From Halobacteriales archaeon QH_7_65_31 (lineage in GTDB: Archaea > Halobacteriota > Halobacteria > Halobacteriales > Haloarculaceae), in assembly GCA_003021785.1 (NCBI GenBank), contig PXQU01000016.1, positions 293,101 through 357,100 of the forward strand: 64,000 bases of DNA, given 5' to 3'. Of this stretch, positions 1 through 64,000 are shown one piece after another; position 1 is the first letter of the stretch; every line of letters starts with the position of its first letter. The position numbers were made by a program, and so were the translations under genes. The notes beneath the pieces are model-generated. The model was not told where the DNA came from. It worked only from the letters and a program-made list of their open reading frames with translations, and did no database searches.

Positions 1-222
1 GCCGCGTTCGACGTCTCAGACCGGCTGGGCGAGATCGATGTCCCGACGCTCGTGATGCACGGGACGGCCGATCAGGTCCTCCCGGTCGGGAACAGCGAGC
101 CGCTGCTCGCCGGCATCGACGGCGTGGAGTCGGCCATCATCGACGGCGGCTCACACCTCTTCTTCATCGAGGAATCCGACCGCGTGAACGACCGACTCAC
201 CGCGTTCCTCGCAGATGAGTGA
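1..222 (+). CDS. alpha/beta hydrolase, C-terminal part (5' end outside window)
   Basis: The reading frame is open from the first base to a TGA at 220-222 and gives 73 residues. It has the C-terminal hallmarks of an alpha/beta hydrolase: a strand ending VMHGTADQVLP, which carries the acid-loop aspartate, followed by GGSHLFFIEE, which carries the catalytic histidine. The nucleophile elbow lies upstream of the window. The stop overlaps the start of the adenylate-forming ligase by 8 bases, so the two are probably cotranscribed. Substrate is unknown; a hydrolase next to a CoA ligase suggests carboxylate or ester breakdown. Confidence 0.8.
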   Translation, partial: AAFDVSDRLGEIDVPTLVMHGTADQVLPVGNSEPLLAGIDGVESAIIDGGSHLFFIEESDRVNDRLTAFLADE

Positions 223-1768
223 GCGGGCTTCCGGCTGGACGGGCGATTGGAGCGGTCGCCGGGCGTCACTCTCCCCGAACCGCGTGGGACTCGTCGATAC
301 GACGACGGCGACCGAGTACACGTACGCCGAGCTGGACGAGCGCGCCGAACGGACGGCCGCCGCGCTCGCTGAGGTCGGTGTCGGCTCCGGCGACCGGCTG
401 CTCGTCGTCTCGCGGAACCGACCGGCGCTGATCGATCTCTTCTTCGCGACCGGGAAGCTCGGGGCCGTGCTCGCGCCGGTCTCACATCGGCTGGCTCCGC
501 CGGAGCTACGTGAGCTGGCCGCACGCGTCGATCCCGCGGCGATCGTCGCCGAAGCCGCTCTCGATGACTGTCTCGACCTGCTCGCGCGGGCGACCGACGA
601 TCCAGCGGTCCTCGTCGTCGGTGACGACGACTGTACGGGGACCGCCGCAAGCGTCGGTGGGACCTCACTCGACGCGGCCCGGGCGACGGCTCCTGCCGAC
701 CGACCGCGACCGTCGGTCGAGCGTTCGGACCCGCATCTGCTCCTCCACACCGGCGGCTCGACCGGCACGCCGAAGGAGACGATCGTCTCGCACCGCGCGA
801 TCTACTGGAACTCGATGACGACGATCGCCGCGTGGGGGATCACCGGCGACGACACGACGCCGATGACGTTTCCGATGTTCCACACCGGCGGGTGGAACGT
901 GTTGACGGTCCCGCTGTTCCACGTCGGCGGGACCGTCCTCGTCGCCAGAGAGTTCGATCCGGGGGAGATGCTCCGGCTGATAGCCGACAGCGAAGCGACC
1001 GTGCTGGTCGCCGTGCCGGCCGTCCTCCGGATGATGGCGACGCACGATCGCTGGGCACAGACCGATCTCTCCTCGCTCCGGTTCGCGAAATCCGGTGGCG
1101 GTCCCTGCCGACGGGGCGTGCTCGAAGCTTGGTGGGACCGGGGCGTCGATCTCTCGCAGGGGTACGGTCTCACCGAGTGCGGGCCGAACAACTTCGCGAT
1201 GCCTGACGACTGGCCGCGTGAGAAAGCCGATTCGGTCGGTGTCCCCGGGCCACACGTCACGGCTCGCGTCGTCAGCGAGGACGGGACCCCGGTTTCGGCG
1301 GGCGAGGTGGGCGAGCTGGAGCTGTCGAGTCCGGCGGCGGCTGACGGCTATCTCGACGCGCCGGCCGAGTCGGAAGCCACCTTCGGCGGCGGATGGGTCT
1401 CGACGGGTGATCTGGCGCGAGTCGACGCCGACGGCTACTACTACATCGAGGGGCGCAAGAAGAACATGTACGTGAGCGGCGGCGAGAACGTCTACCCCGC
1501 CGAGGTCGAAGACGCACTCACCGATCACCCCGCTATCGAGGAGGCTATCGTCGTCGGTATCCCAGACGAGACGTGGGGCACTGTCGGGCGGGCGGTCGTC
1601 ACCGGAGACGAGTCGCTCACGCTGGCGGCGCTCGACGAGTTCCTCGACGGGCGACTCGCGGGCTTCAAGCGGCCCAAACGGCTCACGTTCGTCGACGAGT
1701 TCCCGCACTCGGGACCGTCGAAGATCGACCGGGCGAGCATCGAGTCGCGGTTCGGAGGGGCTGGATAG
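215..1768 (+). CDS. AMP-dependent acyl-CoA synthetase / ligase
   Basis: A 517-residue class I adenylate-forming enzyme, activating a carboxylic acid through an acyl-adenylate and passing it to CoA. Visible motifs in order: the phosphate-binding loop LLHTGGSTGTPKE near residues 178-190, GYGLTECGPNN near 315, the STGDLARVDADGYYYIEGRKK hinge region near 395-417, GGENVYPAEVE, and a C-terminal PSKIDR carrying the catalytic lysine. Length is normal for the family. The substrate cannot be read from sequence. It overlaps the upstream hydrolase by 8 nt and precedes a transporter operon, so a role in catabolism of an imported compound is inferred. Confidence 0.9.
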   Translation: MSERASGWTGDWSGRRASLSPNRVGLVDTTTATEYTYAELDERAERTAAALAEVGVGSGDRLLVVSRNRPALIDLFFATGKLGAVLAPVSHRLAPPELRELAARVDPAAIVAEAALDDCLDLLARATDDPAVLVVGDDDCTGTAASVGGTSLDAARATAPADRPRPSVERSDPHLLLHTGGSTGTPKETIVSHRAIYWNSMTTIAAWGITGDDTTPMTFPMFHTGGWNVLTVPLFHVGGTVLVAREFDPGEMLRLIADSEATVLVAVPAVLRMMATHDRWAQTDLSSLRFAKSGGGPCRRGVLEAWWDRGVDLSQGYGLTECGPNNFAMPDDWPREKADSVGVPGPHVTARVVSEDGTPVSAGEVGELELSSPAAADGYLDAPAESEATFGGGWVSTGDLARVDADGYYYIEGRKKNMYVSGGENVYPAEVEDALTDHPAIEEAIVVGIPDETWGTVGRAVVTGDESLTLAALDEFLDGRLAGFKRPKRLTFVDEFPHSGPSKIDRASIESRFGGAG

Positions 1769-1794
1769 ACGCTCAGCTCGTCACGTGCGGTAGA

Positions 1795-1800
1795 TTTATT
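1795..1800 (+). promoter_or_regulatory. TATA box for the HTH regulator
   Basis: TTTATT lies 38-43 nt before ATG 1838 and only 14-19 nt before the alternative ATG at 1814. An archaeal transcript would start near 1822-1826, which excludes the upstream ATG and leaves a short leader before 1838. Confidence 0.5.
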
Positions 1801-1837
1801 CGTCGTCCAGCAAATGTTACCGGAAACGGGACGGAGT

Positions 1838-2542
1838 ATGATCGACGTTACGCTGGATATGGAGCAGTACGACTGCCCGTTTATCCGTACGACAGAGGAG
1901 CACGATCTCGCGTTCTCGGCGGTCCACTGGGAGTTCGACACCGCCAGCCAGCGGCTGCAGACCCGGATGGCCGTCGAGGCAGCCGACCCGTTCGCGCTCG
2001 ACGAGGGGCTCGCTGCGCTCCGCGATCACGAGGCGCTTCACGAGTACGATCTCGTCTCGAAGACCGACGGCGTCGCTCATATCCGGACGACCATCGACGA
2101 GACGGCGGCGATGGGGACGATCCGCGAGGGAGGCGGCTACATCACCGGCCCGTTCTACATCGCCGACGGCTCCGAGGTGTGGCACGTCGGCTTCGACGAC
2201 GACGGTGAAGCCGACGGGACCCTCTCGCGGCTCGACAGAGACAACGAGTACACCGTACTGGAGCGAACGACCCCGGAGATGCCTGACCTACAGGGGTTCG
2301 TCCAGAACGCCGGGGCGGCCATGAAGCTCATTCAAGGGTGTCAGAACCTCTCGGACGTGGAACGACAGACGCTGGAGACGGCCGCCAACGAGGGGTACTT
2401 CGAAAGCCCGCGCTCCGCGACGCTCAGCACGCTGGCCGACGAGTTCGACGTGTCGAAGCCGGCCGTCTCGAAGAATCTCCGCCGGGGCCAGCGGAAGATG
2501 CTCTCTCGTGTCGCCGACGTGATGACCGAACTCGGTGACTGA
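1838..2542 (+). CDS. bacterioopsin activator-like HTH transcriptional regulator
   Basis: A 234-residue haloarchaeal regulator of the Bat/HTH-10 type. The N-terminal about 150 residues form a sensory or effector domain beginning MIDVTLDMEQYDCPF, a start typical of this family. The C-terminal 60 residues (LSDVERQTLETAANEGYF onward, ending in the helix pair around DVSKPAVSKNLRRG) are the HTH-10 DNA-binding domain. ATG 1838 is preferred to 1814 because of the TATA box position. It sits just upstream of the transporter operon on the same strand, so it may regulate it. The ligand is unknown. Confidence 0.8.
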   Translation: MIDVTLDMEQYDCPFIRTTEEHDLAFSAVHWEFDTASQRLQTRMAVEAADPFALDEGLAALRDHEALHEYDLVSKTDGVAHIRTTIDETAAMGTIREGGGYITGPFYIADGSEVWHVGFDDDGEADGTLSRLDRDNEYTVLERTTPEMPDLQGFVQNAGAAMKLIQGCQNLSDVERQTLETAANEGYFESPRSATLSTLADEFDVSKPAVSKNLRRGQRKMLSRVADVMTELGD

Positions 2543-2558
2543 CGCGTTCCGCGAGACG

Positions 2559-2595
2559 GTCGGTGACGCGCAAACCGACGGAGACGAATCGTCTC
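2559..2595. terminator. paired inverted repeats after the regulator
   Basis: Two adjacent inverted repeats fill the gap before the transporter operon: GTCGGT/ACCGAC (2559-2564 and 2574-2579) and GAGACGA/TCGTCTC (2581-2587 and 2589-2595). They could terminate the regulator transcript or form an operator. No T-run follows, so the role is open. Confidence 0.3.
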
Positions 2596-2668
2596 GCTCG
2601 CCTCGTGTGCTCAGCGTTCACATGTTAACGACACAGTTGATGTGGGTATCGAATAGACGTAGATCCGT

Positions 2669-4057
2669 ATGAGCCGAGGTATCACACGACGACGCGCACT
2701 GGCGGCGGTCGGGGCCGCGGGTCTCGCCGGACTGGCCGGCTGTTCGAGCGACGACGGCACGGACGCCGAAACGACGCCGACGGGAACTACGATGGGAGAC
2801 ACGAGCGTATCAGGGACGGTCACGATCGGCGTGCTACAGCCTATCTCGGGGGACCTACAGTACTACGGACAGCAGGGCGTCTGGGGCTTCTCGTCCGGGC
2901 TCGGCTACAAGGCCGGCGAGGAGCCGAGCGTCACCGCGGAGTCCGGCTCGCAGACCGTCTCCGTGGGCGACGTCGACTACGAGCTGCTCATCCGTGACAC
3001 GCAGTTCTCGGCCGACAACGCACAGTCGCTGGCGACGAATCTCGTCACCGACGAGGACGTCGATATGCTGTTCGGCTGTGCGTCCTCCGGCGCGGCGACC
3101 CGCGTGGCCGAGACGGTCGCCAAACAGGCCGGCGTTCCGTTCATGATGGGTCCCGCGGCGTCCGCGTCGGCGACGGCGACGGCCGAGACGTGTGGCCCAC
3201 AGATCTTCCGCGCCTCCGAGAACACGGCGATGGACGCCCGCTCCGGCGGGAAGTACGTCGCCCGCGAGTCAGACGTCTCGACGGTGTATCTGTTCGGCGC
3301 GGACTACTCCTTCGGACGGGCGGTCGTCGACAACTACGAGACCGTGCTCAGAGACGAGGGCGTCGAGATCGTCGGCAAGCGGTTCGTTCCGCAGGGGTAC
3401 AGCAAGTGGGACGGGCTCCTCGACAACGCCGTCGACGCCGGAGCAGAGGGGATCGTCGGCGGGTTCACCGTCGCGACGCTTCCGGCGCTGTTCACGTCGT
3501 ATCTTCAGGGCGAGTACGAGTTCACAGTCTTCGGCGGTTTCGCGACCGAGATCACCAACAGCGTCGTCGGCGGGCTGCTCCAGAACCAGCTGGGGGAGCC
3601 ACTGACCCGAGAGAAGCTGGACGGGCTCGGTGTCGGCCCGTTCACGACCCGCTATCACTGGAACCAGTACGACAACGAGATCAACAACACGTTCGTCGAT
3701 GGGTACGTCGACGCCTACGGGACGGTCCCGGATCTGTTCACCTCGGGGACGTTCACCGCGGCGTCCGCGATCGTTCAGGGGGTCGAGGAGAGCGGCTCGA
3801 CCGACGGTGCGGACATCGCGAGTGCGATGCGCGAGATGACCGTCACGGACACGCCGAAAGGCGAGGACGGCTACACCTTCCAAGGGTACAACAATCAGGC
3901 GCGCTCCGAGATGACCGTCGCGAACATCGTGCCGACGGCCGACGAGTGGAACGACACGTGGGGTGCGGCCGTCCAGCCGAGCGAGCCGGTCGCGCGCGTC
4001 TCTCCCGACGAGACGACGATCCCGGCCGACAGCGACGAGATGGACTGCTCGCTGTAG
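2669..4057 (+). CDS. branched-chain-type ABC transporter substrate-binding lipoprotein
   Basis: A 462-residue receptor of the Leu/Ile/Val or urea/amide type (periplasmic-binding fold I). It begins with a twin-arginine signal (SRGITRRRALAAVGAAG) and a lipobox LAGC, after which a Thr/Asp-rich linker precedes the mature domain starting near VTIGVLQPISGDLQYYGQQG. It therefore sits outside the cell, lipid-anchored. Its stop codon directly abuts the start of LivG (no gap). The ligand is unknown; downstream hydantoinase genes suggest an amide, urea or hydantoin-like compound rather than free amino acids, which is inference. Confidence 0.9.
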   Translation: MSRGITRRRALAAVGAAGLAGLAGCSSDDGTDAETTPTGTTMGDTSVSGTVTIGVLQPISGDLQYYGQQGVWGFSSGLGYKAGEEPSVTAESGSQTVSVGDVDYELLIRDTQFSADNAQSLATNLVTDEDVDMLFGCASSGAATRVAETVAKQAGVPFMMGPAASASATATAETCGPQIFRASENTAMDARSGGKYVARESDVSTVYLFGADYSFGRAVVDNYETVLRDEGVEIVGKRFVPQGYSKWDGLLDNAVDAGAEGIVGGFTVATLPALFTSYLQGEYEFTVFGGFATEITNSVVGGLLQNQLGEPLTREKLDGLGVGPFTTRYHWNQYDNEINNTFVDGYVDAYGTVPDLFTSGTFTAASAIVQGVEESGSTDGADIASAMREMTVTDTPKGEDGYTFQGYNNQARSEMTVANIVPTADEWNDTWGAAVQPSEPVARVSPDETTIPADSDEMDCSL

Positions 4058-4849
4058 ATGCTCCGAACCGACGGTCTCACGAAACGGTTCGGCGGGCTCA
4101 CCGCCGTCGACGCCGTCGATTTCGAGCTGGCGAGCGACGAGCTCTGCTCGCTCATCGGTCCCAACGGCGCGGGGAAGACGACGTTCTTCAACCTCCTCAC
4201 CGGGGAGCTCTCGCCGACGGACGGCGAGATCCGGTACACGCCACGGGACGGGGACACGCGGTCACTGATCGACGCCGAGCCGCACGAGATCGCGGCGATG
4301 GGTATCCACCGGTCGTATCAGGTGACGAACGTCTTTCCGGCCGCGACCGTGCTGGAGAACGTCCGCGTGGCCGCACAGGCCGCCGGTCCCGACCGGTTCA
4401 CCGTCTGGCGCAACGCCGGCTCGCTCGACCGGTATCTCGACGAGGCGTACGCGATTCTCGACCGTATCGGTCTCGCCGAGGCGGCCGACACCCCGGCGAG
4501 CGCGCTGTCACACGGCGCGAAACGACAGCTCGAAGTCGGTATCGCGCTCGCCGGCGACCCCGATCTCCTCCTGCTGGACGAGCCGAACGCCGGCGTCTCC
4601 TCGGAGAGCGTCGGTCGCATCATCGACCTCATCGAGGACGTCGCGACCGATCACGCCGTGCTCCTCGTCGAACACAACATGGACATCGTGATGGAGGTGT
4701 CAGACCGCGTGGTCGTGCTCAATCAGGGAGCCGTCATCGCCGACGACGATCCGGCGGCCGTCAGGGACGACCCCGCGGTTCAGGAGGCGTATCTCGGCGG
4801 CTACGATCCGAACGACACAGATACGCGCAGCGAGGGTGAGCCGGCGTGA
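4058..4849 (+). CDS. livG: ABC transporter ATP-binding protein (LivG-type)
   Basis: A 263-residue ATPase of a HAAT-family importer. The Walker A motif GPNGAGKTT is near residues 35-43. The helical-domain signature is LSHGAKRQLEVG, a variant of the usual LSYG. Walker B is LLLLDEPNAG and the switch histidine is in VEHNMD. The LivG-type insert after Walker A is present. It starts immediately after the binding-protein stop and overlaps the next ATPase gene by 4 nt (GTGA). It pairs with LivF as the cytoplasmic motor. Confidence 0.9.
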   Translation: MLRTDGLTKRFGGLTAVDAVDFELASDELCSLIGPNGAGKTTFFNLLTGELSPTDGEIRYTPRDGDTRSLIDAEPHEIAAMGIHRSYQVTNVFPAATVLENVRVAAQAAGPDRFTVWRNAGSLDRYLDEAYAILDRIGLAEAADTPASALSHGAKRQLEVGIALAGDPDLLLLDEPNAGVSSESVGRIIDLIEDVATDHAVLLVEHNMDIVMEVSDRVVVLNQGAVIADDDPAAVRDDPAVQEAYLGGYDPNDTDTRSEGEPA

Positions 4850-5556
4850 GCGGCGAGGCTCCCCTGCTCGAACTGGAGAACGTCCACAGCTACTACGGGG
4901 ACAGCCACATCCTCGAAGGGATCGACCTCGAAGTACGGGAGGGCGAGGTCGTCGCGCTGATGGGTCGCAACGGGGTCGGCAAGACGACCACGCTCCGCTC
5001 CGTGCTTCAGCTCACGCCGCCACGCGAGGGCGCGATCCGGTATCGCGGTGAGAACCTCGTTGGACTCGGGACAAACGAGGTCGCCGAACGCGGGATCGGC
5101 TGGATCCCCGAGGACCGACGGATGTTCTCACAGCTGACGGTGACCGAGAACGTCCGGGCCGCGGTTCCCGACGGCACTGCAGTCGACGAGAAGCTTGCGA
5201 TGGTTTTCGAGACGTTCCCCGCGCTCGACGAACGGCGGAACGCGCTCGCGGGGGCGCTCTCGGGCGGCCAACAGCAGATGGTCGCTATCGCTCGCGGACT
5301 CGTCGGCGACAACGACCTGCTGTTGATCGACGAGCCGAGCGAAGGGCTCGCGCCGAAGATCGTCGAGACGGTGGCGAACACCCTCACGGAGATCGCGACC
5401 GAGACAACGATCCTGCTCGTCGAACAGAACCTCCCGCTGGCGCTCGATATTGCCGACCGGTTCTACATCCTCGATCACGGGACCGTCGTCGATAGCGGCG
5501 CGACCGCGGCGGTCGACACCGACACGGATCGTCTCCGGAGGTATCTCTCCGCATGA
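4846..5556 (+). CDS. livF: ABC transporter ATP-binding protein (LivF-type)
   Basis: A 236-residue ATPase starting with GTG inside the stop of livG. Walker A is GRNGVGKTT near residues 43-51, the signature is LSGGQQQMVAIARGL, Walker B is LLLIDEPSEGLAP, and the switch region is LLVEQNLPLAL. The short length and EGLAP motif are typical of LivF rather than LivG. Its end overlaps livH by 4 nt, so translation of the operon is probably coupled. Confidence 0.9.
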   Translation: MSGEAPLLELENVHSYYGDSHILEGIDLEVREGEVVALMGRNGVGKTTTLRSVLQLTPPREGAIRYRGENLVGLGTNEVAERGIGWIPEDRRMFSQLTVTENVRAAVPDGTAVDEKLAMVFETFPALDERRNALAGALSGGQQQMVAIARGLVGDNDLLLIDEPSEGLAPKIVETVANTLTEIATETTILLVEQNLPLALDIADRFYILDHGTVVDSGATAAVDTDTDRLRRYLSA

Positions 5557-6548
5557 TCCCGCTGTTCATCGACGCGCTGGTGGAGTTCCTCTCGCCCGGA
5601 GTCCTGTTCGACACGCTCGTCCGCGGGCTCGCAGAGGCCGGTCTCTACGTGATGATCGCCTCCGGGCTGACGCTCGTGTTCGGACTGATGGGGGTGTTGA
5701 ACTTCGCGCACGGCTCGATTACGATGCTCGGCGCGTATCTCGGCGGGCTGGTTCTCGTCACGTTGGCCGGTGGTGGGAGCGCGTTGACGGGGCTGCTCGG
5801 ATTTGGCGTCGCAGTCGTCGTCGCGTTCGGTCTCCTCGCCGCACTCGGCGCGGCTGTCGAGACACAGCTGGTTCGGCGCATCTACGATCGACCACCGCTG
5901 TATCAGATTCTACTCACGTTCGGCGTCGCGCTCGTGCTCGATGAGCTTGCACGGATCGCCGTCCTGTTTTACGGACTGCAGCCGTCGACCATCTGGCAGT
6001 CCGTGCTCGGGACGAAGCCGTCGCTCCTGCGTGGGTCGATCGATGTCGTCGGCGCGTCGATCGACGGGCTGGAGCTGTTCCAGATTCTCTTCGGCGTTCT
6101 CACCGTCGTCGGGGTCCATCTCTTCTTAACGCGCACTCGCTACGGACTGTTCATCCGCGCGGGAAGTGAGGACAGCGAGATGCTGTCTGCACTCGGTGTC
6201 GACGTGCGGCGCGTCTTCACGGTCGTCTTCGCGCTCGGGACCGGTATCGCCGGTGCGGCCGGCGTCCTGCTGGCGTGGGACCCGGCGTGGGGCGCGTCGG
6301 TTCCACTCGCCGCCGAGACGCTGCTACCGGCGTTCGTCGTCGTCATCGTCGGCGGTCTGGGGACGTTCCGTGGAACCGTCGTCGCGGCGCTGCTCGTCGG
6401 CTTCGTCGACTCGACGATGACTTGGTGGTTCCAGAACTACATCAACTTCACCGGGCTACCGGAGATGATGGTCTTTCTCGTGCTCGTCGTCATGCTCGTG
6501 GTGAAGCCGCAGGGACTCTACGGCGTCTCGGAGGTGGGCGGCCATTAG
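5553..6548 (+). CDS. livH: ABC transporter permease (LivH-type)
   Basis: A 331-residue multi-spanning permease of the HAAT family. The conserved LivH signature GLMGVLNFAHGS appears near residues 44-55, followed by about eight hydrophobic segments and the family motif GIAGAAGVLLAWDP; the end VKPQGLYG is also typical. It starts 4 nt before the livF stop. Its TAG stop overlaps the only plausible initiation site of livM (see livM). Confidence 0.9.
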   Translation: MIPLFIDALVEFLSPGVLFDTLVRGLAEAGLYVMIASGLTLVFGLMGVLNFAHGSITMLGAYLGGLVLVTLAGGGSALTGLLGFGVAVVVAFGLLAALGAAVETQLVRRIYDRPPLYQILLTFGVALVLDELARIAVLFYGLQPSTIWQSVLGTKPSLLRGSIDVVGASIDGLELFQILFGVLTVVGVHLFLTRTRYGLFIRAGSEDSEMLSALGVDVRRVFTVVFALGTGIAGAAGVLLAWDPAWGASVPLAAETLLPAFVVVIVGGLGTFRGTVVAALLVGFVDSTMTWWFQNYINFTGLPEMMVFLVLVVMLVVKPQGLYGVSEVGGH

Positions 6549-7929
6549 CTCCAGCGAGGGCGGGCCGTCGAAGACGGGAGACGACAGACAGGAGCCGGGA
6601 GACGACAGACCCGACACAGTAGACGAATCGAAGACGAGAGACGATCCGGACGACCGCGCCAGTGACCGATCGGCTGCCGATCTCTCGTGGCCACTGCGAT
6701 ACGCCCGCGACCATCTGGTCCACGTCGCTGTCGTTCTCGCCTTCGCCGTCTACCCCGGTATCTACACGCTGGCGAGCAACTCACCGCTCACCGCGGAGGT
6801 CACGGCGCTGTTACCGCGCATCGAGACGCTCGTCGTCGTCCTGTTCTTCGCGCTGTTCGCGATGTCGTTCGACTTCATCAGTGGCTACACCGGCTATCTC
6901 TCCTTCGGGCACGCGGCGTTCTACGGGACCGGCGCGTATCTCGTCGTTCTCGCGGCGAACGGGAAGCTCCCGCTTCTCGGTCCCGAGACGCCGTTCATGC
7001 TGTTGCTCGTGCTCGCGGGGCTCGCGGCCGCGGTCGTCGCGGTCGTCGTCGGAAGCGTCTCGTTCCGGCTCTCTGGTGTCTACTTTGCGATGATCACGCT
7101 CGGCTTCTCGCAGGTGCTGTACGTGTTCGTTCGCGACTGGGACTTCGTCGGCTCGACACCGCAAAACGGCGTCGCGGTCACCGGAACGACGGAGGGGTTC
7201 AGAATCGGTGTCCCCGGCGTCGACTCGCTCAGCGTCGCCATCGGCCAGCTGACCGGCGATTCCGTCGACGGGTTCCTCGGCTTCATCTCGCTTTCCGCGA
7301 CCGAGGTGTCCTTCTACGCGGTGGGTGCGGTCGTTCTCGTCTGTTATCTCCTCTTACAGCGGCTCGTCCACTCGCCGTTCGGACGGGTGCTCGTCGCGAT
7401 CCGCGAGAACGAGGAGCGCGCGCGGGCGGTCGGCTACAACACCTATCTCTACAAGCTGACGGCGTTCGTGTTCTCCGGCTTCTTCGCCGGTGTCGCCGGC
7501 GCGCTGTTCGCCGGCTTTCGGCGGTCCGTCACGCCGGAGAACGGGTTCTACTTCCTCGTCGCCGGTGACGCGCTGTTGGCCTCGATTCTCGGCGGCTTCG
7601 GGACGCTCGCCGGCCCGCTGTACGGACGGCTGTTCGATCAGAGCGCCCGCGAGTTCCTCTCGAAGGAGGGCGGCGGCGGCGGACTGCTCCCGTATCTCCG
7701 CGACAATCTCGGCGAGGCGACGCTGTCGAGTGAGCTGTTCAACGGCGTCACAGTCTCGGAGACCATCGACACGTTCCTCAACGGACACGCCGCGCTGTTC
7801 GTCGGGCTGCTGTTCGTCTGCTTCGTCCTGTACGTCCCCGACGGCGTCCTCGGCACGTTACGGATGCGCTACGGCGGCCCGCTCGCCAAGGTGCTCCCCC
7901 GACGTCTCGCTGACTGGCTCAGGGACTGA
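6544..7929 (+). CDS. livM: ABC transporter permease (LivM-type), non-canonical start
   Basis: The LivM permease, with motif FISGYTGYLSFGHAAFYGTG and seven or more membrane segments, completing the transporter. The frame is open from a TGA near 6501 but contains no ATG, GTG or TTG before ATG 6862. That internal ATG would remove the first membrane segment (HVAVVLAFAVYPG). The likely start is ATT at 6544, inside the livH stop and 7 nt after a strong Shine-Dalgarno GGAGGTG at 6530-6536. This gives about 461 residues with a charged 40-residue N-terminal tail. Start assignment is inference. Confidence 0.75.
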   Translation: MSSSEGGPSKTGDDRQEPGDDRPDTVDESKTRDDPDDRASDRSAADLSWPLRYARDHLVHVAVVLAFAVYPGIYTLASNSPLTAEVTALLPRIETLVVVLFFALFAMSFDFISGYTGYLSFGHAAFYGTGAYLVVLAANGKLPLLGPETPFMLLLVLAGLAAAVVAVVVGSVSFRLSGVYFAMITLGFSQVLYVFVRDWDFVGSTPQNGVAVTGTTEGFRIGVPGVDSLSVAIGQLTGDSVDGFLGFISLSATEVSFYAVGAVVLVCYLLLQRLVHSPFGRVLVAIRENEERARAVGYNTYLYKLTAFVFSGFFAGVAGALFAGFRRSVTPENGFYFLVAGDALLASILGGFGTLAGPLYGRLFDQSAREFLSKEGGGGGLLPYLRDNLGEATLSSELFNGVTVSETIDTFLNGHAALFVGLLFVCFVLYVPDGVLGTLRMRYGGPLAKVLPRRLADWLRD

Positions 7930-7979
7930 GCCGTTCGGACGGCTCGTTCCGACCCTCGCCGCTCCCGCCGTCCCGCCCG

Positions 7980-7987
7980 TTTTTATC
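7980..7987 (+). promoter_or_regulatory. TATA box for the 44-aa ORF and hydantoinase operon
   Basis: TTTTTATC ends 26 nt before ATG 8013, the right spacing for a leaderless transcript starting on or next to that ATG. It separates the hydantoinase genes from livM as a distinct transcription unit. Confidence 0.55.
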
Positions 7988-8012
7988 CCGGCGCGCGCTA
8001 TCTACCAGCCGG

Positions 8013-8147
8013 ATGCAACCGTCACGGAGTATCAGTCGTCTCGGGCCGTTGACCGCTGTGGCTTCGCCGCCGCTCCCTCCCGAACGCACAGCGACGCTCG
8101 GTATCGCGTCGTGGGACCGGCTGCTCACTGGGGCGGAGGTGGCGTAG
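8013..8147 (+). CDS. 44-aa ORF leading into hydantoinase A
   Basis: A small ORF (MQPSRSISRLGPLTAV and onward to TGAEVA) placed exactly where a leaderless transcript from the TATA box at 7980 would begin. It ends TAG at 8145-8147, directly touching the ATG of hyuA, and its last codons hold the Shine-Dalgarno GGAGGTG for that gene. It may be a real micropeptide or a leader ORF coupling translation to hyuA. No homologue is recognised, and the sequence is not obviously structured. Confidence 0.4.
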   Translation: MQPSRSISRLGPLTAVASPPLPPERTATLGIASWDRLLTGAEVA

Positions 8148-10196
8148 ATGGCTCCGAGACGGGTCGGCGTCGATGTCGGCGGGACGTTCACTGACGTCGC
8201 GCTGGCGGTCGATGGTGACCTCGTGACGGCGAAGGTTCCGACGACCGACGACCAGAGCGACGGCGTCATCGACGGTATCCGACGGGCGTGTGAGACGGCC
8301 GGTATCGACCCGGAGACGATCGCCGGCTTCTCACACGCGATGACGGTCTCGGTCAACGCGCTGCTCGAAGACGACGGGGCGACGACCGCACTCGTCACGA
8401 CAGCAGGGTTTCGAGACGTGTTGGAAATCGGCAGACAGGACCGACCCTCCCTGTACGATCTGAGCGCCGAGAAGCCGACACCGCTCGTCCCGCGCCGCCG
8501 CCGGTTCGAGCTGTCGGAACGGACGACGCCCGACGGCGTCGAACAGTCTGTCGACGAGGACGAGATACGTTCGCTCGCGGCCGAGCTCCGCGATCGAGAG
8601 GTCGAGTCGGTCGCGGTCTCGCTCCTCCACGCGTACGCGCAGCCGGCGAACGAACGGCGGACCGCGGAACTACTGCGTGCGGAACTCGACGTCCCGGTCT
8701 CGGTCTCACACGAGGTGCTCGGAGAGTTCCGCGAGTACGAGCGCACGTCGACAACAGTCGTCGACGCGTACGTGCGCCCGACGATCGATCGCTACGTCGG
8801 GCGGCTCACCGAGCGAGCACGCGAACTCGGCGTTCCGCAGCCGCGGATCATGCAGGCGAACGGCGGTATCACGGACGCCGATACCGTGCGAGAGAACGCC
8901 GTGACCACTGTCCTCTCGGGGCCTGCGGCGGGCGTCGTCGGAGCGCGCTCGACGGTCGCCGACGCGACGAGCGACGGCGGCGAGGCGGACGGACTGGTCA
9001 CCTTCGACATGGGCGGCACGTCGAGCGACGTGAGTCTGGTTCGCGACGGAGCGGTCGCACGGACGACCGACGGCGCGATCAGCGGCCACCCGATCGGCAC
9101 GCCGATGGTCGACGTCGAAACCGTCGGCGCTGGGGGTGGCTCCGTCGCGTGGATCGATGCCGGCGGCGCGCTCCGTATCGGCCCCGAATCAGCCGGCGCG
9201 GATCCCGGCCCGGCCTGTTACGGACAGGGCGGCACGGACCCGACCGTCACGGACGCGAGCCTCGTCTTGGGGTATATCGGATCGACCACCAGCCTCGGCG
9301 GTGCGCTCTCGCTCGACGAACGGGCCGCACGCGACGCGCTCGCACGGCTCGCAGACGAAGCGGGGATGGACGGGCCACTGGCGGCCGCTCGTGGCGTCTA
9401 CCGCGTCGCGAACGCGAACATGACTCGGGCGATCCGCTCCGTGACCGTCGAACGAGGATACGACCCCCGAGCGTTCGGGCTCGCCGCGTTCGGCGGCGCG
9501 GGACCGATGCACGCACTCTCGATCGCGGACGATCTCGGCATCAAGCGCGTCACCGTCCCGCGTGCGTCCGGCGTGTTATCCGCGTACGGGCTGCTCGCGG
9601 CCGACGAGAAGCGCGACGCGGTGCGGACGCATCAGCGTCGACTGGCCGACATCGATCCACAGGCCGTCGAGACGGTGTACGATACGCTGTCGGAGGAGCT
9701 GCTGACGGAGGTCAGCGACCCCGAGGCGGCGACGGTCGAATACGCCGCGGACTGCCGGTACGCCGGACAGAGCTTCGAGCAGCGCGTCGGTGTCCGGCGA
9801 CCGTTCGACGCCGCGTCGGTCACCGAGCAGTTCGCGACGGCACACGAGTCGGCGTACGGCTACCGGGCAGACGAGCCGGTTGAGCTGGTGAACTGTCGCG
9901 TGACGGCGACCGTCCCGAGACGACCGCCGTCGATCGGGAGTGACAGCGAGACGCGCGACGAGGGGAGCGGACACGCCGGTAGCGATACGCCGTCCCGAAC
10001 CGAGTGTCGCGAGGTGGTGTTCGCTGACGAACGCCACGAGACGCCCGTTTATGAGCGATCGACGCTGTGCCCGAGCCACGAGATTACGGGCCCGGCGATC
10101 ATCGAGGGGGACGAGAGCACGGTCGTCGTCCCGCCGTCGTGGGACGTACAGGTCGGTTGTGACGGCACGCTCCGCGCGGAGGTGAACGGGCAGTGA
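8148..10196 (+). CDS. hyuA: hydantoinase / oxoprolinase subunit A (HyuA)
   Basis: A 682-residue ATP-dependent subunit of the hydantoinase/oxoprolinase family. It carries the actin-like ATPase start VGVDVGGTFTDVALA, a phosphate loop VTFDMGGTSSDVSL near residue 285, and FGGAGPMHA near 455. The family hydrolyses cyclic amides such as N-methylhydantoin or 5-oxoproline, or carboxylates ketones; the exact substrate cannot be told. It overlaps hyuB by 4 nt. The transporter just upstream plausibly supplies the substrate. Confidence 0.9.
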   Translation: MAPRRVGVDVGGTFTDVALAVDGDLVTAKVPTTDDQSDGVIDGIRRACETAGIDPETIAGFSHAMTVSVNALLEDDGATTALVTTAGFRDVLEIGRQDRPSLYDLSAEKPTPLVPRRRRFELSERTTPDGVEQSVDEDEIRSLAAELRDREVESVAVSLLHAYAQPANERRTAELLRAELDVPVSVSHEVLGEFREYERTSTTVVDAYVRPTIDRYVGRLTERARELGVPQPRIMQANGGITDADTVRENAVTTVLSGPAAGVVGARSTVADATSDGGEADGLVTFDMGGTSSDVSLVRDGAVARTTDGAISGHPIGTPMVDVETVGAGGGSVAWIDAGGALRIGPESAGADPGPACYGQGGTDPTVTDASLVLGYIGSTTSLGGALSLDERAARDALARLADEAGMDGPLAAARGVYRVANANMTRAIRSVTVERGYDPRAFGLAAFGGAGPMHALSIADDLGIKRVTVPRASGVLSAYGLLAADEKRDAVRTHQRRLADIDPQAVETVYDTLSEELLTEVSDPEAATVEYAADCRYAGQSFEQRVGVRRPFDAASVTEQFATAHESAYGYRADEPVELVNCRVTATVPRRPPSIGSDSETRDEGSGHAGSDTPSRTECREVVFADERHETPVYERSTLCPSHEITGPAIIEGDESTVVVPPSWDVQVGCDGTLRAEVNGQ

Positions 10197-11800
10197 GCGA
10201 GTCGATCGATCCGGTGACGCTGGAGATCATCAGAAATCAGCTGGAGAGCGTCGCGACCGAGATGGGCCACGTGCTCATCCGCGGGGCGCACTCGCCGAAC
10301 ATCAAGGAGCGACAGGACTGCTCGACGGCGCTGTTCGACGCGTCGGGACGGATGATCGCACAGGCGGAACACATCCCGGTCCATCTGGGGGCGATGCCCG
10401 CCGCCGTCGAGACCGTGCTGGAGAAGGAGCCGAAACCCGGAGACGTCTTCGTTCTCAACGACCCGTTCGCCGGCGGGACACATCTCCCCGATATCACGCT
10501 CGTCTCGACGCTCGTACGCGAGGGCGAGATCATCGGCTTCGCCGTCTCTCGCGCACACCACGCCGATATCGGTGGCAGCACGCCCGGAAGTATGCCGCCG
10601 GGCGCACGGGAGCTGTACGAGGAGGGGCTCAGGCTCCCGGCGGTCCGACTCGTCGACGGCGGGGAGCCGAACCCCGCTGTCACGGAGCTCATCCGCGCGA
10701 ACGTTCGGACGCCGGACGAGCGGACCGCCGATCTCCGCGCCCAGCGCGGCGCGAACGCGCGCGCACAGGAGCGTATCAAGACGCTGTTCGACGAACACGG
10801 CTCGACGCTCTTGGATGCGTTCGACGCCGTCATCGACTACTCGCGCGAGCGCGTCGAGACCGAGCTCGCGGCGCTTCCGGACGGGACCTACCGGACGCGA
10901 GACGCGCTCGAAGGCGACGGCGTGACCGACGAGGCGATCCCGATCGAAGCCACCGTCCGGATCGACGGGGCCTCGCTGTCCGTCGACTTCACCGGAACGG
11001 CCGATCAGGTGGCGGGAAATCTGAACGCTCCGCTCTCGGTCGCAAAGAGCGCGGTCTACTTCGTCGTCCGTGCGATCACTGACCCGGACATTCCGCCAAA
11101 TCACGGCTGTTACGAGCCGATCTCTGTGACCGCACCTGACGGGTCGCTGCTCGATCCGCGACCGCCGGCGGCGGTCGTCGGCGGGAACGTCGAGACCAGC
11201 CAGCGCGTGATGGACGTCACGTTGGCCGCACTCGCCGAGGCGGTTCCGGCTGTCGTCCCCGCCGGGGGTCAGGGGACGATGAACAACCTCGTCATCGGCG
11301 ACCGGGCCGGCGAGTTCACCTACTACGAGACGATCGGCGGCGGGTTCGGCGCGCGACCGGGAGCCGACGGCATGGACGGCGTACAGGTCGGGATGACGAA
11401 CACGCTCAACACGCCGATCGAGGCGATGGGGACCGAGTACCCGCTTCGGGTGGAGCGGTACGCCCTGCGCCCGTCGAGCGGCGGCGACGGTCGCCATCGC
11501 GGCGGTCTCGGTCTCGAACGCACGGTGACTGTCGAGACGGACGCGACCGTTTCCCTGATAACCGAGCGCCGGGAGATCGCCCCCGCGGGCATCGACGGCG
11601 GCGGTGACGGTGCGACGGGCCAGAACCTCGTCGACGGTGAGCCTGTCCCCTCGAAGACATCACTCGACGTCGAGCGTGGAACGACCGTCTCGGTACGAAC
11701 GCCCGGCGGCGGCGGTCACGGTGACCCGGCAGCCCGGGACGCGTCGGCGAGAGAGCGGGACTACCGCGACGGCAAGACACACCGCGAGCCGCCCTCGTGA
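10193..11800 (+). CDS. hyuB: hydantoinase / oxoprolinase subunit B (HyuB)
   Basis: A 535-residue partner of HyuA, starting with GTG in the hyuA stop. It has the family start DPVTLEIIRNQLESVATEMG, the metal-binding region NDPFAGGTHLPDI near residues 90-102, SRAHHADIGG, and the C-terminal glycine-rich stretch TPGGGGHGDP. Together A and B form the (AB)n complex. Both subunits are complete and well conserved, so the complex should be active. It ends facing the minus-strand CHAT gene with a 24 nt gap. Confidence 0.9.
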   Translation: MSESIDPVTLEIIRNQLESVATEMGHVLIRGAHSPNIKERQDCSTALFDASGRMIAQAEHIPVHLGAMPAAVETVLEKEPKPGDVFVLNDPFAGGTHLPDITLVSTLVREGEIIGFAVSRAHHADIGGSTPGSMPPGARELYEEGLRLPAVRLVDGGEPNPAVTELIRANVRTPDERTADLRAQRGANARAQERIKTLFDEHGSTLLDAFDAVIDYSRERVETELAALPDGTYRTRDALEGDGVTDEAIPIEATVRIDGASLSVDFTGTADQVAGNLNAPLSVAKSAVYFVVRAITDPDIPPNHGCYEPISVTAPDGSLLDPRPPAAVVGGNVETSQRVMDVTLAALAEAVPAVVPAGGQGTMNNLVIGDRAGEFTYYETIGGGFGARPGADGMDGVQVGMTNTLNTPIEAMGTEYPLRVERYALRPSSGGDGRHRGGLGLERTVTVETDATVSLITERREIAPAGIDGGGDGATGQNLVDGEPVPSKTSLDVERGTTVSVRTPGGGGHGDPAARDASARERDYRDGKTHREPPS

Positions 11801-11824
11801 GCCGGCGGGTCCGACAGCGGACGG

Positions 11825-14041
11825 TCAGAGCGGGTCGGTCAACGGACTCATGTCCTCCGCGAGATCCTGTGACCATCTGATAGAGAACCCGGGCCCCGAC
11901 TGCTCGCGTCTGAGCTGAACCGGACTGTTCTGCCGTTCGAATATCTCGCGTAGCTCGGACTCGTCGAGGGTCAGCTGTACGATTTCGCCGCCGGCCAGAT
12001 AGTGGGTGTCGTCCTGCCCGAACGCCGGTCGGAGCATCGCCCCGACGGTGTCGGTCTGGGTCGGGTAGGTGTTGACGCTGAGCCGGTACTCGCCGTCGAA
12101 CGTCGTCCCGACGACGTAGTGGAACGGGGAGCCGCTGTCGGCACTCGCGATCTCTGCGGTCCCGTCGCCCAGAACCACGTAATCGAGGCCCGCGGCCGTA
12201 TCGAGCTGGAGGAGCGACACCGCACTGCCGAGCGACCAGCCGTTCTGGAGCAGCCGCGCGATGGTCTTGCCCATCTTCGTGGCGGTCTCGTTGTCGACGT
12301 TCCGCAACGTTCCGACCCCGCCGAGTGCGCCCGTCTCGATCAGCTGCTCCGCCTGCCCGAACGATCGACAGCCGTTGAGGATGAACAGCCGCGTGGAGAC
12401 GTGTTCTACGTCGTCAACGTCTAGATGGCCGTCCGAGCACTCGATACCCCGTTCCGAGACGTGACCGACGTAGTGGAGTAGATCGACGTCCTCCCGGAGG
12501 AGCTGTCGGAGCTCCGCGACGGTCGTGTCCGTGTGCAGCTCGCCCGTCACACGCAACATCGGGACGGACGCGTAGATGTCCCGCACGTCGGTCTCGGCCG
12601 TCATCCCCGGATCGTTGCAGATCACTATCGCTCGAATCGTAGCCGGATTCTCGGGGGTATCCGTGAGCTGTCGCCGGTACGACTCCGCAGTCACCTTGTT
12701 CGCACCGATGGGGATCCCGCCGCCGGCGTACACCTGCAGGATCGACTTCGCCGGCCTGACGCGGAAGCTGTCGTCCCGATCTGCGGTCTGACACGACCGT
12801 GACGGTCGTCGTTCACCCACCGTCTCACCGTTCTGTGCGGGCCGTGACGGGCCGGTATCGCGCAGAAACGTCTCCATCGCGTCGTTTAGCTCGTCGGTGA
12901 GAGCGCCCTCGCTCTCGAACGTCGCCTCGGTCGCCGGCTGCTGCCCGTCCGGATACGGCCTGATATTCGCCAGCTCGTCGGCCAGATGCGGAAGTAGTCT
13001 CCCGCTGTCGATCGTCTCCGGAATATCAGCGGTGAGCCGCCACTCCGGCGCGACGGCCGCGACCGGCTCCGTCGGAACCGTCAGATACGCCGCGAGTCGG
13101 TCGGCGAGCGGCTCGTCGTACAGCTCGGCGTAGTTCAGCTCGATATCGGTCGCCTCCAGTCGCTCGCGGGCGGCGAGCTCGACGGGATACAGTCCCTCCG
13201 TCCGAACGGCACACTCCAGCACGAACGCGTGGACGAGCAGAGCGTGGAGCGACTCCGCGTCCGTCGCACCGAACGGAGCGAGCGAGACCGTCCCGTGGCC
13301 GGCGAGTTCGAGCCGTGTCTCGTCTGCGGGGGTGACCTCCGCACCGAGGAAGTAGGCGAGCGGCGCTGCGGCTAACACCGCTTCGAGCTTCCGTGGCAGT
13401 CCCAAGCACACGCCCGTCTCCGGTCGCTGTCTCCCCTGCGGAATCTCCGGCTCCGCCCCGAACTGAAGCTCCGGAGGATAGCCGCGGAAGGTCGGGAACG
13501 TGCGCTCCGGTGACGTGGTCTTGAGCGCAGCCCCGAACTCCGAGACGCCCTGCATCAACCCCTCAACGGTCGGCGGGATCGTCAGCGTCCGTGCCGGACG
13601 CTCGTGGAGCGACCGAGCGCCCACCACGAGTGGCGACCCGTCGACGCTCTGGATTCGACTCCGTCCGTCTACCGTCGATACGCGTACGCCCCCGGATCCG
13701 GCGACGTAGAGCTTTATCGGCGTCGTCGTGATCTCCGCGACGACGTGGCCGGTGCTGGCAGCGTCGGTTCCGGCCGGCACGTCAGCTAACAGCTCCCCGT
13801 CCGGATCTCGCAGCAGGATGTCCCACGTCCCCGGAAGCCGAAGCGAGGAGACGCCGAGCGCCGCCACGTGATCGACGGGGGCAAACCAGTCGTATCCGAC
13901 GGTTCGCACGGAGAACCGCTCTCGTCTCTCCGTCGTGAACGTGAGCTGTCGGCTCTCGGTACTATCTATTACCCGAAGCTGGCGTCCCCCGTTCTCGACG
14001 ACGAAATCAATCGGAGTCGTATCGCCCATCTCGCCCGACAT
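11825..14041 (-). CDS. CHAT (caspase-like) domain protein, copy 1
   Basis: About 738 residues. An N-terminal beta-rich part resembling a sandwich is followed by a middle region with KLEAVLAAAPLAYFLGAEV, and a C-terminal CHAT peptidase domain. The catalytic pair is visible: His in LLHYVGHVS near residue 526 and Cys in FILNGCRSFG near 557. CHAT proteins belong to the caspase clan; bacterial members are proteases, often in defence. A paralogue with the same layout lies at 46012-47928. Start alternatives are 14098 (GTG) and 14029 (ATG); 14041 is a compromise. Substrate is unknown. Confidence 0.75.
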   Translation of the reverse strand: MSGEMGDTTPIDFVVENGGRQLRVIDSTESRQLTFTTERRERFSVRTVGYDWFAPVDHVAALGVSSLRLPGTWDILLRDPDGELLADVPAGTDAASTGHVVAEITTTPIKLYVAGSGGVRVSTVDGRSRIQSVDGSPLVVGARSLHERPARTLTIPPTVEGLMQGVSEFGAALKTTSPERTFPTFRGYPPELQFGAEPEIPQGRQRPETGVCLGLPRKLEAVLAAAPLAYFLGAEVTPADETRLELAGHGTVSLAPFGATDAESLHALLVHAFVLECAVRTEGLYPVELAARERLEATDIELNYAELYDEPLADRLAAYLTVPTEPVAAVAPEWRLTADIPETIDSGRLLPHLADELANIRPYPDGQQPATEATFESEGALTDELNDAMETFLRDTGPSRPAQNGETVGERRPSRSCQTADRDDSFRVRPAKSILQVYAGGGIPIGANKVTAESYRRQLTDTPENPATIRAIVICNDPGMTAETDVRDIYASVPMLRVTGELHTDTTVAELRQLLREDVDLLHYVGHVSERGIECSDGHLDVDDVEHVSTRLFILNGCRSFGQAEQLIETGALGGVGTLRNVDNETATKMGKTIARLLQNGWSLGSAVSLLQLDTAAGLDYVVLGDGTAEIASADSGSPFHYVVGTTFDGEYRLSVNTYPTQTDTVGAMLRPAFGQDDTHYLAGGEIVQLTLDESELREIFERQNSPVQLRREQSGPGFSIRWSQDLAEDMSPLTDPL

Positions 14042-14220
14042 CACTCGCCCGCGTCGGACGCATCCGAGTCGATCGAGCCAGCGATCCCGGGCAGACACCG
14101 GGGCCAGACTCCGTCAGCGGCTATCGGTTGAACCGGACGACGCTTCGACAGCACGTTCCGCAGCATACGTCGGCAATCCTTTCGCGACTAATACGTCCTC
14201 CCTTCCTCCGACGTATCGCC

Positions 14221-14784
14221 TCACTCGTCGGCGAGACTGCTACCGATCACACCGCCGACCGCCCCGAACACGACGGGATAGATGACCCCGGCGAGGAGCA
14301 CCCCGGTGAGGAGATCGGGAGCGGCACTGGGTGAGTCAGAGCCGATCTGCATCAGAAAGATGCCGATACCCGAGAGGGGGAGATAGCCGAGAACGGCCGT
14401 GACGCCGGCTTTCGCACCGACGGCAGGGTCGCGAGCGTCCGACCGGAAGGCGACGCCGACACCGACCAACACGAGGAGCACGACCGGAACGGCGTACAGG
14501 AGGGGCGTGAACCCGCCGTCGCCGCCGATGAGACTCACCGACGAGGAGCCGAGAAACCCCGCGTCGACGACCGTCTCGACGAAATGCGCGTTGTAGAAGA
14601 CGAGACCGACGGCCTGCGGCACGCTCCCGGCGTCGCTACTCTGGAGCAACTGCCCGAGGAACGTGTTCCGGATCGACCCGGCGGTGACGACGTACGTGAG
14701 CACGTAGCCGACGAGCCATGCGGCGATTCCGGCGACGATCCCGGAAACGAACGGCGTCTCGTCTTCGTTAGAGCTGATTGACAT
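14221..14784 (-). CDS. haloarchaeal integral membrane protein, unknown function
   Basis: A 187-residue protein with about five hydrophobic segments, for example FVSGIVAGIAAWLVGYVLTY near residues 12-31 and LLYAVPVVLLVLVGVGVAF in the middle. It starts MSISSNEDETP, a short acidic cytoplasmic tail. No enzymatic motif is visible. It is co-oriented with and upstream of the CHAT gene, separated by about 180 nt containing a possible promoter (GTATTAG, minus strand, near 14186-14192), so linkage to CHAT is weak. Confidence 0.65.
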   Translation of the reverse strand: MSISSNEDETPFVSGIVAGIAAWLVGYVLTYVVTAGSIRNTFLGQLLQSSDAGSVPQAVGLVFYNAHFVETVVDAGFLGSSSVSLIGGDGGFTPLLYAVPVVLLVLVGVGVAFRSDARDPAVGAKAGVTAVLGYLPLSGIGIFLMQIGSDSPSAAPDLLTGVLLAGVIYPVVFGAVGGVIGSSLADE

Positions 14785-14899
14785 AGGTCACGGATTAGAC
14801 GACAGCTGGTAAAGTCATTGTGGTCACAGGACATCGAGTCGGCGGTCGATCGTGTAGCTATTAGGGTGGTTCTCCCGGTCGGGAGCCGACTTCGCCCGT

Positions 14900-15124
14900 C
14901 TACTCGTCGGGCTGCTCGTATCTCCGCTTCACCAGTCCGATCACTCCGACGAGTATCGACACGGCTCCCTGCACGCGAACGGCCTTCACGTACCAGTCCT
15001 TCGGGGTGAGGTCTCCGGGGTTCTCGTAGCCGGCGAGCAGTACTCGACCGGTGGCGGCGAGCGCGTGCCGGGGAAGCAGTAGTTGGAAGGAGCCGGACAG
15101 TATCGCGAGTAGCGCTTTGCGCAT
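14900..15124 (-). CDS. small membrane protein, unknown function
   Basis: A 74-residue protein with an N-terminal hydrophobic stretch (KALLAILSGSFQLLLP) and a C-terminal membrane segment (VQGAVSILVGVIGLV), followed by a charged tail KRRYEQPDE. It looks like a compact two-segment membrane protein of the kind common in haloarchaea. It lies 60 nt downstream of ndk on the same strand, so it may be the last gene of that operon. Function is not recognised. Confidence 0.55.
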   Translation of the reverse strand: MRKALLAILSGSFQLLLPRHALAATGRVLLAGYENPGDLTPKDWYVKAVRVQGAVSILVGVIGLVKRRYEQPDE

Positions 15125-15184
15125 ACTCGGTACGACGAGCTACGGAGACGAAAGGCTGTGGTCGTGAAAAATCGACCCGCCGAG

Positions 15185-15664
15185 TCAGTGGGCTTCGTCC
15201 TCGTAGACCCACGCGGCTGTGTCCAGCGTGTAGTCGACGAGTTCGTCGTCGTCGAAGAACAGGTCGATCTCTCGCTTGTTGGCCCCCTCGTCCTCGTGGT
15301 CGGAGCCGTGGATGACGTTGTGACCGAGATCGAGACCGAAATCACCGCGGATCGTGCCCGGCGCGGACGCCGCCGGATCGGTCTCGCCCATCATGCCGCG
15401 GACCTGTCGGGTCGCGTCCGCGCCCTCCCAGACCATCGCGAAGACGGGACCGGACGTGATGAACTCGACGAGCCCGTCGAAGAACGGCTCGTCCTCGTGC
15501 TCGCCGTAATGCTCGTGAGCGAGCGCCTCGTCGATCTGCATGAACTTCCCGGCGACCAGCTTCAGCCCGCGGTCCTCGAACCGCGAGACGATCTCGCCGA
15601 TGAGCCCGCGCTGGACGCCGTCGGGCTTGACCATCACGAACGTCCGCTCGTCGTGATGGCTCAC
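15185..15664 (-). CDS. ndk: nucleoside diphosphate kinase
   Basis: A 159-residue enzyme transferring the gamma-phosphate between nucleoside triphosphates and diphosphates. It begins [20 protein letters not shown] and carries the active-site histidine in NVIHGSD near residue 120. It is rich in Asp and Glu, as expected in a haloarchaeon. Its ATG overlaps the stop of rpl24e by 4 nt. Linkage to L7Ae-S28e-L24e is the conserved haloarchaeal arrangement and ties nucleotide supply to translation genes. Confidence 0.97.
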
Positions 15665-16128
15665 GTCTCGTCCTCCTCGGCGTTCGTCTCGGCCTCGGAG
15701 TCAGCCTCCACCTCGGAGTCTGCCTCCGCCTCGGAGTCAGCGTCTATCCCCGCCTCGGAAGCCTCCTCGGTCTCGTCGGACGCTCCGTCCGCTGATTCGT
15801 CGTCAGCGTCAGACTCGTCGACTTCCGTCGACTCCTCGGCTTCCCCGTCCTCGGTGTCGGCTTCCATCGGCTCCTCGTCTTCGGCTTCGGTCGCCTCGTC
15901 TGCCTCGATCTCTTCGACCGGCTCCGGCTCGGCCTGCGTCTGTCCGCCGGACTGGCGCTGGCCTGCCTCCGTCCATTCGAGATCGCGGGCCTCGCGCCCG
16001 AGATCGACGTTCTTCTCGCACTTCGCGGAGCAGAAGTGGTGTGTGCTACCGTCGTTGAGCACGAGCATCGTCCCCGTTCCGGGTTCGATGTCCGCGCCAC
16101 AGAAATCACATTCTCGCGTTCGTGGCAT
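15661..16128 (-). CDS. rpl24e: 50S ribosomal protein L24e with long acidic extension
   Basis: The first about 65 residues are a normal L24e with its zinc ribbon, [13 protein letters not shown] and FCSAKCEKN (C-x2-C and C-x3-C). The remaining about 90 residues are an acidic, low-complexity tail built of Glu, Asp, Ala, Ser and Thr, including repeated [16 protein letters not shown] units. Archaeal L24e usually ends soon after the zinc-ribbon domain, so the tail more than doubles the protein. It overlaps ndk by 4 nt and rps28e by 1 nt. The extension is directly visible; its role is unknown. Confidence 0.93.
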
Positions 16129-16352
16129 TACTGACCTCCGATAGAGTCCGCCTCTCGGGCGGTCTCTCGCAGCTGTACCACATCACCGACGCGGACGGGA
16201 CCGAGGCAGTTCCGCGTGATGATGCGGCCCTGATTCTCACCCTCCTTGATGCGGCATTTTACCTGCATCGCCTCGCCGTGCATCCCGGTCTTCCCGACGA
16301 CCTCGATGATCTCGGCGGACGTGGCGTCGCTCTCAGTCTCTTCTGCCGACAT
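16128..16352 (-). CDS. rps28e: 30S ribosomal protein S28e
   Basis: A 74-residue small-subunit protein with the standard S28e core [19 protein letters not shown] and the conserved ending LRETAREA. The start ATG is 4 nt after the rpl7ae stop, and the stop shares one base with the rpl24e start (TAATG), so the four genes are translationally coupled. Nothing unusual was seen. Confidence 0.95.
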
Positions 16353-16356
16353 GGGC

Positions 16357-16719
16357 TTAGTTCAGCTCCTCGACCTTCGAGGTGATGTCCTCGACGTCGG
16401 TGACGGCCTCGCCGGAGTCGGTGATGGCGGCGGCGGCGGAGCCGACCGACAGCCCGGCGGCGTGGCCGAGGTCGTCCTGTGTCTCGACGAAGATATGCGG
16501 CACGTCGCGCTCGTCTGCGATCTCCGGCAGATGCATGACGACCTCCTCCGGGGAGACGTCCTCCGCGACGAACACGAGCTCGGCGTTGCCGCGCTCGACC
16601 GCCTTCGTCGTCTCGTTCGTTCCCTTCTTCACCGCGCCTGTGTCCCGTGCGACCTCGAGCGCCGCGAGGGCGTCGTCTTCGAGGTCCGCAGGAACGTCGT
16701 AGTCTACGTATACTGGCAT
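16357..16719 (-). CDS. rpl7ae: 50S ribosomal protein L7Ae
   Basis: A 120-residue kink-turn RNA-binding protein, part of the ribosome and, in archaea, of box C/D and H/ACA RNPs and RNase P. It has the core motif [14 protein letters not shown] and the [11 protein letters not shown] segment. ATG 16719 is chosen because it gives the conserved start [10 protein letters not shown] and is preceded by a strong Shine-Dalgarno GGAGGTGA (complement of 16729-16736). A longer ORF start at 16752 is not supported. First gene of the ribosomal/ndk operon. Confidence 0.95.
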
Positions 16720-16951
16720 ATGTGTGGTCACCTCCGACACGTCAGCTCGCACCTCCCCGCCTCGACCCGAGTGGGTCTACGGCACAGTTTCCCGTACCGC
16801 GTTAATCCTTGGCTAGAGGTCTCACAACTGCGTGTCGGCTGTACTGCTCATACCGAACGCGAACGTAAAAGGGTGTCCGAACGCGGCTAGGGGTGTCGTG
16901 GACTCGCACGGTCGAGGCTGCTGCGAGCAGTGGCCGTGGGACGGGGTGCTC

Positions 16952-16977
16952 CCGGCAAACCACGTCCGGTTTGCCGG
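16952..16977. other. perfect 10-bp hairpin in the 350-bp intergenic stretch
   Basis: The gap 16720-17066 holds no convincing gene. It contains CCGGCAAACC (16952-16961) and its exact reverse complement GGTTTGCCGG (16968-16977) around a 6-nt loop. No U-run follows on either side. It could be a terminator for the minus-strand oxidoreductase or part of a 5' leader of the ribosomal operon. A possible minus-strand TATA element (TTTTACG) lies near 16860-16869. Confidence 0.4.
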
Positions 16978-17066
16978 CGAAGAAGAGTAAAGAACATATC
17001 GCCGTCACTCTGTAATTCGGTTCCGGCCTCGACAGACTGATCGAGCGAATCGAGCCGAGTCGTCGA

Positions 17067-18089
17067 TCAGCTATCGGCGTACTCCGGATCGCCCAGCTTC
17101 ACGACCTGCTTGCCGATGTTGACGCCCTCGAACAGTCCGAGGAAGGCGTCGGGTGCGTTCTCGAACCCCTCGATCACGTTCTCGCGGTAACTGACCTCCC
17201 CGGTCGCGACCCACTCGCCGAGCTGTGTGAGCGCCTCGCTCCACTGCTCCGGGCCGTAGTCGCGAACGAGCACGCCCTCGACCGTCGCGCGCGTCTCGAT
17301 GAGCTTCGCGAGCTTCCGCGGCCCGGTGGGCTGCTCTGTCGCGTTGTAGAGGGAAATCTGGCCGCAGACGACGACGCGTGCCCGAACGTTCAGCAGGTCC
17401 CACACCGCGTCGGTCACCTCGCCGCCGACGTTGTCGAAGTAGACATCGACGCCGTCCGTCTCCTCTCGAAGTCGCCGGTGGACGTTCTCGGTCTTGTAGT
17501 TGATAGCAGCGTCGAAGCCGAGATCGTCGGTGAGCCACGCCAGCTTCTCGTCCGCGCCGGCGATGCCGATCACCTCACAGCCGCCGAGCTTGGCGACCTG
17601 TCCGACGACGCTCCCGACCGCGCCGGCGGCGGCACTGACGACGACTGTGTCGCCCGGCTGTGGTGAGCCGACGTCGAGCAGCCCCCAGTACCCCGTCACG
17701 CCCGGCATCCCGAGCACGCCGAGTGCGGTCGATGGCGGGGCAGCGCCCGTCCGCGCGGGACGGAGGCTATCGCCGTCGAGGACAGCATGTTCGGCCCACA
17801 GCCCCTCCTCGGTCTGGACGAGATCGCCCCGCTCGAACTCCCGGTGGGCCGACTCGACGACCTCACCGACGATCGCCGCGCGCATCGGGTCCCCGACCGC
17901 CCACGGGTCGGCGTAGCTCTCAGCGTCTCGCATCCGACCGCGCATGTACGGGTCAACGGACTGATACAGCGTGCGAACAAGCACCTCGCCCGGTCCCGGC
18001 TCGCTGAGCTCGACGGTCTGCTGTTCGAAGTTCTCCATCGTCGGTTCACCGGTCGGCCGCGACGCCAGCGTCCACTGTCGTGTCTTCAT
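17067..18089 (-). CDS. NADP-dependent medium-chain oxidoreductase
   Basis: A 340-residue zinc-free MDR-family enzyme similar to YncB/prostaglandin or curcumin reductases, which reduce activated double bonds with NADPH. The N-terminal GroES-like domain includes RTLYQSVDPYMRGRM. The Rossmann motif AAGAVGSVVGQVAKLGG is near residues 150-166, followed by DVYFDNVGGE. Cysteine zinc ligands of alcohol dehydrogenases are absent, as expected. Monocistronic on the minus strand, divergent from tmcA. Physiological substrate is unknown. Confidence 0.88.
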   Translation of the reverse strand: MKTRQWTLASRPTGEPTMENFEQQTVELSEPGPGEVLVRTLYQSVDPYMRGRMRDAESYADPWAVGDPMRAAIVGEVVESAHREFERGDLVQTEEGLWAEHAVLDGDSLRPARTGAAPPSTALGVLGMPGVTGYWGLLDVGSPQPGDTVVVSAAAGAVGSVVGQVAKLGGCEVIGIAGADEKLAWLTDDLGFDAAINYKTENVHRRLREETDGVDVYFDNVGGEVTDAVWDLLNVRARVVVCGQISLYNATEQPTGPRKLAKLIETRATVEGVLVRDYGPEQWSEALTQLGEWVATGEVSYRENVIEGFENAPDAFLGLFEGVNIGKQVVKLGDPEYADS

Positions 18090-18184
18090 ACCCGCCGTTC
18101 CACGCGGCCACCTCTTGACCGTTCCGCACGACCTGTACCCCGCGAACCGAAAGCGGCTTTCGGCTCGCCCGCCGGCTCACGAGT

Positions 18185-20485
18185 ATGGACGCGACCGTGC
18201 GCGAACTACGCGAGGAGGCCCGATCGACGAACGAGCGCCGGGCTATCCTCGTCCACGGCTCGCGAGCGAACTGCTATGCCGTCGTTCGTTCTGTCCTCGA
18301 TGCGGCCGACATCGACGGAACCGACACCACCTGTCTCAGCGACGGCGATATCTGTCCGGCCGAGCATCTCGGCCTCGGTCGCTCTGACGAGCTACTTGGA
18401 CGAACCCGCGAGGCGGTCGTCGCCGACTGTCACGACAGCTGTCGGCCGAACGCGCTCGGGCGAGCCGTCGGTGCTGTCGACGGCGGCGGTCTCCTCCTCG
18501 TGCTCGCGCCGTCGCTCGACGACTGGCCGACGATCGACGACGAGTTCACCGATCAGCTCGCGCCGCCTCCGTTCGACGCCGATGACGTGACCGATCGGTT
18601 CCGCGAGCGGCTCGTCTCGACGACGCGCGCCCACCGCGGTATCGCCGTCTACGACGCCGACGAGAGGAACTGGAACGACGACGGGCGTACGTGTCCCGCA
18701 CCGCGCCGGCCGACGCCACCGCCCGAGCCGCCCGACGACCACAGCTTCCCGACAGCGATTTACGAGGCGTGTCTCACCACGGACCAGCGGGACGCGGTCC
18801 ACGCGCTGGAGTCACTGCGCGACCGCGACAGCGCAGTCGTCGTCGAGGCCGACCGCGGGCGCGGGAAGTCAGCGGCTGCCGGACTCGCCGCCGCTGCGCT
18901 GGCGGCTGACGGGCGAGACGTTCTCGTCACGGCCCCGAGCTATCGGAACGCCGCCGAGGTGTTCGACCGCGCCGAGACGACGCTGGAGACGCTTGGTTCG
19001 TTCGCGTCTCGACCAGCCGAGCATCCCGTCCTCGCCGACGACGGTCGGATCCGGTACGCCCCACCACCTGAAGCGTCTACGGACAGCAAAGCAGACGTGC
19101 TTCTGGTCGACGAGGCCGCCGCGATTCCGGTTCGACTTCTGGAGTCGCTCGTCGCGACCGACCGACCGATCGCGTTCACCACGACCGTCCACGGCTACGA
19201 GGGCGCAGGCCGCGGGTTCGACGTGCGCTTTCGCGAGCGGCTCGCCGACACCGACCGTACGGTCCACACGCCGACGCTCGCTGCCCCGATCCGTTACGCG
19301 TCCTGTGACCCCGTCGAGGTGTGGGCGTTTCGCGCGCTGTGTTTCGACGCCCGACCGCCCGCCACCCCGCTCGTCACCGACGCGACACCGGCAACGGCCG
19401 AGTACGTTCAGCTTCATCCGGACGCTCTGCTCGATGACGACCACCTGCTGCGCGAGACGTTCGGACTGCTCGTGGCCGCTCACTACCGGACGGAGCCGGA
19501 CGATCTCGCGCGCCTGCTCGACGGACCGAATCTGACCGTTCGCGCGCTCCGACACGACGGCCACATCGTCGCCGTCGCGCTGCTCGGCTGGGAGGGTGGA
19601 CTCTCGACCGACCGCTGTGAACGGATCTACGAGGGCGACCGCGTGGCGGGGAATATGCTTCCCGATCTGCTCACCTCACAGCTCCGCGATCCGGAGGCCG
19701 GGATTCCTCGGGGACTGCGGGTCGTTCGCATTGCCGTCCACGAGCGCGTCCGGGATCGGGGTCTCGGCTCCGAACTCCTCGACTCGATTCGCGACGAGTT
19801 CGCGAGTCTCGGAACGAGTGCACCTCGTGCTGGTGACAGCGATGCTCAGGACTCACTCGCCGTGCGCCACGAACGGGCCGGCGGCTCGTTCGACTATCTC
19901 GGCGTCGGCTTCGGCGCGACGCCGTCGCTCATCCGGTTCTGGCGCGACGCCGGCTACCGGACCGTCCATCTCTCGACGACGCGCAACGACCGCTCCGGCG
20001 AGCACTCGGCGCTGCTGGTCCAGCCCCTGACAGATGCCGGTCGGGAGCTACTCGACAGAAACGATACGTGGTTCCGGCGACGCATCGGCGCTGTTCTCGC
20101 GGACGGTCTGGCCGACTGTGAGCCGGCGGTCGTCGCCGGGACGCTCCGCGCCGTCGCCGGGGAGTTCCCGCTCGACCTGACCGAACGCGAGTGGCGAACC
20201 GTCGTCTCGGCCGCGTACGGTCCGGGGCAGTACGAGTTCGCCCCCCGACCGTTCCGGGCACTCGCGCTCCGGGGCGTCGCCGACGGTGTCGTTTCCGGCG
20301 AGGACGCGGTGCTCCTCGTCTCCAAGGTGCTCCAATGTCGCTCGTGGGAGACCGTCGCTGACGATTTCGGCTACGTCTCCGCCCGCCGGTGTGCGCTCGC
20401 GTTCGGCGAGGCGGTACAGACGCTGGTCGACGCGTACGGCGGTGCGGTCGCGACCCGCGAGCGCGATCGGTATCGAGAGCCGTGA
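18185..20485 (+). CDS. tmcA: tRNA(Met) cytidine acetyltransferase TmcA
   Basis: A 766-residue enzyme forming N4-acetylcytidine in RNA using acetyl-CoA and ATP. The N-terminal DUF1726 domain is followed by an RNA-helicase-like module with Walker A EADRGRGKSAA near residues 221-231 and the DEAD-like motif LLVDEAAAIP. After it comes a GNAT acetyltransferase region with RGLRVVRIAVHERVRDRGLGSELL, and a C-terminal tRNA-binding domain. Archaeal TmcA acetylates many RNA sites. ATG 18185 gives the family N-terminus. All motifs are intact. Confidence 0.93.
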   Translation: MDATVRELREEARSTNERRAILVHGSRANCYAVVRSVLDAADIDGTDTTCLSDGDICPAEHLGLGRSDELLGRTREAVVADCHDSCRPNALGRAVGAVDGGGLLLVLAPSLDDWPTIDDEFTDQLAPPPFDADDVTDRFRERLVSTTRAHRGIAVYDADERNWNDDGRTCPAPRRPTPPPEPPDDHSFPTAIYEACLTTDQRDAVHALESLRDRDSAVVVEADRGRGKSAAAGLAAAALAADGRDVLVTAPSYRNAAEVFDRAETTLETLGSFASRPAEHPVLADDGRIRYAPPPEASTDSKADVLLVDEAAAIPVRLLESLVATDRPIAFTTTVHGYEGAGRGFDVRFRERLADTDRTVHTPTLAAPIRYASCDPVEVWAFRALCFDARPPATPLVTDATPATAEYVQLHPDALLDDDHLLRETFGLLVAAHYRTEPDDLARLLDGPNLTVRALRHDGHIVAVALLGWEGGLSTDRCERIYEGDRVAGNMLPDLLTSQLRDPEAGIPRGLRVVRIAVHERVRDRGLGSELLDSIRDEFASLGTSAPRAGDSDAQDSLAVRHERAGGSFDYLGVGFGATPSLIRFWRDAGYRTVHLSTTRNDRSGEHSALLVQPLTDAGRELLDRNDTWFRRRIGAVLADGLADCEPAVVAGTLRAVAGEFPLDLTEREWRTVVSAAYGPGQYEFAPRPFRALALRGVADGVVSGEDAVLLVSKVLQCRSWETVADDFGYVSARRCALAFGEAVQTLVDAYGGAVATRERDRYREP

Positions 20486-20544
20486 GATCCCCGCGTTCTC
20501 GGGTGAGTCGTTCGAGATCGTGAACCCGTCGTCGAACCCACCAC

Positions 20545-20898
<354 letters not shown>

Positions 20899-20969
20899 TT
20901 AATCTCGGTCACCTGCTGTCAGCCCGTATATCCCTTCTGCAAGCGGGCGAACGCGACCGTTCGAAAGGG

Positions 20970-20976
20970 TATATGA
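20970..20976 (+). promoter_or_regulatory. TATA box of the proteasome operon
   Basis: TATATGA centred 26 nt upstream of ATG 20999 and preceded by an A-rich CGAAAG element like a B recognition element. The spacing predicts a leaderless psmB mRNA. Confidence 0.6.
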
Positions 20977-20998
20977 GTCCCCCCTTCCATATGGTTGT

Positions 20999-21634
20999 AT
21001 GGAAGGATTCACGTCAGGTAAGGGGACGGCAGAGAGCGCCCCCGAAGAGTTCAAAACCGGCACGACGACGGTCGGGATCGTCGCCGACGAGGGGGTCGTG
21101 CTCGCGACCGACCGGCGGGCCTCCCTCGGTGGGCGGTTCGTCTCGAACAAAGACGCCGACAAGATCATCGAGGTCCACCCGTCGGCGGCCATCACCATCT
21201 CCGGGAGCGTCGGTGCGGGACAGACGTTCGCCGACCAGCTACAGGCACAGACCAGTCTCTACGAGACGCGCCGCGGGAAGGAGATGAGTATGCAGGCGCT
21301 GTCAACGACGGCCGCGAACGCGATTCGCGGGATGCGGGTCGTTCCGCTGCTCGGTGGTGTCGATGAGACCGGCGGCCATCTCTACTCACTGGACCCGGCC
21401 GGCGGGCTGATGGAAGACACGTACGGCTCGACCGGGTCGGGGATGCAGATGGCCTACGGTGTGCTCGAAGGCGAGTACGAGGACGGAATGAGCGTCAGCG
21501 AGGCAGAGACGGCCGCACGCGCAGCGGTGGAGGCAGCGAGTGCTCGTGATACTGCGTCCGGCAACGGCGCGATGGTCGCACGCATCACCGACGACGGTAT
21601 CGAGCGCGAGGAACTCTCTGCGGAGGAACTCTAA
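20999..21634 (+). CDS. psmB: 20S proteasome subunit beta
   Basis: A 211-residue Ntn-hydrolase. A 21-residue propeptide (ending FKTG) precedes the catalytic threonine in TTTVGIVADEG; the conserved Asp in ATDRRAS and the Lys in NKDADKI are present, as is the SGSVGAGQ loop and GSTGSGMQMAYG. It is somewhat shorter than typical haloarchaeal beta subunits, mostly because of the short propeptide. It is followed 2 nt later by psmA. All catalytic residues are in place, so it should form active 20S particles. Confidence 0.93.
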   Translation: MEGFTSGKGTAESAPEEFKTGTTTVGIVADEGVVLATDRRASLGGRFVSNKDADKIIEVHPSAAITISGSVGAGQTFADQLQAQTSLYETRRGKEMSMQALSTTAANAIRGMRVVPLLGGVDETGGHLYSLDPAGGLMEDTYGSTGSGMQMAYGVLEGEYEDGMSVSEAETAARAAVEAASARDTASGNGAMVARITDDGIEREELSAEEL

Positions 21635-21636
21635 TC

Positions 21637-22395
21637 ATGCAAGGAAACTCACAGCAGCAGGCGTACGATCGCGGAACGAACATCTTCAGCCCGGACGGGC
21701 GACTGTATCAGGTGGAGTACGCGCGCGAGGCGATCAAGCGCGGCTCGCCCAGCGTCGGTATCCGATTCGAGAGCGACGACGAGGCCGGCGTCGTCTTCGT
21801 CGCGAGCGGTCGACTCCGCTCGTCGCTACAGGTCCCCGACAGCATCGAGAAGATCCACAAGGTGGACGATCACGTCGGCGTCGCGAGCGCGGGCCACGTC
21901 GCCGACGCCCGCCAGCTCGTCGACGTGGCGCGCCGACAGGCGCAGGTGGAGCGGCTCCGGTTCGGTGAGGACGCCGGGATCGAGGCGCTGACGAAGGAGA
22001 TCACCGGCTACATTCAGGAGTACACGCAGGCCGGCGGCGCGCGGCCGTTCGGCGCGGCGCTGCTCGTGGGCGGTCTCGACGCGGACGGCACGCCACACCT
22101 GTTCGAGACCGACCCGTCGGGAACCCCGTACGAGTGGGAGGCGATCGCTATCGGCGGCAACTCGGAGAAGATACAGGGGTATCTCGAAGCCGAGTACGAG
22201 AGCGACACCGACGCCGACGGTGCACTCGAACTCGCGTTTCACGCGCTCGAAGACGCCAGCGAGGGCGGGCTCGAATCCGAGGGGATGAGCGCGTCCGTCA
22301 TCAGCGGTGACGGCTTCCGCTCGCTGTCGAACGATGAGCTTCACGAGCTGATTGACGGACACGATCTCGCCGCCGACGAGGACGACGAGGAGTAA
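21637..22395 (+). CDS. psmA: 20S proteasome subunit alpha
   Basis: A 252-residue non-catalytic ring subunit with the gate-forming N-terminus MQGNSQQQAYDRGTNIFSP and the family motif GRLYQVEYAREA. The C-terminus is an acidic tail (DLAADEDDEE). The interior (RLRSSLQVPDSIEKIHKVDD) departs from the usual haloarchaeal consensus, hinting at an alternative alpha subunit. The 2-nt gap after psmB means a shared transcript, so this pair can assemble as one unit. Confidence 0.92.
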   Translation: MQGNSQQQAYDRGTNIFSPDGRLYQVEYAREAIKRGSPSVGIRFESDDEAGVVFVASGRLRSSLQVPDSIEKIHKVDDHVGVASAGHVADARQLVDVARRQAQVERLRFGEDAGIEALTKEITGYIQEYTQAGGARPFGAALLVGGLDADGTPHLFETDPSGTPYEWEAIAIGGNSEKIQGYLEAEYESDTDADGALELAFHALEDASEGGLESEGMSASVISGDGFRSLSNDELHELIDGHDLAADEDDEE

Positions 22396-22435
22396 CGACG
22401 GCGGAGCTAAGTAGCCGGGGCGACTCGTTTTCGCC

Positions 22436-23419
22436 GTGCTGTCGGACGCCTTCGACCGCGAGGTAACCGGACTCCGCGTCTCGCTCACCGACCGGTGTAA
22501 CTTCGACTGCGTCTACTGTCACAACGAGGGACTCGGCGACACGCGCGGTCCGCTCGCCGCGAGCGACGCGGAGATGGGGACCGACACGGTCGTTCGAATG
22601 CTCGAAGTAGCCGCCGAGTTCGGTATCGACTCGGTGAAGTTCACCGGTGGTGAGCCGATGCTCAGACGCGATCTCGCCGAGATCGTCCGACGAACGCCGG
22701 AGTCGATGACGACCTCGCTGACCACGAACGGGACCTTCCTCCCCGGGCGGGCGAGCGCGCTCCGGGAGGCCGGGTTATCGCGTGTCAACATCTCGCAGGA
22801 CACGGCGGACCCGGACGCGTTCCGCGAGCTCACGCAGTCGGGCGCATACGAGTCGGTCATCGACGGCGTTGATGCGGCCATCGAGGCCGGGCTCGCTCCC
22901 GTCAAGCTGAACATGGTCGTCTTCGAGCAGACTGCCGGCTACGTCCCGGAGATGGTCGACCGCGTCGCGGACACCGACGGGCTTCGGCTCCAGCTCATCG
23001 AGTATATGCCCGAAATTTCGGGCCACCCGGAGTGGGCTATCGACATCGACCGGGTTCACGGGTGGCTCGAAGAACAGGCCGACCGCGTCACTAACCGCGA
23101 GATGCACGATCGCCGCCGCTACCACGTCGACGGCGACGCCGAGGAGGGACTCGTCGAGGTCGTCGATCCCGTCGGCAACCGCGACTTCTGTGCGAACTGC
23201 CACCGCGTGCGCGTCACCCACGACGGCCATCTAAAGGGCTGTCTCAACCGGCACGACGATCTGCGAGCCATCGGCGAGACGAAAGCCGAGATGCGCGAGA
23301 CGCTCCGCGAAACGGTCGCGAACCGAGTTCCGTACTACGGCGAGTATCTCGTCGAGACGGACGGCGAGTGGCGGATGAACGAACGGTATCTGGAGACGGA
23401 AAGCGAGATCGCGGAGTAG
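22436..23419 (+). CDS. moaA: GTP 3',8-cyclase MoaA
   Basis: A 327-residue radical-SAM enzyme for the first step of molybdenum cofactor synthesis. The SAM-cluster motif is [14 protein letters not shown] near residues 20-33 (C-x3-C-x2-C). The second cluster is formed by [18 protein letters not shown] near residues 251-268. The GGEP motif [10 protein letters not shown] is present. GTG 22436 gives the usual N-terminus and is not overlapped by psmA. It appears monocistronic. Confidence 0.93.
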
Positions 23420-24298
23420 CTACCGTCCTGACCTCTCCCAACAGCCCAAATGAGCCAAACAGCTATTAACAAACATCTCCAACAGCATCGTATGTCGAGC
23501 GAGAACATCAGTATCGAGGAGTTCGAGAGGAGGGACGCCGACGAGCTCGGCGAGCTGAACGACACAGAGCGAATCGTGTCGTTCCTCGATACGAACGCCG
23601 ACCGAGCGTGGAAGGCGGCGTCGATCGCAGCAGAGCTCGGGCTGGAGACCGACGCCGTGAATGCGATCCTCTCGCGGCTGAAAAACCGTGGACTCGTCCG
23701 GCACAAGCGCCCGTACTGGGCGAGTACGGACGACGACGAGCGGCTTTGAGCGGCGTACCGGCTCCATCGTCGGCACGAAGCCGCGGATGAACGGTACGGA
23801 GAGGAGCGTCTCGACGAGCTTCGGACGGAGAGCACGGAGCCCGTCAAGTGATCGGATTCGATGAACTGGAGCGGGGCGAGCCAGCGCGTCAAGGACAACA
23901 CGCGCCTCCACGAGATCCCGCTCGTCGACGTTGCTCTCCTCGCTGTACTCCGCGACGTGTTCTTCGGCCTGTTCGCGCTTGCGACGTTCGAGCGGCGTCT
24001 GATTCGGCTCGTCGCGCACGTCGTTGAGCAGCGCCTCGAAGTCCTCGCGGAACACCATCGACGCGCGGGCGGCGTTACACCGACCGAGCGGACTCATCCC
24101 CATGTCGAGGACGATCTCGCGGACCAGCTCCCAGTCGCTCTCACAGAAGTGGAGCGACACCTCCCCCTCGATGTCGCGCCACGCGATCGGCCCGCTGTTC
24201 TCCAGTAGCTGGACGGCCCGCGGAAAGATATCGATACGGTGGGCCGTCTCCGGATCGTCACAGAGACAGCAGGGCTGTTCGGTCTGCCCGGTGTACAT
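23420..24298 (-). CDS. Cys-rich haloarchaeal protein with uncertain 3' end
   Basis: The N-terminal about 145 residues, from ATG 24298, look like a real protein: MYTGQTEQPCCLCDDPETAH with a CxxC pair, HFCESDWELVREIVLDMGM with a further Cys, then a charged helical region around RRKREQAEEHVAEYSEESN and DLVEARVVLDAL. After this (below about 23890) the frame has no stop until 23420 and runs antisense through the whole HTH gene with shadow-like composition. A lost stop or frameshift near 23850-23890 is likely, and in another frame a stop occurs at about 23845. Function is unknown; a zinc site is possible. Confidence 0.5.
   Translation of the reverse strand: MYTGQTEQPCCLCDDPETAHRIDIFPRAVQLLENSGPIAWRDIEGEVSLHFCESDWELVREIVLDMGMSPLGRCNAARASMVFREDFEALLNDVRDEPNQTPLERRKREQAEEHVAEYSEESNVDERDLVEARVVLDALARPAPVHRIRSLDGLRALRPKLVETLLSVPFIRGFVPTMEPVRRSKPLVVVRTRPVRALVPDESTVFQPREDRIHGVGLQPELCCDRRRLPRSVGVRIEERHDSLCVVQLAELVGVPPLELLDTDVLARHTMLLEMFVNSCLAHLGCWERSGR
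23492..23851 (+). pseudogene. antitoxin-like winged-HTH gene interrupted by in-frame TGA
   Basis: The upstream part (23492-23749, 85 residues) is a winged helix ending LVRHKRPYWASTDDDERL then TGA. The same frame stays open after the stop with protein-like sequence AAYRLHRRHEAADERYGEE and on to TGA at 23849-23851. The HTH at 40084-40452 shares the core and continues past DDDRL, which supports a single nonsense change (CGA to TGA) here. A TATA-like TATTAAC (near 23464-23470) lies about 25 nt before ATG 23492, so the upstream ATG 23450 is rejected. The shortened protein keeps its DNA-binding domain. Confidence 0.6.
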
Positions 24299-24435
24299 AC
24301 GCGAGATTGGCGGGCCGGCCTCATAACTCTCGCGCCGAACCCAGAGACGGCATCGCGTTCGCGTCCGGAACCAGCGGTGTCGGAGCACCGTCTCTCAGTC
24401 GGGCACGGGACCAATCGCGTCGATCTGCAGACCGG

Positions 24436-25047
24436 TCAGCTCGGATCCGGTAACCCCTCGATCGCCTCACCGAGGTGGTCGCGGACGGTCTCCATGGCGG
24501 CTCTCGTCTCCGCGTCGGCGCTCTCCAGCGAGAGCTGTTCGAGATAGCCGTCGGCCAGCCGCGCGTACACCGACGCCTCGTCCATGTAGGTGAGCCCGAG
24601 CTGGTTCGCCCAGACGTGGCCCGGTCGGTTCTGCCGGGCGTGCCACGCGAGCGGCTCGCCGAGCCCGTCCTCGATCGCGGCGACGGAGAGGGTCGACAGC
24701 CGCGCGCGTGCCTCCAGCCACGTGTCAAGCGACTCCCCCCAGAAGGCCCGGAACCGCTCGGGATCGAACGGCGCCTCGATGCGGTAGTCGTCGTCGTCGT
24801 ACGTCGCCAGCGCGTCACGTATCTGTGTGGCGACGCGTTCGGGCTCCTCCGTCGCCGCGATGACGCGTATCACCTTCGCGTCGAGCTCGTCGTTCCCCCA
24901 GAAGCTGTGTGACCAGTGGTCGATGTCGCCGTCGCGTTCGAACGTCTCGAACAGCGGGGCGACGTGGTCGGTGAGCACCTCGCGTTTCGCCTCGCGAAGC
25001 GGCTTGTCGATGAACCGCGGCCACGCGATTGCGACGGCGAGATACAT
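24436..25047 (-). CDS. conserved haloarchaeal protein, unknown function
   Basis: A 203-residue soluble, acidic protein starting MYLAVAIAWPRFIDKPL. It has no recognisable catalytic motif. Aromatic-rich segments such as HWSHSFWGNDE and FRAFWGESLDTWLEAR suggest an alpha-helical ligand-binding or protein-binding fold. It is divergent from dna2 with an 80-nt gap that must hold both promoters. I do not recognise the family. Confidence 0.65.
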   Translation of the reverse strand: MYLAVAIAWPRFIDKPLREAKREVLTDHVAPLFETFERDGDIDHWSHSFWGNDELDAKVIRVIAATEEPERVATQIRDALATYDDDDYRIEAPFDPERFRAFWGESLDTWLEARARLSTLSVAAIEDGLGEPLAWHARQNRPGHVWANQLGLTYMDEASVYARLADGYLEQLSLESADAETRAAMETVRDHLGEAIEGLPDPS

Positions 25048-25126
25048 ACCCCGATGCTCGCCCGCTCGCGATTTAACCTACCGGATCGATCGACAGCGTT
25101 TTTCTCGGTGCGAGCCACCTCCGGAC

Positions 25127-27859
25127 GTGAACCTTCGCGGTCCCGTCGTCGCCTGTGAGGAGCCGCGGACAGTCGAGACGTCGAACGGGACCAGCGATCT
25201 CGCCGAGGTGGAGATCCGCCCCGATCGCGGCGCGGGCGAGCCGGTGACCGTCACGCTGTGGGGGAAATGGACCGAGACGGCCGCCGTCCTCGAAACCGGA
25301 ATGGAGCTGCTCGTCGTCGAGCCGGACGAACGCGAGTACCGAGGCGAGACGCAGTACGCGACGGGACGCGACAGCTTCGTCGTCGTGAACCCCGACTTCC
25401 TCGTCGACGTGACCGACGTGCGGGCGTGGGTGCAGTGTCCGCGGATGTACTATCTGAACAAGCTGTCTGCGACGCCGCTCGCCTACCCGGTCGTGCGCGG
25501 GACGGTCGTTCACGAGGTGTTCGGCGATCTGCTCCGCGGTCACGAGCTCGATGAGTCGATCGAGGAGCGCGTCGCCGAGGCCGGGCTGGATATCGGCCTG
25601 CTGGGCGAAGACCGCGATGAAGTCGCCGAGGAGGTCCGACAGAACGCCGGTGCAGTCGAGGGGTGGTTAGCACAGGGGACGCTCACCGAAGCAGACGAGT
25701 GGCGGTCGGAACAGACCCTGCTCTCGGAGCTGTTCGGCATCAAGGGTCGCGCCGACGCCGTCCGGCGCGGGATGCCGGTCGAGCTGAAGACGGGAAAGAA
25801 CCTCAAGCGGGACCCCCGATTCCACGATAAGGTGCAGGCGGCCTGTTACGCGCTCGTTCTCGGGGAGCACGAGGCCCGGCGCGAGGGGGTATCCATCGGC
25901 GCGGCCGCCCCCGACACCGGTACGCTGCTGTACACGAAGAACAACGCCCTCGATCGGACGGAGGCGAACGGCGATCTCTCGCCAGCCAAGGAGTTCTCGC
26001 TCGGCGTCGGACTGCTGAAATACGTCGTTCGCCAGCGCAACGAGATCGCGGCGATGGAACACGACGGTTCCGTTCCGACCGGTAACGAGGCCGATGCGGT
26101 CTGTGAGTACTGCTTCGAGCAGGACACCTGCATGGTCGTCTCCGGTCGCCTCGATCAGGCGTCGAAGGCCGGTCAGATCGGCACTGCGGTCCCCGAACAC
26201 GAGCGCGACTACTTCGATCGCGTCTACCGCGCGCTGGAGGCGGAACGCCGCGCGGTCCACGCCGAGTACCGGAAGCTGTGGGAGCAGTCGGCACAGGAGC
26301 GAGCCGACGACGACCGCGCGCTGATCGACCTCGATCCGATCGATCGGACGGAGCGACCCGACGGCTCGTGGGAGCTGCGCGCTCGCCGCCGCTCCGAGGC
26401 GGTCTCGAAGCTCCGCGAAGGGGACATCGCGCTCGCGAGCGACGGCCACCCGACTCGCGGCACGGCAGAGCTGGCCCGCATCCGACAGCTCGACGACGAG
26501 ATTCTCGTCACGGCGGACGAGCCGTTCGATCTCCGACGACTCGACGTGTACCCCTCGGAGCTGAACGTGGCCCGCCAGCTCGCCGCGCTCCACGACGCGA
26601 TCCTGAAGGGCGACCCCGACGAGAAGGACGTCCTGTTCGGCCAGCGAGCGCCGACGTTCTCCGGGCCGGAGCGGACCTATATCGACAACAACGACGCACA
26701 GAACGAGGCGGTCAACCGAGCCGTCCGCGCCGACGACTTCGCGCTCGTTCACGGCCCGCCGGGAACGGGAAAGACGTACACGCTCGCACGGACGGTTCGC
26801 GCGCTCGTCGCCGACGGCCAGCGCGTCCTCCTGAGCGCGTTTACGAACCGCGCCGTCGATAACGCGCTCGAAGCCCTCCGCGAGCAGGGGTTCGACGCCT
26901 TCGTTCGCGTCGGGACCGAATCGGGCGTTCGCGCCGATATGCAGGACAAGCGACTGGCGACGACCGGTGACCCCGACGCGGTCACGGGGAAACTCGCAGA
27001 CGCGCAGGTGGTGGCGGCGACGACCGCCTCCTGTGGGGGCCGCGCCGTCCGCGAACAGGCGTTCGACGTGGCGATCGTCGACGAGGCCGGACAGCTGACC
27101 GAGCCGGGAACGCTCGCCGCGATCAACCGCGCCGACCGGTTCGTTCTCGTCGGTGATCACCAACAGCTCCCGCCGGTCGTGCGAGCAGATGGGGAGTCGC
27201 GAAACGAGACGGACAGATCGACCGACAGCGACCCGCGAGGAAGCGATCTCCAGACCTCGCTGTTCGAGCGACTCATCGAGCAGGCCCCCGAGGCGGGCGT
27301 CCTGCTGGACCGCCAGTACCGGATGGCCCAGCGCGTCCAGTCGTTCTCTTCACGGGAGTTCTACGACGGGAAGCTCCGCCCGGCCACGGCCGAGCAGGCC
27401 GGCCAGACGCTCGCGGATATCGGCGTCGAGACCACAGATCTGCCGCCCGAGCTACGCGAACAGGTCGCGTTCGTCGATCCCGACGGCACACAGGTCGGGA
27501 ACAGGAACCCGACGGAGGCGGATCGCGTCGCCGAGATCGTGGAGTCGTACGTCGCGGCCGGGGTGGCGCGTGCCGATATCGGCGTCATCGCGCCGTTTCG
27601 CGCGCAGGTCGCCGAGCTGTCGAGACGGCTCCCCGAGACGACCGTCGACACCGTCGACCGGTTTCAGGGGTCGGCGAAGGAGGTCATCGTCATCTCCTTC
27701 GTCGCGACAGGTGGATTCGACGGTCCGATCTTCGAGGATACCCGCCGGACGAACGTCGCGCTGACGCGGGCAAAACGGGCGCTCGCGCTGGTCGGTGACG
27801 CCGAGACGCTGGCAAGCGAGCCGTTCTACGAGCGACTGCTCGCGTGGGCACGCGCCTGA
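25127..27859 (+). CDS. dna2: Dna2-type nuclease-helicase
   Basis: A 910-residue fusion of a Cas4/RecB-like PD-(D/E)xK nuclease with a superfamily 1 helicase, acting in DNA end resection and flap processing. Iron-sulphur cysteines appear as VQCPRMYYLN near residue 105 and CEYCFEQDTC near 325. The nuclease lysine motif is VELKTGKN. The helicase has Walker A HGPPGTGKT near 543, DEAGQ near 651, GDHQQLPPV, DRQYRM, and the motif VI region NVALTRAKRAL. GTG 25127 is chosen because residues upstream in the same frame are not family-like and antisense the neighbouring gene. Confidence 0.9.
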   Translation: MNLRGPVVACEEPRTVETSNGTSDLAEVEIRPDRGAGEPVTVTLWGKWTETAAVLETGMELLVVEPDEREYRGETQYATGRDSFVVVNPDFLVDVTDVRAWVQCPRMYYLNKLSATPLAYPVVRGTVVHEVFGDLLRGHELDESIEERVAEAGLDIGLLGEDRDEVAEEVRQNAGAVEGWLAQGTLTEADEWRSEQTLLSELFGIKGRADAVRRGMPVELKTGKNLKRDPRFHDKVQAACYALVLGEHEARREGVSIGAAAPDTGTLLYTKNNALDRTEANGDLSPAKEFSLGVGLLKYVVRQRNEIAAMEHDGSVPTGNEADAVCEYCFEQDTCMVVSGRLDQASKAGQIGTAVPEHERDYFDRVYRALEAERRAVHAEYRKLWEQSAQERADDDRALIDLDPIDRTERPDGSWELRARRRSEAVSKLREGDIALASDGHPTRGTAELARIRQLDDEILVTADEPFDLRRLDVYPSELNVARQLAALHDAILKGDPDEKDVLFGQRAPTFSGPERTYIDNNDAQNEAVNRAVRADDFALVHGPPGTGKTYTLARTVRALVADGQRVLLSAFTNRAVDNALEALREQGFDAFVRVGTESGVRADMQDKRLATTGDPDAVTGKLADAQVVAATTASCGGRAVREQAFDVAIVDEAGQLTEPGTLAAINRADRFVLVGDHQQLPPVVRADGESRNETDRSTDSDPRGSDLQTSLFERLIEQAPEAGVLLDRQYRMAQRVQSFSSREFYDGKLRPATAEQAGQTLADIGVETTDLPPELREQVAFVDPDGTQVGNRNPTEADRVAEIVESYVAAGVARADIGVIAPFRAQVAELSRRLPETTVDTVDRFQGSAKEVIVISFVATGGFDGPIFEDTRRTNVALTRAKRALALVGDAETLASEPFYERLLAWARA

Positions 27860-27895
27860 GCCGAACAGTTATTCGGAGCGAGACGTAGCACGGAC

Positions 27896-28090
27896 ATGTA
27901 CCGAGCGGAGATGGGGACCGGGAAGCGACTGCTGCTGTTGACGCTCGCTGTCGTGTCGATCACGGCGTCGACGTGGGGGTTACAGGCGCTGTACGCGGAT
28001 CCGAACGTGGACCTGCTCAACGCCGTCTCGGTCATCAGTATCCCGGTGACAATCGGTATTATCGCCGCCTACTACGGGATCCGAGGTTAG
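27896..28090 (+). CDS. small two-segment membrane protein
   Basis: A 64-residue protein with two hydrophobic stretches, RLLLLTLAVVSITASTWGL and VSVISIPVTIGIIAAYYG. A TATA-like TTATTC element (27869-27874) lies about 25 nt before ATG 27896, consistent with a leaderless mRNA. Its TAG stop overlaps the TAA stop of the convergent helicase gene in a shared TTAG. Function is not recognised. Confidence 0.6.
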   Translation: MYRAEMGTGKRLLLLTLAVVSITASTWGLQALYADPNVDLLNAVSVISIPVTIGIIAAYYGIRG

Positions 28091-30711
28091 CCGTCTGTCG
28101 TCTCCGATTCGATCTCCGCTAACACGCGAGCGTGGAACTCTTGAAGCACGGCGGACTCGTCTTCGGCCAACACCACGTCACTGGCCATCAGTGTCGCCAG
28201 CCCGAACGCCCGCGGCGAGGGCGAATCGACCGTCTGCGTCTGAACCCGAAGCTCCCCGTCCGAGATCGATCCGAGCACGTCCTCTAACGCGTCGACGTTC
28301 AGCTTGTCTTCGAGGATCTCGCGGTACGTCTCCTCCATCACGGCGAACTCGTCTAGCTCCTGTGCGAACGACAGCAGCATCTCCGAGGAGACCTGCTGTT
28401 GGGCGGCGGTCTTCTCCGTCCCCTTGTACCGCTTGAGGATCATGAGCGAGCGCGTCGCGTTGATGCGGAAATACCGCTTGAGCAGATCCGAGCCGTCGAG
28501 ACTCGCCCGGAGGTCGTCGCGGATCTCGTCGGGGTCGATCTCCCGGACGAGCCGCTCGATATCGACCTTCCGGTTCAGCGGGAGCGTGAGCGTGAACCCG
28601 TTGTCCGCCACCGCGAGCTGGACGTTCGCGTTCGTCTGCTGGGCGACGTGGTACGCCAGCAGTCGCGAGAGACCGTCGTTGAACCGCCGACCGTACGCCG
28701 AGTGGACGTGGTAGTGGCGGCGGTACTCGTCGCGGTCCAGCGCCACCTCGATCGCGAGCCGGTCGTGCGTCGAGACGGACTCGGAGCCGGCGTAACGGAG
28801 CTGCTCGTCGTACATCCGGGCGAGCGCGCGAACGGTGTTCTCGTCCATCGGTAGCTCCCGGAGCCAAGCGCGGACGGCCGGCGGTCCCTCCTCGCGTAGC
28901 ATCGTTCCCATCGTCTGCTGGAAGCCGAGGATCTCGCGCCCCAGATCGTACGAGAGCGGGAGCCGCTCGGAGTACCAAGACGGCACTGTCGCGCTTTTGT
29001 TCGTCGGGTCGACGTACGCTTTCGTCCCGCGGCGGTAGCTGTACTGGTAGTTCGATCCGCCGAGGACGAACACGTCGCCTTTCTCCAGCGTGTCGAGATA
29101 CGTCTCGTCCAGCTGACCGACCCACTCGTCGGAGCCGCGCACGTACACGTCGACGTCGAACGAGTCGGGGATGGTTCCGATGTTCGTCATGTAGATGACG
29201 CGAGCGAGCCGACCGCGCTTCCCGATGAGTCGCTCTCCGACGTCGTACTCCTCGTGGTGGTGCTCGCCGCTCGGCGGATCGTTCGCGTCGCGCCAGATCT
29301 TCGGGTAGACGTTCTTCTCCGCTAACCCCTCGTACTCGCCCGTCATGTAGGCGAACAGCGACTCGAACGCGTCGTCGTCGTAGTTCCGGTACGGATACGC
29401 CGACCGGAGGATCTCTCGGATCTCCGCTTCGGGTCGGATCCGGTTGATCGCCATCCCGTACACCTGCTGTGTCGCGACGTCGTGTGCGCCCTCCGGCAGG
29501 AACACCCGGTCCACGAACCCTTCCTCGGCCTTCTTCAGCATGACCGCGCACTCGACGAGCTCGTCGCGGTCGAGCGCGTACACCCGGCCCTTGACCGTCT
29601 CGCCGAGCTGATGGCCCGCTCGCCCGACCCGCTGGAGCAGACTCGCCACGGACTTCGGCGAGCCGACCTGCACGACGAGATCGATATGCGGCATATCGAT
29701 CCCCAGCTCCAGCGACGTCGAGGTCGTCACCACGTCGATCGTCCCCCGCTTCAGCCGCTGTTCTATCTCCTGTCGCCGCTCTTTCGAGAGCGAGCCGTGG
29801 TGACAGCCGGAGTCCGCCTCGTCGAAGCCGTGCTGCTCGCGTAGGTTCGCGAGGACGCGTTCGGCTCCAGAGCGGGTGTTCGTGAAGACGAGCGTGTTCT
29901 CGTGGTCGTCGATGAGTCCAGCGAGCTCGTCGTAGAAGCGGTCGCTCACCACCCCCGGCGGCGTGTCGATGAGATCGTCCGTCGGACAGGCGAGCTCCAC
30001 GTCGAACTCGCGGACGAACCGCGCGTCGACGACGTCGAACTCGCGCGGCTCGCCGTCCTCGTAGCCGACGAGGAACTCACCGACGGCGTCGAGCGGCTCG
30101 ACCGTCGCCGAACAGCCGATCCGGGTCGGCGAGCCGGCACACATCGCCTCTAACCGTTCGAGCGACACCGACAGATGTGTGCCGCGTTTGTTCTCGGCCA
30201 GCGTCGTGTTCAGGATGTGCGGCGTCTCGTCCAGCATCTTCTGGCGCGCGGCGTCGGAGGTGTCGCCGTGGCGGATCGCCTGCCGCACGTCGATGTCCTC
30301 GGGACACCGGTCGGAGATGCCGTCGAGCGGCTCGGCCAGATTCCGGTGAATGTCGTTCGCGAGGGACTTCAGCGGCGAGACGTACAGACAGTAGACGGCG
30401 TTGTCCAGCTCGTCGGTCCGGGCGCGCCCCACGAGATCGTCGATGATGGCGGTGAACGAGGCGAGCGTCTTCCCCGAACCGGTCGGCGCACAGACGAGCG
30501 TGTTCTCTCCCTCGTCGATGTGCGGGATCGCCCCCTTCTGTGGCGGGGGGAAGAACCCGCCGTTTTCCGGGACGAACTCGCCGAACTGATCGAGCCACCA
30601 CTCCTGTGTCTCGGGTTCGAGCCGGTCGAGCACGTCACCGTCGTCGATGTCGACGCGCTCGGGATCGAACTCGATGTCGTCCCGCGTGGCGAGCCGCTCG
30701 CGCGCACTCAT
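28087..30711 (-). CDS. Lhr-type helicase lacking the DEIH (Walker B) segment
   Basis: An 874-residue superfamily 2 helicase. Present: the Q-like region, Walker A CAPTGSGKTLASF near residue 68, YVSPLKSLANDIHRN, IRHGDT, GCSATVEPLDAV (motif III), and C-terminal motifs FTNTRSGAERV, TTSTSLELGIDMPHIDLVVQ and QRVGRAGHQ. Missing: between ILNTT and LAENKRGTHLSVSL, where relatives have about 30 residues including PETLAILL and VVVDEIHS, the sequence joins directly (junction at 30201/30202). The reading frame is kept. Without motif II, ATP hydrolysis should fail. ATG 30711 is chosen; the longer frame upstream is antisense of the next gene. Confidence 0.9.
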   Translation of the reverse strand: MSARERLATRDDIEFDPERVDIDDGDVLDRLEPETQEWWLDQFGEFVPENGGFFPPPQKGAIPHIDEGENTLVCAPTGSGKTLASFTAIIDDLVGRARTDELDNAVYCLYVSPLKSLANDIHRNLAEPLDGISDRCPEDIDVRQAIRHGDTSDAARQKMLDETPHILNTTLAENKRGTHLSVSLERLEAMCAGSPTRIGCSATVEPLDAVGEFLVGYEDGEPREFDVVDARFVREFDVELACPTDDLIDTPPGVVSDRFYDELAGLIDDHENTLVFTNTRSGAERVLANLREQHGFDEADSGCHHGSLSKERRQEIEQRLKRGTIDVVTTSTSLELGIDMPHIDLVVQVGSPKSVASLLQRVGRAGHQLGETVKGRVYALDRDELVECAVMLKKAEEGFVDRVFLPEGAHDVATQQVYGMAINRIRPEAEIREILRSAYPYRNYDDDAFESLFAYMTGEYEGLAEKNVYPKIWRDANDPPSGEHHHEEYDVGERLIGKRGRLARVIYMTNIGTIPDSFDVDVYVRGSDEWVGQLDETYLDTLEKGDVFVLGGSNYQYSYRRGTKAYVDPTNKSATVPSWYSERLPLSYDLGREILGFQQTMGTMLREEGPPAVRAWLRELPMDENTVRALARMYDEQLRYAGSESVSTHDRLAIEVALDRDEYRRHYHVHSAYGRRFNDGLSRLLAYHVAQQTNANVQLAVADNGFTLTLPLNRKVDIERLVREIDPDEIRDDLRASLDGSDLLKRYFRINATRSLMILKRYKGTEKTAAQQQVSSEMLLSFAQELDEFAVMEETYREILEDKLNVDALEDVLGSISDGELRVQTQTVDSPSPRAFGLATLMASDVVLAEDESAVLQEFHARVLAEIESETTDG

Positions 30712-30795
30712 ACCTACCAGTAGGAGCGCCAGCCCCCAAGGCCGTTGTGCCTCCCGAAGGCCAACGCAAAAGTCGCTACCGGCACAGGATCGGCT

Positions 30796-31542
30796 ATGCG
30801 CGTCACGTTTCTCGGCACTGGTAGCGCGATGCCCACCGGGGAGCGGAACCAGACCGGTCTCCTGCTCGAAGCCGACGACGACCGACTGCTCGTGGACTGT
30901 GGAAGCGGCGTGCTCGGCGCGCTCGCCGACACGCGTGCCGGCTACGAGTCCGTCGATACCGTCCTGCTGACGCACCATCATCTCGACCACGTCTCCGATC
31001 TGCTTCCCCTTCTCAAGGCTCGCTGGCTCGTCGGCGAGGAGCAGCTCACCGTCGTCGGTCCCGCCGGCACGGAATCACTCCTCGACGGACTGCTCGACGT
31101 GCACGAGTATCTCCGCGGTCGCGTCGATCTCACGGTGGACGAAATCGACACCGAGCCGTGCACCGTCGCCGGATTCGACGTGCGGGCGGTCGAGACGGTC
31201 CACTCGATGGACTGTCTCGCCTACCGGTTCGCCCACGAGACGACCGACGCCGAGTTCTGCTTTTCGGGTGACTCCGAGGCGACCGAGCCGGTCGCTACGC
31301 TCGCTGACGGCGCGAGCGTGGTGGCCCACGACTGCTCGTTTCCCGACAGTATCGACGTGTCGAACCACCCGACGCCGACGGCGCTCGGTGAGCTGTTCGC
31401 CGGGCGGGACGTCGAGGAGCTGTATCTGACACACCTGTATCCGCACACTGACGGGAACCACCGCGAGATAACCGACGCCGTCCGCGCGAACTTCGACGGG
31501 ACGGTCCGGACGGCTCGCGACGGACTGACGGTCGAAGTTTAA
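30796..31542 (+). CDS. MBL-fold hydrolase, RNase Z-like
   Basis: A 248-residue metallo-beta-lactamase fold protein. It begins MRVTFLGTGSAMPTGERNQT, a start typical of RNase Z and arylsulfatase-like family members. The metal motif THHHLDHVSD is near residues 60-70, with further ligands in CFSGDSEATE and the C-terminal YLTHLYPHTDG. It lacks the exosite arm of true RNase Z, so a general phosphodiesterase/hydrolase role is equally likely. Divergent from the helicase gene; ATG 30796 gives the conserved N-terminus. Confidence 0.85.
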   Translation: MRVTFLGTGSAMPTGERNQTGLLLEADDDRLLVDCGSGVLGALADTRAGYESVDTVLLTHHHLDHVSDLLPLLKARWLVGEEQLTVVGPAGTESLLDGLLDVHEYLRGRVDLTVDEIDTEPCTVAGFDVRAVETVHSMDCLAYRFAHETTDAEFCFSGDSEATEPVATLADGASVVAHDCSFPDSIDVSNHPTPTALGELFAGRDVEELYLTHLYPHTDGNHREITDAVRANFDGTVRTARDGLTVEV

Positions 31543-31558
31543 TTACGATACCGAGCCA

Positions 31559-31605
31559 GCCACGCCGTGCGCTGACCGACGTGCGCCGGGAGACGAGGGC
31601 GTGGC
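31559..31605. terminator. inverted repeat between convergent genes
   Basis: GCCACGCC (31559-31566) is matched exactly by GGCGTGGC (31598-31605) around a 31-nt loop. It lies in the 105-bp gap between the convergent MBL and pelA genes, so a shared terminator is the simplest reading. No U-run is present on either strand. Confidence 0.3.
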
Positions 31606-31647
31606 ACGAGCAATCCCGGCGTCGCGACCGCTCGTCTGTTCGCTATT

Positions 31648-32715
31648 TCACTCCAGCCGATACCGCAACAGCGCTGCGACTCCTCCGAGGTTCTGGAGCT
31701 GACGACCGGGGTCGAACTCGCTCGAAAACACCGTCACCTCACCACCTTTCTGTTCGACGCTTCGGATGAGCTCGTTCGCGTCCGCGTCCCACTCTCCCTC
31801 GTCCGCGCGCTCCTTCCGGAGCCGGCTATCGAGGATGAGTAGCTCCTCGACTGCACCGAACTCCGCGGCCTGCATCGTCTCCTCGATACCGTATGTGGCT
31901 TTCGCCCCCTCACCGATACGTTGGGTGAGTTCGTCGATGCGGTCTGCTTCCTCGGCGATACGCGTCTCGGCCTGTACCTCCTCGACAGCACCGCGCTTGA
32001 GGACCTCGTGGACACCACGCCCACCTGCTGCCGAGGTGTCGACCGTCGTGATACGGTCAGTGAGCGACGGGTGCTCCTCCTCGAAGTAATCGAGCGCGTC
32101 CTGTTTCGTGAACCCCGGCCCGGCGAGGATGATCGCCTCGGCGTCCGTTCGCGTGAGCACGGTCCCGAGCTCGTCGAACAGCTCGTCGCGAGGGCGGGCG
32201 TACTCGCCTTTTCCGGTCGGCTTGGTGATACTCGCGCGCTCCTCGACGCCGTACTGCTCGACGGTGTGGACGTACGCCTCCCCCTCCTCGACGGTCGCGA
32301 TGGCGACCTCCGGGTTCTCGGTCGCCTCGACGGCTTCCTTGAGCCGTTCGAGCTGGTCGGTCTGCCACCGTTTCTCGATCTCCAGCTCGGTGCGTTCCTC
32401 GACGTTGAGCGTGTGGTGGAAGCCGAGCTGGTCCTCTCGCGAGCAGTCGGCGATCTCGCCGCCGACGCGGAGGCGATTCGCGAACTTCGCGAACTCGACG
32501 TCCTCGGTCGTGAGCTCGACCCACATGTGCTCGCGCTCCCCGCCGGAGTCACGGAGCTGGTCGTCGTTGCGCTGGATACGCCGCGTCGTATCACCGCCGA
32601 CCCGGTCGCCCGGCTCGATGACGTAGGTGAGATGCCACAGATCATCGAGGCTCTCGGGGACGACCGTGATTCGCTCGCGGTCGGCCTCGCGCTGTTGCCG
32701 GTCGGCAATTCGCAT
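31648..32715 (-). CDS. pelA: mRNA surveillance protein Pelota
   Basis: A 355-residue Dom34/Pelota protein that, with aEF1A-type GTPase, releases stalled ribosomes. The N-terminal Sm-like domain ([17 protein letters not shown], then DTTRRIQR) is followed by the eRF1-like domains 2 and 3, with [16 protein letters not shown] near residue 195. The GGQ motif of eRF1 is absent, as it should be. The gene directly follows the rqcH gene on the minus strand with a 39-nt gap, giving a ribosome-rescue pair. Confidence 0.93.
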
Positions 32716-32754
32716 ACGCCGACTCGTAGAGCCGGGGGGAAAGACCCTAGTATC

Positions 32755-34854
32755 CTACTCGACGAGACGCGAGCCGCCCGGCGGACAGAACTCCTGAACC
32801 CGATCCGGTGACGCCACCTTCCGCAGGAACGACTCGTCGGCAAACCGGCGCTTGAACTCACGGTAGAGCAGCTTCGCGATGTCGTTCTGGGCGTACTGGC
32901 CGGGTTCGAGTTCGATGTACGTCTCTACCTCGTCTTCGATAGCGCGCTTCGGGCCACCGAGCACGCGCGTCTCCGGCTCGCACTGAATGCCGACCGCACA
33001 GTCGATCCCCGTCGATTCGAAGTACGTCCGGTCGCCGCGGATCGTGAACCCGCCCTTTTCGAGGTACTCGCCGGATTCGGGCGTCTTCGATACCTGACTC
33101 GGCTCGACCATGTACACGTCACCGTCGAACTTCCCGTCTTTCCAGACCGACGAGTGCGTGACCGCAAAGCGGGCGGCTTCCTCCTTCGAGGAGTCCGGGA
33201 GATCGATGTCCCTCGACGGCTCAGACGGCCCCGTCGCCTTCAGCACCGTGACGGGTCCGCCGTGTGCCTGTGCGTGGAAGAAGCGGTCCCCGGACTCCAT
33301 ATACTTCTTGACGATCTCCTCGTTCTGGTCGGCGTTTCGGCCGCCGATGACGAGGAACCCGTCGCTGGTGTGGAACCACCGGAACCGCTCGTACCACTGC
33401 TCGTCGTAGCGAATCGGGATGTTCTGCTCGTCGAGCCAGTCGGTGTCGCTCGACTCGTCCGGCTCGGGATCGGGCTCGCTGTCGCCGGCCTCCCAGTCCT
33501 CACGTCGCTGTTTGGCGTCTGCGAGATCCTCGCGCGTGTCCTCAATCGCCGCGAGTGCGCCCTTCTTCTTCCCCTCGACGCGTTTGGCCTCCTGATAGAG
33601 GCGGTCGGCGTTCTTCTCGACGCCGTCTTCGGGCACGAGATCGATCCGTGTCTCGTCGAGTTCGACCGTCACTTCGCCCGTCTCGGGCGTGACGCTGACG
33701 ACGCGTTCAGCCCGTTCGTTGCCGGTCTCGGCGGCCTCACGAAAGGTCGCTTCGAGCTCCTCCCACGGGACGCCGGATTCTCGCGCCTCCCGAACGGTCG
33801 TCAGGATCTCGTCCACGAGATCGTAGTTGCTGTACAGCAGCTCCGCGCGTTCGCGCACCTCAGCGGCCTCCTGTTCGAACCCCTCGATCGCGCCCTGTTG
33901 TTGATCGATGATGCGCTCAAACTTCGCTATTTCCTCCTCGAAGTCGGGACGGGAGCTTCCGGGCGTCGGCTCCTCACGGTCGAGTTCGTAGAAGTAGTCG
34001 TCTAGCGCACCGGTGAACCGGTCGTAGCTGTCACAGTCCATCCCCTCGTGTTCGGCCATTGGGAGCGGCGTCACGTCGACCGGACGGGTGCGATCGCCGT
34101 CCTCGCTCTCCCAGTAGACACGGGAGTCGAACGCGCCGTCCTGTATCGATTCGCGCAGCCGTTCGAGCGCGGCGAACAGCTCCGCGAACAGCGCCTCGTC
34201 GGCGTCGTCGATGTCAAGCTCCTTCTCGATACCGGCGCGTGAACAGAGCTCCTCCGCCCACAGCCCACCGAGGTTGTGCTGGGTGGCGAGCGTCCGAACG
34301 ATATCCGTATCGGAGTCGCGCATCTTGGTGTCGAACGCCGCCCGGGAGCAGGTCATGGGATTGAATCGTGAGGACGGGAAGCCGTAGACGGATCCGGGCG
34401 CGACCGTCCGGGATTTGAGTCGCACCGTGTCGAGACAGTCGATGACCTCTCTGTCTTTGTTCATGACGACGACGTTCCCGTCGCCGAACAGCTCCGCGAC
34501 GACGAGCGTGTCGGTATCTTCGCGCGCGAACTCGAAGACGAGAATCCGGTCGAACTCGTACTGACGCACGTCGACGAGATCGGCTCCCGACAGCCGATTC
34601 CGGAGCATCATCGCGAAGTTCGGCGGTCGTCCCGGAGCGTCGGGGACGCGGTCGGGATCGGCCATGTGGGCGCGCTTCGGGTCACCGGTCTCGACGATGA
34701 GTTCGAGCCGACCGCGGTCGAAGTCCCGCAGCTTCAGTCGGAGCATATCGTCGTCGTAGAGATACGCTTTGTCGAGCTTCGCCCCCTCGTAGTCGCGAAG
34801 CTCCGTCACGAGCGCACGGAGATCCACGCTCGACATCGCTCGCTTCTGGTCCAT
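32755..34854 (-). CDS. rqcH: ribosome rescue protein RqcH (NEMF/Rqc2 family)
   Basis: A 699-residue NFACT protein that binds 60S-type stalled peptidyl-tRNA and recruits alanyl-tRNA for C-terminal tailing. The NFACT-N domain starts SSVDLRALVTELRDYEGAKL; a coiled-coil rod follows (EEIAKFERIIDQQQGAIEGF and later), then NFACT-R with GGRNADQNEEIVKKYM. ATG 34854 is chosen because it gives MDQKRAMSSVDL; ATG 34863 and a frame start at 34902 are weaker. Together with pelA it forms an mRNA/ribosome quality-control locus. Confidence 0.92.
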   Translation of the reverse strand: MDQKRAMSSVDLRALVTELRDYEGAKLDKAYLYDDDMLRLKLRDFDRGRLELIVETGDPKRAHMADPDRVPDAPGRPPNFAMMLRNRLSGADLVDVRQYEFDRILVFEFAREDTDTLVVAELFGDGNVVVMNKDREVIDCLDTVRLKSRTVAPGSVYGFPSSRFNPMTCSRAAFDTKMRDSDTDIVRTLATQHNLGGLWAEELCSRAGIEKELDIDDADEALFAELFAALERLRESIQDGAFDSRVYWESEDGDRTRPVDVTPLPMAEHEGMDCDSYDRFTGALDDYFYELDREEPTPGSSRPDFEEEIAKFERIIDQQQGAIEGFEQEAAEVRERAELLYSNYDLVDEILTTVREARESGVPWEELEATFREAAETGNERAERVVSVTPETGEVTVELDETRIDLVPEDGVEKNADRLYQEAKRVEGKKKGALAAIEDTREDLADAKQRREDWEAGDSEPDPEPDESSDTDWLDEQNIPIRYDEQWYERFRWFHTSDGFLVIGGRNADQNEEIVKKYMESGDRFFHAQAHGGPVTVLKATGPSEPSRDIDLPDSSKEEAARFAVTHSSVWKDGKFDGDVYMVEPSQVSKTPESGEYLEKGGFTIRGDRTYFESTGIDCAVGIQCEPETRVLGGPKRAIEDEVETYIELEPGQYAQNDIAKLLYREFKRRFADESFLRKVASPDRVQEFCPPGGSRLVE

Positions 34855-34934
34855 ATCCCCCATTCCGGGGTCGGGAGGAAACCGTTGTCGGCTTCCGTCC
34901 ACACAGTTTTGCCGGCTCGGCGTGACGGGCCGGT

Positions 34935-35552
34935 ATGATCACGGAACCAGCCGACGGCGTCTACGATATCACCTGCATCGAGACCGACGGCCCGCCGGGT
35001 CGCATCCGCGCGTATCTCACCGAGGACGGCACGATCGTCGATACCGGGCTGCCGGAGTCGACGGACGCACTGCTCTCGGGGATCGAGGAGACGGGGATCG
35101 ACCCCGAGCGCGTCGTCATCACGCATCTACACCCCGATCACATCGGCGGCATCGAGGCGGTGCTCGACCACTACGACGCGGAGCTGTTGCTTCCCACCGG
35201 GGCCGATGCCGACGAGACACCGCCCGCAGACCGGTTCTACGGCGACGGGGACACCGTCGGCCCGTTCGAAGCGGTCCATATGCCCGGTCACATCGGTCAC
35301 CAGCACGCGCTCGTCGCGACCGAGGACGACTACGCCGTGCTCGCGGACGCGCTGTCGGGCGCCGATCAGCGCGGCCTCTCGGGCGGCTTCCATCTCCCAC
35401 CGGGGAAGTTCACCGAGAGTCTGAGTCAGGCCGAGCAGTCGCTCGACGCGCTGCTCGACTACGAGTTCGACGTCGGTCTCGTCTTCCACGGTGCGAGCGT
35501 GCTCGCGGACGCGTCGGCGAAGATCGAGCGGTACGCGCTCGCCGGGGCGTAG
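34935..35552 (+). CDS. MBL-fold metallo-hydrolase
   Basis: A 205-residue glyoxalase II-like hydrolase. The metal-binding motif is VVITHLHPDHIGGIEAV near residues 61-77, with additional ligands in HMPGHIGHQHAL and the aspartate in ADALSGADQRG, and LVFHGASVLAD near the C-terminus. The substrate is unknown. Divergent from rqcH with an 80-nt gap. Confidence 0.87.
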   Translation: MITEPADGVYDITCIETDGPPGRIRAYLTEDGTIVDTGLPESTDALLSGIEETGIDPERVVITHLHPDHIGGIEAVLDHYDAELLLPTGADADETPPADRFYGDGDTVGPFEAVHMPGHIGHQHALVATEDDYAVLADALSGADQRGLSGGFHLPPGKFTESLSQAEQSLDALLDYEFDVGLVFHGASVLADASAKIERYALAGA

Positions 35553-35601
35553 TCGCCGGTGCTCGCGATCGTGATTCGGACTGCGCCGTCAGGTCTCTCC
35601 G

Positions 35602-36480
35602 TCAGCAGCCGGCGACAGCGACGTACAGCGTCCCGTCGACGACACTGGCCTCGACACCGACGCGCTCGGCTGCACCGGCGAGTCGCGGCTCGTTATCGAC
35701 AGCTCTGCCGGCGATACGCATACCGAGATCATCGTTCGTGCTAGCGTCCGGTACTCGGTAGCCGGCGAGTATCGGCTCGCTACAGTCGTACCCAGCGTCT
35801 GTGAACGCCGCGCCCGTACTTCGGGGCTGACCGTCGCCGCTCGCTCGTTCGGTTCGCGTCGCCGCGATCCCGGCGAGATCGGAATCCTTGATCAGGGGGT
35901 CAAGCCCCGCTGCTGTTCGCTGGTCGTTCAGTTCGGTGAGCACCGTCGATTCGACGACGGCTGGGTCGGGTGGCGTCGGCCTACCGACATCTGCTGCCGG
36001 GCCGATCCCGACGACGCCGAGCAGGAAGATCACGACGATGAGACCGACGAGCGTCCCCCCGAACGCCTGCGAGCGCGAGAAGCCGAGCGTCCACCACGGC
36101 CCGTCGTCCTCGCCCGCTCCGTCGAGGTCGCTGACGTGTTGATCGACGTCGAAGTCGCTCGCGTCGACCCGGCGCTGCTCTAACGCGTCGTGACCACACC
36201 GGTCACACGGCGGCGTGTTGCGCGGATGCTCGTTGCCACACTCCACGCACCGCCACTCCAGATAGCTCCCCTCGCCGCGACGCTGTGGCTCGCCGAGCGG
36301 CTCGAAGCCGGTGAAGCCGCAGTCCGGACAGGTGTCGGTGTGCTCGGTCACGTGTGTCCCGCACGTCGTGCAGCGTTTCGTCACCTTGACGACCGTCCGC
36401 TCGAACGACGACGATCCACACGCACAGGTTCCGCCGCGCGAGTCGCTGGGGCGGCCACACTCCGTACAGTACCACTCCAT
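35602..36480 (-). CDS. multi-zinc-ribbon membrane protein with CAP-like C-terminal domain
   Basis: A 292-residue protein in three parts. The N-terminal about 110 residues carry four CxxC knuckle pairs (CTECGRPSDSRGGTCACG; CTTCGTHVTEHTDTCPDCG; CVECGNEHPRNTPPCDRCG), making zinc ribbons. One membrane segment follows (GGTLVGLIVVIFLLGVVGIG). The C-terminal about 130 residues resemble a CAP/SCP domain, with VLTELNDQRTAAGLDPLIKD. Zinc ribbons would face the cytoplasm and the CAP-like domain the outside. ATG 36480 is chosen over GTG 36486. Confidence 0.7.
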   Translation of the reverse strand: MEWYCTECGRPSDSRGGTCACGSSSFERTVVKVTKRCTTCGTHVTEHTDTCPDCGFTGFEPLGEPQRRGEGSYLEWRCVECGNEHPRNTPPCDRCGHDALEQRRVDASDFDVDQHVSDLDGAGEDDGPWWTLGFSRSQAFGGTLVGLIVVIFLLGVVGIGPAADVGRPTPPDPAVVESTVLTELNDQRTAAGLDPLIKDSDLAGIAATRTERASGDGQPRSTGAAFTDAGYDCSEPILAGYRVPDASTNDDLGMRIAGRAVDNEPRLAGAAERVGVEASVVDGTLYVAVAGC

Positions 36481-36522
36481 ACGCACTGTTCGTCCGCGCC
36501 GGTATCAACGCACCGACACCAG

Positions 36523-36837
36523 TCAGTGGAGTCGCTCGGCGTACGCCTCGTCCCAGCGGTCCGCCTCCGGCGTATCACCGTCGAGTTCGATGCGCCAGCC
36601 GTCAAGCGTCTCGGGATCGCGCAGCGTCGCCGTGAGCGTCTCCCGAACGTCCCGCACGTCGACGCCGTAGAAGTCATCCGGCACGTCCTGTAGGTACTCA
36701 AGCGCCGTTTCGAACAGCGAGCACATTCCGTCGTCGTCCTCGAAATCGACGTGTTTGTACACGCCGGCGGCGACCTGCACCATCCCGTGGAGGAACTTCG
36801 ATTCGGTCGAGCCGCGTCCGTAGTTGTACCACTTGTC
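36523..36837 (-). pseudogene. host DUF309 gene, 3' part (split by integrated element)
   Basis: Codes for the C-terminal half of a DUF309 protein from [18 protein letters not shown] onward to the natural stop. Compared with the intact copy at 38639-39133 it begins in the middle of the domain, just after the point corresponding to DCFE. The open frame runs 18 nt into the element to a false ATG at 36855. The missing 5' part is found at 39166-39335 on the same strand, so one gene was split by 2.3 kb of inserted DNA. Confidence 0.8.
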
Positions 36838-36892
36838 CGTAAAAGTTGATTGCACAGGTGTAAATAAATCCTAAAATATACGATAAGCGGAC

Positions 36893-38218
36893 ATGATAGT
36901 GAATCCGAGGAGTGCCACCACTATGGCGAAATCAATGCGTGAGCGATACGAAACCGGCCGTGAGCGAATCAAGAACGACCCGGACGTGAGCGACACAGAG
37001 GAGAAGCTAATCCTCGAATTTTTGCACGCCAACGACTCTCGCCGGGATACCCACCAGATGCCGGACGGCAAGGTCAAGAGTGACGGGACGCTTGCACGCT
37101 ACGCCCGCGGCGTTGGCCGGGTAGCGAGGGATTTAGAACCGGACCTCACCGAGGCTACGACCTACGACATTAATTCGCTCATGGATGACTACCTCAATGG
37201 CAACGTGGAGGGTATCAAAGACGAGGGCTTGGCGAATAGCTCCGTGCGGAACTTTCAGGGGCCAATGCGTCGGTTCTACCTCTATCACGACGATTTGGGA
37301 GTTGACCGTGAGGAGATTCACTTTGCGGATCAAGACGAGTCTCCGGTTGACGAACGAGATATGTTCTCCAAGGAGGACGTGCAAGCACTCCGCGAGGAGG
37401 CCAAACGGCGCGGCTCTCGGGACGCCTGCCTCGTGGACTTGCTCCTCTACACCGGCCAGCGCCGAAGTGCGATTCTCAACCTCCGGCTCAAAGACGTAAA
37501 ACCCGAGGAGGACATTTTTCACCTCAACGAGGACGACGGAGACCTCAAGGGAGCGAATGGAAAACGCCCGCTCTTAGGAGCCAACGAGGCCGTTCGGGAT
37601 TGGAAACGCCAACACCCGACGCAAGATTCTGCGGACTACCTCATTACCCACAAGCACGACCAGAGCAACCGTGACGGCGTGCGACCGGGAGACAAGTTAT
37701 CTCCGAGCACGGTGTACCGCCAACTCAAGCGGATCGGTAAGGCGGCCGGCGTGGACAAGCCGGTGAATGCTCACAACTTCCGGCACTACTTCGTAACGGT
37801 GTGCAAGCGAGACTACGGCATGGACAACGACACGATAAAGCACCTCATCGGACACGAGCCAGGTAGTAAGGTCATGGAGCGGACCTATGCTCACCTCACC
37901 GACGAGGACCACATTGAGGCCGCAGAGGTAGCCCAAGGACTCCGTGACCCCGACGAGGAAAGCCCGCTCACTCCTCCAGTGTGTGACCGTTGCGGAGAGC
38001 CGTTAGAGAGCGATTGGAAATCGTGTCCGTATTGCGGGTTTGTGTACGCGCCGGACGCGCAAGAGGCTCAAGAGCAAGTTAATGATGACGTGAACAAAGA
38101 GTATCGACAATCCGGCCCCGAAAATACCGAGACGCACGAGACCGTGGACGCGATCGAGCGGGCGCTTGATGACCCCGAGGTGAAACAAGCACTTCTTGAA
38201 CGGTTGTCCGAGGAGTAG
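36893..38218 (+). CDS. int: tyrosine recombinase / integrase with C-terminal zinc ribbon
   Basis: A 441-residue site-specific recombinase. The N-terminal SAM-like core-binding domain is followed by the catalytic domain, with Arg in LLLYTGQRRSAILNL near residue 190, His-x-x-Arg in AHNFRHYFVT near 300, and nucleophile Tyr in MERTYAHLTD near 332. After it comes an extra zinc ribbon CDRCGEPLESDWKSCPYCG and a short acidic helix. The AT-rich upstream region carries AAATAAATC and AAAATATACG promoter-like stretches. ATG 36923 is an alternative start. Confidence 0.88.
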   Translation: MIVNPRSATTMAKSMRERYETGRERIKNDPDVSDTEEKLILEFLHANDSRRDTHQMPDGKVKSDGTLARYARGVGRVARDLEPDLTEATTYDINSLMDDYLNGNVEGIKDEGLANSSVRNFQGPMRRFYLYHDDLGVDREEIHFADQDESPVDERDMFSKEDVQALREEAKRRGSRDACLVDLLLYTGQRRSAILNLRLKDVKPEEDIFHLNEDDGDLKGANGKRPLLGANEAVRDWKRQHPTQDSADYLITHKHDQSNRDGVRPGDKLSPSTVYRQLKRIGKAAGVDKPVNAHNFRHYFVTVCKRDYGMDNDTIKHLIGHEPGSKVMERTYAHLTDEDHIEAAEVAQGLRDPDEESPLTPPVCDRCGEPLESDWKSCPYCGFVYAPDAQEAQEQVNDDVNKEYRQSGPENTETHETVDAIERALDDPEVKQALLERLSEE

Positions 38219-38369
38219 GTGGTCTCGCGGTTGTCATAGCACTCCTCTCTTTGTTGACCGCTCGTTAGATTTGCGAGACTCCGCGCTAAGTTAGTGCACG
38301 CTTCTCGGAGCAAGGTTCGGGGCCGGTAATTGAGACGCCCGGCCCTCGGAGGGTCACGCCCGGAAACTC

Positions 38370-38594
38370 ATGCGTCTCGCCGGCAAGGGGTCCGGGTTCA
38401 CCTACGGTAAGCACCACGGCAAGGAGCAACTCCGCGTGGACCTCATGGACGTAACGGACCCCGACGTGCAGGACGCGCTCACCGAGAGCGAGACCGCGGA
38501 CAGGGACGACGAGACCGACATCGAGGATCCGGCCACCGAGACAGAGAGCTATCCGAGGTGCGAGCACCTACTCGTCACGCCGGTCCAAGAGTAG
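38370..38594 (+). CDS. 74-aa ORF of the integrated element
   Basis: Reads MRLAGKGSGFTYGKHHGKEQ and continues with an acidic region (TESETADRDDETDIEDPATE). No family is recognised. It lies between the integrase and the DUF309 copy on the same strand. The 150 bp before it (38219-38369) hold no other visible gene. Coding status rests on halophile-like acidic composition only. Confidence 0.4.
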   Translation: MRLAGKGSGFTYGKHHGKEQLRVDLMDVTDPDVQDALTESETADRDDETDIEDPATETESYPRCEHLLVTPVQE

Positions 38595-38638
38595 GGTTAT
38601 CCGACGCGGTTACGTGAGTGGGGAGAAAAGGTAGCCAC

Positions 38639-39133
38639 ATGAACGAGCACACCCGAGACGACTCCGTAGGTCCGCCGACCTCCGGCACTCCGACCGGGTG
38701 GGACGCCGGCCGTGGACCGTCAAACGGGTGGGAGCACGGGACGCTCCGCCGAGCTGTGATTCACGGCGTGCGGCTCTACAACGCCGGGGAGTTTCACGAG
38801 GCGCACGATTGTTTTGAATCGGAGTGGTATAATTACGGGAACGGAACCACGGAGAGCGCGTTTCTCCACGGAATGGTGCAAGCGGCGGCAGGAGCGTACA
38901 AGCAGTTTGACTTTGAGGATAGTGACGGTATGCGTTCCCTGTTTGAAACCGCTCTCCAATACCTCCACGACGTGCCTCGGGACTACTACGGCGTGAACCT
39001 ACTCGACGTACGGACCACGCTCACCAACGCGCTCAATGATCCGACGGTGCTCCACGGGTGGGAGATTGAGCTTGACGGAGAGCACCCGGTGGCGCGAGGG
39101 GTGGACCGTGAGTATGCCGAGGCGCTTGAGTGA
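38639..39133 (+). CDS. DUF309 protein, intact element-borne copy
   Basis: A 164-residue full-length DUF309 protein. The signature helix pair [18 protein letters not shown] is complete, followed by [20 protein letters not shown]309 is a helical family of unknown function. The gene is the last in the element and ends 32 nt before the right junction. It is collinear in protein sequence with both halves of the disrupted host gene, but in the opposite orientation, so it can act as a replacement. ATG 38639 gives MNEHTRDDS, matching the host start VDEHTTDPD. Confidence 0.85.
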
Positions 39134-39165
39134 CCGTTAGATCTATATACACGTCTGAAACCGAT

Positions 39166-39335
39166 CTCGAAACAGTCGTGGGACTCGTGGTACTGCGCGG
39201 TATTGAACAGCCGAATCCCGTGGACCGTCGCTCGCCGGAGCGTGTCGTGTTCCCACCGACCCGTCTCGGGGAGAAACCCGTCGGCTGTCCGCGTGTCGGC
39301 GGCGGCACGTCCGGGTCAGTGGTGTGCTCGTCCAC
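39166..39335 (-). pseudogene. host DUF309 gene, 5' part, with frameshift
   Basis: From GTG 39335 the minus strand encodes VDEHTTDPDVPPPTRGQPTGF. It then shifts frame at a C-run (about 39270) and continues as RWEHDTLRRATVHGIRLFN and YHESHDCFE up to the element boundary at 39166. These align to [21 protein letters not shown] and [19 protein letters not shown] of the intact copy. So the host gene is broken twice, by insertion and by a 1-nt change. Confidence 0.75.
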
Positions 39336-39417
39336 GTTCGTGACTCGACGGCAACTGTGGTAACTCCGTCGGCGGTCGCAATCGTTTTTGCAGGTCGTGA
39401 CCGACTCGGGGATGCGT

Positions 39418-39501
39418 GCGGGGGTAGCAAAGCCTGGAAAACGCGGCGGACTCAAGTTCCGCTCCTGTAGAGGTCCGGGGGTTCAAATCCCCTCCCCCGC
39501 A
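39418..39501 (+). tRNA. tRNA-Leu (anticodon CAA)
   Basis: Acceptor stem GCGGGGG (39418-39424) pairs with CCCCCGC (39494-39500), with discriminator A. The anticodon stem GCGGA/TCCGC encloses loop CTCAAGT, giving anticodon CAA (reads UUG). The variable arm TCCTGTAGAGG is long, as in class II leucine tRNAs, and the T arm is GGGGGTTCAAATCCCC. CCA is not encoded. It lies 82 nt upstream, in plus-strand sense, of the start of the split DUF309 remnant. Confidence 0.92.
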
Positions 39502-39552
39502 CTGGCGACAGTGCTGGAAGACGACTCTCGGAGTGGTCTTCCCCCGCATCAT
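39473..39552 (+). repeat. 80-bp direct repeat, copy 1 (tRNA-Leu 3' end plus trailer)
   Basis: Matches 39666-39745 over 80 bp with one mismatch (G at 39530 versus A at 39723). It covers the T arm, acceptor 3' strand and trailer hairpin. Duplicated tRNA 3' ends are the classic footprint of integration at a tRNA gene, though only 113 bp now separate the copies. Confidence 0.8.
39516..39542 (+). terminator. hairpin after tRNA-Leu
   Basis: GGAAGAC (39516-39522) pairs with GTCTTCC (39536-39542), with an inner ACTC/GAGT stem. It lies 15 nt after the mature tRNA end and is copied behind the tRNA fragment at 39709-39735. A tRNA trailer terminator or processing structure is likely. Confidence 0.45.
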
Positions 39553-39575
39553 CTGACTCCTTTCGAGACGCGTCG

Positions 39576-39694
39576 CTGGAAAGCGCGGCGGACGCAAGTT
39601 CCGCTCCTGTAGAGTCCTCGTGAGCGAAGCGAACGAGGGCACGTGAGACGGCACGTCTCACGGAGGTCCGGGGGTTCAAATCCCCTCCCCCGCA
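39576..39694 (+). pseudogene. partial, interrupted tRNA-Leu copy
   Basis: Resembles tRNA-Leu from the D-loop (CTGGAAAGCGCGGCGGA) to the 3' end but lacks the 5' acceptor strand and most of the D arm. U33 is replaced by G in the anticodon loop (CGCAAGT). A 51-nt insert (39615-39665), built of two hairpins, splits the variable arm: CCTCG/CGAGG with GTGAGCGAAGCGAAC inside, and CGTGAGAC/GTCTCACG. It cannot fold as a functional tRNA. Confidence 0.75.
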
Positions 39695-39745
39695 CTGGCG
39701 ACAGTGCTGGAAGACGACTCTCAGAGTGGTCTTCCCCCGCATCAT
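39666..39745 (+). repeat. 80-bp direct repeat, copy 2
   Basis: Second copy of the tRNA-Leu 3' end and trailer. Its last bases overlap the stop codon of the toxin gene (TGA on the minus strand at 39742-39744). Confidence 0.8.
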
Positions 39746-40077
39746 TCTCGCTGCGTACCGACATAGGCGTTCAGCTCGACAACCACGTTATCGACGACTG
39801 CCCCGGAAAGGGTCGCGACGCGTCTGTCGATCTGGGATTCTTTCAGCGTGAGTGGATTCCACGGCGAGACGTACGACCGGCGGGGAAGCGATCCCTCCTC
39901 AAACGAATCCGCTTCTAAGGGAATCGCATCCTCTCGGTGGGTCGTCGTCACGACGGCGGCGATGTACTCTCGTCCGTGAAACGGGTGGCGGTCGTCCGAG
40001 AGGAGAACGTACGGACGTTTGCTCCCAGCACCGAACGGATCGTGAGCGACCACAACACCGCCTAGCGGATACGGCAT
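39742..40077 (-). CDS. PemK/MazF-type toxin (type II toxin-antitoxin)
   Basis: A 111-residue protein of the PemK/MazF superfamily, members of which are mRNA-cleaving ribonucleases. It reads GGVVVAHDPFGAGSKRPYVLL with the family RP(Y/F) motif, then HPFHGREYIAAVVTTTHRE and LPRRSYVSPWNP. It lies 6 nt after the upstream HTH gene on the same strand, which is the usual antitoxin-first order. Its end overlaps the tRNA-derived repeat, suggesting arrival with that DNA. Confidence 0.75.
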   Translation of the reverse strand: MPYPLGGVVVAHDPFGAGSKRPYVLLSDDRHPFHGREYIAAVVTTTHREDAIPLEADSFEEGSLPRRSYVSPWNPLTLKESQIDRRVATLSGAVVDNVVVELNAYVGTQRE

Positions 40078-40083
40078 CCGGTG

Positions 40084-40452
40084 TTACTCCTCGTCCTCAC
40101 TGCGGTCGTCGAGGCTCTCCGTCCAGTTCGGGTTCCGTGCGTACCAGTCGTCGCTGTGCGTCTCGTGTGCGGTCTGGAGACCGAGGATCGCCGCGCTGGC
40201 TGCAGCGAGTCGGTCATCGTCGGCTGCTGCCCAGTAGTCTCCTTTGTGGCGAACGAGCCCGCCGCGTTCGAGCCTAGCCAGCGTCGGATTAATACTTCCG
40301 CGGGGAACGTCTGTCTGTTCGTGTAGCTCCGCGGGCGTGAACCCGACGCCTCGGTGCTTGATGAGGAACGATAACAGCGTACGGGCGTTCGTCTCCTCGG
40401 TAAGCTCAACTCGTCCGTGGTCGGGGCTATACTCCTCGAAGTCTACGGGCAT
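40084..40452 (-). CDS. winged-HTH antitoxin/repressor partner of the PemK-like toxin
   Basis: A 122-residue protein with a winged helix-turn-helix: LLSFLIKHRGVGFTPAELHEQ, then DVPRGSINPTLARLERGGLV and RHKGDYWAAADDDRLA. The C-terminal 50 residues (TAHETHSDDWYARNPNW) are probably the toxin-binding tail. It resembles the interrupted HTH gene at 23492. A palindromic operator candidate overlaps its promoter, which fits autoregulation. Confidence 0.7.
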   Translation of the reverse strand: MPVDFEEYSPDHGRVELTEETNARTLLSFLIKHRGVGFTPAELHEQTDVPRGSINPTLARLERGGLVRHKGDYWAAADDDRLAAASAAILGLQTAHETHSDDWYARNPNWTESLDDRSEDEE

Positions 40453-40464
40453 TGTACGTCAGTT

Positions 40465-40479
40465 ATACGCGAATCGTAT
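40465..40479 (-). promoter_or_regulatory. inverted-repeat operator over the toxin-antitoxin promoter
   Basis: ATACG and CGTAT flank a 5-nt centre (CGAAT on the plus strand). The right arm overlaps a minus-strand TATA-like element (TAATAC) about 26-31 nt upstream of ATG 40452, so bound repressor would block transcription factor binding. Confidence 0.5.
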
Positions 40480-40557
40480 TAGTAGTTCGGAGCGCATCGA
40501 CACGCGAGGAATTCACGATCGCCGAGTGTGAGAAACCGCTCGTCGCTTCGATACCGA

Positions 40558-41001
40558 TTACAGCTCCCGAGCGATATCGGAGAGCTTGCCGACCCGGTCG
40601 GCGTTCGAGCTGATCTCGTCGGCGTTGAGATACGTCGATAGCTCCGTCGCACGGACGTGTTCACGCAGGGTCTCGACGGCGCGTTCGCTCACCTCGACGG
40701 CGCGGAGATACTCGGCGGTCCGGTAGCAGTCCTGAGCGGTCGCCTCGCGTCCGCCGTCAGCGCCGCTCAGCCCCCACGCCGCGTCCCGAGCGTCCTGTCC
40801 TTCCGGGACCGATGCACCTCCGGCGAGGACGAGCGCCTTCGCCACCGTGAACGGAACGAGGTCGGCGTTGCCGTAGTCGAGATCGTCGACGAGGAGCGAT
40901 TCGCCCCGATCGGAGAGCGTGAGATCGCGGCGCGTCCCGCCGACAGACGCGTTCAGCTTCAGCTCGCCGCGGTCGGTGACGAGTCGAGGTGGCTTGGCCA
41001 T
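40558..41001 (-). CDS. conserved haloarchaeal protein, unknown function
   Basis: A 147-residue acidic protein. The first third is beta-like (KPPRLVTDRGELKLNASVGG) and the rest is helical (VSERAVETLREHVRATELS). No catalytic motif is seen. It lies 30 nt after the 86-aa gene, probably in the same transcript. Family not recognised. Confidence 0.6.
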   Translation of the reverse strand: MAKPPRLVTDRGELKLNASVGGTRRDLTLSDRGESLLVDDLDYGNADLVPFTVAKALVLAGGASVPEGQDARDAAWGLSGADGGREATAQDCYRTAEYLRAVEVSERAVETLREHVRATELSTYLNADEISSNADRVGKLSDIAREL

Positions 41002-41031
41002 ACCGGTAGTACGGCCACAGCGGTGAGTAGA

Positions 41032-41292
41032 TTACGTCTCGACACGTTCGACGGCGACGACCTCACCGACGGGCTGCCAGCCGTCGTCGCTCTCGCGGGC
41101 GGCCACGACCGGATCGTCGTCGCCGTCGGAGACGAACCGATAGCGCGTGTCGTCGTGTGTCCCCTCGGCCTGGAACGCCGTCTGGAAGAGCTTGGTCGAT
41201 TCGATCTCGATCTCGATCGCGGTCCCGTCGGCGAAGGTGAGTGCCATCGGCTGCGGCGAGATGTTGTGGACACGTTTCGCGAGCGTGTGCAT
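41032..41292 (-). CDS. small conserved haloarchaeal protein, unknown function
   Basis: An 86-residue, beta-rich protein (MHTLAKRVHNISPQPMALTF, then DGTAIEIEIESTKLFQTAF and RYRFVSDGDDDPVVAAR). Its alternating pattern suggests an Sm-like or small barrel fold, which is inference. Divergent from the IMPase gene. Confidence 0.6.
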   Translation of the reverse strand: MHTLAKRVHNISPQPMALTFADGTAIEIEIESTKLFQTAFQAEGTHDDTRYRFVSDGDDDPVVAARESDDGWQPVGEVVAVERVET

Positions 41293-41355
41293 ACCGGGGG
41301 TTCGTGTCGACGTACAAATCGATGACCCTTTGCGCGCCGCTGTCCGCCGGTAAAC

Positions 41356-42162
41356 ATGGACGATACTGAGCGGCGTGCTGACCTCGCCGAGCGAGCGGCA
41401 CGTGCAGGCGGTGCAGTCGCAGAGGGGTTCTTTCGCCGGGACGTGGCCGTCGAGACGAAAGCGAACAAGACGGACGTGGTGACGCGCGCCGACCGCGACG
41501 CACAGCGGCAGATCGTTGCGACTATCTCGACGGAGTATCCAGAAGACGCCATCGTCGCCGAGGAGGAGGACGAACTCAAATCGGTCCCGGAGTCGGGTGC
41601 GGCGTGGATTATCGACCCCATCGACGGGACGAGCAACTTCGTTCGTGACATCCCGCTGTGGACGACGAGCGTAGCTGTCGTCGAGGACGGCGCTCCCGTC
41701 GCCGCGACGAACGTGCTCCCCGTGCTCGGTGACGTGTACACCAGCGACGGCGACGGCGCACGCCTAAACGGCGAGCCGATCACCGTGAGCGACCGCACCG
41801 ATCCGGAGGCGATGGCCGTCTCGCCGACGGTGTGGTGGTCCCACGAGCGCCGAGACGAGTACGCCGCCGCCTGCCGCGAGACCGTCGAGCGGTTCGGTGA
41901 CTGCCGGCGGTACGGGAGCGCGCAGGCGGCGCTCTCGATGGTGGCCGCCGGCGGACTCGACGGCGCGTTCACCAACACGACGACGAACCCGTGGGACACC
42001 GTCGCCGGCGTGCTCCTCGTCGAGCAGGCCGGGGGAACCGTGACGGACGTGGCAGGCGATCCGTGGCGACACGACGCACAGGGGCTCGTCGCCTCGAACG
42101 GCCACGCACACGAGGAGCTGCTCGAAGCCGTACAGGCCGTCGAGACCGTCCGAACCGACTAA
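41356..42162 (+). CDS. inositol monophosphatase / fructose-1,6-bisphosphatase family enzyme
   Basis: A 268-residue metal-dependent phosphatase. Metal ligands are in VAEEEDE near residue 74 and [13 protein letters not shown] near 90-102; the C-terminal [17 protein letters not shown] motif is also complete. In archaea such enzymes may act on inositol phosphate, fructose bisphosphate or both, and sequence does not decide. Monocistronic, followed by a DUF63 gene. Confidence 0.92.
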
Positions 42163-42199
42163 TCGGAATCCTGAAACCGTCCCGCCACCCGTCGCCGGT

Positions 42200-43363
42200 A
42201 TGGAGACACCCGGCTCGTGGTCGCGCTCGCGGGCGTGGCTGGCGACGTTCGCGGCCGCCGTCGTCGCGTTGACGCTCGGTGTGGTGATCGCGCCCGAACT
42301 CGTCTGGGACCGCTTCCTCTGGCACTACTTCTGGGGACCGGTGTACGCTGACGCCAACAACGCCGTCTGTGTCATCATGAACGGCGGGACGGCCGAGCTG
42401 TCCTACTCGCTGAGCGCCTGTCAGAACGCGGCTGGTATCGTCGCTGAGCCGGGCTACACCGTCGTCAGCGAGGCAGGCTACGCCGTCACGCTCGTCTTCT
42501 TCCTCGTCGGGGTGCTCACCCTGCTCGATCGGCTCGACATCGGCGACACGAGAGAGCTGTTCTTCGCGCTCGTCCCGTTCATGTTCTTCGGCGGCGCGCT
42601 CCGCGTCGTCGAGGACGCGAACGACGCGATCCTCGAAACAGCCGATCCGCTGCTCGCGTACCCGTGGAACACGCTCATCATCTCCCCGATCATCTACTTC
42701 ACCGTCTTCGCCGTGACGCTGCTCGCCGTCGTCGCGAGCGTCGTCGCACAGCGTCGCGACTACGTCGAGAGCTACGGTCGCCCGCTGTTTGTGACGGGCT
42801 GGCTCCTCGTCGCGCTCTGTGTCGGTTCCCTGCTCTACGTCGTTCCGACACAGCTCACCGGCACTGTTACCGGGGCCGGTATCTACCCGCAGGTGACCGG
42901 TGTCACCGTCGCACTGGCGGCTGTCCTCGCCGCCGTGATCTACCGACTGGCACAGCGGTACGCGCCACGGATCAACGCCGGGACCGGAGCCGTCGGTCTG
43001 GTCGTCCTCTTCGGGCACGGTATTGACGGGGTAGCGAACGTCATCGCCGCCGACTGGACGGGCGCGCTCGGCGTCGTCGACAGCGCCGGCAACGCCCTCA
43101 GCTACGGCGCGAAACACCCGTTCAACGAGGTCATCGTCGGCGTCGTCGACGCGATACAGCCGGCGGGCCTCGACTCCGTGATCGGACTCTCGTGGGGCTT
43201 TCTCGTCGTGAAGCTCGTCGCCGCGACCGCCGTCGTCTGGGTGTTCGACGACGCCATCTTCGAGGACGAGCCTCGGTACGCGGTGCTCTTGCTCGTCGCC
43301 ATCCTCGCTGTCGGTCTCGGGCCGGGGACGCGTGATATGCTCCGCGTCACTTTCGGCATCTAG
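42200..43363 (+). CDS. DUF63 family membrane protein
   Basis: A 387-residue integral membrane protein with about eight hydrophobic segments. It has the DUF63 features [15 protein letters not shown] near residue 45, and [16 protein letters not shown] near 272. Function is unknown in the family. It ends in a CTAG shared with the stop of the convergent YcaO gene (both stops within 43360-43363). Confidence 0.85.
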
Positions 43364-45078
43364 GGGTACGGGTGGTGGTCGCGGTCGAGCCGCGGCTCGA
43401 ATCCCAGCTCCTCGGGGACGTCTTCTGCTCGGTCACCGAAGTACGGCTCGTCGGTGAACAGCGGCTGTGCGGTCGGGACGAGCACGCGAACCGCCTCGAA
43501 CCCCTGTCGCTCCAGATCTCGCGGGGTGAGCCGCGCGCCGTACGGATCGAGTCCCGCGTCGGTCACCCTCGCGACGAGTGCTTCGAGTTCATCGGCTCCC
43601 GTGGGCGGTTCGTCCGGTCCGACGGAGTCAGCGGGAATCGTCGTCTCCGGAGCGACGAACTCGCGGGCCGTCGGCGGAAGCTCCGCGTACGAGCCGATCG
43701 CCCCCGACTGGTCGGTCGCCGCCGACTTCCCCATGCCGCGGAGTTCGAGCCAGTTCTGGAGCGCCTCCTCCAGCGCGTCGGCAGCGGCGACGTTCGGATC
43801 GAGACCGGCACTCATCCCGGCAGCGAACCGCGGCCACTCCCCCGACTCCCGGTGGAGACACGCGACGACGACCGGTACATCCACGTCCTGCGTGACGAGC
43901 AGCGCCGTCGCGGACAGCGACTCCGCGCTCGCTCGCCTCTCGATCTCGCGGTAACGCTCGCTCCCGACGGCGAGACCGAGCGGCTCGAACGTCGAGTACC
44001 ACGCGATCATCGCGGCGTCCCGCTCGATCACCTCGTACAGCCCCGAACACAGCGCTTCGACGCCGCCGTTGCCGACGCCGAGACCGGTCGTGATCGACGG
44101 TCGGTAATGCGTCTCCGGCGGCGGGAACTGGACGAACTCGGCGGGGAGCCGGACGCGCGCGCCGGTGTCGAGATGTTCGCCCGGATACCAGCGAATCGAA
44201 CGCTCGGGGTCCGGGCCACCGAACGCGGGCGAGCAGACGAACGCCGACGGAACGACACCGTCCGGTAGCTCGCTCGGCGGCGAGCGGTCGAACTCGGCCT
44301 CGCGGTAGACGCCGGCAGCGTAGCGCTCTAACCCCTCGCCGATCGCTTTCATATACGCGCGGTTCCAGTCAGTCGCGACGCCGGCGGCCTGTCGTCCTGC
44401 CTGCGCGTCGGAGAATCCGGTCGTGTCGGCCAGCGTCGCGAGATAGTACGGCGCGGGGAACGACTCCGCCTCGCCGACCTCGGGGACGAGTCCGATCCGG
44501 GAGTCGACCGCCTGCTCGGCGGCCGCGAGTGCACCGTCGAGATCACGCGGCGCGTGCTCGCGGTCGAGACCGTACTCACGAGCGCTGGCACATACACACC
44601 CCGGAACCGGAAGAAGACGACGGGTCGTGTACGGAAGCTCGATGACCCCACCGAGTGCAGCCGACTCCCCACCGTCTGCGAGTCGGGCGACCGCACGACC
44701 GGCGATCGTCCCGGCGAGGCGGGCGTCCGCGTCACTCGTCTGTGTGCGACCGGTCTCGCCGCCGTTGGCCGCGACGCGTGCGCGGAGACAGTCGAAACAG
44801 CCCTCGCCGGGCGCGAAGCCGGAGACGGCCGCGTCGACGTCGTCGAGCGCGTATCCCCCGACGCCACCGAGTTCGACCGCCAGCCACGGCGTTCCGGTCT
44901 CGCGGGCGGTGTCGCCGACGGTCTCGAACCCCGCCGCCCCGACCGGCCCGACCGCGACGGCCAGATCGACGGAGCCGAGCGCCCGCGGGTCGATCTCCGT
45001 CACCGACGAGACGGTATCGGCGAGGGTCTGTCGAACGGCGGTGGCGGCGTGGCCGCTGCCGACGAGTCCTACGTGCAT
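43360..45078 (-). CDS. E1-like / YcaO fusion protein (azoline-forming type)
   Basis: A 572-residue protein. The N-terminal about 180 residues resemble the E1-like partner of azole-peptide synthases, with zinc-binding pairs [12 protein letters not shown] near 94 and PVPGCVCAS near 160. The C-terminal YcaO domain carries ATP-binding motifs [13 protein letters not shown] near 245, [13 protein letters not shown] near 345, and [14 protein letters not shown] near 435. The end is HHPYP, resembling the Pro-rich C-terminus of cyclodehydratases. YcaO enzymes phosphorylate peptide backbone amides to make thiazolines or thioamides. No obvious precursor peptide was seen nearby. Confidence 0.82.
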
Positions 45079-45123
45079 GTCCGGAGTGGAATCGCCCGAG
45101 AGAAAAAGCCGACCCTTCGGTCG

Positions 45124-45939
45124 TTACTTCGCGAGGACGGACTGCGCGACCGAGACCAGCTCGCCGGCAGAGACGTCAGTGAGTCGGTCGTCACCGAGCT
45201 GTAGTCGGAGCCGCGGGCGTCCCACGTCGATCGGGACCTTCTCCGTGTCGATGAGGCCGCGGTCTTCGAGATTCGTCTTCGTGCGCGAGAACGTCGCCTT
45301 CGAGGCGACACCAGTGTCCTCACCCCACTTCGAGATATCGTACAGCAGCTCCTCGTTCTTAGCGGCCACGAGCAGCGCGATGGTCACCTCGCTCAGATCG
45401 CTGTCGTCGCCGCGGGCGGTGTCCATCGCGTCGAGTGCCGCCTCGAAGTCCGTCGCGGTCTGCTCGCCGAGACTCTCCGTGAGCGTCTCGTTGACGTGCG
45501 TCGTTCCCGGCGTCCGGAGATCGAACGGCTCGGCGCTCTCGAACGCCGTCGTGTGCTGTTCGTACGCCTCCGCGACGAACGACTCGTCGGTCGTCGTGAG
45601 TCCGGCCACGCTGGACCCCCCGGCTACCAGCGCGGTGACGAACCCGTCGGCCACGAGCACGGTGTTGAGCGGCTCGTCGTAGACGCGCAACGAGAGCCGG
45701 TCGTCGTCCTCGTAATCCGCGGCGCGGCTCGCGAGCTTGAAATCCCGCGAAAGCTCCTTCAGCTCCGACTCCGTGGCCAGTACCTTCACGCTCGCTGTCG
45801 TCGTGTCGAGCACGTCGAGTAGGGCTTCGAGCGTCTCGACCGTGGGATCGACGAGAAGCATCTCCCCGCCGCTCTCGGCGAGAATCTCACCGAGCACGTC
45901 CTCGATGCGTTCGCCGAATACGTTGGTATTAATACTCAT
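45124..45939 (-). CDS. tbsP: TbsP-like transcriptional regulator (DUF5821)
   Basis: A 271-residue haloarchaeal regulator. The N-terminal two-thirds is an effector-like domain (VLGEILAESGGEMLLVDPT, then TTDESFVAEAYEQH). The C-terminal winged helix is YDISKWGEDTGVASKATFSR and TKTNLEDRGLIDTEKVP, ending VDVSAGELVSVAQS-like. The family is named for Haloferax TbsP, which regulates glycolytic gene expression together with TrmB. It lies between the CHAT and YcaO genes on the same strand. A clean TATA box at 45961-45970 predicts a leaderless start. Confidence 0.75.
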   Translation of the reverse strand: MSINTNVFGERIEDVLGEILAESGGEMLLVDPTVETLEALLDVLDTTTASVKVLATESELKELSRDFKLASRAADYEDDDRLSLRVYDEPLNTVLVADGFVTALVAGGSSVAGLTTTDESFVAEAYEQHTTAFESAEPFDLRTPGTTHVNETLTESLGEQTATDFEAALDAMDTARGDDSDLSEVTIALLVAAKNEELLYDISKWGEDTGVASKATFSRTKTNLEDRGLIDTEKVPIDVGRPRLRLQLGDDRLTDVSAGELVSVAQSVLAK

Positions 45940-45960
45940 TACAAATAGATAAGCGATCGA

Positions 45961-45970
45961 GTAATATAAA
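45961..45970 (-). promoter_or_regulatory. TATA box of the tbsP-like gene
   Basis: TTTATATTAC on the minus strand, 22-31 nt upstream of ATG 45939. It gives the tbsP-YcaO pair its own promoter, separate from the CHAT gene. Confidence 0.6.
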
Positions 45971-46011
45971 GCTGTGGTCTCTCGAACGTTGCGTGGCGAT
46001 ACAGCCGCCGG

Positions 46012-47928
46012 TCACAGCCCCTGTGAGCGGAGATCGGCGGCCAGCTCCCCGGACCAGCGGAAGGAGCCATCGAACTCGACCGGGATCCCCCGGCCTTCGA
46101 GCACGGAGCGCAGTCGAGCGCGATCGACGACCGTCGTCTGCCACGCGCCCCGCCGACGGTGACGACCGGTGAACGGATCGCGGTACGTGCCGCCGCTCTC
46201 CGGGGCCACCTCGTACCGGATCGCGAACTCGTCGCCTCGCGGCTCGACGACGAGCAGCGGGGCGTCGCCGACGCTGGGCGTGATCCGGACGGTCGCGTCA
46301 CCGACCGCGGCGTAGTCGCGACCCATCGGGACGCGTCGCCGTGCCAGCGCCAGCGCGCGACGAACGCTGTAGCCGGCCGCGAGCAGCGTTCCGAACGCCT
46401 GACCGACGGTCGCCGCCTGCTCGTTCAGCACGGCGTCGAGCGTCACTGCACCGGCGACGCTCCCCTTCTCGACGAGCGTCTCCCCCTCGCGGTAGGAGCC
46501 ACAGGCGTTCAGAAAGAACGCGCGTGCCCCCGACCGCGAGAGCGAGCTGGCCGAGAGATGGCCGTCGGGACACCGAAGCCCCGCTTCTTCGCAGTGCCCG
46601 ACGTAGTGGACGTACGTCTGCGGGCGCTCGAACACGCGTGCGAGCTCGCCGGTCGTCAGCGACTCGTGGATCTCGATCTCGGTGCTGACCGCGTTCGTCC
46701 GGTTGCGATACGTCTCCGCCAGCGCCAGCTCCTCGTCCATCTCCGGATCGTTCGAGACGATCGTCAGCCGCAGTGTCTCCGCGTCGTCTGTTCGCTCGGT
46801 GGCGTTGTCGTACGCCGCCGGCGTGGTCTTGAACGCATCGACGACGGCCCCGTCGGCCAGCCAGCCGTGGGACACACCGACCCCCAGCTCCGGCGCGAGC
46901 GGCGTCACGGAGACGACGCCGCGGAAGAAATCCTCCAGTGCGGATTCGAGTAGCTCCTGTGGCGATACCGCGGTCGCCTCGGCCGGATAGACGAGCGATA
47001 GCTGATCGAGCAGGGCAGGGAGAATCCGCGCCCGCTCGATGGTCGGCTCCACGTACGTCGATCGATGCCACGTCGTCGCGGCGGGCTGGTCGGCATCGAG
47101 GAAGGTCGCGTACCGGACCGACGGCTCGACCGCGGTGACGTGGTCGGGGGTAAGCTCCAGCGCCGCGAGCGGTGCGTCGTCGAGCCGCTCCCCCTCGACC
47201 CGCCGTGCGGCGCTGTCCAGCGCGACGAGTCGCTGCAGCGTCGCGGCCGTCTCGCTCGCGAACGCCGGCAGCGGGGTGAACGGCAACGAGAACTCCAGTG
47301 CCGGTATCTCGATCCGAGGGCGTGACGCGCCGACGGTGAGGGACGCCCCCAGATAGTACGCCAACGGCGCTGCGACGAGGACCGACTCCAGTTCGTCGGG
47401 AACGGTGAACTGGATCGGTCTGGTGTCATCGTCGTCCCGCGTTGCCGACGCGTCGAACTCGATTCGAGGCACTGCGGGACGGAGTGCGGGAAACGACCGC
47501 TCCGGTCCGTCCGGGAGCCGGTCGCCGGCGGCCGTGACGGCTGCCGCGATTCCGGCCGGCGACGGCGGAACGGTGAGCGGCTCCGGTCGATGGACCCGCT
47601 CGGAGACGCCGATAGAGACGGGGCTCGGAGTCTGAAACGAGACGGTCGCTCCGTCGCCGTCGGTCGTCACAGCGCCCGCGGAGCTGAATCGGAGCGTCAG
47701 CGTCGGCGAGGTCGTCGTGGTGAGCGTCTGCGTGTCCGACGGCTCTGGATCGGCTGCGACCGGCGCATTGACGCTGAGCCGCCGACAGCGACCGGTCGCG
47801 CCGGTGCTGACGGTGGCCGGAAGCTCGTGGACGGGACGCGCACGCTCCCAATCGTCGGTTTCGACGGTGACCGCGCCAGTCTGTCCGATCGCGCGAAAGC
47901 CGGTCTCCGTCGATAGCCAGCCGACCAT
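46012..47928 (-). CDS. CHAT (caspase-like) domain protein, copy 2
   Basis: A 638-residue paralogue of the protein at 11825-14041. The shared middle segment is ELESVLVAAPLAYYLGASL, against KLEAVLAAAPLAYFLGAEV in copy 1. The catalytic histidine is in YVHYVGHCEE near residue 443 and the cysteine in FFLNACGSYR near 475. The final helix FRWSGELAADL matches IRWSQDLAEDM of copy 1. The N-terminal beta region is shorter. It is divergent from glyA and upstream of tbsP (72-nt gap). A proteolytic role in stress or defence is inferred from the clan. Confidence 0.75.
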   Translation of the reverse strand: MVGWLSTETGFRAIGQTGAVTVETDDWERARPVHELPATVSTGATGRCRRLSVNAPVAADPEPSDTQTLTTTTSPTLTLRFSSAGAVTTDGDGATVSFQTPSPVSIGVSERVHRPEPLTVPPSPAGIAAAVTAAGDRLPDGPERSFPALRPAVPRIEFDASATRDDDDTRPIQFTVPDELESVLVAAPLAYYLGASLTVGASRPRIEIPALEFSLPFTPLPAFASETAATLQRLVALDSAARRVEGERLDDAPLAALELTPDHVTAVEPSVRYATFLDADQPAATTWHRSTYVEPTIERARILPALLDQLSLVYPAEATAVSPQELLESALEDFFRGVVSVTPLAPELGVGVSHGWLADGAVVDAFKTTPAAYDNATERTDDAETLRLTIVSNDPEMDEELALAETYRNRTNAVSTEIEIHESLTTGELARVFERPQTYVHYVGHCEEAGLRCPDGHLSASSLSRSGARAFFLNACGSYREGETLVEKGSVAGAVTLDAVLNEQAATVGQAFGTLLAAGYSVRRALALARRRVPMGRDYAAVGDATVRITPSVGDAPLLVVEPRGDEFAIRYEVAPESGGTYRDPFTGRHRRRGAWQTTVVDRARLRSVLEGRGIPVEFDGSFRWSGELAADLRSQGL

Positions 47929-48020
47929 TTGCCTTCACGACTGGTGGCGCTAATATCAACCCATCGTCACCGGTTGCCGGAGACGAAGACATTCTTACCG
48001 ATCGGGTCGAAACTATAGCT

Positions 48021-49292
48021 ATGAGTCAAGAGTCTGTCAGCGACCCGCGACCCGAGACGGTCCGCGAGATCGACCCCGAGATCGCCGACGCGCTCGGCGC
48101 GGAGAGACAGCGCCAGCGCGACACCCTCGCGATGATCGCCAGCGAGAACCACGTCTCAGAGGCGGTCATGGAGGCGCAGGGCTCGGCGCTCACCAACAAG
48201 TACGCCGAGGGCTACCCCGGGGCGCGCTACTACGCCGGCTGTGGGCCGTCTGATACCGTCGAGGAGCTGGCTATCGAGCGCGCCAAGCGGCTGTGGGGTG
48301 CAGACCACGTCAACGTCCAGCCTCACTCCGGCACGCAGGCGAACATGGGCGTCTACACCGCCGTCCTCGATCCCGGCGACAAGATCCTCTCGCTCGAGCT
48401 CAACCACGGCGGCCATCTCAGCCACGGCCATCCGGCGAACTTCACCGGGAAGACGTACGAGGTCGAGCAGTACGAAGTAAATCCCGACACCGGCTACATC
48501 GACTACGAGGGGCTCAGATCGACCGCCGAGTCGTTTGAACCCGACATCATCGTCTCGGGCTACTCGGCGTATCCCCGCGAGGTTGAGTTCGAGCGTGTGC
48601 AGGAGGCGGCCGACGCCGTCGACGCGTACCATCTCGCCGATATCGCCCACATCACCGGGCTGGTCGCGGCGGGCGTCCACCAGTCGCCCGTCGGTGTCGC
48701 CGACTTCGTCACCGGCTCGACGCACAAGACCATCCGCGCGGGTCGCGGCGGTATCATCATGTGCGACGAACAGCACGCCGACGATATCGACGCGGCCGTC
48801 TTCCCCGGCGCACAGGGCGGCCCGCTGATGCACAACGTCGCGGGGAAGGCCGTCGGGTTCAAGGAAGCACTCCAGCCGGGGTTCGAGCGGTACGCCGAGC
48901 AGGTCGTCGCGAACGCCCGCACGCTCGCTGATCAGCTCACTGAGCGCGGGCTGGAGATCGTCTCCGGCGGAACGGACAACCATCTCGTGCTCGTGGACCT
49001 GCGGCCGTCCCACCCGGACACGACCGGCGGCGAGGCGGAGGAGGCCCTCGAATCGGTCGGGCTCGTCCTCAACGCGAACACGGTCCCCGGCGAGACGCGC
49101 TCGCCGTTCGATCCGTCCGGTATCCGCGCGGGGACGCCCGCGCTCACGACGCGCGGGTTCGGGGAGTCGGAGATGGTGCGCGTCGCGAACATCATCGCCG
49201 ACGTGGTGGATGCTCCGACCGAGGACGACGTGCTCGCGGCTGCGAGCGACGCGGTGGACGAGCTGACCGAGGCGAATCCGCTGTACGAGTAG
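48021..49292 (+). CDS. glyA: serine hydroxymethyltransferase
   Basis: A 423-residue PLP enzyme converting serine to glycine and loading C1 units on tetrahydrofolate. The PLP lysine lies in FVTGSTHKTIRAGRGG near residue 239. The conserved starts RQRDTLAMIASENHVSEAV and NKYAEGYPGARYYAG are complete. It lies 480 nt upstream of folD, the next C1 enzyme, although a minus-strand gene separates them. Confidence 0.95.
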   Translation: MSQESVSDPRPETVREIDPEIADALGAERQRQRDTLAMIASENHVSEAVMEAQGSALTNKYAEGYPGARYYAGCGPSDTVEELAIERAKRLWGADHVNVQPHSGTQANMGVYTAVLDPGDKILSLELNHGGHLSHGHPANFTGKTYEVEQYEVNPDTGYIDYEGLRSTAESFEPDIIVSGYSAYPREVEFERVQEAADAVDAYHLADIAHITGLVAAGVHQSPVGVADFVTGSTHKTIRAGRGGIIMCDEQHADDIDAAVFPGAQGGPLMHNVAGKAVGFKEALQPGFERYAEQVVANARTLADQLTERGLEIVSGGTDNHLVLVDLRPSHPDTTGGEAEEALESVGLVLNANTVPGETRSPFDPSGIRAGTPALTTRGFGESEMVRVANIIADVVDAPTEDDVLAAASDAVDELTEANPLYE

Positions 49293-49598
49293 CTACCCCG
49301 TTTCGAGGACGAGGAACGTCGTCGCGACACACCACGCGAGCCCCGAGAGCAGGTGAACGGCGCCGCCGAGCTGGCCGAGCGTCCACGCGACGCCCGTCGC
49401 CGTCGCAACTACGAGCAGGCCACCGAGCGCGAGCCACTGTCGCCGCGCGAGCGCGAGGACAGGTGTGACCGCCGCCAGCAGCGTCGCCGCGGCGTGCGTC
49501 CCGATGCCTGCGACCGACCCGCGAGCGACGGTGGCGACGACACCGGTCGCGAGGACGGCGACGACCGATAGGCCGGCGAGCAGACGGTCTCGGTCCAT
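49293..49598 (-). CDS. small hydrophobic membrane protein
   Basis: A 101-residue protein with four membrane segments (LLAGLSVVAVLATGVVATV; HAAATLLAAVTPVLALA; LALGGLLVVATATGVAW; HLLSGLAWCVATTFLVL). ATG 49598 gives MDRDRLLAG; the longer frame upstream is antisense of folD. Function unknown. It ends directly at the glyA stop, convergently. Confidence 0.65.
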   Translation of the reverse strand: MDRDRLLAGLSVVAVLATGVVATVARGSVAGIGTHAAATLLAAVTPVLALARRQWLALGGLLVVATATGVAWTLGQLGGAVHLLSGLAWCVATTFLVLETG

Positions 49599-49723
49599 AC
49601 GTGAACTGAGGGCCGATTCAGCGGTAAGGGTTGTGCCGAAGGGGACACGATAGCGCGCGTCGGCGTCAGGAGCGAACGGCAAATCAACCATGTTCTTGCA
49701 TACTAATGCCTCCAAATCCTCGC

Positions 49724-49732
49724 GTATAATCA
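49724..49732 (+). promoter_or_regulatory. TATA box for folD
   Basis: GTATAATCA is about 44-52 nt upstream of ATG 49776, predicting a transcript with a leader of about 20 nt. It argues against the upstream start at 49740. Confidence 0.45.
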
Positions 49733-49775
49733 CGAATGCGTGTGTTTGATACCGGTGGGACCCAGACCGTCGGGT

Positions 49776-50675
49776 ATGACCGACGTTATCGACGGCAACG
49801 CCGTCGCGGCGGAGATCCGCGACGACCTCTCGGACGCGATCTCGACGCTCGAACGACAGGGGACGGTTCCCGGTCTCGCGACCGTGTTGATGAGCGACGA
49901 CCCCGCCAGCGAGACGTACGTGTCGATGAAACAGCGCGACTGCGAGGAGGTCGGAATCGACGGCATCCACGTCGAACTCGACACCGACGCGCCGGCCGAC
50001 GAGCTGTACGAGACGATCGCGGAGCTGAACGGCGACGACGACGTACACGGTATCCTCGTCCAGAGCCCGCTCGTCGAGCAGGTGAACGAGCGCGAGGCGT
50101 TCCGCGCCGTCGCGCCGGCGAAGGACGTCGACTGTTTTCACCCCGAGAACGTCGGGCGGATGGTCGCCGGTCCGTCTCACGCCCGATTCAAGCCCTGCAC
50201 GCCACACGGTATTCTCAAGCTGCTCGACCACTACGACGTGGAGACGGAGGGGGCAGAGGCGGTCGTCGTCGGGCGATCGAACATCGTCGGGACGCCGATG
50301 GCGAACCTCCTCGCACAGGACGACGAGACGGGGAACGCCACCGTGACGGTGTGTCACTCCCGAACCGAGAACCTCGAAGCCCACACGAAGACCGCCGATA
50401 TCGTCGTGGCCGCCGTCGGCGTTCCGGAGTTCATCGACGGGACGATGCTGAAGGAGGGCGCGACGGTCATCGACGTGGGTATCAACCGCGTCGACGCCGA
50501 CACGGACACGGGGTACGAACTCGTCGGCGACGTGGAGTTCGACAGCGCACGAGAGGTAGCCGATACCATCACACCTGTTCCGGGTGGTGTCGGTCCGATG
50601 ACCCGCGCGATGCTCCTGTGGAACACCGTCACGGCTGCGAGCGACCAGACGGGGATCGACGTGGACCTCCCGTAA
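49776..50675 (+). CDS. folD: methylenetetrahydrofolate dehydrogenase/cyclohydrolase FolD
   Basis: A 299-residue bifunctional enzyme interconverting methylene-, methenyl- and formyl-tetrahydrofolate. Catalytic lysine is in SETYVSMKQRDCEEVG near residue 54. The ILVQSPLVEQ motif and the NADP-binding VVVGRSNIVGTPMANLL are complete, as is TPVPGGVGPMTRAML at the C-terminus. Its stop shares one base with the Nudix start (TAATG), so they form an operon. Confidence 0.95.
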   Translation: MTDVIDGNAVAAEIRDDLSDAISTLERQGTVPGLATVLMSDDPASETYVSMKQRDCEEVGIDGIHVELDTDAPADELYETIAELNGDDDVHGILVQSPLVEQVNEREAFRAVAPAKDVDCFHPENVGRMVAGPSHARFKPCTPHGILKLLDHYDVETEGAEAVVVGRSNIVGTPMANLLAQDDETGNATVTVCHSRTENLEAHTKTADIVVAAVGVPEFIDGTMLKEGATVIDVGINRVDADTDTGYELVGDVEFDSAREVADTITPVPGGVGPMTRAMLLWNTVTAASDQTGIDVDLP

Positions 50676-51169
50676 TGGACGCCGACGATCTCGTCGCGCG
50701 CTACGACGGCGTACGGGCACAGCGAGGTAGGCGAGCGACGCTCGCGCCCGAGCGGTGGACGTCGGCACGGGCACGCGAGGACGACGAGACCGGATGGGGC
50801 GTCGGCGCGCTCGTCGAACACGAGGAAGAACTCCTCCTCATTTATCAGGACGATCAGTGGTCGCTTCCCGGCGGGATGCACGAGCGCGGCGAGAGCCACG
50901 CCGAGGGTGCGGTTCGGGAGGTCCGTGAGGAGACCGGGATCGAAATACGGATAACGAGCCTCCTCGCCGTCTCCGAACAGACGTTCGTCCACGCCGAGGA
51001 CGACCGCGAGTTCGCGTTTCACTTCGCGACGTTCCGGGGCGAACCGGCAGACACCGCGCTCGCGACCGACCCCGGTATCGAGGGAGAGACCATCGACGAC
51101 GTCGCGTGGCGCGAGACGCTTCCCGAGAACACCTTCGCCCGCGATCTCGTGTCGCAGCTCCGAGGCTGA
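50675..51169 (+). CDS. Nudix hydrolase
   Basis: A 164-residue pyrophosphohydrolase. The Nudix box is complete: GGMHERGESHAEGAVREV followed by REETGIEI. The N-terminal 50 residues (MDADDLVARYDGVRAQRG) form a helical extension. Substrate unknown. Translation is coupled to folD by a TAATG overlap. Confidence 0.9.
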   Translation: MDADDLVARYDGVRAQRGRRATLAPERWTSARAREDDETGWGVGALVEHEEELLLIYQDDQWSLPGGMHERGESHAEGAVREVREETGIEIRITSLLAVSEQTFVHAEDDREFAFHFATFRGEPADTALATDPGIEGETIDDVAWRETLPENTFARDLVSQLRG

Positions 51170-51277
51170 CGTTTTTATCAGAATCCGCGTCACCCGCCGC
51201 ATGAGATAGCCGGCTGCCGACAGCGCGCCGTGGCGGGTGTGTGACCGACCGCTGTCGGTTCCGAGGTCGCCTGTTCG

Positions 51278-51865
51278 CTACAGCTGTTCTGCGAGCGACA
51301 GCGCTACGTCAAGCTCAACCAGACCTTCTGTTGAGAGCTGCTCTAACAGCCGTTCGACGCGCGCTTCGGTTACCGCTTCGTCGGCGCGTTCGAGGAGTTC
51401 GCGGGCTGCGCCTCGCCCCGTCGCCGCACCGAAGACGAGGCGATGTTCACCGCCGAACGTCGCCGGGTCGGACGGCTCGAACGTCGCCGGCTCCGCGAGC
51501 ATCGCGTCGGTGTGAATCCCCGACTCGTGGGTCGTCACCTCTCCCCCGAGGATCGGCTTGCGAACGCTGACGGACTCGTCGAGCGCGTCGAGTACCGATT
51601 CCGTGATCGGAATCAGTCGCTCCGTCTCGACGCCGGGACTGCCACCCTCCTGTGCGATCGCCGCGACTACTTCCTCGGTCGCGGGGTTGCCGGCGCGCTC
51701 GCCCAGCGACGCGACCGACACGTCGATTCGGTCGATGCCGGTCTGTGCGGCGATGAGTGCGTTCGCTGTCGCACAGCCGATATCGTTGTGGAAATGCACG
51801 CCGGCTCGCGAGAGATCCGCACCGGGGTCCGTGAGCGTCCGGAGACAGCCGCCGGTGTCCTGTTC
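51278..51865 (-). pseudogene. 5'-truncated LeuA/homocitrate synthase-type gene
   Basis: About 195 residues corresponding to the C-terminal half of an isopropylmalate/homocitrate/citramalate synthase. It begins abruptly after a stop (51866-51868) with EQDTGGCLRTLTD and then has the catalytic HFHNDIGCATANALIA, VSVASLGERAGNPATEEV and HESGIHTDAM. The entire first half of the TIM barrel, including the HxR and metal-site region, is missing. The coding end of the neighbouring gene lies 11 nt away, so this looks like a deletion junction. The longest ATG-started frame is 51278-51799. Confidence 0.8.
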
Positions 51866-51875
51866 TCACGGCTGG

Positions 51876-52589
51876 TCACGCGAGCGAGTCGAGTCGCGAC
51901 TCCGCCCTTGCGAGCGCCGTCTCGTCACCGTCGGCGACGTACGAGCCGATCGCGCGTGCGGCTTCCACCACCGTCTGGATTTCGCGGAGCGGGACCGCTC
52001 CGTCCAGTGCCAGCATGCGCTTCACGCGGCCGCGGAGCCGGCCCAACAGCTCGCTCGCGATCTCGTCGGGGTGCTCGTCGAGATACGTCCGAACGTCCTC
52101 GCGATACGTCTCGACGGCTGTCGCAGCAGCCAGTCCGCGAGAGTCGCTGACCGAGTCCGGAACCGTCTCTCGCGGTGGTCGGTCACCGTCTTCTACCGCC
52201 CGCAGAAGCTCGAGAAAGTACGCCTCCTCCGCGTCGGAGACCGTCCTCGCCCGTCCGAGCGCGTCTGCGACCATCCGAAGCTCCATCGCCGTGAGATACG
52301 ACTCGTCCAGCGGCCGGAGCTGTCCCCCGTCGATGAAGCCGTAGCGGCGCGTGAACTGCCGCACCGTTTCGACTGTCTGCTTCGCGACCCTCCGGAGCGG
52401 TTGGTCGTCTATCTTCGCCCGCACGTCGGTCAGATCGAGCGTTGCAGTGGTCGCGGTGTGGAGCTGCCGCTCCTCGTCGACGCCGACGCTCCGAAGACTT
52501 CCGCACGACGGACAGTCGACGCTGCCGGTCTCGTAGTACGTCCAGCGCGTCCCGCACTCCTGACACTCGCGGTGACCGCGGATCTTCAT
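51876..52589 (-). CDS. haloarchaeal zinc-ribbon protein (TFIIB-like ribbon)
   Basis: A 237-residue protein starting MKIRGHRECQECGTRWTYYE with a zinc ribbon completed by VDCPSCGSLRSVG. The rest is alpha-helical and charged (AKQTVETVRQFTRRYGFID, DESYLTAMELRMVADALG). The N-terminal pattern is widespread in haloarchaea and of unknown role, perhaps nucleic-acid binding. ATG 52589 has a TTTTCAT TATA-like element about 25 nt upstream. Confidence 0.75.
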   Translation of the reverse strand: MKIRGHRECQECGTRWTYYETGSVDCPSCGSLRSVGVDEERQLHTATTATLDLTDVRAKIDDQPLRRVAKQTVETVRQFTRRYGFIDGGQLRPLDESYLTAMELRMVADALGRARTVSDAEEAYFLELLRAVEDGDRPPRETVPDSVSDSRGLAAATAVETYREDVRTYLDEHPDEIASELLGRLRGRVKRMLALDGAVPLREIQTVVEAARAIGSYVADGDETALARAESRLDSLA

Positions 52590-52688
52590 GTCCGTTACTC
52601 GGTCTGACGGATGAAAACCCCTTAGATCGATGGGATCGACTCTGCCACACCACATGGATTTAAGCCGATATCCCTCTCATCGGGACAT

Positions 52689-53163
52689 ATGTCGGATACA
52701 CCGACAGTCCACGAGGATAGAGTAAGTCGCCGCGAGGCGGCTGGCCGGGAAATTCGACGGTAACGTAACCGTCTCCCGGAGTGCAGAGGAACTGCTTCTA
52801 CAGGTAAACGGTGAGTCCCACGTGCTCGATACCGAGACCGCTACCGAGCTTCGCCAGCAGCTCGGTGACGCCCTGACCGGGACCCGCGAGTACGTCTACA
52901 CCAGCGGCGAACGGCGCGCCGACGGGAGCTACGTCGTCGCGCGCCGTGGTGCTGACTCCGCTGGCCATCGCAAGGTGTTCGACGACTTCGAGTCGCTCAC
53001 CGCGCTGTACGAATCACGCTCCCGGAAGTTCACCGCAGAGGACCTCTCCGGCGACGGATTGACCGACAGCCGGCGACATATCGTGTTGCGCCACTTCGTC
53101 GAGCACCCGCGGTTCGACTGCGAGCTGGCGAGCCGTCAGCCGCTCACCGTGCGAAAGCTCTAA
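52689..53163 (+). pseudogene. conserved small haloarchaeal gene with a frameshift
   Basis: ATG 52689 has a well-placed TATA box (TTTAAGC, 52659-52665) and encodes MSDTPTVHEDRVSRREAAG before a stop in that frame at about 52763. The next frame continues FDGNVTVSRSAEELLLQVN, GESHVLDTETATELRQQL and the family-like end SYVVARRGADSAGHRKVFD to TAA 53161-53163. A one-base change near 52750 (GGGAAATTC) would join the two. If translated from GTG 52819/52822, only a shortened 113-aa product is made. Confidence 0.7.
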
Positions 53164-53193
53164 CCTTTTGTCCCGGGCGAACGACGCCGTGGT

Positions 53194-54105
53194 ATGACGT
53201 TCTCTATCGTCGCACGCGACCCGAAGACACGCGCCATCGGCGTCGCCGTTCAGTCGAAGTTCGTCAGCGTCGGCTCGGTTGTCCCGTTCGCGAGCGCCGA
53301 CGCCGGCGCGATCGCGACCCAGTCGTTCGCCAACGTCGAGTACGGTCCCGACGGGCTCGATCTCCTGCGTCGCGACCACGACGCCGAGGCGGTCGTCGAA
53401 ACGCTCACCGCTGACGACGCCGAGGCGGCCTCCAGACAGGTGGGCGTCGTCGGCCGTGACGGCTCCGTCGCCGCCTTCACCGGTGAGGAGTGTTTCGACA
53501 CGGCCGGTGATATCCAAGGCGAGACGTACACGGTTCAGGGGAACATCCTCGAAAACGAGGCGACGCTACACGCGATGGCCGACAGCTTCGAGGAGACCGA
53601 CGGCGGGCTCCCCGAGCGGCTGCTGGCCGCGCTCCACGCCGGTAACGAGGCCGGCGGTGACTCCCGCGGCGAGCAGTCGGCCGCCATGTACGTCGTCAAG
53701 CCCGAGGGCGGCTACGACGGCGGAAACGACCGCTGGATCGACGTGCGTGTTGACGACCACGAGACGCCCATCGACGAGCTGGAGCGCGTCTTCAAGCTGT
53801 ACGACGTGACCCTGCTCGAACGCGAACCGCCAGCGGAGACGAGCGAACTGACCGGCGAGACCGCCGTCGCGGTTCAAGAGACGCTCGCCGAGCTGGACAT
53901 GTACGAGCAGGAGCCTTCGGAGCCGTTCGACAGCGACGCCCGCGACGCCTTGGAGTCGTTCCGCGGGCTGAACAACTTCGAGAACCACTCGCTCACCGTG
54001 CTCGAAGACGCACTCGCCAACGGCTGGGCCGACGCAGACGGCGAGGGCGAGGCGAAGCTGGTCGACGCCATCTGGCACGGGCTCTCGCGTCTCGACCGGG
54101 TGTAA
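53194..54105 (+). CDS. DUF1028 family protein (Ntn-hydrolase-like)
   Basis: A 303-residue protein. The N-terminal part has the DUF1028 signature MTFSIVARDPKTRAIGVAVQ and GAIATQSFANVEYG; the fold is related to Ntn hydrolases. The C-terminal 90 residues include a peptidoglycan-binding-like helical region (FRGLNNFENHSLTVLED). Followed 36 nt later by a 48-aa gene. Biological role unknown. Confidence 0.85.
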   Translation: MTFSIVARDPKTRAIGVAVQSKFVSVGSVVPFASADAGAIATQSFANVEYGPDGLDLLRRDHDAEAVVETLTADDAEAASRQVGVVGRDGSVAAFTGEECFDTAGDIQGETYTVQGNILENEATLHAMADSFEETDGGLPERLLAALHAGNEAGGDSRGEQSAAMYVVKPEGGYDGGNDRWIDVRVDDHETPIDELERVFKLYDVTLLEREPPAETSELTGETAVAVQETLAELDMYEQEPSEPFDSDARDALESFRGLNNFENHSLTVLEDALANGWADADGEGEAKLVDAIWHGLSRLDRV

Positions 54106-54141
54106 GCCGGAGCTTTTCAGGCTCCTTCCCGAACGGAGCAT

Positions 54142-54288
54142 ATGCGTGATGAAGCAGAGGTCCGCGAGCAGTACGAGTTCATCAAAACACAGCTTGAGAG
54201 TGAGGAGATGAACCACGAGCGAGTTAGACAGATGTTCACCTACTACAAACGCTCGCTCGGCTGGGTGCTCGAAGAGGAGTACATCTGA
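54142..54288 (+). CDS. 48-aa conserved-looking small protein
   Basis: Encodes MRDEAEVREQYEFIKTQLES and ends NHERVRQMFTYYKRSLGWVL plus EEEYI. It is highly charged and helical, with a composition typical of halophile coding sequence and a strong aromatic C-terminal motif, so it is likely real although too short for most ORF lists. It follows the DUF1028 gene on the same strand. Function unknown. Confidence 0.65.
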   Translation: MRDEAEVREQYEFIKTQLESEEMNHERVRQMFTYYKRSLGWVLEEEYI

Positions 54289-54356
54289 GCTGAACACCCT
54301 CCCTCGTCGGCGGTGAACTCCCTCGTTTACCCACACTGCGTGTCACTGCCGGCAGG

Positions 54357-54362
54357 TTTATG
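54357..54362 (+). promoter_or_regulatory. TATA-like element before the two-hairpin RNA
   Basis: TTTATG lies 22-27 nt before the base of the first hairpin, giving a predicted transcript start near 54384. This is the only promoter-like element in the gap. Confidence 0.45.
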
Positions 54363-54378
54363 TTTCCGTTCGGTGTAC

Positions 54379-54473
54379 TGGTCGTTGACGCTTCGCTTTG
54401 GAGGGCCGAAGCGTCAGCGGGGACCAACTTAGGGCGGCAAGCGGCTGTTCAGGTTTTCTCTGGACGGCCGCTT
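54379..54473 (+). ncRNA. candidate two-hairpin small RNA
   Basis: Two strong stem-loops lie in the gap between convergent genes. Hairpin 1: GTTGACGCTTCG (54384-54395) with CGAAGCGTCAGC (54407-54418), 12 bp, extended by TGGTC/GACCA (54379-54383 and 54422-54426). Hairpin 2: AAGCGGCTGTTCAG (54439-54452) with CTGGACGGCCGCTT (54460-54473), 14 bp with a 7-nt loop. Three of these pairs are G-U on the plus strand and would be A-C mismatches on the minus strand. This supports a plus-strand RNA. No homology to a known family is recognised. Confidence 0.6.
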
Positions 54474-54489
54474 TCCACTCGCTTTCGAC

Positions 54490-54759
54490 TCACTCGACGG
54501 AGAGCGGCTCGTCCGATCCGTCGGTCTCGTGCCACTCGATCTCGAACTCGACGGATAGCTCCGTCTCGTCGTCCTCGGTTTCGCGCTCAACCTCGACCTC
54601 GAACTCCGGGCGGGTCGGAACGCGCAGTGTGATCGACTGCTCGCCCGACTCCAAGCGAACCGGCTCTCCCTCCTCCAGATCGTCCGCGACATCACGTAGC
54701 AGTTGGGCGATCGTCGCTCTGTCGGTATCCCGCTCGAAGCCGAACAGCTGTTCTTCCAT
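54490..54759 (-). CDS. amphi-Trp domain protein
   Basis: An 89-residue protein from ATG 54759 (MEEQLFGFERDTDRATIAQL) with the repeating pattern of the small amphi-Trp domain: a helix LLRDVADDLEEGE, beta strands VRLESGEQSITLRVP, and the C-terminal ELSVEFEIEWHE motif. Function unknown. It is convergent with the RNA candidate. The longer frame start at 54831 lacks support. Confidence 0.75.
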   Translation of the reverse strand: MEEQLFGFERDTDRATIAQLLRDVADDLEEGEPVRLESGEQSITLRVPTRPEFEVEVERETEDDETELSVEFEIEWHETDGSDEPLSVE

Positions 54760-54908
54760 GTCGCGTACACGTCCCGGGCACGGATAAGCTACCGTGCCGA
54801 ACGACACGCCTGACGATCCGACGCGTGGCACAGCCTGCAGTCCGAACGGAGCAGATCAGCGCCGCCGCGTAACTCGTGTCCTCGCGTCGAGCGGTGTGTC
54901 TCCAAAGA

Positions 54909-54919
54909 TATATTTATTT
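54909..54919 (+). promoter_or_regulatory. TATA box of the PadR-like gene
   Basis: TATATTTATTT ends 21 nt before GTG 54940, consistent with a leaderless transcript and supporting the GTG start. Confidence 0.6.
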
Positions 54920-54939
54920 CTCGCCACGTACGGTGTCGT

Positions 54940-55233
54940 GTGTACGATCTAACAGGGTTTCAGCGCGATCTGATGTACGTCATCGCCGGCAACGAGGAGC
55001 CACACGGACTGAAGATCAAAGCGGAGCTGGAGGAGTACTACGAGACGGAGATCCACCACGGGCGACTGTATCCGAACCTCGATACGCTCGTCGAGAAGGG
55101 GCTCGTCGAGAAGGGTGAGATCGACCAGCGGACGAACTACTACACGCTGACGCGCCGCGGTCGTCGAGAGATCGACGCGCGCCGCGATTGGGAGCGCGGC
55201 TATCTCGACGGGACGAGCGCCGGCGAGAGCTGA
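54940..55233 (+). CDS. PadR-family transcriptional regulator
   Basis: A 97-residue winged-helix protein. It has the PadR pattern LTGFQRDLMYVIAGNEEPHG, then HHGRLYPNLDTLVEKGLVEK and RTNYYTLTRRGRREIDAR. The start is GTG at 54940. It probably controls itself or the following aminotransferase, which is inference. Ligand unknown. Confidence 0.88.
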   Translation: MYDLTGFQRDLMYVIAGNEEPHGLKIKAELEEYYETEIHHGRLYPNLDTLVEKGLVEKGEIDQRTNYYTLTRRGRREIDARRDWERGYLDGTSAGES

Positions 55234-55347
55234 CTGCGGTTCGCTCGCCTCCCCGGTTCGCTCGTCTTCTCGGTTCGCACGACGACCGACTCGACGGCGA
55301 TCCGTTCGTCCGGTCGCTCCGACCGGCGAAGGATACCGCTACGACAG

Positions 55348-55356
55348 TATTTTTAT
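55348..55356 (+). promoter_or_regulatory. TATA box of the aminotransferase gene
   Basis: TATTTTTAT ends 25 nt before GTG 55381, giving the aminotransferase its own leaderless promoter rather than readthrough from the PadR gene. Confidence 0.6.
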
Positions 55357-55380
55357 GTCGGTTGTTACCGTACCAGTGTC

Positions 55381-56724
55381 GTGAACCGCGAGACAGCAGA
55401 GCCGGTAGTCGAAACGATGCCCGGGCCGAAGGCGAACCGACGGAGCAGCTTCCACCGCGAGCACGCTGCGACGACCACCTACGTCTACGACTTCGTCTGG
55501 GACGTGACGGAGCCCGCGATCGGTCCCTTCTGTACGGACGTCGACGGCAACGTCCTGTTAGACTTCACCAGCCACGTCGGCGCCGCGCCGCTCGGCTACA
55601 ACAACCCGACACTGCTCGATCGGATGTCGGAGTTCGATCTCGTCGATCCGTTAAAAATTGCTGGACAGGACTTCTACACCGCGGCCGGTGATCCCGACGA
55701 CGTGGAGTTTCCCGGTCCGGCCGAGCTGATGGAGCGGATCGTCGACGTCTCCCCCGACGGGATGGACACGGTGTTTCTCTCGAACTCCGGCGCGGAGGCC
55801 GTCGAGAACGCGATCAAGCTCTGTTACGACGACACTCGCGGGCAGTACGGGTTCACGTTCAGGGGGGCCTTCCACGGTCGGACGCTCGGCGCGCTCTCGC
55901 TCAACCGCTCGAAGTCCGTCCAGCGTCGCGACTTCCCCGAAGTCGCCGGGATTCACGACGTCCCGTTCTGTACGGATCGCGGCTGTGACGCCGCGAGCTG
56001 CTCGTGTGGCTTCTTCACCGACACGAGCAGCCAGCTCCGCGAGATGCTCCATCCGAAGCGGGGTTCAGTCGATGCGGACGAGGTCGCGTATCTCATCATC
56101 GAACCGATACAGGGTGAAGGCGGCTACCGCTTCCCGTCGGAGGCGTTCACGGGCGAGGTCGCCGACGTCTGTGCCGAGTACGGTATCCATCTCGTCGCCG
56201 ACGAGATACAGAGCGGGCTGGGCCGAACCGGTTCTTTCTGGGCGACTGACGACTCACCGCTCGACCCCGACGTGATCACGGCCGCGAAGGGGTTACGCGT
56301 CGGCGCGACGGTCGCTAACGAAGACGTGTTCCCCGACGAACGCGGGAGACTCTCCTCGACGTGGGGAGCGGGAGACCTCATTGCGACGCTGCAGGGGACG
56401 CTCACCGTCGATACGATACTCGACGAGGGGCTGATGGCGAACGCGCGAACGCGCGGCGAGCAGGCGCTCACGGCGCTTCACGAGCAGTCGCTCCCGGGAG
56501 TGACGGATATCCGCGGGCGCGGGTTGATGCTCGCTATCGAGTTCGACGACCCGTCTCGCCGCGACGCCGTCGTCGAACGAGCGATGCAGCAGGGGTTACT
56601 AACCCTCGGCTGCGGACACAAGTCGTTGCGACTGCTGCCACCGCTCGACGTGCGCGAGCGGGAGATACGGATGGGGTGTGAGATGCTCAGTTCGGCCGTT
56701 CGACACGTCGCGAACAGGACGTAG
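55381..56724 (+). CDS. class III aminotransferase
   Basis: A 447-residue PLP-dependent transaminase of the 4-aminobutyrate/acetylornithine group. Motifs: LSNSGAEAVENAIKLC near residue 130, GAFHGRTLGALSL, the acidic LVADEIQSGLGRTG, and the PLP lysine in VITAAKGLRVG near 302. A cysteine-rich insert (CTDRGCDAASCSCGFF) near 200 is present in some archaeal members. Substrate pair unknown. Its N-terminal 40 residues extend beyond the bacterial minimum. Confidence 0.9.
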   Translation: MNRETAEPVVETMPGPKANRRSSFHREHAATTTYVYDFVWDVTEPAIGPFCTDVDGNVLLDFTSHVGAAPLGYNNPTLLDRMSEFDLVDPLKIAGQDFYTAAGDPDDVEFPGPAELMERIVDVSPDGMDTVFLSNSGAEAVENAIKLCYDDTRGQYGFTFRGAFHGRTLGALSLNRSKSVQRRDFPEVAGIHDVPFCTDRGCDAASCSCGFFTDTSSQLREMLHPKRGSVDADEVAYLIIEPIQGEGGYRFPSEAFTGEVADVCAEYGIHLVADEIQSGLGRTGSFWATDDSPLDPDVITAAKGLRVGATVANEDVFPDERGRLSSTWGAGDLIATLQGTLTVDTILDEGLMANARTRGEQALTALHEQSLPGVTDIRGRGLMLAIEFDDPSRRDAVVERAMQQGLLTLGCGHKSLRLLPPLDVREREIRMGCEMLSSAVRHVANRT

Positions 56725-56725
56725 C

Positions 56726-57046
56726 TCAGAACTGATACCGACGGTCGTCGTTCGGCTCCGGCGTCTGCTGGCCGGTCATCTCCGCGAACGTCATCCCCGA
56801 CAGGTACTCGTCGTACGTGCAGTCGTACTCAGAGCGGAGATGGAAATCGACGTTGCCGGTCTCGACCTGCTGTTGAAACAACTCGTGTACGGCCCGTTTG
56901 AGCAGCTCCCCGGGGTCGGCTGTGCCGTACGCCGCCGACAGCAGTGCCAGCTCGTTGCGCGTCTCGGCGTCGAGTTCGACGGTACACTCCTCGCCCAGCT
57001 CGCGGGCGGCGCTCTCTACGTCCGTCTGAAGATGGTCGAGCGTCAT
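56726..57046 (-). CDS. small haloarchaeal protein, unknown function
   Basis: A 106-residue acidic protein starting MTLDHLQTDVESAARELGEE. The pattern ECTVELDAETRNELALLSAA followed by a helix resembles a ribbon-helix-helix DNA-binding motif, which is only a suggestion. The C-terminal half contains RSEYDCTYDEYLSGMTFAEM. It is convergent with the aminotransferase gene and divergent from mutY. Confidence 0.55.
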   Translation of the reverse strand: MTLDHLQTDVESAARELGEECTVELDAETRNELALLSAAYGTADPGELLKRAVHELFQQQVETGNVDFHLRSEYDCTYDEYLSGMTFAEMTGQQTPEPNDDRRYQF

Positions 57047-57161
57047 ACCCGATCGAGGCGGTCGAACGGCATAACTGCTCTCGTCTCACCGGTGGACGTG
57101 ACACACACCGGAGTGCGTACCAAACACCACGCTCAAGCGGTCGTCACCGTTACACCGTCGT

Positions 57162-58082
57162 ATGACAGAGTCCGGGGCACTTCCCGACGACGCGTCGGCC
57201 GTGCGGTCTGCGCTGGTGGAGTGGTACGAGGACGACCACCGCTCGTTCCCGTGGCGCGAGACGACGGATCCCTACCGAATCCTCGTGAGCGAGGTGATGA
57301 GCCAACAGACCCAGCTCTCGCGAGTCGAAGCCGCGTATCGGGATTTCCTAGAGGAGTGGCCCGACGTGGAGGCGTTGGCCGCCGCGGACCGATCGGCCGT
57401 CGTCGGCTTCTGGAGCAGTCACTCGCTGGGGTACAACAACCGCGCGAAGTATCTCCACGAGGCCGCCGGACAGGTGTGTCGCGAGTACGACGGCTCGTTT
57501 CCCGACGCGCCCGGCGAGCTACAGGAGCTGATGGGCGTCGGTCCCTATACCGCCAACGCCGTCGCCTCGTTCGCGTTCAACACCGGGAACGCGGTCGTCG
57601 ATACGAACGTGAAGCGAGTGCTCCACCGCGCGTTTGCAGAAATCCAGAATGCGGACGATCCGGACTACGAAACCGTAGCGAACGCGCTCATGCCGGCCGG
57701 AGAGTCCCGAATCTGGAATAACGCGATCATGGAATTGGGTGGCGTCGCGTGTCAGAAGACGCCTCGGTGTGACGAGGAAGGCTGTCCATGGCGCGAGTGG
57801 TGTTACGCCTACCAGACCGGCGACTTCACCGCACCCGACGTGCCCACACAGCCGAGCTTCGAGGGGAGTCGCCGGCAGTTCCGCGGGCGGATCGTTCGTG
57901 CTCTTTCGAACCACGATGAACTCACACTCGACGAACTCGGGCCGAAGATTCGTGTCGATTATTCACCGGATGGGGAACACGGTCGAGAGTGGTTAGAAGG
58001 GCTTCTGTCAGACCTAGCCGATGATGGCCTTCTCGATATCAAAGAATCAGGTAACAGGACGGTAGCAAAGCTCAGTGAGTAG
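57162..58082 (+). CDS. mutY: A/G-specific adenine DNA glycosylase MutY
   Basis: A 306-residue base-excision repair enzyme that removes adenine paired with 8-oxoguanine. The catalytic Glu is in VSEVMSQQTQ near residue 44, the helix-hairpin-helix LMGVGPYTANAVASFAF near 127, and the Asp in VVDTNVKRV near 147. The iron-sulphur cysteines CQKTPRCDEEGCPWREWC show C-x5-C-x4-C-x5-C spacing, slightly different from the bacterial pattern. A C-terminal winged-helix-like region replaces the Nudix-like MutT domain. GC falls toward its 3' end. Confidence 0.9.
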   Translation: MTESGALPDDASAVRSALVEWYEDDHRSFPWRETTDPYRILVSEVMSQQTQLSRVEAAYRDFLEEWPDVEALAAADRSAVVGFWSSHSLGYNNRAKYLHEAAGQVCREYDGSFPDAPGELQELMGVGPYTANAVASFAFNTGNAVVDTNVKRVLHRAFAEIQNADDPDYETVANALMPAGESRIWNNAIMELGGVACQKTPRCDEEGCPWREWCYAYQTGDFTAPDVPTQPSFEGSRRQFRGRIVRALSNHDELTLDELGPKIRVDYSPDGEHGREWLEGLLSDLADDGLLDIKESGNRTVAKLSE

Positions 58083-58157
58083 TCAGTCCTACTATCACGG
58101 CCGAAGCTGCGCTGGATGTAGTGTGTTTTAATTCGGTTTATCGCCTACGCCAATGGG

Positions 58158-59006
58158 ATGACTGCCCGTGTCTACTACCATCATCCCGAGAATTCCCACT
58201 ATTCTCTCACGTACGTCACTCAACACAGGGATGAAATCACGACATCTGGGCAAGATGCGATTATTGAGCACTACGATCTCGATGAAGAGTTCTTCGTTCT
58301 GTATACGAACCGAGGGGCGAGCGGTACGGTCGAGGATCTTGACGATGATTTTGAGGATGTACTCGATGAGATGTCACCGCAAGATCGGACGATTACGGTG
58401 CGGTTGCTCCAGATCTTCGAGGAGATTGTCGAGGAAAAGGAACTGGAAGAGCAAGAAAAGCTCGAAATCTACAAGCGAATCGAATTAGCGCGGATTCCCG
58501 ATGCTATCGCACGTGTCGATTGGACCGGTATCGCCGTCGATGTCGCAGGACAGCTTATGTCTACGCTGATTCTGAAACACGCGCTACCCAACGCGAACCA
58601 CCGGACTTCGATCAGTATGGCTCAGTGGTATCTGGAGAGCATCGAAACTGGGTTCTCATTTCCGGACTTTGCGACCGAAGCGTACGACTGGAAGGCGTGG
58701 GTCAACGAGTACATTTCCGAATCAAAGCGGCTTCTCACGGTTCGGCGGAATACGACGGCGTTCTCGTTACTCTCTGAGTGGGGGTGTGACACCGTTGTAC
58801 GGAAGAACGGCATCGAGATCATTCTTGCAGAGTACGACTTCGATTTCACTCGTTCAGAAGCGTACGCGCACTATGGGGATGTGCACACCAAACTCTGTAC
58901 AGACTTCCTCACCGAATCCGTCACCCATGCTGGACACAACGAACTCGTCAGTACCGACGGTATCGGAAAAGCGGAGTTCGTCTCGTTCCTCGAAAAGGCT
59001 GAATAA
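58158..59006 (+). CDS. Fic/Doc-like protein
   Basis: A 282-residue protein of lower GC than its surroundings. Near residues 141-150 it has HALPNANHRTS, matching the Fic/Doc catalytic loop HxFxxAN(K/H)R. The preceding helix (VDVAGQLMSTLILK) and following helix (SMAQWYLESIETGF) fit the Fic core. Such proteins AMPylate or phosphorylate targets. No (S/T)xxxE(G/N) inhibitory motif is visible. It is followed by a convergent 34-aa gene. The Asn/Pro substitution in the loop makes activity uncertain. Confidence 0.6.
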   Translation: MTARVYYHHPENSHYSLTYVTQHRDEITTSGQDAIIEHYDLDEEFFVLYTNRGASGTVEDLDDDFEDVLDEMSPQDRTITVRLLQIFEEIVEEKELEEQEKLEIYKRIELARIPDAIARVDWTGIAVDVAGQLMSTLILKHALPNANHRTSISMAQWYLESIETGFSFPDFATEAYDWKAWVNEYISESKRLLTVRRNTTAFSLLSEWGCDTVVRKNGIEIILAEYDFDFTRSEAYAHYGDVHTKLCTDFLTESVTHAGHNELVSTDGIGKAEFVSFLEKAE

Positions 59007-59011
59007 CCGCG

Positions 59012-59116
59012 TTAGTCCTGAAGGTTCGCGACAGTGCGCCCAAGCTCTCTGGCGTGTTCGCTCTCGCTTACGTCGTACCGCTCTTCTATCGAGCGGAGTT
59101 GTTCTTGGAAGGTCAT
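59012..59116 (-). CDS. 34-aa ORF convergent with the Fic-like gene
   Basis: Encodes MTFQEQLRSIEERYDVSESE and continues HARELGRTVANLQD, a charged helical peptide. It has a Shine-Dalgarno-like GGAGACC just upstream and a TATA-like AGGTTATTAT (59161-59170, minus strand) placed to give a leader of about 20 nt. It ends 5 nt from the Fic stop. It could be an antitoxin or a remnant; no family is recognised. Confidence 0.45.
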   Translation of the reverse strand: MTFQEQLRSIEERYDVSESEHARELGRTVANLQD

Positions 59117-59303
59117 CGTGGGTCTCCAGTTGGGCTTGTTCTAGTTGAGATGGTTCCCACATAATAACCTTTCCCGACTATCAAGCGTAGTGCACAGGAG
59201 AGCAACTCGGTCGAAATTGACGGTTCACTTTCACCGTGAATGGGGAACTAATATACGGTCAGGCATACCATGTTCAACAAACAGCGTTGTCGGAGGCTCT
59301 CAT

Positions 59304-59462
59304 ATGCATATCCCCAAAGGCCAATACAATCTCAAGGAGTTCTGTCGAGTTATCTTCGACTCGCCAGAGTCTGTCTTGGAGGGATATCATGGACAACGCA
59401 TCAAATCGTTCCCGATCAACGACGCGGAACGCCCCGCCGGTAGCGCACACGCCGGCGGATAG
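59304..59462 (+). CDS. 52-aa ORF, low confidence
   Basis: Starts MHIPKGQYNLKEFCRVIFDS and ends AERPAGSAHAGG. A GGAGG Shine-Dalgarno lies about 8 nt upstream (59292-59296), with AACTAATATACGG about 40 nt further up. The first 40 residues look protein-like, while the last 12 look like read-in. It may be a fragment of an insertion. The rest of 59117-59498 shows nothing else recognisable. Confidence 0.3.
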   Translation: MHIPKGQYNLKEFCRVIFDSPESVLEGYHGQRIKSFPINDAERPAGSAHAGG

Positions 59463-59467
59463 CAGGC

Positions 59468-59476
59468 AATATTTAG
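59468..59476 (+). promoter_or_regulatory. TATA box of the flavin reductase gene
   Basis: AATATTTAG is centred 27 nt upstream of ATG 59499, giving a leaderless transcript. Confidence 0.55.
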
Positions 59477-59498
59477 CTGCGCTCGAACACGCAGAGAC

Positions 59499-60056
59499 AT
59501 GGACACCGTTCACGTCGCCGCGCTCGTTGGGAGCCTCCGCGAGGCGAGCTACACGCGACTCGCCTGCGAGCACCTCCTCGCGACCGCCGACGCGCACGAT
59601 CACGTCGAGACCGACCTCATCGATCTCCAATCGTTCGACCTGCCGCCGTACAACAGCGACCGCGACAGCCCGGGCGACAGTGCCGAACTCCTCGACCGTG
59701 TCGGACGAGCCGACGCGATTCTCCTCGCCACGCCCAACTACCACGGCTCCTACTCCGGCGTGTTGAAGAACGCGCTCGACTACTGTGGCCGCGACGAGTT
59801 CGGCGGCAAGACGGTCGGACTCGTCGCTATCGCCGGTGGAGCCTACTCCTCCAGCCCGCTCGATCACCTCCGCGTCGTCGCTCGCACCATCGACGCGTGG
59901 GTGACTCCGCGACAGGTCGCGATCCAGAACGCGAGCGCCCGCTTCGAGGACGGCGAACTCACCGACGAGGCCCACGCCGACCGGCTCGACGCGCTCGCCG
60001 AGCAGCTGGTCGCGTACGCCGATCTCGATCCAGACGAGCGCGCCGGCGTGGAGTGA
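59499..60056 (+). CDS. NAD(P)H-dependent FMN reductase
   Basis: A 185-residue flavodoxin-fold oxidoreductase. The FMN phosphate loop is VAALVGSLREASYTRLA near residues 5-21, the flavin-contact motif is LLATPNYHGSYSGVLKNALDY near 75-95, and GLVAIAGGAYSS follows. It reduces FMN or quinone-like acceptors with NAD(P)H. It is monocistronic, directly before the tdk gene. Confidence 0.9.
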   Translation: MDTVHVAALVGSLREASYTRLACEHLLATADAHDHVETDLIDLQSFDLPPYNSDRDSPGDSAELLDRVGRADAILLATPNYHGSYSGVLKNALDYCGRDEFGGKTVGLVAIAGGAYSSSPLDHLRVVARTIDAWVTPRQVAIQNASARFEDGELTDEAHADRLDALAEQLVAYADLDPDERAGVE

Positions 60057-60117
60057 CCGGGCCGTTCGACCGGTCAGCGAACGCAACGATTTTGCTCCGG
60101 TGTGCTCGCTCACGAGT

Positions 60118-60702
60118 GTGCACGCCATCACGAACAGCGGGTGGATCGAGGTCGTCTCCGGCTCGATGTTCTCGGGGAAGACGGAGGAGCTGCTCCGGCG
60201 CGTCCGGCGCGCCGAGATCGCGGGCCAGTCGGTCGCCGCGTTCACGCCCGCGCTCGATGACCGCTACGGGACCGCCAGCATCGGGAGCCACGCCGGCCAG
60301 CAGATCGAGGCGGTCGTCGTCGACAGCGACGACCCCGGCCCGGCGATTCACGACGCGCTCAACGGCGAAGCGGTCATCGCGATCGACGAAGCCAACTTCT
60401 TCGCCGAGACGCTGGTGACCGTCTGTGAGGAGCTGGCCGCCGAGGGGAGACGCGTCCTCGTCTCGGGGACCGACCAGACGTTCCGCGGGGAGCCGTTCCA
60501 CCCGCTGCCGGAGCTGATGGCCGTCGCCGAGTACGCGGACAAGTATCAGGCCATCTGTTCGCAGTGCGGTGAGCCGGCCTCGCGCAATCAGCGGCTCATC
60601 GAGGGGGAGCCGGCCCACTACGACGACCCGACGGTGCTCGTCGGTGCGGCGGAGTCGTACGAGGCGCGGTGTCGAGACTGTCACGTCGTTCGACGCGGGT
60701 AG
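60118..60702 (+). CDS. tdk: thymidine kinase
   Basis: A 194-residue type II thymidine kinase phosphorylating thymidine. Walker A is VSGSMFSGKTEELLRR near residues 13-28. The catalytic motif is AIDEANFF (DEAQF in bacteria). The zinc cysteines CSQCGEPA and CRDC flank the lasso near the C-terminus. GTG 60118 gives HAITNSGWIE and fits a TATA-like GATTTTG about 28 nt upstream; the frame from 60100 is less likely. Confidence 0.92.
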   Translation: MHAITNSGWIEVVSGSMFSGKTEELLRRVRRAEIAGQSVAAFTPALDDRYGTASIGSHAGQQIEAVVVDSDDPGPAIHDALNGEAVIAIDEANFFAETLVTVCEELAAEGRRVLVSGTDQTFRGEPFHPLPELMAVAEYADKYQAICSQCGEPASRNQRLIEGEPAHYDDPTVLVGAAESYEARCRDCHVVRRG

Positions 60703-60741
60703 CCCGGAACCACTTAGTCCGGTCGCCGGCTACGACCCGAC

Positions 60742-61446
60742 GTGACTACGTGGGTCGAGAATCCCGAGGGGGGACGCGAGCGCGGGCCGCGCGGACTCGC
60801 CCGGGCGTGGGTCGAACTGCTCTCACGGCCGCGGCGCTTCTTCAGAAACGGCATCTCACCGGGCGATCAGGCGCCCGGTCTCAGCTTCGTCATCGTCGTC
60901 TCCTTTTTCTACACGGTGATACGATTTCTCACGCTTCCGGCCTCGCGTCCCGGCTTCTTCGCGAGCGAACTCGCCTCCGTCGCCGTCGGACTCCTCTTGG
61001 CGACGTTCATCATCGGTCCCGTCGGCTTACATCTCGTCGCGGCGCTACAGGTGGTAGTGAGTATCGCGCTCGTCCGCGACCGCGGCGGGGTGAGCAAGAC
61101 CGTTCAGGTGCTCGCGTACGCCACCGCACCGATGGTGATGGGTGGGATTGGCGTCCCGCCCGCACTCGCTGGGATGGGGTTCCTCCCCGAACTCGTCGCG
61201 GCGTGGCGGGTCTTCCTCGCCGCGTGGGGCTGTGTCCTGTTCGTCGTCGGGATGGCGACCGTGCACGAGATCTCGCTCCCGCACGCCGCCGTCGTCGTCG
61301 CGGTTCCAGCGATAATCGTCTTCGGCTACTTCTTCGGCGGGCTCTACGCGCTGGAGACGCTCGTCGGTGTGGAGTTCGTCTCGCAGCAGCCGCCGACAGC
61401 CGAGATGAAAACACAGTTACTCGCCGCCGGCGAACGGTTCATGTGA
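60742..61446 (+). CDS. YIP1-family membrane protein
   Basis: A 234-residue protein with an amphipathic N-terminus containing AWVELLSRPRRFFRNGI and five hydrophobic segments, the first IVVSFFYTVIRFL. The motif PGLSFVIVVSFFYT and the C-terminal arrangement fit the YIP1/Yip domain. In archaea its function is unknown. Its end overlaps the next gene by 4 nt (GTGA). Confidence 0.8.
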   Translation: MTTWVENPEGGRERGPRGLARAWVELLSRPRRFFRNGISPGDQAPGLSFVIVVSFFYTVIRFLTLPASRPGFFASELASVAVGLLLATFIIGPVGLHLVAALQVVVSIALVRDRGGVSKTVQVLAYATAPMVMGGIGVPPALAGMGFLPELVAAWRVFLAAWGCVLFVVGMATVHEISLPHAAVVVAVPAIIVFGYFFGGLYALETLVGVEFVSQQPPTAEMKTQLLAAGERFM

Positions 61447-62201
61447 CGAACACACAGATCACTCTCATTCAGATCGACAACTACGGCCCGTGGACGGTCA
61501 CCCCGGAGCCGCGCCGCGAGGTCGATCTCCAGACGCTTCAGTCGCGGCTGTACGCGGATCTGTCTCAGCTGTTCGGTAACCGCGAGGGGTACGTCTTTTT
61601 CACTCGCTTCGACAACATGATCGCCGTGACGAACGGGCTGGACGCGGACGACCACGCGCTGATACAGGAGTCCGTCAGCAACCGCTACCCCGTCAGTATC
61701 TCGCTGGGTGTCGAGACCGACGCCAGTCCCGCTCGCGCGCTCGGAACGGCGACGGAACACCTGCAGGAAGCCGGCTCAGCACAGGACGCCGCCCGGACCG
61801 AGGTGCTCCGTGGCGACCCCGTCCCCGAAAGCGAGCGAACCGACGAGGACGTACAGATCGCACACTTCGACGTGAACGACGCGACCGGCAAGTACACCGA
61901 CCAGCTCAACGAGTACGACTCGTTTATTCGGATCGAGCAGGGATACGCGAGTCTGATGAAACACCTGCGCACCGAACACGACGGGCTCTCCTTCTTCGTC
62001 GGCGGCGACAACATCATCGCCGTCTGTCCGGAGATGGACGCGACCGCGTATCAGTCCGCGATTGACCACGTCCACGAGGCCGTGCAGGTCGAACTCAAGG
62101 TCGGCGTCGGTCGGGCGCGAACCGCACAGGCCGCCGGCATGGACGCGAAACACGCTCTCGAAACGTGTCGCCACGAGGGAACGACCGTCGAGTTCCGCTG
62201 A
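61443..62201 (+). CDS. gch3: GTP cyclohydrolase III
   Basis: A 252-residue archaeal enzyme opening GTP to a formamidopyrimidine, for riboflavin and F420 synthesis. It begins VTNTQITLIQIDNYGPWTVT, typical of GCH III, with the two ferredoxin-like metal-binding repeats GYVFFTRFDNMIAVTNGL near residue 48 and GLSFFVGGDNIIAVCPEM near 178. The GTG start overlaps the YIP1 stop. No alternate start is needed. Confidence 0.92.
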   Translation: MTNTQITLIQIDNYGPWTVTPEPRREVDLQTLQSRLYADLSQLFGNREGYVFFTRFDNMIAVTNGLDADDHALIQESVSNRYPVSISLGVETDASPARALGTATEHLQEAGSAQDAARTEVLRGDPVPESERTDEDVQIAHFDVNDATGKYTDQLNEYDSFIRIEQGYASLMKHLRTEHDGLSFFVGGDNIIAVCPEMDATAYQSAIDHVHEAVQVELKVGVGRARTAQAAGMDAKHALETCRHEGTTVEFR

Positions 62202-62226
62202 CTCCGACGCTCACACCGTGGGCACG

Positions 62227-62233
62227 TTTATTA
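62227..62233 (+). promoter_or_regulatory. TATA box of the second substrate-binding gene
   Basis: TTTATTA ends 27 nt before ATG 62260. The gene keeps an intact promoter despite its nonsense codon. Confidence 0.55.
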
Positions 62234-62259
62234 GCTCCGCCGCGCTATCGACGGCTGGT

Positions 62260-63531
62260 ATGTCAGACCAACTCAATCGACGAAACGTACTTCGCGGACT
62301 CGGCGTCGCCGGGATAGCCGGTCTCGCCGGCTGTTCGAGCGACGGTGAAGACGATCCCGGCGGAGGGACCGACAGCGGCGGTGGCGGCTCTACCGACCGG
62401 ACGCTGATGCAGGGTGTGTTAATGCCGGAAACCGGTGATCTCGCCAGTCTGGGTACTGCGATTCGTGACGGTGCAATCCTGCCGTTCAGCCTACTGGAGG
62501 ACAACGAGAACAACCCCTTCGAGATAGAGTACACCGTCGGGGATACGCAGACGAACCCAAACGCGGCGATCTCCGCCGCGGAGAACCTGAGCAATCAGGG
62601 CTTTCCGGCGGTCACGGGTGCGGCCTCGTCGGAGGTCTCAATCGCAGTGTACGAGAACGTGCTTATCCCGAACGGGATCGTCGGCTGCTCGCCAGCGTCC
62701 ACCTCACCCGCCATCACGGATTTACAGGATAACGATCTCATCTACCGGACACCACCGACCGATGCATTACAGGGAGAAGTGCTCTCACAGGTCGCGATGG
62801 AGCGTGAGGATGCGAGCACGGCATCAACGCTGTACGTCAACAACTCCTACGGACAGCTGCTCGCCGATAGCTTCGCCAGCGCGTTCGAGGGCGACGGTGG
62901 CACGGTCCAGCAAGAGGTCGCCTTCGAGAAGGCACAAAGCTCTTACACCGCACGGCTCACGACCGCGCTGAACGATAATCCAGACATTCTCATCGTCATC
63001 GGCTACCCCGATTCGGGCATCTAACTGTTTCGCGACTACTACTCGAACTACGACGGCTCGCTCCCCATTCTCGTCACCGACGGGCTACAGGACGCAGAAC
63101 TACCCTCCGGCGTCGGTAACGCGATGCAGAACGTGAAAGGGACGGCTCCGCTTGCAGCCGGGCCGGGCCGTGAGTACTTTACCGAACAGTATCAGGAGGA
63201 GTACGGCAACGAACCGGGCGTGTTCACCTCACAGGCGTTCGATGCGACGGCCGTCTGTCTGCTCGCGAACGCGGCCGTCGGTGAGAACGACGGAGGTGCA
63301 ATCGCACAGGAGGTGCGGAACGTTGCCAACCCCGGTGGTGAGAAGGTGACACCGGATACGCTCGGCGAGGGACTCACCATGGCTGCAGAGGGAACGGAGA
63401 TCCAGTACGTCGGCGCATCCAGTGCCGTCGACTTCGACGAGAACGGTGATCTGCAGGCAGCGACGTATCAGTACTTCGGCTTCGAGGAAGGTGGCGGTAT
63501 CCGCACTATCGACGAAATCCAGTACAGCTAG
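62260..63531 (+). pseudogene. branched-chain-type substrate-binding protein interrupted by TAA
   Basis: Encodes a Tat lipoprotein receptor: RRNVLRGLGVAGIAGLAG, lipobox LAGC, then the mature domain with TGDLASLGTAIRDGA. The frame stops at TAA 63022-63024 after YPDSGI and continues without shift as LFRDYYSNYDGSLPILVTDG to the true stop 63529-63531, giving the C-terminal lobe. A change from CAA (Gln) to TAA explains it. Only the N-terminal lobe is made unless readthrough occurs. The neighbouring minus-strand LivF suggests it served a second HAAT transporter. Confidence 0.85.
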
Positions 63532-63533
63532 CC

Positions 63534-64000
63534 TCAGCCGCCGAGGAAATCCTGTCTGACCTGCTCGTCACCGAGCAGGGTATCGCCCGAATCCATATAT
63601 CGATTCTCACCGTTGACGAGCACGTAGCCGCGGTCACACCGACTCAGTGCCTCCTTGGCGTTCTGCTCGACCATCAACACGGCCGTTCCGGCGTCGTTGA
63701 TGCGGTCGATGCGGTCGAACATCTCGTCCACGAGATCCGGAGCCAGCCCCGCCGACGGCTCGTCGAGCATGAGCAGATCGGGATCGAGCATCAGCGCCCG
63801 CCCCATCGCCAGCATCTGTCGCTGTCCACCGGACATCGTGCCGGCCTCCTGTTCGCTCCGATCTTCCAGAATCGGGAAGCGGTCGTACACCGCCTGTATC
63901 TGCTCGTCCGGGACAGCGTCGAGAATATACGCCCCCATCTCCAGATTCTCACGGACCGTGAGCGACTCGAAGATGTTCTCGTTCTGTGGCACGTAGCTCA
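63534..64000 (-). CDS. livF: ABC transporter ATP-binding protein (LivF-type), N-terminus outside window
   Basis: The minus frame is open to the window edge, so the N-terminal about 80 residues with Walker A are missing. Visible: LSYVPQNENIFESLTVRENL, signature TMSGGQRQMLAMGRAL, Walker B LLMLDEPSAGLAP, and the switch VLMVEQNAKEAL. It is the last gene of a transporter operon lying mainly beyond 64000. It ends 2 nt from the broken binding-protein gene, convergently. Confidence 0.9.
   Translation of the reverse strand, partial: SYVPQNENIFESLTVRENLEMGAYILDAVPDEQIQAVYDRFPILEDRSEQEAGTMSGGQRQMLAMGRALMLDPDLLMLDEPSAGLAPDLVDEMFDRIDRINDAGTAVLMVEQNAKEALSRCDRGYVLVNGENRYMDSGDTLLGDEQVRQDFLGG

Follow-up and report, generated by a model that had tools for sequence, protein, structure and literature searches.

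The element described here is, with a probability that we put at roughly 0.73, a site-specific island of haloarchaea that disrupts the core gene DUF309 and rescues its host with a recoded full-length copy of this gene. It lies in a stretch of 64,000 nucleotides from a haloarchaeal contig, which is called the window throughout. Compared with a preliminary description of the locus, the new observations are that the element is one member of a family, that the copies of this family are recoded at the att core, and that remnants and scars in other genomes retain the copy without the integrase.

In the window, the minus strand carries the host DUF309 gene, which is interrupted directly 3' of its DCFE codons. 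Its two parts, located at positions 39166-39335 and 36523-36837, read as a single DUF309 protein consisting of an N-half that ends with ...YHESHDCFE and a C-half that begins with DKWYNYG.... Thus, the preliminary description had joined the two minus-strand parts correctly at DCFE and DKWYN, and it was also right in placing a tyrosine integrase and an oppositely oriented full-length DUF309 gene between them. The C-half, which extends from DKWYN to the stop codon, matches residues 52-163 of this copy with 63% in a tblastn comparison. It is followed by a decayed att core, TTTACG in host orientation (36838-36843, minus strand), which was recognized by comparing the junctions of seven elements, and by an end repeat, GGTGTAAATAAATCC (36857-36871, plus strand), which was read by eye from the junction sequences. 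The integrase (36923-38218, plus strand; PF00589, E 3.2e-21) comprises 431 aa from a conserved MAKSMRER start and was aligned with four intact relatives; its frame is open from 36893, and its C-terminus contains a zinc-ribbon-like stretch. An SSV-type (suicidal) split of the integrase gene was not seen in this uninterrupted frame. Next comes a small ORF of 74 aa without a family match (38370-38594, plus strand), the end of which is also present in the remnants G113 and G394 (see below). A weak relative of this ORF (43% over 56 aa) is located near another integrase in L108 (14812-14961). A promoter-like block, CGACGCGGTTA (38602-38612, plus strand), precedes the DUF309 copy at position -37. The copy itself (38639-39133, plus strand; PF03745, E 3.3e-15) encodes 164 aa and contains the recoded att-core codons GAT TGT TTT GAA for residues 57-60, DCFE (38807-38818, plus strand). 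At the junction with the host N-half, the att core reads TTCGAG (39166-39171, minus strand; junction comparison). The element of about 2.3 kb has no gene content other than int, the 74-aa ORF, and DUF309, and virion or transfer genes were not found in it; in its larger relatives, selected ORFs were scanned. The host N-half lacks one base compared with the uninterrupted genes of G002 and G004 from the same genus, which bears out the frameshift reported earlier. A tRNA-Leu(CAA) gene beside the host gene (39418-39502, plus strand) lies outside the element and serves as a landmark. The copy is the only intact DUF309 orthologue found in the window genome; a second DUF309 protein encoded on another contig is distant (35% identity).

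Including the one in the window, seven integrase-bearing elements were found in three haloarchaeal families, and their integrases are 79-83% identical. Among 392 genomes of the order, six encode an integrase with at least 79% identity (window included), the next best match having 50%. One more element, that of G431, emerged when the search was extended to 170, 26, and 146 genomes from the three families (overlapping with the 392 genomes), in which the best outsider had 53% identity. All seven integrases are located at the same point of the same DUF309 gene, each together with a full DUF309 copy, and all seven elements share a layout in which the host 3' half adjoins the integrase start and the full copy adjoins the host 5' half. 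With its recurrence in six other genomes, the arrangement in the window exceeds chance. The distance between the host halves is about 2.0 kb in G372 and G140, 2.3 kb in the window, 6.3 kb in G431, 18.6 kb in G275, and 28.5 kb in G383; the element ends of G159 lie on two contigs, so that no distance is available. In six elements, the copy is oriented opposite to the host gene (type A), and in G159 it has the same direction (type B). The copy is the only intact DUF309 orthologue in six of the seven element genomes, namely those that were searched whole. In a scan with two peptide patterns, G372 corresponded to Halorubrum californiense DSM 19288 and G159 to Halobacterium sp. KA-4.

Uninterrupted DUF309 genes are present in five integrase-less genomes of the same genus as the window genome (G001-G005) and in G310, which belongs to the genus of G275, G383, and G431. 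Both these empty sites and the further elements combining int with DUF309 had been envisaged in the preliminary description. Having a recombinase, a shared core at a fixed target, and empty sites in relatives, the element probably represents an integrative element of the tyrosine-recombinase type. A split DUF309 gene was absent from twelve regions around more distant integrases (39-49% identity), and two of these regions contained a distant, unsplit DUF309 paralogue. Such paralogues (41-42%) lie about 1 and 6 kb from the integrases of G309 (L105, 7786-8055) and G118 (L103, 17023-17307), respectively. No relative was found in viral contigs, and phages and plasmids yielded only matches below 60% identity, the best ones having 39.5% and 37.5%.

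Alignment of the junctions (...CACGACTGYTTCGAG followed by the element, and the element followed by TTCGAGGACGAGTGG...) revealed the att core TTCGAG, in most cases CTTCGAG, within the Cys-Phe-Glu codons of the HDCFE motif. The target site is therefore in the middle of the gene, at codons 57-60 of 164. TTCGAG is readable at one junction at least in six of the seven integrase-bearing elements and in five of six remnants (11/13), and recombination presumably takes place at this sequence. Its presence in all 11 readable insertions does not imply that only hosts with GAG were entered, because the integrated core may derive from either parent. The core beside the C-half reads TTCGAG in G140, G431, and G159; an intact core on both sides is present in G159 only, and most other cores have decayed on one side, as has the one at the window C-half. 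An imperfect inverted repeat is present at the element ends, 13 bases away from the core; it reads GTGTAAACAAATC in G159, was identified by eye, and is possibly an arm site of the integrase. At the opposite end, the inverted counterpart of GGTGTAAATAAATCC is easily recognized in G159 and weak in the window.

The copies are recoded precisely at this core. Recoding was compared among 77 full genes, including nine type A copies (six with integrase and three remnants) and four type B copies. All nine type A copies encode DCFE with GAT TGT TTT/TTC GAA, five of them with TTT. The third-base A/T fraction of the nine copies is 0.89 in the core versus 0.27 elsewhere, which is the top value among all four-codon stretches. 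For the six integrase-bearing type A copies, the values are 0.92 and 0.29, placing the core first of 161 stretches, whereas the same stretch has rank 36 of 161 in 63 host genes (A/T 0.17). In 100000 random draws of four columns outside the core, the core value of type A was never matched. Likewise, invariant two-fold codon columns that always end in A/T in the nine copies account for three of four columns in the core and for none of 30 outside. The four type B copies, three of which read TGT TTT GAA TCA, are only weakly recoded: 6383 of 100000 random sets were as extreme, and 14681 of 100000 for G159 alone. As the copies are related, the recoding may trace to few events. It is a common property of tyrosine recombinases that they are blocked by a mismatch in the overlap, and the recoding suggests that the copy would be immune to the integrase of its own element. 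This reading is tempered by the RAVI codons of residues 38-41, which form the second most A/T-ending stretch in the six integrase-bearing type A copies and come close to the core (0.88).

The DUF309 gene is present in 373 of the 392 genomes of the order, and 19 had no match at the threshold used. It has a structurally solved relative, 2IJQ (E 2.8e-75). In the accessible parts of the literature naming the family, no function for DUF309 was found, nor were knock-out data found in the accessible parts of the literature searched. The copies are under purifying selection, with dN/dS values of 0.06-0.20 in ten pairs. Relaxed selection on the C-half in the window did not emerge cleanly, as ω was 0.18-0.25 versus 0.08 for G002-G004, but 0.40-0.46 in pairs with G003. 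All eight inspected type A copies have a block at about -37 that reads CGACGCGRTTA, or CGGTGCGATTA in the group of G275, G383, and G431. This block resembles one upstream of several host DUF309 genes, and the copy thus apparently comes with a promoter of its own.

Phylogenetic trees place the host C-half of the window with the same-genus genes of G002 and G004 (support 0.944 and 0.918 in two trees; 86% identity). The copy groups with the remnants G394 and G113 and with G350 and G246, all of which belong to other genera (0.929-0.973). A single clade of all type A copies, which had appeared in the first tree (0.898), was lost after addition of 11 Haloferacaceae-like (f4) host genes. In the enlarged tree, full-length type A copies form two groups, one containing the window, G394, and G113 with G350 and G246 and the other containing the f4 elements with the host gene of G352. 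A tree of the N-terminal parts unites the nine type A copies and this host gene in a single clade (0.776). The discord between these trees would be explained if 3' parts had been exchanged or captured repeatedly. Type B copies lie apart in two trees, and a tree of the 60 N-terminal residues does not group them. As a vertically inherited gene, the host half is clearly placed in the window, well placed in G140 and G431, and placed by best match only in G383; for G275, G372, and G159, a tree without any f12 host gene gave no resolution.

Six genomes contain the copy together with one or both host remnants and without a close integrase. G113, G394, and G221 are remnants of type A, and G233, G351, and G012 are remnants of type B. 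In G351, a TnpB-like gene (named by eye) lies between the copy and the host remnant in the place of the integrase (L152, 9292-10686). In G233, an N-half precedes a gene that shares 90-98% identity with the type B remnant of G351 over its first 60 codons. From codon 75 onward, the identity of this gene is 82-88% with host genes from the genus of G233 and 64-68% with type B copies. By this pattern of identities, the gene of G233 is a chimera: a crossover between the copy and the host 3' half eliminated the element, and the resulting gene retains the recoded core. The genomes G350 and G246 have inverted scars: the copy alone is left, and its orientation is reversed with respect to the adjacent desuccinylase-like gene and tRNA-Leu. 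A host half next to the copy was not found in either genome. G028 and G352, in which the gene is also turned, may be further scars. Thus, remnants and scars document that the copy persists while the rest of the element decays. G188 was dropped from the remnants, as it has the core TTCGAG with the element end absent beside it, and may be a different recombination product; it was counted in the type B set of the first recoding analysis and left out of later counts.

The core codons could also have been inherited from a donor DUF309 gene and reflect the higher A/T content of element genes rather than immunity. Host genes read TTCGAG in 49, TTCGAA in 21, and TTTGAA in 4 of 74 cases, so that TTCGAG is missing in 25 and GAA alone is not unusual; one of the four genes with TTTGAA, that of G089, even has the whole GAT TGT TTT GAA string. 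The N-terminal clade of the nine type A copies with the host gene of G352 points in the same direction, since these genes may share an ancestor. This explanation is nevertheless rather doubtful, because third-base A/T is 0.19-0.42 across the element as opposed to 0.89-0.92 in the core, and because three of the four core codons are identical in the nine copies despite dS values of up to about 2.

An alternative role for DUF309 would be that of cargo serving the element, for instance as a regulator or counter-defence factor, after capture from neighbouring host sequence. Mobile islands often pick up neighbouring genes, and DUF309 has no known function. However, the copy has stayed intact where integrase and cargo were lost, no second intact orthologue accompanies it in the six element genomes searched, it carries a host-like promoter block, and its recoding falls exactly on the att core, all of which makes a role as cargo improbable. 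For an ordinary local duplication of DUF309 beside an unrelated integrase, which the preliminary description had named as the competing origin, proximity alone can be cited. It is ruled out for the window by the trees, in which the C-half groups with its own genus and the copy with remnants of other genera, and the recurrence in seven genomes also speaks against it; we assign it next to no weight.

Disruption and rescue of DUF309 by the element would proceed as follows. The tyrosine integrase would recombine the TTCGAG of the element with the same core in the HDCFE codons; that integration at this site cuts DUF309 in two is evident from the anatomy of the locus. As this site is located in mid-gene, the element cannot repair the gene by supplying an end. 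Instead, it carries the whole DUF309 gene, including a promoter-like block, in its terminal part next to the host 5' half. Judging from its intactness, the selection acting on it, and the promoter-like block, the copy probably supplies the DUF309 protein, the loss of which would presumably harm the host. With the same core residues encoded by other codons, the copy should be spared by the integrase. The host halves and att sites would no longer be used and would decay, as is seen in the window, and the copy would become the only working gene, kept after integrase loss as in the remnants. Type B elements would be removable by homologous recombination, as observed for G233, and type A elements would not. 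This difference may explain the predominance of type A among the integrase-bearing elements (six of seven).

We lean slightly towards regarding this system as a natural break-and-rescue element, in which a core gene is destroyed by the integrase and provided anew by the element as a full version recoded at the recognition core. If so, carriers would be immune to further insertion and dependent on the gene of the element. Subsequently, the copy would become the permanent gene of the lineage, a xenologous replacement, and the rest would be removed by homologous recombination or decay. Such a strategy apparently persists even when the element is lost.

Replacement of one end of the invaded protein gene is known from islands such as e14 and phage 21 in icd. 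An archaeal case is the genomic island NitEve-E2, which is reported to replace the end of a Zn-finger gene (PMC6563490). The DUF309 element resembles such islands in having a tyrosine integrase that acts in a coding gene, the function of which is preserved by element DNA. These islands supply one end, whereas the DUF309 element has a mid-gene site and supplies a whole gene that is predicted to be separately transcribed, with the host halves remaining split. One section of a review on archaeal tyrosine recombinases mentions coding genes as targets and contains no whole-gene replacement (PMC8371274). The tRNA-targeting archaeal integrases treated in parts of the same review (PMC8371274) are likewise tyrosine recombinases whose target is preserved after integration; unlike these, the DUF309 element targets a protein gene and does not restore it via the att core. 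In active lysogeny, a host gene is also interrupted by an integrated prophage, and its function is reported to return by regulated excision (PMC6814406), in contrast to the permanent second gene of the DUF309 element. Engineered cleave-and-rescue and home-and-rescue drives break a needed gene and supply a recoded resistant copy. The DUF309 element shares the disruption of the target and a copy recoded at the attacked site, the resistance of which is predicted here. It differs from the engineered drives in being natural, in using integrase insertion instead of a nuclease, and in spreading horizontally, and a drive by it would be hypothetical. A precedent for a whole recoded replacement gene was not found in the literature searched, which was covered in excerpts and lies mostly outside subscription journals.

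The usual view of islands in protein genes is that function is preserved through restoration of one end of the gene. The DUF309 family would represent a second solution, whole-gene replacement with self-immunity via synonymous recoding, which resembles the design of engineered gene drives. These elements would allow a direct test of whether codon choice is selected at the DNA level. They would also provide a mechanism by which a core gene is repeatedly replaced in different archaeal families, and a starting point for understanding why nearly all haloarchaea examined retain the uncharacterised DUF309.

The larger elements carry defence-like genes, according to scans of selected ORFs (10 against PADLOC, 20 against Pfam, and 10 against PHROGs, two of the last ten being window proteins). 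Two helicases of G275, one of the SNF2 type resembling DrmD (E 1.6e-76) and the other resembling PbeA (2.3e-42), are accompanied by a PD-(D/E)XK-like protein. The cargo of G383 consists of an AAA protein with a McrC protein (PF10117, 3.7e-52), PD-(D/E)XK proteins, and an ADP-ribosylglycohydrolase, and that of G159 of a UvrD-type helicase and a second, short integrase. Two integrases with about 50% identity are associated with the replacement of gene ends: in G431, a GST-like gene receives a new 3' end (L106, 8638-9171 and 17357-18427), and in G138, a radical-SAM (wyosine-type) gene receives a new 5' end (L098, 8798-9088 and 18181-18999). The element-borne ends of both genes are divergent. Directly behind the intact tRNA-Leu(CAA) gene of the window, a partial second copy of this gene is present together with its downstream stretch (39576-39745). 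This duplicate consists of 83 nt with 99% identity and 39 nt with 95% identity, separated by an insert, and is perhaps the trace of another integration.
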